Shown here piece by piece: positions 1 through 22,854 of a stretch of DNA of 22,854 nt. Origin of the DNA: a virus. The stretch spans positions 1 to 22,854 of IMG/VR virus record IMGVR_UViG_3300046702_000036; one strand, 5' to 3'. Position 1 is the first letter of the stretch, and each line of letters starts with the position of its first letter. The position numbers were made by a program, and so were the translations under genes. The notes below the pieces were generated by a model. That model had not been told where the DNA came from. It did no database searches and worked only from the letters and a program-made list of their open reading frames with translations.

Positions 1-1040
1 CAATTTCCCTGGGGAGCCATAAACTTTTCATACGAGTTTATAAATTTTGTTAGCATACTTTCGCCAGCTTTATATTCAAGAATAGCCTTAGCCAATTTAT
101 CTTTCTTAGCCAACCTGGCCAACTCAGCAGCATCTATACTTGGATTTCCTGCCTCAGTTCTTTTTTTAGTAATATATTTTCTTTTATTACAGAATAAATT
201 AACAAGTTGCAAGGGACTACTTAAATTTAGCCCTTTGCCACCATTACAGTTTACCTCGACTTTCCATTTATTACAGTAATCCTGATAAAATTTTCTGAGA
301 CTTACGAGTTTATCCGGGAATACTCTTACGCCTCTATGTTCTGCTCGGTATACCTCACGCATAAGCTTAATTTCTGTATTATATATTTCAAGTAATTCCG
401 GTTCCTCATTAAAAAGTTTATTCATTCCCAGGAATAAAAGAATTGTCCGTTCTGAATCTTTATTACCATAAACCTTAAGTAACCCAGGGTCGCCAAGCCA
501 CATATCGGATTTTACGTGCTCTTTGCTATGCGTCTCTTTATTGGATATGGCCCACCCGTTTTTCCTGCCAAGTCTTCTAGCCGTATTCACGGACTTCATG
601 AGCAAATCAAGGTCTTCCTCGTCCATATCCAACCACATCTTAGCAAGTGGCTTAAGTTGATAAGAAAATAAAGACCCACCTGTTAATATTCTGGCCATAA
701 ACTGGGTATCATGAATTTTATCCCAATTAAACTTTATACCGGATAATCTGGCCATCCTTATATCAAACTTTAGATTATGTCCGACTTTAGTAATTTTCGG
801 ATCTCCCAATAAATTACTCATTGCGGTTATGTCTTTTTGGATAGGGATGACTTTGCGGGTTTTTGACTCGACTTCCCAGCGGATAAAGCCTTGATTGCCA
901 TGCACATCGCAAAATGAGAAAGCGAAGGGCCTTGCGGGTTGCATATTGTATTTCTTATAAATTACTGAGTCCCAGGGATTTAATCCTGTTGTCTCAGTAT
1001 CAAATGCTAATGTATTTCCCCTCAGTCCAGTTAAAGGCAT
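1..1040 (-). CDS. polA: Family A DNA polymerase, N-terminal part (3'-5' exonuclease domain), truncated by window edge
   Basis: Replicative phage DNA polymerase of the PolA type. The open frame starts at ATG 1040 and runs off the left edge, so 346 residues are visible. The proofreading exonuclease motifs appear in order: Exo I DTET (residues 14-17), Exo II HNLKFD (88-93) and Exo III as Y191-x3-D195. The segment around residues 222-240 (E, M, then a Gly before the 'RVFPDKL' stretch) matches the start of the polymerase part of family A enzymes. The palm and finger motifs lie outside the window. It is the last visible gene of the minus-strand operon, 117 bases after the SSB-like gene. That gap holds a strongly folded element. 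The ribosome binding site is weak (GGAA about 10 bases upstream), unlike most genes here, so its translation may be limited or controlled by the structure. Family assignment is confident; the catalytic polymerase domain is inferred. Confidence 0.9.
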   Translation of the reverse strand, partial: MPLTGLRGNTLAFDTETTGLNPWDSVIYKKYNMQPARPFAFSFCDVHGNQGFIRWEVESKTRKVIPIQKDITAMSNLLGDPKITKVGHNLKFDIRMARLSGIKFNWDKIHDTQFMARILTGGSLFSYQLKPLAKMWLDMDEEDLDLLMKSVNTARRLGRKNGWAISNKETHSKEHVKSDMWLGDPGLLKVYGNKDSERTILLFLGMNKLFNEEPELLEIYNTEIKLMREVYRAEHRGVRVFPDKLVSLRKFYQDYCNKWKVEVNCNGGKGLNLSSPLQLVNLFCNKRKYITKKRTEAGNPSIDAAELARLAKKDKLAKAILEYKAGESMLTKFINSYEKFMAPQGN

Positions 1041-1056
1041 TTTATTTTCCAAAATA

Positions 1057-1131
1057 CCCGGGACCGACAAGACAGTGAAGGCTTAATACTTATCACTGTC
1101 CAGGGTTGACCCTTTACGTTACGGTCCCGGG
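1057..1131 (-). ncRNA. Three-way-junction RNA/DNA element before the polymerase gene
   Basis: A 75-base intergenic segment is closed by a perfect 10-bp inverted repeat, CCCGGGACCG (1057-1066) with CGGTCCCGGG (1122-1131). Inside it are a second perfect 8-bp repeat, GACAGTGA (1071-1078) with TCACTGTC (1093-1100), and a small hairpin AGGG/CCCT with a four-base loop (1102-1113). Nested this way, the transcript would form a three-way junction. The outer helix is GC-rich in an AT-rich genome, and on the minus strand it is followed by TATTTT, so partial termination before polA is possible. It does not fit a tRNA and I recognise no known riboswitch or ribozyme core. The strand is assumed from the operon direction. 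It could also be a protein-binding or processing site. Confidence 0.55.
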
Positions 1132-1157
1132 CTACTTGATTTATTTATTTCCTGCCT

Positions 1158-2036
1158 TTAATCTGGCAAACTAAGGTCATCAACTGAAACTGTGTGCTTA
1201 TCCCCTTCTTTGTCTTTTACTACAACTGAATTTTCATCTTCCAATATTTTGCTGATTTTACCGGTAATGATCTTACCCTTTTTATTCTTAAACTCGACTT
1301 TCATGCCAATCTCGATATCTGCCTCTTCTTCTTTTTTATCCTCTTTTTCTTTAGCCTTTTCTTCAACCTTGGTTAAATCGTCAAGGTCAATATCCTTATG
1401 CTTAACACCGTCCTCGTCCTTAATAATGGCCGTATCCTCTTCCTCATCAATGGACAAAACTTTGCCCTTGAACTTTTCGCCGTCTTCTTTGAATGTTACA
1501 GTATCACCCTCTTCAATATCCTCGGTAGCATCATCATCCGAGTCCTCATCACCCTTGTCATCATCGCCAGAATCGTCATTCTCTTCGGTTTTAAAATCGC
1601 CGGCATCAAGTTCAGACGTAACTTTGTCAATATAGCAAAACTGGCCGCTATCCTTTGTCTTTAGTGAAATAATAAGTTCCGGCTTACTTTCGTCCAGTAA
1701 CTTAACCACGTCTTCGAGGTCCGACGCGTCATCCGGCATGTCAATCCCGAACCTGCGCAAATCCCTAGCCAACCATACCTGGTCGTCCTCGGTTTCGATT
1801 GACTGATACTTCCCGACTTTCTCACCCTTTGACTCGCCCGCGGTTATAGCAAAATTAAACGCTACTTGCAATCGACCACTACTTTTGGCTTCATTTATTT
1901 CACAAGATTGAAGTCTGGCTTTATACTTCCCATCTGGCAAGTCATTGCCAAAACCCCCCTCCTCTTTTGCGCGCTCTTTAGCGGTCTTGAATGTTTTACC
2001 AAATTTTGCTAATCTTGAACTAAAATCTTTTCCCAT
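1158..2036 (-). CDS. SSB-like (DUF669-type) phage protein with two tandem SH3-like repeats
   Basis: 292 aa with a good start (AGGAG six bases before ATG). Residues 33-142 have the layout of the DUF669 phage proteins, often treated as single-strand DNA-binding partners of a Sak4-like ATPase: 'PDGKYKARLQ', then a 'GRLQVAFNFAI' strand, then a Trp/Arg-rich segment. Next come a very acidic linker (about 150-175, mostly D and E) and two related units of about 47 residues, 175-221 and 242-288. Both read roughly E-x-G-x-x-V-x-F-K ... GK-(V/I) ... V-K-H-x-x-(D/S)-(I/V)-DDL, separated by a charged KE-rich linker. The units look like small beta-barrel (KOW/Tudor/SH3-like) domains, which I infer from pattern only. 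The gene follows the Sak4-like ATPase gene and precedes the polymerase, as expected for a recombination partner. The acidic stretch resembles the acidic tails of many SSBs. Confidence 0.7.
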   Translation of the reverse strand: MGKDFSSRLAKFGKTFKTAKERAKEEGGFGNDLPDGKYKARLQSCEINEAKSSGRLQVAFNFAITAGESKGEKVGKYQSIETEDDQVWLARDLRRFGIDMPDDASDLEDVVKLLDESKPELIISLKTKDSGQFCYIDKVTSELDAGDFKTEENDDSGDDDKGDEDSDDDATEDIEEGDTVTFKEDGEKFKGKVLSIDEEEDTAIIKDEDGVKHKDIDLDDLTKVEEKAKEKEDKKEEEADIEIGMKVEFKNKKGKIITGKISKILEDENSVVVKDKEGDKHTVSVDDLSLPD

Positions 2037-2076
2037 GGTACTCTCCTTTGTTTTAAGGAAGCACTATTGCCCCCTG

Positions 2077-2916
2077 TTAATGTTTTTTAATCTTAAGTCC
2101 ATGTTTTTGACCAGACTCTTTTTCTTTTTCTCCATGATTATTAAATGCGGCTATAAGATTTTTATATCCTTCTTTCGGGTTTCCTCCCATTGGTATCCTA
2201 TCAATTGGGGAGCCATCGGGATAATGGAATCTTCCCTCGATCCTGTTTCCAGCGTCTACCTCATCACTACCACCTATAATCAATACTCTGCGCCTACCAT
2301 CATAATCATAATTGGCCCAGATATCGACCAATCCCTCAAGTACGTCTTTTGCTTGTCCTGGCATTGAAGACACTGTCTTGTGGAATGTATCTGAATGTCT
2401 TGTCTTGAACTCCTCGTCTTTAGAATGCGATATAAACACTACCCCCTTTCCTGAATGAAGAAGTTTATTGATAACAGAAACAAACTCTTTCCTAACCGCA
2501 TTCCAACCTTTACCATATCCCTCATCTGCTGGATGCTCTATTGCCAACTTATCACATACATACTCCAGACAATATGCGTAACAGAGATCTGCTGTATCTA
2601 TAACTATAGTTCTTGTATCTTTATCCTTTATGGCCAAGTCAATGTATCCCCTAAATTCAGACCAGTTACGCACGCTTACCTGACGTATACTTAGAGCTTT
2701 TCCGCCCGGTTCGCACATGAGAAACAAAGCATTTTCGAATTGCGCGGCCAATGTAGTCTTTCCAATTTTTTTCTTTCCATATATTAACCAGGAATAATCC
2801 CTGGGGTCAATAGATGGCTTAGATTTTTCAGTTGGAAGAACCAAGTCAAGGTTATTAGCACTTTGTTCATTCCTGGATTTCTTTTTACTCTTATTACCTA
2901 TTAATTTTACAGTCAT
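2077..2916 (-). CDS. Sak4-like / AAA_24 phage recombination ATPase
   Basis: 279-aa RecA-fold NTPase. Walker A is GKKKIGKT (residues 47-54) and Walker B is TIVID (103-107). A later strand 'VVFISHS' fits the sensor position of AAA_24/Sak4 proteins. These single-domain ATPases are found in phage recombination modules and are thought to act in strand annealing or exchange with a DUF669/SSB-like partner. That partner type is encoded directly downstream here, 40 bases away. The upstream neighbour is a Cas4-like nuclease. The start has a strong GGAGG. The N-terminal 35 residues are Lys/Ser-rich and probably disordered, and so is the basic C-terminus. Recombinase role rather than another NTPase role is inferred from context. 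Confidence 0.8.
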   Translation of the reverse strand: MTVKLIGNKSKKKSRNEQSANNLDLVLPTEKSKPSIDPRDYSWLIYGKKKIGKTTLAAQFENALFLMCEPGGKALSIRQVSVRNWSEFRGYIDLAIKDKDTRTIVIDTADLCYAYCLEYVCDKLAIEHPADEGYGKGWNAVRKEFVSVINKLLHSGKGVVFISHSKDEEFKTRHSDTFHKTVSSMPGQAKDVLEGLVDIWANYDYDGRRRVLIIGGSDEVDAGNRIEGRFHYPDGSPIDRIPMGGNPKEGYKNLIAAFNNHGEKEKESGQKHGLKIKKH

Positions 2917-2934
2917 ACTTTCCTCCTTTCTAGT

Positions 2935-3906
2935 TTATTGTAAATCTTCCAGCTCTTTAAATACAACTTTCCTTTTTACTAAGCTATCAAAATTGCCATT
3001 CGCGCACGCATTCAAATACATGCATTTACCGTACTTGCCCAAACAACTATACGGATTCTTATAATCACGGCCTATGCCCATCCTCCATTCTTTGAAGTCC
3101 ATGACTATGGCAACTAAATCTTTTTCAAAATTAATCAAGTCTGCTTTTGTTATCGGTATTTCAAACCGCATAAAGTAAAACTCTGGTCTTGACTCAATGT
3201 CTTTACCTACTCGCTTTACAAAACCCTCGGTGGTCTCGCTTTTATTCTGCTTCAAGTTAGTCCGCCGGATTACATTATATAACATGCCCGACGGGACTAT
3301 CCCACTCTCCTTCCATGCCGACCACAAATACTCAAGCGACTGAAAATCTATATTCAGGGAATCCGCCAAGTCCTCCTCCTCTATCCTGGACTTAAATTTA
3401 TTCTCGAGCAACCAAACCTCTTTCCTGACTGTAAACTTACCGTCTCTTTTTCCACGTAATGGAATACCTGCGCATTCCACTCCTTTAATTTGCTCTTCGA
3501 GTGCCAACCACTTTACTTTATTAAAGTCTTTTTCCCAATGTTTAAAATAATAAAACAGTGTTTGTTCAAGCAATGCAAGGTTCAGGTCAACCTGCATCAT
3601 GTCTTTTGTGCTTGGCCTGGGGTTTTCGCTGAGCCATTGCTTCTCCGCCTTGATCGAGTATTCCCTAAGTAGTTTCATAGACGGCGGAGTCATTAATTTT
3701 TTCTTTGATACATCTGTGTAAGCATACTCTAACATACCATGGCCAAGCGAGCCATAGTTCAACGGGTTCGAAAACCACTTTGAATCCCACCCATCCAGGT
3801 ACAATTTAGCCTTACGCTTGCAGGAAAGAAACATGGATATAAGGCTTTGGGTAATCCCATCTTTTTCTGGAATATAGAAAGGTTTACTCTTTAATTTTAT
3901 TTTCAT
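2935..3906 (-). CDS. Cas4-like PD-(D/E)xK exonuclease with Fe-S cysteines
   Basis: 323 aa. The RecB/Cas4-type nuclease core is visible: H56 in 'LGHGML', D155 in 'RGKRDGKF', and E168-x-K170 in 'WLLENKF'. One cysteine sits near the N-terminus (C29, 'LSCKRK') and three near the C-terminus (C288, C295, C301), the split arrangement that binds a 4Fe-4S cluster in Cas4 and AddB-type nucleases. It probably resects double-stranded ends to give single strands for the neighbouring ATPase and SSB-like protein. The gene overlaps the upstream ERCC4 nuclease gene by four bases (ATGA) and also has its own GGAGG. No cas genes are nearby, so a phage recombination role is more likely than CRISPR adaptation. Confidence 0.82.
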   Translation of the reverse strand: MKIKLKSKPFYIPEKDGITQSLISMFLSCKRKAKLYLDGWDSKWFSNPLNYGSLGHGMLEYAYTDVSKKKLMTPPSMKLLREYSIKAEKQWLSENPRPSTKDMMQVDLNLALLEQTLFYYFKHWEKDFNKVKWLALEEQIKGVECAGIPLRGKRDGKFTVRKEVWLLENKFKSRIEEEDLADSLNIDFQSLEYLWSAWKESGIVPSGMLYNVIRRTNLKQNKSETTEGFVKRVGKDIESRPEFYFMRFEIPITKADLINFEKDLVAIVMDFKEWRMGIGRDYKNPYSCLGKYGKCMYLNACANGNFDSLVKRKVVFKELEDLQ

Positions 3907-4358
3907 GCTTCCTCCTTACGTTTTCGCCACATTGCTGAATAATACTCTATAATAAATCTGGAAGCCTCATCGCGGTCCTTCGCAAACACTAAGTAAATAT
4001 CGTACTTCACCAGGTAAGTAAAGAGGGACCTGACAATGGCAATGCCTTGGATTTTGCTTTTCCAGACTCCCTCGATAACCTTTGCAATTGGCCCCTCTAT
4101 TATTACTATCAATTTATAACCATTTTTTTTGGATTTTGCTAGTTCTCTTTTGAATCGGTCATGCCCTTTAGTCAATGTACCAAATACATCTGGTATGGAT
4201 TTTCTTTCAAATACTACAGGTACTGTCCAACCATCAGAAAATCGCATACCATAATCACCAAAATCCAGTTTTTTCCTGAGAATTAATATTCCAGAATAAC
4301 CAGCGAATGACAATGCTCTCTGCTCTCTAGTATCAATATATAATATATGAGATTTCAT
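3903..4358 (-). CDS. ERCC4/XPF-family structure-specific nuclease domain protein
   Basis: 151 aa, a stand-alone ERCC4 nuclease domain. The active-site pattern is clear: D9-T-R11-E12, then GDY (34-36), then E51-R-K53-S ('VVFERKS'). In XPF/Mus81-family nucleases this GDn/ERKx(3)D site cuts branched or flapped DNA; here D57 follows in 'ERKSIPDVF'. There is no helix-hairpin-helix region, so it is a minimal phage form. It overlaps the dCMP deaminase gene upstream and the Cas4-like gene downstream by four bases each, so it is translated with them. Its likely job is trimming recombination or replication intermediates. The substrate is inferred from the family. Confidence 0.85.
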   Translation of the reverse strand: MKSHILYIDTREQRALSFAGYSGILILRKKLDFGDYGMRFSDGWTVPVVFERKSIPDVFGTLTKGHDRFKRELAKSKKNGYKLIVIIEGPIAKVIEGVWKSKIQGIAIVRSLFTYLVKYDIYLVFAKDRDEASRFIIEYYSAMWRKRKEEA

Positions 4359-4708
4359 TTTTTAAGATATTTAATTGACACAATACCAGATTGCTTAAGC
4401 AAAATTTTACACTTTTCACAAGGCTTTGTAGTAATATATGCCACGCTTCCATCAAGCCTAATACCATGTTTTGCTGCATGAGCCACTGCATTAGCCTCTG
4501 CATGAATCACCCGGTGGAGCAGTCCGTTTTCCGCACATTTACCATTTTTAACCTGGCAATGTTTTTCACCGTGTGCAGTACCATTATAACCAATGGAAAG
4601 TATATGGTAATCTTTTGTAGCAATAACACATCCAACTTTAAGGTCTGGACAAGTTGCTCGCAAAGATGCATTTTTTGCAATATTAAATAAATACTCTGAT
4701 TTTGTCAT
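4355..4708 (-). CDS. Deoxycytidylate (dCMP) deaminase-like zinc enzyme
   Basis: 117 aa of the cytidine/deoxycytidylate deaminase fold. The zinc and catalytic motif is H69-A-E71 ('IHAEANA') with P96-C97-x2-C100 ('KPCEKC'). 'YNG' at 41-43 and the Cys/His cluster at about 50-58 are also typical of the dCMP branch. It would convert dCMP to dUMP, the substrate of ThyX encoded three genes upstream in the same operon. At 117 aa it is shorter than many dCMP deaminases (about 150-190), so an allosteric extension may be missing. The start has GAGGGG and the first base of ATG overlaps the stop of the MT-A70 gene (TAATG). Confidence 0.87.
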   Translation of the reverse strand: MTKSEYLFNIAKNASLRATCPDLKVGCVIATKDYHILSIGYNGTAHGEKHCQVKNGKCAENGLLHRVIHAEANAVAHAAKHGIRLDGSVAYITTKPCEKCKILLKQSGIVSIKYLKK

Positions 4709-5361
4709 TAAACCCCTCGTAAATGTTTAGGTAAGCTATTTTCAGTCCCACATAAATTCATTCCAGAAAAGTCTAAATTAATATTTTTTCTAAAAGGAAT
4801 TGTTATGGAATTTGCAACTTGATTCCCAAATACATCCCAACCTTTAGACGCTTTCCTGGAAAACATTTCAAGAGCTAACCCCCCAGGAACCATTATTCTA
4901 AGTCTTTTTATAGCCTCAATTGGCTTTTGGCTATGCCCAAGATTTACTGCCTCTATCAACTGTCTTTGACATCTGTTTTTTATTAATTGTTTAGGCTTGC
5001 CTTTTGTCCCGAGCAAACAAAGTTCCCCACATTTCAAGGTATATTCACCCATATTCGTTCTTGTTTTGCCGTTGACAGTTTGTTTGTGCCACCAAAAAGC
5101 TACAGTTTTGTAAGTAAAACCCCATGCTTTCATAATTAATAAAGCATATTCCAGGAATGCGTCTGTTGTCCACATTACTAATACAACATTATCAGCGCAT
5201 ATTCTAGGTATATCAAAACTTGCTATATCCCGAATACTTAATACGGGATATTTGTCAGTTATTTTAACTCTACCTGTAACTTTGGTGCCTTCCCTGGAGC
5301 TATACGGCCATGGAGGATCTGCATAAATAAGTGTATATTTTTTGCGTATAACTAATTTCAT
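4708..5361 (-). CDS. MT-A70-type DNA adenine N6-methyltransferase
   Basis: 217 aa. The methyltransferase motif IV DPPW is at residues 15-18 ('IYADPPWPY'), and a 'GECLLLG'-like segment and a Ser/Gln-Lys-Pro segment ('GHSQKP') follow, as in phage MT-A70 proteins. It probably methylates adenine in phage DNA, for example to escape restriction. A longer frame with a TTG start at 5427 exists. I chose ATG 5361 because it overlaps the stop of the microprotein gene just upstream by ATGA, has a GGGGGA ahead of it, and puts DPPW at the usual distance from the N-terminus. RNA adenine methylation is possible for the wider family but less likely in a phage. Confidence 0.83.
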   Translation of the reverse strand: MKLVIRKKYTLIYADPPWPYSSREGTKVTGRVKITDKYPVLSIRDIASFDIPRICADNVVLVMWTTDAFLEYALLIMKAWGFTYKTVAFWWHKQTVNGKTRTNMGEYTLKCGELCLLGTKGKPKQLIKNRCQRQLIEAVNLGHSQKPIEAIKRLRIMVPGGLALEMFSRKASKGWDVFGNQVANSITIPFRKNINLDFSGMNLCGTENSLPKHLRGV

Positions 5362-5504
5362 TTCATCCCCCAAAGTACTGATACTGTTAATAGACTGGCC
5401 GATATCCAGTACATAAAGCGTGGCCAATTTCCCTCATGCGCGCAAAACCCGGCGCATATCATATATTGCACCAAGAAAGACCTCATTATCCATGTACTGT
5501 TCAT
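5358..5504 (-). CDS. 48-aa hydrophobic microprotein between thyX and the methyltransferase
   Basis: A short frame lies exactly between two genes: its ATG overlaps the thyX stop (ATGA at 5501-5504) and its stop overlaps the methyltransferase ATG (ATGA at 5358-5361). Such a double four-base overlap is unlikely unless the frame is translated. The product begins MNSTWIMRSFLVQYMICAGF. It has two hydrophobic stretches (about 5-21 and 30-46) around a short polar piece with His, Glu and Trp, and cysteines at 17 and 21. It may be a small membrane protein or mainly a coupling device. I know no family for it. Confidence 0.65.
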   Translation of the reverse strand: MNSTWIMRSFLVQYMICAGFCAHEGNWPRFMYWISASLLTVSVLWGMK

Positions 5505-6256
5505 ATCTTTTTTCTCAAGGTTTTAATTGATCGCCTTCCATCTGTATCCTCAAATAACTCTAACCCATATACAAGTGCTTTAGCCCTTTTCTGAAGAATA
5601 GACAATACCTTGCATGCAACCATTCTTATTTCCAGAGTATTATGTGGGTTCCCTCTCTCTTCACAAAAATGTCTCCAAGCCCGCATATTAGCCGTAATAA
5701 GTATCTTGGCTTCTATAGCATTGGGTAAAAGTTGCCGTGCTGCGCCACATGAGTTATGCTTAGTATTTTCTTCTATCTTTAAAATATCATATAACTCAGT
5801 ATAGGCATTTATTTCACATTTTAAGGTAGTTTCTACAATAGCTTTTTTTTGATCTGTATCAATAGAATAGGGTTCAACACAAAAACGAGCACTATCTTTA
5901 TTATATTTTATATAATGGGTGCTCTCCTGAGAATAAGCGAATCCAGCACGGTGACGGACCATCTGGTGAGTAAATCCTCTGCTACAACAAGCTATTGCAA
6001 AAGTAAAATTGGCATGTTCAAATATACTCCCATGTCCAAGCTCTACTGCCTTTGTTACCAGTTCATCAGTTTTTCCCAAGTTTTTATAGCTACCAAAACA
6101 CATCCTCCCGCCAAGTTCAACAACAGTCTCAGGTCCTGGTTGGGCCGTATCGAATGCTTCTGGAAAGCCACACTCCTCTAAAAACGGCTTAAGCCCATCA
6201 AAACAAATTCGGGGCTCAGCAATCAAAAAAACCTCTGGCTCTGTAAATATTTTCAT
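5501..6256 (-). CDS. thyX: Flavin-dependent thymidylate synthase ThyX
   Basis: 251 aa. ThyX turns dUMP into dTMP using methylene-tetrahydrofolate, NADPH and FAD. The signature region is RHR (101-103) followed by 'AGFAYSQES' and 'THY'. The upstream 'FEHANFTFAI' and downstream 'GAARQLLP' (171-178) and 'NMRAWRHF' (190-197) segments are also ThyX hallmarks. I count eight residues between RHR and the Ser at 112, whereas the motif is usually written RHRx7S, so there is a one-residue difference in the substrate loop. A strong GGGAGG precedes the start. The dUTPase-like and dCMP deaminase genes in the same operon can both supply dUMP. Confidence 0.93.
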   Translation of the reverse strand: MKIFTEPEVFLIAEPRICFDGLKPFLEECGFPEAFDTAQPGPETVVELGGRMCFGSYKNLGKTDELVTKAVELGHGSIFEHANFTFAIACCSRGFTHQMVRHRAGFAYSQESTHYIKYNKDSARFCVEPYSIDTDQKKAIVETTLKCEINAYTELYDILKIEENTKHNSCGAARQLLPNAIEAKILITANMRAWRHFCEERGNPHNTLEIRMVACKVLSILQKRAKALVYGLELFEDTDGRRSIKTLRKKI

Positions 6257-6537
6257 ACAACCTCCCTATCAAGTTCCATGATCCCCATTGCCGCATAGTT
6301 AAGGATGTCAAGTAAATTATCTCTGATAGATTCATTATTTGGTTTCTTATTCTTTTGAATAAGATTAGTTATTCTAGCCATTTTATCACCAAGTCTTACT
6401 ACTATTCCAAAAGATCCAAAATTTTTATAACTTTGGCCATAATCTTGTAGTTTTCTCCAGCGTAATTTTTCAGCTTCTTCAAGTACCAATTTAAACTGGT
6501 CATGATCATGTCTTAATAAATCTACTTTTTTCTTCAT
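6253..6537 (-). CDS. Nucleotide-modification-associated domain 1 (DUF1599-like) protein
   Basis: 94 aa, mostly helical. Motifs match the Nmad1/DUF1599 family: 'KLQDYGQSYKNFG' (about 29-41), 'GIVVRLGDKMARI' (44-56) and 'ESIRDNLLDILNYA' (69-82). This family is related to MazG-like all-alpha pyrophosphatases and is found in phages near genes for altered nucleotides. Its substrate is not known to me. It overlaps thyX by ATGA and has AGGAAG ahead of its start, so it is co-expressed with thymidylate synthesis. Either a house-cleaning NTP pyrophosphatase or a helper in base modification would fit. Confidence 0.75.
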   Translation of the reverse strand: MKKKVDLLRHDHDQFKLVLEEAEKLRWRKLQDYGQSYKNFGSFGIVVRLGDKMARITNLIQKNKKPNNESIRDNLLDILNYAAMGIMELDREVV

Positions 6538-6761
6538 GGCCTTCCTTTCATACTATACTTATCATTGATTATACCACAAGCTATACTGAAAACTTTTGCG
6601 GCCGTGGCCTTTTTTCTGAGCATCATATACCCATAACTAAACACCCTCCTCGCTTGGCCCAATGTTAATCTAGGTTCCCTGGCCATCATATCTCTTAGTA
6701 TCCAGGCCACAAGTTCCTGTTTACGAGGAGTGGCCAATCTTGGTTCTTTTATTTTTTTCAT
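6534..6761 (-). CDS. Small basic protein of unknown function
   Basis: 75 aa, rich in Arg and Lys, probably helical ('KQELVAWILRDMMAREPRL', then 'LGQARRVFSYGYMMLRKK'). The start at ATG 6761 shares its first base with the stop of the upstream dUTPase-like gene (TGATG) and has GAGGTG eight bases ahead. A GTG at 6770 is less likely. The stop overlaps the next gene by ATGA. The charge suggests nucleic acid binding, but no family is recognised. Confidence 0.7.
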   Translation of the reverse strand: MKKIKEPRLATPRKQELVAWILRDMMAREPRLTLGQARRVFSYGYMMLRKKATAAKVFSIACGIINDKYSMKGRP

Positions 6762-7156
6762 CAGTAACACCTCGCTTGTCTCTCAAAGTTTATCTGGACT
6801 TTGCACATAAAGTATTGAAACACGGACTCCGCGTCCATGCCCAAGAGCATTGCTATATTCAGGAGGAAGCAAACCTTATCCGCTACCTCGAACCTGGCCT
6901 GCTCGATGTCTACGTCCTTCCTAGTTTTCTTCCAATGTTTCCAATTAACCTCGTCGAGCAGCTCCATAGTCTCACTCACGTCGCACAGGCACATCTCCTT
7001 GACCCACTGCTCCCTCTCCACCTGCGTCATCTTGCCCACATTAAAGAACCGCTCGGCAAACTTTGCCTGCCGGGCAAACATAGTCCCCAGGCGGTCCATG
7101 CCCTCGAACGTGGTCTTCTTATTTTCGCCCATCTTGCAAACCTGGCGCTCAAGCAT
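6761..7156 (-). CDS. All-alpha NTP pyrophosphatase, dimeric dUTPase/MazG-like
   Basis: 131 aa. The metal-binding pattern of the all-alpha NTP pyrophosphatases is present: E62-x2-E65, 24 residues, then E90-x2-D93 ('SETMELLDE' and 'ARFEVADKV'). 'EVNWKHWKK' (69-77) and the C-terminal 'GMDAESVFQYFMCKVQINF' region with a final RQ resemble the dimeric dUTPase branch. It would hydrolyse dUTP to dUMP, keeping uracil out of DNA and feeding ThyX. A MazG-type specificity for another NTP cannot be excluded. It is coupled to the next gene by a one-base overlap and lies two bases from the upstream gene. Confidence 0.8.
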   Translation of the reverse strand: MLERQVCKMGENKKTTFEGMDRLGTMFARQAKFAERFFNVGKMTQVEREQWVKEMCLCDVSETMELLDEVNWKHWKKTRKDVDIEQARFEVADKVCFLLNIAMLLGMDAESVFQYFMCKVQINFERQARCY

Positions 7157-7158
7157 CT

Positions 7159-7395
7159 TTACTTAGCCCCCTTCAACTTACCGGCATTGATCCTGGACTT
7201 ATACCAGGAGAAATGAGACTCGTCCCATCTGCTTTTGGGGAATTTGCTTTTAACCATAGCCTTTAGTTTAGCATATGGATAATTTATATCCTTACCTAAA
7301 GTCTGCCTCATCAATTCTGAAATACTGTTTTTGCGCGCATCTATACCAACTTTTTTTGTTACTGATTTTTTATTTTTCAAAACCAATTTTGCCAT
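7159..7395 (-). CDS. Small lysine-rich protein of unknown function
   Basis: 78 aa with a strong GGAGG before ATG 7395. The N-terminus is very basic ('LKNKKSVTKK'), and the C-terminal half reads 'YPYAKLKAMVKSKFPKSRW' followed by 'DESHFSWYKSRI'. This looks like a compact helical domain seen in other phage small proteins, possibly DNA-binding, but I cannot name a family. It sits 37 bases from its upstream neighbour in the same operon. Confidence 0.7.
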   Translation of the reverse strand: MAKLVLKNKKSVTKKVGIDARKNSISELMRQTLGKDINYPYAKLKAMVKSKFPKSRWDESHFSWYKSRINAGKLKGAK

Positions 7396-7432
7396 TTTAA
7401 ATCCCTCCTAAGTTATGTTGTTTAGTTTAAAG

Positions 7433-7933
7433 TTACTTTCCCTTTTTAACTTCCAGTCTATACGCTATTATAGCACTTTTTTTCCCTACAACCACTCTGT
7501 AAGGCTTTTCCTTGCGGTCCAGATAGTCCTGAGAAACATACATCTTCGCAGACGCCGGAGCGAACCCGGTCTTTGCCACTATCTCGTCAACTGTAAACAT
7601 CTCTTTTCCAGAAAGAAGCTTAACCAGCTTGCTCTCCTTGGTCTCCCCGCCTTTTTCCCTTTTGACAACCGCTTTTACCACCTTCATTTTCTTTGCCTCT
7701 TTCTTTACCATTTTTTCCTCCCGTTTGGCCATCTGTTCCGCAACCACCGACTTTTTCTGCAGAAGTGACGGCAATATCCTCTTTTTAGTTTCCAGCGTTT
7801 TGCATTTACCCTCCAACCTATCCAACAAGTACAGTGGATTAAAGCATACGCAGTCTCCCGTCTGCTTGTATTCTGCCTCTGAGCACTTATTAAAGAATGA
7901 ACAGTCTTTCTCATTACCCAGTATTTTTTTCAT
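7433..7933 (-). CDS. Cys-cluster protein with C-terminal winged-helix-like region
   Basis: 166 aa. The N-terminal part has cysteines at 11, 17, 28, 30 and 44 ('KDCSFFNKC', 'GDCVCFNP'), a possible metal site. A strongly basic helix (about 60-100) links to a C-terminal domain (about 102-160) that reads like a winged helix: 'LVKLLSGKEMFTVDEIVAKT', then 'SAKMYVSQDYLDR', then a beta hairpin. It may be a phage transcription regulator. Start: ATG 7933 overlaps the stop of the upstream microprotein by ATGA, which is better support than the TTG at 7960. It lies near the promoter end of the long minus-strand operon, where regulators are often placed. Confidence 0.7.
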   Translation of the reverse strand: MKKILGNEKDCSFFNKCSEAEYKQTGDCVCFNPLYLLDRLEGKCKTLETKKRILPSLLQKKSVVAEQMAKREEKMVKKEAKKMKVVKAVVKREKGGETKESKLVKLLSGKEMFTVDEIVAKTGFAPASAKMYVSQDYLDRKEKPYRVVVGKKSAIIAYRLEVKKGK

Positions 7934-8100
7934 AGTGCCACCATCTTTTCCGCGCAACAACCCGTAAAGTCTGACTCCTGTTTTACAATTAAATACTCAT
8001 TAGCATTTCTAAACTCATGCCTATCTCTTTCCTCCATAACCCAGTCTTCCAACCTCCGTTTTTGTATTACTTTTATTGTTTTCTTTCTTCTATTTACCAT
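7930..8100 (-). CDS. 56-aa basic microprotein, first secure gene of the long early operon
   Basis: A short frame from ATG 8100 with AAGGGGTG ahead of it and a stop that overlaps the next gene by ATGA. The product starts MVNRRKKTIKVIQKRRLEDW and continues with a charged helix rich in Glu, Arg and Asn; two adjacent cysteines (48-49) lie near the end. The Arg/Lys-rich start suggests nucleic acid binding. Its ribosome binding site, GGGGTGGGC (8102-8110), is complementary to a single-stranded joint of the folded leader just upstream, so its translation may be controlled by that RNA. Confidence 0.72.
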   Translation of the reverse strand: MVNRRKKTIKVIQKRRLEDWVMEERDRHEFRNANEYLIVKQESDFTGCCAEKMVAL

Positions 8101-8225
8101 TGCCCACCCCTTTCTGAAAATAAAAAACTATAGGAGTAAAAGAAAGTTGTTGCCAACTCGGAGTGGGCCTCTAAACCTTGCGGTTTACTTTTACTCCCAC
8201 AGTTTAAATTTAATAATTTATACAT
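8094..8225 (-). CDS. Possible 43-aa leader peptide overlapping the folded leader
   Basis: An open frame follows a very good AGGAG, seven bases before ATG 8225, and its stop overlaps the start region of the next gene. The predicted product starts MYKLLNLNCGSKSKPQ and has no recognisable domain. The frame runs through the whole three-way-junction element, so translation of it would open that structure. It may be a true leader peptide that couples ribosome movement to the fold. Alternatively, the AGGAGTGGG may act only as an RNA pairing partner. Confidence 0.35.
   Translation of the reverse strand: MYKLLNLNCGSKSKPQGLEAHSELATTFFYSYSFLFSERGGQW
8125..8205 (-). ncRNA. Structured leader RNA: three-way junction with two GCAA tetraloops and a possible ribosome-binding-site pseudoknot
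   Basis: Read on the minus strand, the outer helix is GGAGTAAAAG (8197-8188) with CTTTTACTCC (8142-8133). It is extended past a 3x3 internal loop by AGTTT/AAACT (8205-8201 with 8129-8125 on the plus strand). Two inner hairpins are TAAACC-GCAA-GGTTTA (8187-8172) and AGTTG-GCAA-CAACT (8158-8145). Both loops are GNRA only in this orientation, which supports minus-strand RNA. The joint between them holds CCCACTCC (8167-8160), perfectly complementary to GGAGTGGG upstream (8236-8229). With one G-U pair the slightly longer joint also matches GGGGTGGGC (8110-8102), the binding site of the next gene. The outer helix is followed by a T-rich run, as in a terminator. It lies about 45 bases after a promoter. 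No known riboswitch class is recognised. Confidence 0.6.
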
Positions 8226-8255
8226 ATACCCACTCCTTTATTTATAATATAAAAC

Positions 8256-8283
8256 ATTATACTATAATTTTAATATTTGTACA
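8256..8283 (-). promoter_or_regulatory. Sigma70-like promoter of the long early operon
   Basis: On the minus strand: TGTACA, 16-base spacer, TATAAT (perfect -10). The same box, spacer length and AATAT...AAATT spacer pattern recur at 9134-9161. It points at the folded leader and the operon from 8225 leftwards. Confidence 0.7.
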
Positions 8284-8308
8284 GTGTTTTTTTCAGTATA
8301 TTTCAAGC

Positions 8309-8686
8309 CTACAATTTTTCTACCGTACACGATACAACTCCCTGTTTACAATCAGCAATTCTACTAAACGCGAACCTCGATAAATCAACCCTCTTGCCTT
8401 TAAATCTTCGTGCCGTCCTATCCGTAACCATAACAACGACGCTCTTACCATTTGCATTATTTCTGACTCTGATATAGTCTCCGAGTCTATAGTCCCAGCT
8501 TGCACACGTAAGTCCCTCATCTCTAAACTCCTTTCCGTTTGCCATAATAAAGTGTGTCCGTTTATCTTGGCCATCTCTTATTAAATCCGCACGACTATAC
8601 CAACTTGTTTTTAAATCCATAGCCCATACCGGGTTTTGGTTGCATTCTGATAATAATATTAAAGCAAATAATATTAAAGTTTTCAA
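8309..8686 (-). CDS. RlpA-like double-psi beta-barrel secreted protein
   Basis: 125 aa. An N-terminal signal segment (about 1-22) ends near 'LLSEC', an imperfect lipobox, and a short linker follows. The rest matches the RlpA/DPBB fold in order: 'TSWYSR' (28-33), 'MANGKEF' (48-54), 'GDYIRVRNNANGKSVVVMV' (69-87) with 'TDRTARRF' directly after it, and 'VDLSRFAF' (about 100-107). RlpA proteins bind or cleave denuded peptidoglycan glycan strands. The usual His in the 'TAAH..LP' segment reads as 'CASWDY' here, so lytic activity is uncertain. The start is TTG at 8686, with GGAGG five bases ahead and no competing ATG. It is downstream of a lipoprotein gene in a promoter-proximal operon, which suggests wall or envelope modification during infection. 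Confidence 0.78.
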   Translation of the reverse strand: MKTLILFALILLSECNQNPVWAMDLKTSWYSRADLIRDGQDKRTHFIMANGKEFRDEGLTCASWDYRLGDYIRVRNNANGKSVVVMVTDRTARRFKGKRVDLSRFAFSRIADCKQGVVSCTVEKL

Positions 8687-8698
8687 TATCCCTCCTTT

Positions 8699-8845
8699 TT
8701 AAAACCCAATAGTCTTTTTCAAACCCACTACTGAATGCCTATCTGGTGCATTACTGTCAACATTAACTAAAGTGCAACCACTAAAAATAACACAAGTCAA
8801 CAAGGTTAGCACTATTACTGCCAAAACATATTTCCAAGTATACAT
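8699..8845 (-). CDS. 48-aa small lipoprotein
   Basis: A short frame with GGAGG seven bases before ATG 8845. A basic, aromatic N-terminus is followed by a hydrophobic core (about 7-21) and a lipobox-like FSGC with Cys 24. The mature part is only about 25 residues ('TLVNVDSNAPDRHS' then a basic end). Residue +2 is Thr, not Asp, so outer-membrane sorting would be expected in a Gram-negative host. It shares one base with the upstream zinc-type microprotein gene (TAATG) and lies 12 bases before the RlpA-like gene. Spanin-like, superinfection-exclusion or RlpA-partner roles are possible; none is shown. Confidence 0.7.
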   Translation of the reverse strand: MYTWKYVLAVIVLTLLTCVIFSGCTLVNVDSNAPDRHSVVGLKKTIGF

Positions 8846-8988
8846 TATTTTTCCTCCAGTTTAGGGAGCATCCGTATATACCCATGGCCCACATTCAAAC
8901 ATACCTCTATACGTTTACCCTCCTTCGTCACCCGCACCTTTGTGGAGTACTCCTTGCACTGCATGCACCAGCCTAGTCTCTTAGCCAT
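8845..8988 (-). CDS. 47-aa zinc-ribbon-like microprotein
   Basis: A frame from ATG 8988 with GGAGG six bases ahead, ending in TAATG overlap with the lipoprotein gene. The product starts MAKRLGWCMQCKEYSTKVRV and carries Cys-x2-Cys at 8-11 and a later Cys plus His ('VCLNVGH'), a plausible half or full small zinc site. No family is recognised. Strong translation signals and tight packing make it a real gene. Confidence 0.68.
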   Translation of the reverse strand: MAKRLGWCMQCKEYSTKVRVTKEGKRIEVCLNVGHGYIRMLPKLEEK

Positions 8989-8990
8989 AT

Positions 8991-9086
8991 TCAACCTCCC
9001 TTACCTATATATAGTACTTTATTTAACTGAGTCTGTATACCTACCACTACCTCCACTCTTGCCTTTTTATTGCTCACTTTCCTCAT
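8991..9086 (-). CDS. Possible 31-aa microprotein
   Basis: ATG 9086 is preceded by GGGGTAGGTG, and the frame stops two bases before the start of the next gene. The product is short and basic (MRKVSNKKARVEVVVGIQTQ at its start). It is the first frame after the promoter at 9134. Nothing but position and a moderate binding site supports it. Confidence 0.35.
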   Translation of the reverse strand: MRKVSNKKARVEVVVGIQTQLNKVLYIGKGG

Positions 9087-9106
9087 CACCTACCCCTTTG
9101 CTATGG

Positions 9107-9124
9107 GAGGGCTTTATTGCCCTC
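9107..9124 (-). promoter_or_regulatory. 5'-end hairpin of the short envelope operon
   Basis: A perfect 6-bp stem GAGGGC/GCCCTC with a six-base loop begins about where transcription from the promoter at 9134-9161 should start. It would cap the transcript's 5' end and may stabilise it. There is no T run after it on either strand, so termination is unlikely. Confidence 0.5.
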
Positions 9125-9133
9125 ACTAAACAT

Positions 9134-9161
9134 ATTATAACACAATTTCGATATTTGTACA
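9134..9161 (-). promoter_or_regulatory. Sigma70-like promoter of the short envelope operon
   Basis: On the minus strand: TGTACA, 16-base spacer (AATAT..AAATTGTGT), TATAAT. TG stands one base before the -10 box (extended -10). It closely matches the promoter at 8256-8283 and starts just after the endonuclease VII stop at 9180. Confidence 0.7.
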
Positions 9162-9179
9162 CATATATTTTCAATATTT

Positions 9180-9761
9180 TCATGTAGACTCCTCGAGGTA
9201 TAAAGCGGCCTTTCTAAGGAAATCCGGGTTATCCCTAAAAAACCCGAGACCACCATTACACCTATAACACAATAGTCCTCTAACTTTATTTGTTACATGA
9301 CAATGGTCAATATGCTTGGAACGGCCTACTCCTAAATCATCCCCACATATTTTGCATTTGTGTTTTTGTACTTTATCCATCAATTGCATTTGCTCAAAAG
9401 TTATTCCATACTTATTGCGTACAGTCTCAGCCTTTCGTTTATCATATCGACTACGGAAATAACTTGGATGTTCAAGCAGAAACTTTTTTCTATACTCCCT
9501 AATTTTTGCTTGATTTTTTTTAGCCCACCTAGTATAAGAACCAGCAATTGCTAAATCTGGAATTTGACCAAGTATTTTTGCCGTAATTGCAATCCTTAAC
9601 TTAGATTTTTTTTCATCTTTTTCTCTAATCCTAGCATCGTGGTTATTTCCCTTTTCCCACTCAATTCTAGCTTTTTCCCTACGTTTTTGCCTTTCCATAT
9701 CTGCCACCTTTGCGCACTCTTCGCCAAGTAAATCCATATGCTTTATAAATCTAACAGCCAT
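9180..9761 (-). CDS. Recombination endonuclease VII-like HNH nuclease
   Basis: 193 aa. The C-terminal part is typical of T4 gp49/endonuclease VII proteins: 'KYGITFEQMQLM' (117-128), C136-x2-C139, 'HIDHCH' (150-155), 'VRGLLC' (160-165) with C165-x2-C168-N169, then 'GLGFFRDN'. The four cysteines hold zinc and D152/H153 lie in the metal-dependent active site. Such enzymes resolve branched DNA before packaging or act as free-standing HNH nucleases. The N-terminal 110 residues are a long, highly charged helical region, longer than in T4 gp49. The start at 9761 has a strong GGAGG. It is the gene nearest the divergent control region on this strand. Confidence 0.85.
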   Translation of the reverse strand: MAVRFIKHMDLLGEECAKVADMERQKRREKARIEWEKGNNHDARIREKDEKKSKLRIAITAKILGQIPDLAIAGSYTRWAKKNQAKIREYRKKFLLEHPSYFRSRYDKRKAETVRNKYGITFEQMQLMDKVQKHKCKICGDDLGVGRSKHIDHCHVTNKVRGLLCYRCNGGLGFFRDNPDFLRKAALYLEEST

Positions 9762-9808
9762 TGATCCCTCCTTTTTTCGATAAAATAGTCATATCCTCAT
9801 CCTAAGTA

Positions 9809-9814
9809 ATTATA
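9809..9814 (-). promoter_or_regulatory. Extended -10 promoter for the endonuclease VII gene
   Basis: TGTTATAAT on the minus strand, about 50 bases upstream of the start codon. The -35 is poor: the best match is TGTATA with a 19-base spacer. Confidence 0.4.
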
Positions 9815-9843
9815 ACATATTTATTGTAATATATATACATAAA

Positions 9844-9867
9844 TTCAAACTATATTTCAAACTATAT
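9844..9867. repeat. 12-bp tandem direct repeat
   Basis: TTCAAACTATAT occurs twice back to back. It lies in the AT-rich divergent region and could be an iteron-like or regulator binding site. Confidence 0.75.
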
Positions 9868-9875
9868 TTTTTGCT

Positions 9876-9885
9876 CTAGCGCTAG
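9876..9885. promoter_or_regulatory. 10-bp palindrome CTAGCGCTAG
   Basis: A perfect palindrome next to the tandem repeat, a possible operator for a dimeric repressor. Only the symmetry supports this. Confidence 0.4.
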
Positions 9886-9944
9886 TTTTTCTAAGAAAGT
9901 AACTTTTTTTACATAAATAGCACTATGCTATGCACTTAAGCTCA

Positions 9945-9973
9945 TTGTGTCAACAATAACGCTCGTGTATATA
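9945..9973 (+). promoter_or_regulatory. Candidate rightward promoter
   Basis: TTGTGT, 17-base spacer, TATATA. Both boxes are imperfect. Two overlapping TATAAT boxes further right (10010-10020) lack a good -35. One of these may start the rightward structural operon. Confidence 0.3.
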
Positions 9974-10023
9974 AGTACTATATCTAACTTATATTTTATT
10001 TTTATTATATATAATATAATGAA

Positions 10024-10085
10024 TTGATTTACCCACTAGGGCGTTATGTCCTACACAATCGAGGGTAAAACATGTCTTAAATCAA
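10024..10085 (+). promoter_or_regulatory. Folded leader segment with competing stems
   Basis: TTGATTTA (10024-10031) is complementary to TAAATCAA (10078-10085). The overlapping TTTACCC (10028-10034) is complementary to GGGTAAA (10063-10069). These two pairings exclude each other. A small TAGG/CCTA hairpin (10037-10053) sits in the loop. It lies in the presumed leader of the rightward operon. Confidence 0.35.
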
Positions 10086-10119
10086 CTAATGCTATATGTT
10101 TATGCGCTATAATTTGAGT

Positions 10120-10293
10120 ATGAAGGCTAAAAACGGCATGCGCAAGCACGAAATGACCGAGAAATATTGTAAAACGAGGCGATGTATATATTTCCTTCAG
10201 AGAGGGCTTTTCTCCATGGCAATGTGGAATCTGTTTGGCCATACGGCCAGATGGAGCTTTCAACAATGCAAAAAATCGTGTTACCAATGCTAA
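10120..10293 (+). CDS. Possible Cys-rich microprotein before the terminase genes
   Basis: A 57-aa frame from ATG 10120 (the same frame is open from 10096). It starts MKAKNGMRKHEMTEKYCKTR and has paired cysteines near the middle and a C-terminal C-x3-C-x2-C. It has no convincing ribosome binding site. Two other plus frames and one minus frame are also open here, so I cannot say which, if any, is translated. A non-coding leader is an alternative. Confidence 0.3.
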   Translation: MKAKNGMRKHEMTEKYCKTRRCIYFLQRGLFSMAMWNLFGHTARWSFQQCKKSCYQC

Positions 10294-10310
10294 TGCCGAA
10301 TCTTTCGGCA
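10294..10310 (+). promoter_or_regulatory. Hairpin just upstream of the small terminase gene
   Basis: A 7-bp perfect stem TGCCGAA/TTCGGCA with a three-base loop ends 16 bases before ATG 10327, where a ribosome binding site would normally be close by. There is no T run, so it is not an intrinsic terminator. It may stand in for, or control, translation initiation. Confidence 0.4.
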
Positions 10311-10326
10311 AATTACTGCAAATCAT

Positions 10327-10725
10327 ATGCCAAGACATGCGACTAGAACATCATTTAAAAAGGGAAACCCCGGAAAACCCAAAGGGGCTAAGTGTAAATT
10401 TACTAATTTAAAAGATGCATTCCTAAATGCGTTCCAAAGAATCGGTGGGGAAGACGCGTTATATAAATGGTTAACTCCAGAAAAACTAGAAATAAAGAAT
10501 AAAAGAGGCCAGGTTACTAAGGTCTTGGATTTTAGTGCGGAGCGACATAAAGATTTTTTCAAGATGATTACGCCAATGCTCCCCAAAGAGGTGTCTCTTT
10601 CAGGAAGTTTAGATGTCAACGTCAACACTATTAAAGGAATAATTGACAATGCAAGCTCAGGAAAGTCCGGAAGCGATGGAGTTCAAGCGAAAGTGCCAGA
10701 TGGCACTGGCGAACTGGAAAACTGA
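10327..10725 (+). CDS. Probable terminase small subunit
   Basis: 132 aa directly before and overlapping the large terminase. The N-terminus 'TSFKKGNPGKPKGAKCKFT' matches the 'F..G.sGNPkGrpkG' lead-in common in phage terminase small-subunit-like proteins (DUF5681 type). A helical middle (about 27-90) could bind the packaging site on DNA, and the C-terminus is Gly/Ser-rich and probably flexible. No ribosome binding site is visible before ATG 10327; a hairpin ends 16 bases upstream instead. The small terminase assignment rests on the motif and position. Confidence 0.65.
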   Translation: MPRHATRTSFKKGNPGKPKGAKCKFTNLKDAFLNAFQRIGGEDALYKWLTPEKLEIKNKRGQVTKVLDFSAERHKDFFKMITPMLPKEVSLSGSLDVNVNTIKGIIDNASSGKSGSDGVQAKVPDGTGELEN

Positions 10726-12055
10726 CCCGGAGCTATTTCATAATTCGCTCTTTGATAATAAATTGTGGAGTAAGCAGATAGAGATATTCAAAGCGGTGCG
10801 AGACTATCCGAGAGTTGCGGTTAGGTCAGGTAATACTATTGGGAAATCCCGAATTACCGCAGAAATCGCCCTTTGGTATCTCTCATGTTTTCATCCCAGT
10901 AAGGTCATAACAACTGCTCCTACTTTCAATCAGGTGGAGAATATTCTCTGGAAAGAGATAGCGACGTTATATAGGAAGTCGAAGATACCGTTCGGTGGGA
11001 AACTTTTGGATACTGCTCTTGAAATGGATAGCGATTGGTTCGCACTTGGAGTATCCACTGACGAAGTTAATAGGTTTCAGGGATTCCATAGCGAGCATCT
11101 TCTGGTATTAATAGATGAAGCACTTGGTGTTGACCCAATTATCTGGGAGGCTATTATAGGTCTTCATCCAGAAAAGGTTCTGGCGATAGGAAATCCGTTG
11201 GAGGCGACCGGGGAGTTCTGGAATTGTTTCAATAGTCCACTATGGCATCAGATTGGTGTGTCGTGCGAAGAGTGCGTGGAATGGCAGAGAAAGAATGGAA
11301 GCATTCCTGGACTTGTAACACGGCAATGGATTGAAGAACGCCGGGATGAGTGGGGATCGAAGAGTGCCTTGTTTCAAGGTCGTGTGCTGGGTGTGTTTCC
11401 TACAGAGGGCACTGACCTGCTAATTCAACCAAAGTGGGTAGAAGACGCTCGTACTCGTGAATTAGAGCCTGAGGAAGAGGCAATGAAGATAGTTGCCTCG
11501 GACGTTGCTACCAAGCATGGCGGGAATTATACAACTCTTCTTTTCAGAGAAGGGCACGATATCAAAGAACTTGAATCCTTTCAGGGATTGAATGCTGTAA
11601 TGACAGCCCAAAAGATAAAACATAAATATGAAATGAAGTCCGCTGATACTGTGGTAGTGGACAGTGATGGATTCGGTGAAGGTGTAGCGGATATACTTAT
11701 CAACCAGCATATCGGTGTGCAGGAGTTCCATGGCGGGTATGGTTCGAAGGCAATTGATAGTATTAAATTTAAGAACTTGCGTACCCAGTTCTATTGGATG
11801 GTGGCAAAGAAGTTTGAGAAGGGTATGTACTCCTTAAAGAATCTAGACAAGAAAGCGTATGACCTTCTGAAGATGCAATTGTGCTGTATCAAAGCGAAGG
11901 CTCCGGATAACTTGGGAAGATTTCAGATTGAGACGAAGGACGATTTGATTGCACGTGGTATTGCTTCCCCTGATAGTGCAGATAGTATGGTGATGGCGGA
12001 GTTCGGGTATTTTGTAGGAAAAATGGGTGACATAAAAGCCTTCAGTTATAGATGA
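10649..12055 (+). CDS. terL: Terminase large subunit (ATPase and nuclease)
   Basis: 468 aa. The packaging ATPase part shows a Walker A variant RSGNTIGKS (residues 59-67) and Walker B 'LLVLIDEA' (151-158), with 'TTAPTFNQV' between them. The RNase H-like nuclease part has its acidic residues in 'IVASDVA' (D285), 'VVVDSDGFG' (D338/D340) and 'SPDSADS' (D442/D445). It translocates DNA into the prohead through the portal and cuts it. I chose ATG 10649 (AAGGAA nine bases ahead) over TTG 10643. ATG at 10676 is another possibility and would shorten the 77-base overlap with the small subunit. The stop overlaps the next frame by ATGA. Confidence 0.9.
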   Translation: MQAQESPEAMEFKRKCQMALANWKTDPELFHNSLFDNKLWSKQIEIFKAVRDYPRVAVRSGNTIGKSRITAEIALWYLSCFHPSKVITTAPTFNQVENILWKEIATLYRKSKIPFGGKLLDTALEMDSDWFALGVSTDEVNRFQGFHSEHLLVLIDEALGVDPIIWEAIIGLHPEKVLAIGNPLEATGEFWNCFNSPLWHQIGVSCEECVEWQRKNGSIPGLVTRQWIEERRDEWGSKSALFQGRVLGVFPTEGTDLLIQPKWVEDARTRELEPEEEAMKIVASDVATKHGGNYTTLLFREGHDIKELESFQGLNAVMTAQKIKHKYEMKSADTVVVDSDGFGEGVADILINQHIGVQEFHGGYGSKAIDSIKFKNLRTQFYWMVAKKFEKGMYSLKNLDKKAYDLLKMQLCCIKAKAPDNLGRFQIETKDDLIARGIASPDSADSMVMAEFGYFVGKMGDIKAFSYR

Positions 12056-12171
12056 TTATATTACTTCTTATAGCGATATTTATTTCAGTATGTATAGCAA
12101 TATCGGGTATCAATTATATTATAACACTGCTAACCTTTAAAGGAGGACGCAATGTCGAGTACGAGAAGTAA
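12052..12171 (+). CDS. 39-aa single-helix membrane microprotein
   Basis: The ATG overlaps the terL stop (ATGA at 12052-12055). The product starts MIILLLIAIFISVCIAISGI and is one long hydrophobic helix (about 1-28) with a short charged tail. It ends 19 bases inside the next gene, and that gene's AGGAGG lies within it. A holin-like or inner-membrane role is possible but unproven. Confidence 0.6.
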   Translation: MIILLLIAIFISVCIAISGINYIITLLTFKGGRNVEYEK

Positions 12172-12565
12172 ACTGATTCCCTTTGGGGAACGTATTTTAG
12201 TTAAGCGTAAAACAATAGGTGGGCAAGTAGGGAAGATTGTATTGCCGGAGGATGTTGCGGAGAGAGCAACGGACTTGGCAGTTGTAGTTTATATTCCAGA
12301 GGCTTCACTGGCGGATGAGAGGATATTAGATTCTTCTTCAGAAATTATAGAGGCATTGGTTAAGAAATGTGCCGAGGGAGATTCGAATGCATTGATAGCA
12401 TTGCTTAGACTTGGGGAGTTCTGTAAGTTGAGAAGTATAAAAGTTGGGGACGAATGTATGATATCAAAGTATGTTGGAGTGGATTTTCACGAGAAGGGTT
12501 CGAACGAGCAACTCACGTTGGTTAATATGTCGGATATCATAGGGCTGGTGGTGAAGAATGCCTGA
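12152..12565 (+). CDS. GroES-like co-chaperonin
   Basis: 137 aa. The Cpn10 fold is readable at both ends: 'LIPFGERILVKRK' (8-20), a mobile loop 'TIGGQVGKIVLPED' (21-34) with the hydrophobic I-V-L tripeptide that docks on GroEL, then 'IKVGDECMISKYVGVDF' (96-112) and 'LVNMSDIIGLV' (123-133). Between them, about 48-95, is an extra helical segment of about 45 residues not found in the roughly 97-aa bacterial GroES. As with T4 gp31, it probably adapts host GroEL for folding of phage proteins, most likely the capsid protein. A strong AGGAGG precedes the start. It lies between the terminase and portal genes. Confidence 0.82.
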   Translation: MSSTRSKLIPFGERILVKRKTIGGQVGKIVLPEDVAERATDLAVVVYIPEASLADERILDSSSEIIEALVKKCAEGDSNALIALLRLGEFCKLRSIKVGDECMISKYVGVDFHEKGSNEQLTLVNMSDIIGLVVKNA

Positions 12566-12782
12566 TATGTCTCTGGTATTAGATGAGGATATATGGAAGG
12601 AATTATGCAAGAGGTACGATGGTGCTATTATGGTTACCCTCAGAAGGGTTGACGACGGGCACGACGATACTGTGATTAACTATCATGGTGGTCGTGCTCT
12701 ATGTGTAGGTTTGTGCGAGCATGTGAAGGATAAATTACTTTCAGTAATGCGGGGCGATGTGGAGCATACGGAGGAGTCATGA
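12558..12782 (+). CDS. Small acidic protein of unknown function
   Basis: 74 aa, overlapping the GroES-like gene by eight bases and the next gene by four (ATGA). It reads like a small alpha/beta domain: 'VLDEDIWKELCKRYDGAI', 'VTLRRVDDG', then a His/Gly-rich turn 'INYHGGRALCVGLCEH'. No family is recognised. The tight overlaps support expression with the head genes. Confidence 0.65.
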   Translation: MPDMSLVLDEDIWKELCKRYDGAIMVTLRRVDDGHDDTVINYHGGRALCVGLCEHVKDKLLSVMRGDVEHTEES

Positions 12783-13033
12783 GCGAACAACCTGAAAAGC
12801 AGGAAGAGAAGATGATCATAGAGGTTAAGTTGAATGCGGACAAGCAGATTGAGTATAAGATATTCGGTTCGCATATACCTACACTTTGCTATGTGATTAA
12901 ACTACTCACCATCGAAGTGGACAAGATGATAATCAATCAGCAGATTAAGAATATGCAAGGACAACCCGGAGGCATTTTACTTCCAGGGAAGAAACATAAT
13001 ATTATAGATATGTTAAGGAGAAAGAATAACTGA
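12779..13033 (+). CDS. Small protein of unknown function before the portal
   Basis: 84 aa. Its ATG overlaps the previous stop (ATGA). A charged N-terminus leads into 'IIEVKLNADKQIEYKIFG', probably beta strands, then a long helix with 'LCYVIKLLTIEVDKMIINQQ' and a basic end. It stops one base before the portal start. Small genes here are often head-assembly accessories, but I know no family for this one. Confidence 0.65.
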   Translation: MSEQPEKQEEKMIIEVKLNADKQIEYKIFGSHIPTLCYVIKLLTIEVDKMIINQQIKNMQGQPGGILLPGKKHNIIDMLRRKNN

Positions 13034-13034
13034 T

Positions 13035-15293
13035 ATGCCTACGCCATTCGAGCAGGGACTGAATAGTTCATCTCCAGAAAATTTACCCATACCTGGTGAA
13101 GAGATTAAAGAGAATCTTGAGCAGGGGTTAGAGCAAGAATATTCTGTCGCTATGAAGAAGGTGCGGGCGAAGAATATAAAGAAGTTAATCAAACTGGATT
13201 ATTTGGAGAAGGAACGGGTTGCTCGACATATCAAGGATTTGTATAACGACGTCAAGGGGAAGCATGCGGAGAAGTGTGCGGATTTAGATAAGTATGATAA
13301 GACTTTCCGTATGGAGCCTATTGCAACCCTAGATGATTCCGACGACGATACCCCGGACTATTGTACTCCGCTTTCTACCGTAACACTCGAAGTAGTTCAC
13401 GCCAATATTATGAATGTATTTTTTACCCCCTCGACTATCATGCGGGTACTTCCGACTGAAGAAGGGGATATTAAAAAGATTAAGAAGATTGATACGTTCG
13501 GTAATTGGAGCGTGAAGAATGAGTTGGAGATATTCGAGAACTGCGATAGGCTCTTTCACTCTTCAGAGAAGAACGGCGAGGCTCCGTATTTAGTATACTG
13601 GGAAAAGAAATACGGGGAGGAAATTATAGTAGAGATGATTCCTAATCCTGCGAATCCGTCTGAGGCATTGTTAGATGATGATGGCGAACCGATGACGCAG
13701 GAGAGGGAGAAGGTTAAGTTAATTTATAATGGACCGAAGCTGGAGGTTTTCTCCAGGAAAGATTATCTACGTCCTCTCAATGCCACTGCAGATAGAATCC
13801 CGGACTGGGAAGGTAGGATAGTGCGAAAGAGTTCTGATACTGTGAAGAGGTGCGAAGAAGAAGGAAAGTATTATGATAAGACGCATGAAGAGATTGGGGG
13901 TTGGGGTACTTCTGGAAGTGAAACAGATTCGAATACGAGAACGGATAAAGATGGTGCGAGTACTCCACTGGGAAAGACGGAAAAGTTATTTGTAGAGTTT
14001 TATGGGACTCTCCGTATCAAGCAGATTACTAAGGACGAGAATGACGAAGAGTCTTTCGAGGAACTGGAAGACGAGTTTATAGGACTAGTCGAGTTAGAGT
14101 CCGAGACACTATGTTATCTGAAGAAAAATAGATTCCCCATGAAAGAGCGTCCTATCGGATTGGATGTTTTCATTCCAGATGATGAAGGTCGTGCTGAGGG
14201 TATAGGTGTTATAGAATTTATGCAAGGTATCCAAAAGTGTTATGATGCGTTATATAACCAGTATGTATTCGGTGTAGTGCAGGCGAACAATCCTGCGGGA
14301 TTCTTTACACCTACTGGAAATATGAGGGACGAGAAGATAAAGATTAAGTCCGGGTATCTGTATCCTACCTCCGACCCTACTTCAGTTAACATGATGAAGA
14401 TTGCCCCACCGGATGCTTCGATACCGAATCTTATGGAAGAGGTTAGGAATCAGGCACAGTTATTGTTTGGTATTAGTGATTATGCTGCTGGTGTTGAAAG
14501 CAAGATCGACCCGAGTGCTCCCGCAAAGAAGGCGGAGATAGTTGTGGCGCAGGGGAATACCCGGTTGAATCTTATTATACGTAGGAAGAATAAAACTCTT
14601 AAGGATATTTTCAGAAGATGGTTTCTATTGTATCAGGCGAATATGCCGAAGAATAAGTTTATGCGTATTGCAGGAGATACCTCGGATGCTCCGTGGAAAT
14701 TTGAGTCTATTCGTTTAAGTGATTTCGCTTTGAATGCGCTACCAGACTTCGAACTTACTGGAAACATACTAACGTCGAACAAGTCTCTTGAGGCACAGAA
14801 GGCTATTGGTATTTACCAGATGCTGATAGGCAATCCATTCTTTATGCCACAGACTCAGCCGGGAATGAAAGCATTGCATTCTCTAACTAAGTGGTTCATA
14901 GATAAGATGGATGATATTGGACTGAGTAATTTCCTGCCGTCAATGGGACCAGAGATTGTGGCTACTCCTGAAGAGGAGAATGCTAGATTCTTGCAAGGAG
15001 ATGAGATAGAACCACAGATGGGTCAGAATCATGTTCAGCATATCAAGGTGCATCACAATCTATTAATCGACCCTACTTTACCTCCAGAGATTCTGGCATA
15101 CGTTAAATTACATATTACTGAAACTTTAAAAATGCTCAAAGAACAAGTTACCATGCAGATAGCTTCGACTATGGCGAGTCAAGTACCTTTAAATCAAGCA
15201 GGACCAATACCTGGAGGTCAAAATGCTGGACCCAATGGACCAATCCCACCTGGAGGAAATGTTCAACCACCCGGGATGGGAGGTATTCAGTAA
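13035..15293 (+). CDS. Portal protein
   Basis: 752 aa, in the size range of P22-like portals (about 725). It forms the dodecameric ring at the capsid vertex through which DNA passes. Supporting features: its place after the terminase and before the scaffold and capsid genes; the stretch 'TPLSTVTLEVVHANIMNVFF' (from about 112); the 'ERPIGLDVFIPDDEGRAEGI' region with 'FMQGIQKCYDALYNQYVFG' (about 376-416); and a C-terminal crown-like part with a Gly/Pro/Asn-rich tail. No catalytic motif is expected. The last 71 bases overlap the next gene. Its GGAGG lies in the portal's tail codons. Confidence 0.82.
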   Translation: MPTPFEQGLNSSSPENLPIPGEEIKENLEQGLEQEYSVAMKKVRAKNIKKLIKLDYLEKERVARHIKDLYNDVKGKHAEKCADLDKYDKTFRMEPIATLDDSDDDTPDYCTPLSTVTLEVVHANIMNVFFTPSTIMRVLPTEEGDIKKIKKIDTFGNWSVKNELEIFENCDRLFHSSEKNGEAPYLVYWEKKYGEEIIVEMIPNPANPSEALLDDDGEPMTQEREKVKLIYNGPKLEVFSRKDYLRPLNATADRIPDWEGRIVRKSSDTVKRCEEEGKYYDKTHEEIGGWGTSGSETDSNTRTDKDGASTPLGKTEKLFVEFYGTLRIKQITKDENDEESFEELEDEFIGLVELESETLCYLKKNRFPMKERPIGLDVFIPDDEGRAEGIGVIEFMQGIQKCYDALYNQYVFGVVQANNPAGFFTPTGNMRDEKIKIKSGYLYPTSDPTSVNMMKIAPPDASIPNLMEEVRNQAQLLFGISDYAAGVESKIDPSAPAKKAEIVVAQGNTRLNLIIRRKNKTLKDIFRRWFLLYQANMPKNKFMRIAGDTSDAPWKFESIRLSDFALNALPDFELTGNILTSNKSLEAQKAIGIYQMLIGNPFFMPQTQPGMKALHSLTKWFIDKMDDIGLSNFLPSMGPEIVATPEEENARFLQGDEIEPQMGQNHVQHIKVHHNLLIDPTLPPEILAYVKLHITETLKMLKEQVTMQIASTMASQVPLNQAGPIPGGQNAGPNGPIPPGGNVQPPGMGGIQ

Positions 15294-15456
15294 AGAGTTG
15301 CAAGCGTTGTATGAGAATTCTGATATGATAGTGCATACCCCCAGTCGAAAGGACGATAGGGAAGTTCACATAGGGAAGTGCGAAGTGGTAAAAGATATTT
15401 TTAGTATGGTGAAAAGGTTTAAAGTAGATTTTGACGCTACAAAGAAGGAGAGTTAA
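15223..15456 (+). CDS. Small protein of unknown function after the portal
   Basis: 77 aa from ATG 15223, with GGAGG five bases ahead, inside the portal's 3' end. The sequence 'MFNHPGWEVFSKELQALYEN' followed by 'REVHIGKCEVVKDIF' recalls small conserved phage proteins placed just after the portal. The portal's Gly/Pro-rich tail is read in another frame here, so this gene probably constrains that tail's sequence. Function unknown. Confidence 0.7.
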   Translation: MLDPMDQSHLEEMFNHPGWEVFSKELQALYENSDMIVHTPSRKDDREVHIGKCEVVKDIFSMVKRFKVDFDATKKES

Positions 15457-15651
15457 ATGCCCTGGGACGTGAGCATGGTGGATAAACATAAAGCAGGACT
15501 AACTCCGGAGCAGAAAAAGAAGTGGGTTAAGATTGCTAATACTACTTTGAAGGGTTGTATGAAGGATACGAAAGATGCGAAGGCATGTGAGGCAAGTGCT
15601 ATCAAGATTGCGAATGCCAAATGCGTAGAAACTAAGAGAGTAGTCAAATGA
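15457..15651 (+). CDS. Small protein resembling domains found beside phage head proteases
   Basis: 64 aa with AAGGAG before ATG 15457. 'MPWDVSMVDKHKAGLTPEQK' and 'WVKIANTTLKGCM' with 'CEASAIKIAN' match a short helical domain that I know from phage head genes, sometimes fused to maturation-protease-type proteins. Three cysteines are spaced along it. No protease domain is present here. It may be a stand-alone head accessory protein. Family recall is moderate. Confidence 0.65.
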   Translation: MPWDVSMVDKHKAGLTPEQKKKWVKIANTTLKGCMKDTKDAKACEASAIKIANAKCVETKRVVK

Positions 15652-15812
15652 CAGAGTCCCTGCAGTTCTATCTTGATACTATCCAGAGAGAATTGGAACG
15701 TTTGGAGCAGGGAAAGTTCACTGGGAATGTAGAGTTCCGTCCGAATTTCAAAGACGGTTCAGTTGCAAATATGAATATTGTTTTAAGTAAGTCTGTCAAA
15801 CGTATAGATTAA
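15648..15812 (+). CDS. 54-aa microprotein with DUF2292/YezD-like pattern
   Basis: The ATG overlaps the previous stop (ATGA at 15648-15651). A helix ('LQFYLDTIQRELERLEQGKF') is followed by two strands: 'TGNVEFRPNFKDGSVANMNI' and 'VLSKSVKRI'. This layout (helix, 'G.v.i...dG.v..i.v..s') resembles the small YezD/DUF2292 proteins of unknown role. It is the last gene before the intrinsic terminator. Confidence 0.65.
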   Translation: MTESLQFYLDTIQRELERLEQGKFTGNVEFRPNFKDGSVANMNIVLSKSVKRID

Positions 15813-15835
15813 ATTTTTAGGTAGCTTAAACCTTA

Positions 15836-15879
15836 AGCCCTCTAACTTGTTTACTTCAGAAAGTTAGGGGGCTTTTTAA
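15836..15879 (+). terminator. Intrinsic terminator inside the structural operon
   Basis: A 13-bp stem (15836-15848 with 15861-15873, one T-G pair) with a 12-base loop runs straight into TTTTTAATT. It separates the terminase-portal group from the scaffold-capsid group. A second hairpin, GCTTAA-ACC-TTAAGC (15824-15838), shares three bases with its foot, so the two compete slightly. Confidence 0.88.
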
Positions 15880-15891
15880 TTAGGAGGTTAA

Positions 15892-16011
15892 ATGGGAGAT
15901 GGTAGAGCGATAAAACAGTTAAAAAGAGGAGATGTGAAGTTAGGTACCGGTACTAAAAAGAAGTCCGGCATGTCTCCCTTTCAGAAAATGCTAATGGGAA
16001 AGAAGAAGTAG
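15892..16011 (+). CDS. 39-aa very basic microprotein
   Basis: ATG 15892 has GGAGG five bases ahead and is the first frame after the terminator. The product (starting MGDGRAIKQLKRGDVKLGTG) is Lys/Gly-rich and ends in GKKK, so it probably binds DNA, RNA or the acidic scaffold. No family is known to me. Confidence 0.6.
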   Translation: MGDGRAIKQLKRGDVKLGTGTKKKSGMSPFQKMLMGKKK

Positions 16012-16036
16012 TCAAACCTAAAAGGAGGTGATTGGA

Positions 16037-16237
16037 TTGGTAATGCACGTGAAGCACGTGAAGAAAGAAGTAGAGAAAGAAGAAGTGGTCAAGAGTAAAC
16101 CAGTTTTAGTGGCGCAAAGAAAAGTAGAACAGTATCTTAAGGAAGGCTGGAAGAAAGTGGATATCAAAACTTTAAAGGATAAAAAGTTAAAAGATAACTT
16201 AATTAAGAATCAAGACATGATCTTGATGGAAAGGTAA
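16037..16237 (+). CDS. Small lysine-rich protein of unknown function
   Basis: 66 aa. AAAGGAGGTGAT (16021-16032), a 12-base perfect match to the usual 16S rRNA 3' end, lies just upstream. Counting from its GGAGG core, TTG 16037 is at the best distance (eight bases); the frame is open from GTG 16028 and also has ATG 16043. The product has a Lys/Glu/Val-rich helical start and a 'VEQYLKEGWKKVDIKTLKDK' middle, as in small phage head genes. Such a strong binding site suggests high expression. Function unknown. Confidence 0.65.
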   Translation: MVMHVKHVKKEVEKEEVVKSKPVLVAQRKVEQYLKEGWKKVDIKTLKDKKLKDNLIKNQDMILMER

Positions 16238-16239
16238 GT

Positions 16240-17112
16240 ATGGCAAATGACGCAATCTTAAACAAAGAAGCGGAAGAGAAGGACAACGCACGATTCAAAG
16301 AATTAAAGGCGAAAAAGGCGGAGGAGTTGACCGTAGAAGAGAAGACCGAGTTAGGGGATTTGAAAGATAGGCATAGCGATAGGGTTCAGAAAAGAATAGA
16401 TACTGTTGTGGCGAAGCAGAAGATAGCGGAGGAGGAAGTTGAAAGGCTTAAGAAAGAGAACGAGGAGTTAAAGAATAAAATACCAGAGAAGAAAGAGGAT
16501 ATATCGGATTCTCTGAAGGGTGAAATAGTAGAAATTGCTGGGAAGAAGTATTTCACGGATAAGGCACTTCTTTCTCAGATTAAAGCCGGAGAGATAACGG
16601 AGGATGAGGCTCTTTCATATCAGAAAAAGAGGGACAAGGAAGAGTTGAAGTTCGAGATTAAGCAGGAACAGGAAACTGAAACAAAGAAAAAAGAAGCTGA
16701 CAGTATCCGAGGTAAGGATATTGAAGGCATTCTGGAAAAATATCCTCAGTTTAGAAAAGATCATCCGGATTTTAATCAAGAGGATCCTTTATATAAATTA
16801 GCAAATGAGATTTATGTGGAGGGATATGTATCGAATCCTAAAGGTATGTCGCTGGCTATTAAGAGGGCGAAGGAGATACTTAGGATTTCGGACAAGGAAA
16901 TTGACAGGAGTGAGGATCATGGAATGGATAGTTCCAATCCTCCTGATAGAAATTCTAATACGAAGGAAATTACGTTGACCGAGGACGAGAAGGAGTCAGC
17001 GGTTCGGATGTACACACGGGGCGATGTAATGAACCCGAAGACAGGAAGACCATACACAGTAAACGAAGCAATAGCCAAGGGATTGGCTGCTAAAAAATCG
17101 AGGAGGATTTAA
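16240..17112 (+). CDS. Probable capsid scaffolding protein
   Basis: 290 aa, almost entirely charged and helical, with a long coiled coil (about 5-85: heptad-like L/V/I among K/E, for example 'AEEEVERLKKENEELKNKI') and no enzyme motif. It is placed between the portal and the major capsid gene, the usual scaffold position. The C-terminal part ('ESAVRMYTRGDVMNPKTGRP' then 'YTVNEAIAKGLAAKK') is more compact and basic, as expected for a domain that binds the coat protein. It would assemble inside the prohead and leave before or during packaging. No internal protease is seen in this window. Confidence 0.75.
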   Translation: MANDAILNKEAEEKDNARFKELKAKKAEELTVEEKTELGDLKDRHSDRVQKRIDTVVAKQKIAEEEVERLKKENEELKNKIPEKKEDISDSLKGEIVEIAGKKYFTDKALLSQIKAGEITEDEALSYQKKRDKEELKFEIKQEQETETKKKEADSIRGKDIEGILEKYPQFRKDHPDFNQEDPLYKLANEIYVEGYVSNPKGMSLAIKRAKEILRISDKEIDRSEDHGMDSSNPPDRNSNTKEITLTEDEKESAVRMYTRGDVMNPKTGRPYTVNEAIAKGLAAKKSRRI

Positions 17113-17639
17113 TGAAAAAACAATCTCAAAAAGAGAATCAAGAGGAGAAACAGGAGTCCGCTATATTGGAGAGTCCAATAGAGAAAACTCTTGAGAAGGA
17201 AAAAGTAAATACCGAGGATTACAACCTCGAAATCGTACGGGACTATTACGGGAATGTGGACCCGTTCTACCTTTCCAAGAAAGACCCGAATTATGCGTAC
17301 AGATTTTTGAGAGATGAACATAAAAATATCGCACATAAAACTGGCAATCTTTTATATCAGAAAGGTGGCTGGCAGATATGTCCGAGAGAGCATCTTTTGA
17401 AACTGGGTATCAAGGAGACAGATTTATCACCAGATAAGTTACTCCGGAGAGGGGATCAGATATTAGCGTTTATGCCGAAGAAGTTGTTCGACGAGAAAAA
17501 GAAGTACAAGATGGAACAAGCTAAACTTCCGATGGCTAACGTGGATAGGGTTCTCAAACATGGAGATCACGCCACTGGTGGTAAAGAAATACACGAAACA
17601 ATGAAAGGTATTCAGACTAAGAAAGAATTAGGGATGTAA
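17112..17639 (+). CDS. Structural-module protein of unknown function
   Basis: 175 aa. Its ATG shares one base with the scaffold stop (TAATG). A disordered Lys/Glu/Gln N-terminus (1-35) leads into a folded part with 'VDPFYLSKKDPNYAYRFLRD', 'YQKGGWQICPRE' and 'LRRGDQILAFMPKKLFDEKK'. This pattern (…YRFL, then …GGW…, then GD.vL..mP) is familiar from uncharacterised phage head proteins. It sits between scaffold and capsid, so it may be a minor head protein or a second scaffold component. Confidence 0.7.
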   Translation: MKKQSQKENQEEKQESAILESPIEKTLEKEKVNTEDYNLEIVRDYYGNVDPFYLSKKDPNYAYRFLRDEHKNIAHKTGNLLYQKGGWQICPREHLLKLGIKETDLSPDKLLRRGDQILAFMPKKLFDEKKKYKMEQAKLPMANVDRVLKHGDHATGGKEIHETMKGIQTKKELGM

Positions 17640-17657
17640 TTTAAGGAGGTTTTAAGC

Positions 17658-18227
17658 ATGGCTAATAGGGAGAAATTAGGATTTCAACCTGCCGATAGAA
17701 AGCCAAGTGAAGAGTTAATGTTCGACGTTGCCGTAACAGGCAATGCTACTGCGAATATGGCAGTGGGAGACGTCGTGATCATTGATGCTACAGGTGGTGC
17801 AAAGGTATCGACAGGTGCTACAAATCCAGAGTATACTTTGGGAGTTGCAGTTGCTGTATATGACTCTGAAGGGATTCCTGCTGGTGCTCCAGGTTGTGCA
17901 TTCGCAACTAAATATCTTCCCGTATCTACCGCAGGGAAAGTATTAGTGGCTCTTGCTCTTCCAGGAAAAAGATTCATATGTAATTCTGCTACATCTATTG
18001 TAGCGACTGCTGTGTTTGCAACTGCAGATGTCACAGTAACTGCTTGTGATACTGTAACGGGAACCTCAAAACATGAATTAACAGCTTCAGCACTAAACAC
18101 CGAAGGTCAATGTATTATCTTGGGCAAAGTTGATGCTCCTGATAATGCTTGGGGTGCAGATGTGAAGGTGTATGTAAGTTTCAATGAATCAATATTTGGA
18201 CCGAACGGTAAAGCAGTCGGAGTATAA
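17658..18227 (+). CDS. Probable capsid decoration/stabilisation protein
   Basis: 189 aa, rich in Ala, Val, Thr and Gly, with a beta-rich pattern ('VAVTGNATANMAVGDVVIID', 'PEYTLGVAVAVYD', 'AGKVLVALALPGK'). It sits right before the major capsid gene with a strong AAGGAGG, as many head decoration proteins do. It probably trimerises on the outer capsid surface. No signal peptide and no enzyme motif are present. Identification is by composition and position, so a capsid fibre or another head protein is possible. Confidence 0.6.
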   Translation: MANREKLGFQPADRKPSEELMFDVAVTGNATANMAVGDVVIIDATGGAKVSTGATNPEYTLGVAVAVYDSEGIPAGAPGCAFATKYLPVSTAGKVLVALALPGKRFICNSATSIVATAVFATADVTVTACDTVTGTSKHELTASALNTEGQCIILGKVDAPDNAWGADVKVYVSFNESIFGPNGKAVGV

Positions 18228-18250
18228 ACTATTTAAGGAGGAATTAAGAA

Positions 18251-19153
18251 ATGCCTATTACGAGTGCACAAATAGTTGATACTCTTGACGCCAACTTGAA
18301 TTCCATGTTTCAAGATGGACTTGAGAGTTGGGGTAATGAGTATCAAAAAATATTCAATGTATTAAATTCGACAAAGCAGACAGAACAGGATTCGTATGAG
18401 TCGGGTTTTGGTGCTATGCCGGAGAAACCGGAAGGAGTGGCTGCTACTTATGACACTATCTATCCAGGAATCAAGGAGACGTATACTCATAAGACGTACG
18501 CTTTAGGTTATGAGATCACTGAAGAGGCAATCGAGGACAATCTTCAGACTCCGGAAACGTTTAACAAATTGCCTCAGGCTCTTACTCGTTCAGGGGAAGA
18601 GACAGTAGAGATTACTGCTGCGAATATATTCAACAACGGTTTTACTACCGCTGGTTTTGACGGACAGTATTTGTTTGACGATGATCATCCGTTACTAGGT
18701 GGTGGAACTCAGTCGAATATTCCTTCGACGGCAGCTGACTTGTCTATTACTTCTTTAACCGCTGGTTTGACGGCGATTGAGAAGATGGTTGACGAGAGGG
18801 GACTAAGGAGACCGAGCAAGGCTGTATTGTTAGTCGTGCCTGTGGATCTCTGGAACGTAGCTGAGGAACTTTTGGAGTCAGAGTATAAACCTTATGTTGC
18901 CAACAACGAGGTTAATGCTTTGCAGAAAAAAGATCTTCAGTATTTTGTTTGGCACTATCTTACGGATACGGATGCGTGGTTTTTACTTTCAGAAAAAGCA
19001 AACCATATGCTCAAATTCTACTGGAGAGTTAAGCCAGGTGCATTGAGACGTGGTACTGATTTTGATTCTACGAACTTAAAGCATTTGAGTCGTATGAGAT
19101 TCTCGGTTGGGTATTCGCATTACATGGGTACCTATGGATCAGTTGGAGCATAA
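18251..19153 (+). CDS. Major capsid protein (Mu gpT-like, HK97 fold)
   Basis: 300 aa. Segments typical of Mu gpT-like coat proteins: 'TYTHKTYALGYEITEEAIED' (about 76-95), 'GQYLFDDDHPLLGGGTQSNI' (about 138-157) and 'RRGTDFDSTNLKHLSRMRFS' near the C-terminus. It forms the icosahedral shell. AAGGAGGAA precedes the start. The scaffold and the GroES-like co-chaperonin upstream would both serve its folding and assembly. There is no N-terminal delta domain, which agrees with a separate scaffold. Confidence 0.85.
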   Translation: MPITSAQIVDTLDANLNSMFQDGLESWGNEYQKIFNVLNSTKQTEQDSYESGFGAMPEKPEGVAATYDTIYPGIKETYTHKTYALGYEITEEAIEDNLQTPETFNKLPQALTRSGEETVEITAANIFNNGFTTAGFDGQYLFDDDHPLLGGGTQSNIPSTAADLSITSLTAGLTAIEKMVDERGLRRPSKAVLLVVPVDLWNVAEELLESEYKPYVANNEVNALQKKDLQYFVWHYLTDTDAWFLLSEKANHMLKFYWRVKPGALRRGTDFDSTNLKHLSRMRFSVGYSHYMGTYGSVGA

Positions 19154-19168
19154 AAGGAGAAAATAAGA

Positions 19169-19528
19169 ATGAAGAAAACGTGGTTGTTTGTTTCGGTAGC
19201 ATGTTTAGCTTTACTTATATCTTCTTTTGCGGTTGCAGCAAGTACTGATAAGGGTTCTGTACCCCGTGAACCTACAGTACAGTTTGATGGCGAAACTAAT
19301 TTTACTAATATAGCCGTTACAGGAAAGAATGTTGACGGAGTTCCTGGGTATATTAAGTTTTATAGTTTAGCTTCAAATAACACTACAGTTGTTCCCTGGT
19401 ATGTATGGGTTGACTCGACGGGAGACTTAAGGATTACTTCGAATGCGACAATGATAACGTATACGAGTTTTCCTGACGTTGCTGCTTGGTCAACTAGTAT
19501 GGGGAGTGTTGTAGGTAGTCAAACGTAA
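19169..19528 (+). CDS. Secreted beta-rich protein with signal peptide, unknown function
   Basis: 119 aa right after the capsid gene, with AGGAG ahead of its start. The N-terminus (MKKTWLFVSVACLALLISSF, then AVAA) is a textbook Sec signal peptide with an A-x-A cleavage site near residue 23. The mature part of about 95 residues is Thr/Ser/Val-rich with likely beta strands ('PGYIKFYSLASNN', 'VVPWYVWVDSTGDLRI') and no cysteine. Export to the periplasm is unusual for a gene in the head module. It shares its design, not its sequence, with the gene at 20900. Both flank the Wzy-like gene. Confidence 0.7.
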   Translation: MKKTWLFVSVACLALLISSFAVAASTDKGSVPREPTVQFDGETNFTNIAVTGKNVDGVPGYIKFYSLASNNTTVVPWYVWVDSTGDLRITSNATMITYTSFPDVAAWSTSMGSVVGSQT

Positions 19529-19550
19529 GATATAGGTAAGGAATTGGAGG

Positions 19551-19576
19551 GAGAGGGGCTTAAAAACCCTTCTCTC
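19551..19576 (+). promoter_or_regulatory. Hairpin upstream of the Wzy-like gene
   Basis: GAGAGGGG (19551-19558) can pair with CTTCTCTC (19569-19576), using two G-U pairs, around a ten-base loop. It ends 11 bases before ATG 19588, and no ribosome binding site lies between. The only Shine-Dalgarno-like bases (GGAGGGAGAGG) are in its 5' arm, so it may control translation of the membrane protein. Confidence 0.4.
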
Positions 19577-19587
19577 TTCGAATAAAT

Positions 19588-20760
19588 ATGACTCTAATAA
19601 CTATCCTCCTCATTTTGATCGTACCACTAACTGGTCTTATTCCATGTAGTATAGGACCAGTATGGTTTCCGCAAGTAGTAGCTCTATCCTTTCTACTCTT
19701 TTTATACGTAGGGATAGAATTATGGAAGTTCAACAAATGGCTTTCTATATTTCTTTTATACTGTCTTTTTAATGTAGTATTTATAACTCGTATCAATCCC
19801 AGATCCTTTTTACTTCTCTATCAGTTGTATTTCTGTTCTTATGGGGCATATAAAATTAGTTTTCTAAATTCTCTTCAGAGAAAGTGGGTCATGTATGCTT
19901 TGTACGTTCTAGTATTTTCGAACATTACTTTAGCGTGTCTTCAAATATTTAATCTCGATCCTTTATTTCATGCAATAGGTAATCCTAGAACGGATCACGT
20001 AGTCGGATTTTTGGGTGGATCAAACTGTTTAGATGCGGTATTAACGGCTACTTCTCCTCTACTTCTGTATTTAACTCCATTTTTCATAGTTTTACCTCTG
20101 GCTATTCTAATGTTCGCTACTGGATGGTGCGCATTCGGGTTTACATTGGCTCTTACTTTTTTATATATTCTATATAGGAAGTTGAGTAAAAAGATTCTTA
20201 TGGTATTCGTAGTATTTGCAATTCTTATGGGATGCATAATGGCAGTTAAATTCGAGAAATTATCAAAGGAAATGTTCTTAGTCCGATTACGTCCCTGGAA
20301 AGTTGCTGTGAGATCGGTACTAAAAGGGAATATTACCATTTGGCAGAAGTTAGATAAACCAGAAACTTTAAGGGTTTTAAATTGCAATCCGTTGTTCGGA
20401 TACGGGTTTGGTAATTTTGCTATGGTATTCCCACATTACCCTCCTAATCCTGGATTTAATACGGGAGAAAAGTTTAGTCATGCGCATAATGATTATATTG
20501 AAGCATTGTTCGACTTAGGAATAATAGGGGTTGTGTTTTTGCTTTTACTCCTTGGTTCTTTACTTCAAAGATTTAGACGTGTCGTAAAAAATAAAGAATT
20601 TGTAGTTATATCCCTATGTTTGTTAGGATATCTACTGGGGGCATTTGTTTACTTTTCTTCCCATATGCCTGTGTCGGGAATGTTATTAATGATATTTTAC
20701 GGATTGTTTGAATCCATAAGGAGAGAGAATGGGGCGTTTGCCGTCAACAGCAAAGGGTAG
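19588..20760 (+). CDS. O-antigen ligase/polymerase-type (Wzy/WaaL) multi-pass membrane protein
   Basis: 390 aa with about ten hydrophobic segments along the chain. The large loop before the last helices holds the family hallmark: 'NPLFGYGFGNF' (267-277) and 'HAHNDYIEALFDLGIIG' (298-314), with H298/H300 matching the conserved His of WaaL and Wzy_C proteins. Known members join or polymerise surface glycans on lipid carriers at the periplasmic face of the inner membrane. In phages, Wzy-like proteins can alter host O-antigen and block superinfection; here that is inference. The gene has no clear ribosome binding site and follows a hairpin. It lies in the middle of the virion genes between two secreted proteins. 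Its 3' end overlaps a zinc-finger microprotein gene. Confidence 0.82.
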   Translation: MTLITILLILIVPLTGLIPCSIGPVWFPQVVALSFLLFLYVGIELWKFNKWLSIFLLYCLFNVVFITRINPRSFLLLYQLYFCSYGAYKISFLNSLQRKWVMYALYVLVFSNITLACLQIFNLDPLFHAIGNPRTDHVVGFLGGSNCLDAVLTATSPLLLYLTPFFIVLPLAILMFATGWCAFGFTLALTFLYILYRKLSKKILMVFVVFAILMGCIMAVKFEKLSKEMFLVRLRPWKVAVRSVLKGNITIWQKLDKPETLRVLNCNPLFGYGFGNFAMVFPHYPPNPGFNTGEKFSHAHNDYIEALFDLGIIGVVFLLLLLGSLLQRFRRVVKNKEFVVISLCLLGYLLGAFVYFSSHMPVSGMLLMIFYGLFESIRRENGAFAVNSKG

Positions 20761-20890
20761 AATGCGGACGTGTGTAGTTTGTGGATTTTTCTATCCAGAA
20801 AGAGACCCAAGAATTACGAAGCAAGACGATAGGTGGGTTTGTAGGAATGGATGCTACGATACTTTGAGAGAAAAAGATAGAAAACACTAA
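20729..20890 (+). CDS. 53-aa zinc-finger-like microprotein
   Basis: ATG 20729 lies inside the end of the Wzy-like gene with AAGGAG five bases ahead. The product starts MGRLPSTAKGRMRTCVVCGF and has C-x2-C (15-18) and a later C-x3-C ('WVCRNGC'), a four-cysteine zinc ribbon, then a charged end. No family name is known to me. The strong binding site and the motif make it a real gene. It ends nine bases before the next start. Confidence 0.7.
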   Translation: MGRLPSTAKGRMRTCVVCGFFYPERDPRITKQDDRWVCRNGCYDTLREKDRKH

Positions 20891-20899
20891 GGAGGAGAT

Positions 20900-21253
20900 A
20901 TGGGTAAGAGGGTTTTTACACTAGTAGTGCTGGGATTAATTTTATTAACGGGTATTGCATTTGCAAATAAACCCAATGTTTATCAAAAGTCGTTAGCGTT
21001 CACTTCGACTTCTGGAGTTACAACTTTCCCCTATACTGTGAGAGACTTAACGATCCTAAATGGGGATCCTACAAGTTCTATCTATGTGGGACTGAATAAA
21101 ACTTCTGCCTCAAGTTGGGTATTGGGAACCGAGGGATCTTTTGTTCTTATTGCAGGAGGGGAAGTTAATCTCTATGATGCAGCAATTGATACGATTACTT
21201 TTTATGCCAGCGGGGTAACTGTTAGTCCAGTTATGGTACTAGCGACTTATTAA
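20900..21253 (+). CDS. Secreted beta-rich protein with signal peptide, unknown function
   Basis: 117 aa with GGAGG before ATG 20900. The N-terminus (MGKRVFTLVVLGLILLTGIA, then FA) is a Sec signal peptide, with cleavage expected after 'AFA' at about residue 22. The mature part is Thr/Ser-rich with likely beta strands: 'GVTTFPYTVRDLTILNGDPT', 'SIYVGLNKTSASSWVLG', 'GEVNLYDAAIDTITFYAS'. That pattern resembles small phage tail or decoration proteins, yet it has an export signal. It follows the Wzy-like and zinc-finger genes. Confidence 0.7.
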   Translation: MGKRVFTLVVLGLILLTGIAFANKPNVYQKSLAFTSTSGVTTFPYTVRDLTILNGDPTSSIYVGLNKTSASSWVLGTEGSFVLIAGGEVNLYDAAIDTITFYASGVTVSPVMVLATY

Positions 21254-21256
21254 ATC

Positions 21257-21490
21257 ATGTACGGATCAAGAACTCTTGTAGTCCGAAAGAAATCTTGTAT
21301 TATCTTTAATCAGAGATTCAAGGAGTTTAAGAATATCTCGGTAGGGGATAAAGGACAGTGCTTAATGGACTGCTCAATCGTAGGAGATAGAAAAGAATCT
21401 GCTGAGGACGGTACGGAGTATTTGATAAAAACTTTGGAGATCGAGAAAATTGAAATCGTTGATAATACAACCAGTACAAGAGGTATATAA
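21257..21490 (+). CDS. Small connector-region protein of unknown function
   Basis: 77 aa, three bases after the previous stop, with no visible ribosome binding site, so translation probably depends on coupling. It has 'VVRKKSCIIFNQRF', 'KNISVGDKGQCLMDCSIVGD' and 'TEYLIKTLEIEKIEIVD', an alternating beta pattern. It lies just before the connector genes. No family is recognised. Confidence 0.6.
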   Translation: MYGSRTLVVRKKSCIIFNQRFKEFKNISVGDKGQCLMDCSIVGDRKESAEDGTEYLIKTLEIEKIEIVDNTTSTRGI

Positions 21491-21656
21491 GCCTATTTTT
21501 GACGTGTCTGAAAGTCGATTGGTAGCTATTGCGGATAAAAAAATCGGACAGAGAATTAAGGTATATGTCAATTTCGAGGTCATTGAAAAAACTAAGAACT
21601 ATACTATAGTCCGTGTGAACGGTATGAGTATGGTTACAACTAAAAGGACTTTTTAG
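21450..21656 (+). CDS. Small protein of unknown function, TTG start
   Basis: 68 aa, overlapping the previous gene by 41 bases. The only plausible upstream start is TTG 21450, with GGAG ten bases ahead; a GTG near 21504 would give about 50 aa. The C-terminal half, 'GQRIKVYVNFEVIEKTKNYT' followed by 'IVRVNGMSMV', looks like a small beta barrel. The stop is two bases before the connector gene. Confidence 0.5.
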   Translation: MKSLIIQPVQEVYKPIFDVSESRLVAIADKKIGQRIKVYVNFEVIEKTKNYTIVRVNGMSMVTTKRTF

Positions 21657-21658
21657 CT

Positions 21659-22615
21659 ATGTATAATTTCGGTGAATTGAAATTTAAAGTAGGTGAACTT
21701 GCTCAAAGGTCTGATGACTCAAACTATTTGGCTAAGATAGGAATTTGGCTTCAGTTATCTCATCGCTTCCTTTCAGAAATATACGACTATTGGCTGGATC
21801 TCCAAGACGTGCATAATTTCAGTACGGTGGACGGGCAGGAAGACTATCCTCTTCCAGGAAGATTCGACAAGCCTCTAAGGATATTTGACTTAACTAATAA
21901 AACTAAAATTAAGATTCAAACTGAAGAGGAATACTTTGACGAAAATATATCTGCTATTGCTGATGCTGATGAAGGTACCTCAGACACTGCTAGGATATAC
22001 GGAAGCACTGGTTCTTTGATTCCCCTAGCTTCTACTGGAAGTATAGTAAAAGTTAAAAGTTCTTCTTCCAGCGATACTGGAAGTATCAAAGTTATGATTG
22101 AAGGATATATAGACTCCGCTCGACTTATTCTGGATGAAGAAGAAATCATAATATCTACCGGGACTCCTACCACTTATGTTTCAGGGACTAAAACGTTTTA
22201 CGGAAAGTTAACCCAGATTTCTAAGTCTGCAAATACAGTAGGTTATATCAGTGTAGCTAACTCCGCAGACGTAGTTATAGAGACTATTGCTCCAGAAGAA
22301 AGAGTGGTACGTCATAAAGTTCTGAAACTGGGAAAAATACCTAGTGGAGTTAATAGTATGAGATTGTTGTTCAAAAGAACTGTCAAAGAAATGGTAGGAG
22401 AATATAGTTATCCTTTTACAGAGTGTGATAGGTATCTAATTTTTGACTCGTTTGGATTTGCCTTAAAGCAGGATAAAGAGGACTCAAGGGCGGAGTTTGC
22501 ATGGGGCAAGGCAGCAGAAGCTTTGAAAGTTATACTTGCTAATCAGAATAGTAAGTTAGGTCCAGAGTTCCAGCATAAGATGGTAAGCAAGTTTCTTAAA
22601 ATGCATAAACTATGA
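21659..22615 (+). CDS. Probable head-tail adaptor/connector protein
   Basis: 318 aa. The start 'MYNFGELKFKVGELAQRSDD' with 'KIGIWLQLSHRFLSEIYDYW' is the common opening of phage adaptor proteins that attach under the portal: a helical bundle with a Trp-containing 'W..l...' segment, then 'STVDGQEDYPLP'. A middle beta-rich region (about 110-210, Ser/Thr/Gly-rich) looks like an inserted barrel, making it longer than P22 gp4 (166 aa). The C-terminal helices 'EDSRAEFAWGKAAEALKVIL' close the fold. Its stop overlaps the next gene by ATGA. Exact position in the neck is inferred. Confidence 0.65.
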   Translation: MYNFGELKFKVGELAQRSDDSNYLAKIGIWLQLSHRFLSEIYDYWLDLQDVHNFSTVDGQEDYPLPGRFDKPLRIFDLTNKTKIKIQTEEEYFDENISAIADADEGTSDTARIYGSTGSLIPLASTGSIVKVKSSSSSDTGSIKVMIEGYIDSARLILDEEEIIISTGTPTTYVSGTKTFYGKLTQISKSANTVGYISVANSADVVIETIAPEERVVRHKVLKLGKIPSGVNSMRLLFKRTVKEMVGEYSYPFTECDRYLIFDSFGFALKQDKEDSRAEFAWGKAAEALKVILANQNSKLGPEFQHKMVSKFLKMHKL

Positions 22616-22854
22616 TAAAACTACTTTTAGGAGCATTACTAGGGTTAATTATATTTGCTAATTGTTTTGCTGATAGCAGTGGCGAGTTGACAAAAGTAAA
22701 AATTAGTGCTTTTGAAGGAGGGCAGAACTCTGCCAATCTTGCGGACGTAATAGATCCTTCTCAAGGCGTACTGATGAAGAACGTTGTCCTAACAAAGAAA
22801 GGACAACTATCTAAAAGAAAAGGAGAGAGACTATTTGCGGATCGTATAAGTTCT
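22612..22854 (+). CDS. Neck/tail-hub-like virion protein with an N-terminal signal peptide, truncated by window edge
   Basis: 81 residues are visible. The ATG overlaps the adaptor stop (ATGA). Residues 1-20 (MIKLLLGALLGLIIFANCFA) form a clear Sec signal peptide with cleavage expected before Asp 21. After it, 'KVKISAFEGGQNSANLADVI' and 'KNVVLTKKGQLSKRKGERLF' match the opening of phage neck or tail-hub proteins ('i..f.GG.n....p..i...q......n..l...G.l.kR.G..l'), which normally start at that point in the cytoplasm. The signal sequence is therefore unexpected. It is in frame, and translation from an internal start is an alternative. The rest is outside the window. Confidence 0.65.
   Translation, partial: MIKLLLGALLGLIIFANCFADSSGELTKVKISAFEGGQNSANLADVIDPSQGVLMKNVVLTKKGQLSKRKGERLFADRISS

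Follow-up and report, generated by a model that had tools for sequence, protein, structure and literature searches.

A leader RNA of a phage early operon that may act like the C4 and CI antisense RNAs

The leader of a phage early operon was found to fold into an 81-nt three-way junction, whose joint GCCCACUCC is complementary to the Shine-Dalgarno (SD) site on either side of it. This leader is located in a complete IMG/VR virus record of 22,854 bases, which is hereafter called the window. Computation revealed a stable fold, a complementarity that is specific for two gene starts, a layout in which the junction lies between its two targets, and two competing states. The explanation preferred here is drawn by analogy and held tentatively, with somewhat less than even confidence; it takes the leader as a C4/CI-like antisense-RNA module that would repress the phage's own early operon.

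The early genes are encoded leftward on the minus strand (9761 to 1158), and the structural genes run rightward from approximately 10,327. On the minus strand, the leader is flanked on one side by a gene for a lytic-transglycosylase-type domain (8686-8309) and on the other by a series of approximately twelve early genes. This series begins with ORF2 (8100) and finishes at 1158 with the gene for an acidic protein of unknown function; its Pfam matches include AAA_24, PD-(D/E)XK, ERCC4, deoxycytidylate deaminase, MT-A70, and Thy1 (ThyX). ORF2 (7930..8100, minus strand; 56 aa) opens at ATG 8100 and is the first secure gene of this operon, its codon-usage score of 0.37 being above the median of real genes; a family search gave no match for it. 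No integrase or repressor was recognized in the 22.9-kb fragment when families were searched and the proteins were scanned. This indicates that lysogeny, the setting of C4 and CI, is not suggested by the gene content, so that the phage is possibly not temperate and its leader RNA might serve timing rather than immunity. Among the structural genes, a 390-aa membrane protein (19588-20760, plus strand) carries an O-antigen ligase/polymerase domain (Wzy_C, E 1.3e-11). It is possibly the product of a surface-modifying gene and hints that the host is Gram-negative; the locus L095 encodes a related protein.

The fold is real and non-random, and it belongs to the minus-strand RNA. The segment 8236-8125 (minus strand, 112 nt) exhibited a minimum free energy (MFE) of −35.9 kcal/mol with a z value of −4.74, and 0 of 200 shuffled sequences were equally stable, which bears out the three-way junction proposed for the minus-strand leader in the earlier note. 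A sliding scan of the window placed this segment among about five most over-stable places. The junction RNA itself covers 81 nt (8205-8125, minus strand). Its outer helix had been described as 10 bp plus 5 bp, and was found instead to be one continuous helix of 16-18 bp including two G-U pairs, formed between the 5′ arm (8188..8205) and the 3′ arm (8125..8142). Folding recovered both of the expected GCAA-capped hairpins with 6 bp each, namely hairpin 1 (8172..8187, UAAACC-GCAA-GGUUUA) and hairpin 2 (8144..8159, GAGUUG-GCAA-CAACUU). The joint that carries the antisense element (8160..8168) lies between them. It had been regarded as a long single strand, of which the joint itself was observed but not a fully open state, as the MFE structure places a weak 3-bp hairpin (GAG-GCCCA-CUC) there. 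The same segment gave −23.7 kcal/mol for the plus strand versus −35.9 kcal/mol for the minus-strand RNA, a difference that is ascribed to the G-U pairs. A DNA cruciform or palindrome, or an origin, was also considered for this segment, and is disfavored by this strand comparison.

The outer helix is directly followed on its 3′ side by the terminator-like U-tract UUUUUUAUUUU (8117..8127, minus strand), as was noticed earlier for the T-rich run. The tract reads U6AU4, and the three U at its 5′ end are able to join in the basal pairs of the outer helix. A stable stem of 16-18 bp followed by UUUUUUAUUUU is the arrangement of an intrinsic terminator, and termination is predicted at this site. When a search was made for a long helix that encloses roughly 35 nt or more and ends in a T-run, only 1 of 1000 dinucleotide-shuffled windows reached the 18 bp seen here. 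Such a long helix before U6AU4 could also be read as a bifurcated intrinsic terminator or a readthrough filter placed between the promoter and the operon, for which the SD complementarity would be a by-product of CUCC/GGAG-type sequences, and the presence of another bifurcated stem at the end of the early operon is consistent with this reading. The match of the joint is, however, 9 bp in length, extends far past the SD core, and is specific for 2 of 41 starts, which makes a simple terminator quite improbable. The other bifurcated stem (1030-1130, both strands) is located just beyond the early-operon end and is the most over-stable place of the window; it consists of a 10-11 bp G/C-rich outer helix (CCCGGGACCG/CGGTCCCGGG) and two inner hairpins, and is probably a terminator.

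The joint pairs almost equally strongly with two SD sites, in each case through 9 bp including one U-G pair. Target copy 1 is GGAGUGGGU (8228..8236, minus strand), the SD of ORF1 (RBS1), for which −19.1 kcal/mol was evaluated, and target copy 2 is GGGGUGGGC (8102..8110, minus strand), the SD of ORF2 (RBS2), for which the value was −19.9 kcal/mol. The latter agrees with the fit of the joint to the ribosome binding site of the first secure gene, with one G-U pair, that had been proposed for 8110-8102. Upstream, the pairing was also observed, while its computed extent was 8236-8228 with one U-G pair among the 9 bp, instead of a perfect match at 8229-8236. The upstream partner GGAGUGGG (8236-8229, minus strand) was hence rightly recognized as a complement of the joint; what had been overlooked is that it is the ordinary SD site of a 43-codon ORF, having GGAG 7 nt ahead of ATG 8225, and not a free-standing element.

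A comparison of the joint with 41 gene starts ranked RBS2 and RBS1 as the best two targets, the next being at −12.5 kcal/mol, and a duplex of −19 kcal/mol or better with the joint is formed by 0.2% of random 31-mers. That the two flanking SDs are the two best targets among all these starts supports the C4-like reading. A triple of target, antisense, and target was defined as a 9-mer, six or more of whose bases are G/C, that can pair with one upstream and one downstream site within 80 nt, no more than one G-U pair being allowed. One such triple occurs in the window, at this leader, and one was found in 150 shuffled windows. All of these chance statistics are weakened somewhat because the region was picked by the reader who wrote the earlier note. 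A chance fold with a chance complementarity would profit from this selection, which was made after the whole window had been read, from the lack of a supporting homologue, and from frequencies (1/150 for the triple and 1/1000 for the helix with a T-run) that are not extreme after selection. The two statistics are nevertheless largely separate, and the structure is positioned at a promoter, an SD, and a start codon, so that chance is considered very improbable.

ORF1 (8094..8225, minus strand; 43 codons) opens at ATG 8225, contains the whole junction, and overlaps the start of ORF2 with its end (ATGGTAA). Its coding status is uncertain, as its codon-usage score corresponds to the 4th percentile of real genes and 24% of spurious open stretches score higher; ORF1 may or may not be translated. 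The competition between RBS1 and the outer helix was evaluated by folding growing transcripts from 8250, which is an assumed start. Here, state B denotes the RBS1:joint helix and state A denotes the outer helix. State B showed a mean pair probability of 0.99 at transcript lengths of 93-117, until base 8134 was out. With the 3′ arm complete (end at 8126 to 8120), state A was preferred by 6.6 kcal/mol (−36.2 vs −29.6), and the two states became equal when RBS2 was included in the transcript (B, −37.1; A, −37.0). The barrier computed for refolding from B to A along a nested path was about 22 kcal/mol, which suggests that the outcome would depend on the order of events, for instance on whether a ribosome has reached ORF1 or RBS1 is occupied by an RNA. 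The two mutually exclusive states that had been claimed are therefore retained as a computed A/B competition, and as one joint that could serve either flanking SD in this model.

These folding results would also suit the main rival of the C4/CI-like reading, an attenuator that operates in cis only. In such a model, the RBS1:joint helix (B) would be an antiterminator hiding the SD of ORF1, the outer helix with the U-tract (A) would be the terminator, and the choice would fall to a ribosome initiating at ORF1 or to some other ligand that binds RBS1 or the joint. The early formation of B, the later gain of A and their equality once RBS2 is included are all compatible with it, as is the high barrier, by which the folding order matters. 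The outer helix begins 20 nt past the ORF1 start, which leaves room for an initiating ribosome to prevent B without preventing A. Known terminator/antiterminator attenuator leaders likewise possess two mutually exclusive helices, one of them before a U-tract, but the present leader differs from them in having no known ligand domain or leader-peptide signature and in its weak lower stem. Of the six base pairs at the bottom of the outer helix, just one is G-C and two are G-U, which is poor for an intrinsic terminator; neither a known ligand nor a control gene accompanies it, and the attenuator alone leaves the 9-bp match of RBS2 unexplained. We consider this alternative doubtful, while deserving serious attention.

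The nested state in which the joint pairs with RBS2 was 5.8 kcal/mol worse than the alternatives, so that this pairing in cis would need a pseudoknot within state A. This result also bears on translational coupling, in which ORF1 would be a real small gene. Ribosomes translating it would open the junction and make RBS2 accessible, and pairing of the joint would keep ORF2 closed as long as ORF1 is left unread. Coupling would be in line with the good SD and spacing of ORF1, with the overlap of its stop with the ORF2 start, which is usual in phage operons, and with the ability of the joint to pair with RBS2. Against these points, the codon-usage support of ORF1 is weak, its homologue was not found, and the nested joint:RBS2 state is the inferior one; coupling is thus judged unlikely.

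A promoter-like site, TGTACA-16-TATAAT, was located by a consensus scan at 8256..8283 (minus strand). The 52-nt stretch 8251-8302 (minus strand) recurs at 9129-9180 (minus strand) with 73% identity, and in this repeat lies another promoter-like site, which has the same hexamers (TGTACA-16-TATAAT) and has spacer bases in common with the first. The two perhaps exemplify one class of early phage promoter that shares a regulator site. The predicted transcript of the second promoter would open with a hairpin, GAGGGC-AATAAA-GCCCTC (9105-9125, minus strand), by which both early leaders would open with a structure. A search of IMG/VR for the promoter pattern gave three contigs, which all carry one common unrelated sequence and were discarded.

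According to the C4/CI-like reading, transcription from the 8283-8256 promoter would generate an RNA carrying RBS1, the 81-nt junction RNA that exposes the antisense 9-mer, and RBS2. Released by termination at the U-tract or by cleavage of a longer transcript, the junction RNA would present GCCCACUCC, whose pairing with RBS2 would block translation of ORF2 and leave the untranslated operon open to polarity or termination. The same element of the junction RNA would also pair with RBS1. Once RBS1 is occupied on the nascent transcript, the competing RBS1:joint helix would be gone, and the outer helix would form before the U-tract, which would end transcription and release another copy of the repressor RNA. 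In this scheme, the promoter, the processing or termination, the action in trans, and the repression are the steps that we infer.

The leader, ORF1, ORF2, and ORF3 gave no sequence homologue in the phages searched, among which very near relatives may be missing, and no homologue of ORF2 was obtained from IMG/VR. Relatives were detected through the portal and terminase proteins, the nearest having approximately 44-60% identity and weaker terminase matches ranging down to approximately 28%. The structural genes were shared with these relatives, and the early module was absent from the pieces examined. No relative was found in the genome contigs searched, and the outer-helix pattern had no match in IMG/VR. 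A single-sequence covariance model matched the window alone in 1.1 Mb of loci. The pattern RBS1...joint...RBS2 had one match in IMG/VR (L089), which was rejected as an unrelated GC-rich array of GAGTGGGCA repeats; at 5450-5730 of this GC-rich viral contig, many direct and inverted copies of GAGTGGGCA/TGCCCACTC constitute a repeat array.

Rfam 15 gave no gathering-level match over the whole window, in accordance with the earlier statement that no known riboswitch was recognized, and up to E 10 the best weak match was an irrelevant microRNA family, far below its cut-off. The further claim, that the structure resembles no known regulatory RNA, was not sustained, as the closest counterpart is found in phages P1 and P4, in their C4/CI antisense-RNA leaders. 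The C4 model RF01695 had no match at E up to 10 in 8060-8300 and 8095-8260, and RF03163 (c4-a1b1) had none in the window at E up to 10. In control runs of the same tool, RF01695 detected P1 C4 (68.8 bits) and P4 CI (74.9 bits), and RF03163 matched P1. In the P4 record (L096), the CI RNA region at 8420-8507 (minus strand) matches the C4 model, and the record annotates only a protein-coding cI gene. The lack of both matches, together with the single antisense element and the GCAA-capped second hairpin, indicates that the leader is not a C4 RNA; it is C4/CI-like in its proposed working, and is not a member of the C4 family. The missing Rfam match, the single antisense element, the lack of an integrase or repressor, and the lack of homologues weaken the C4-like reading.

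C4 and CI are the classic cases of phage self-repression by RNA, and both match one Rfam family. A broader proposal would be that a phage lineage unrelated to P1 and P4 has independently arrived at an immunity RNA of the C4/CI type that doubles as its own attenuator, in which one antisense 9-mer competes for two SDs and the terminated leader makes more of itself by binding the next nascent RBS1; this is considered fairly unlikely. Should the C4/CI layout indeed recur in an unrelated phage, with the interior of the fold changed, the design would have arisen repeatedly, and leaders of this kind would escape detection by the C4 model. Others could be sought with a simple descriptor consisting of a target, a junction RNA with an antisense joint, and a target at the first SD. 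A descriptor of this type (a triple whose antisense is mostly unpaired and enclosed by at least 8 bp, with at least two hairpins) was applied to both strands of 1.11 Mb of phage DNA and detected three places, which were the window, L083 (near a gene end), and L061 (repeat-rich); neither of the latter two has SD sites as both targets. The triple scan by itself also finds complementary triples in the P1 c4 (b1/b′/b2) and P4 CI leaders.

The published mechanisms of C4 and CI fit the present leader and thereby support the C4-like reading. The C4 RNA is released by RNase P processing of a longer transcript, and ribosome binding sites are masked by its b′ loop (PMC5320573). CI is processed from a leader and brings about termination by base pairing with two targets, seqA on its upstream side and seqC on its downstream side (PMC4825925). 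The C4 Rfam family has been reported from Proteobacteria and their phages (PMC2864571). The leader examined here belongs to an AT-rich unrelated phage and would control a replication/nucleotide operon, not icd-ant. P4, a temperate satellite, encodes an integrase of its own, for which no counterpart was recognized in the 22.9-kb fragment. Unlike C4 and P4 CI, the present leader has a U-tract directly after the outer helix, and its upstream target is the SD of an ORF. C4 has two antisense elements, a′ and b′, while here the one joint GCCCACUCC pairs with both flanks. In C4/CI, a′ occupies the joint before the 3′ arm of the outer helix and b′ a hairpin loop, and the antisense of P1 C4 and P4 CI is in the second hairpin and the joint; here the single element is in the joint between the hairpins. 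The b′ hairpin is the second one in C4, and the second hairpin here is GCAA-capped without antisense. The folds of P1 C4 and P4 CI are otherwise similar to this one, with an outer helix of 15-18 bp, a tetraloop hairpin stacked on it, and the antisense next. The three-way junction with a long outer helix, two inner hairpins, and a size of approximately 77-88 nt (here 81 nt) is shared with C4, as are an upstream target and a downstream target at a ribosome binding site (RBS1 and RBS2, 9 bp each). P4 CI is likewise an antisense RNA encoded in a replication-operon leader, and the transcript that contains it also carries its targets, on either side of it (PMC4825925). The order of elements is also that of P1 c4, in which a promoter, a target copy (a1/b1, 48255-48276), a three-way-junction RNA with antisense (c4, 48343-48419, 77 nt), and a target (a2/b2, 48423-48459) just before a small first gene (icd, from 48470) follow one another.
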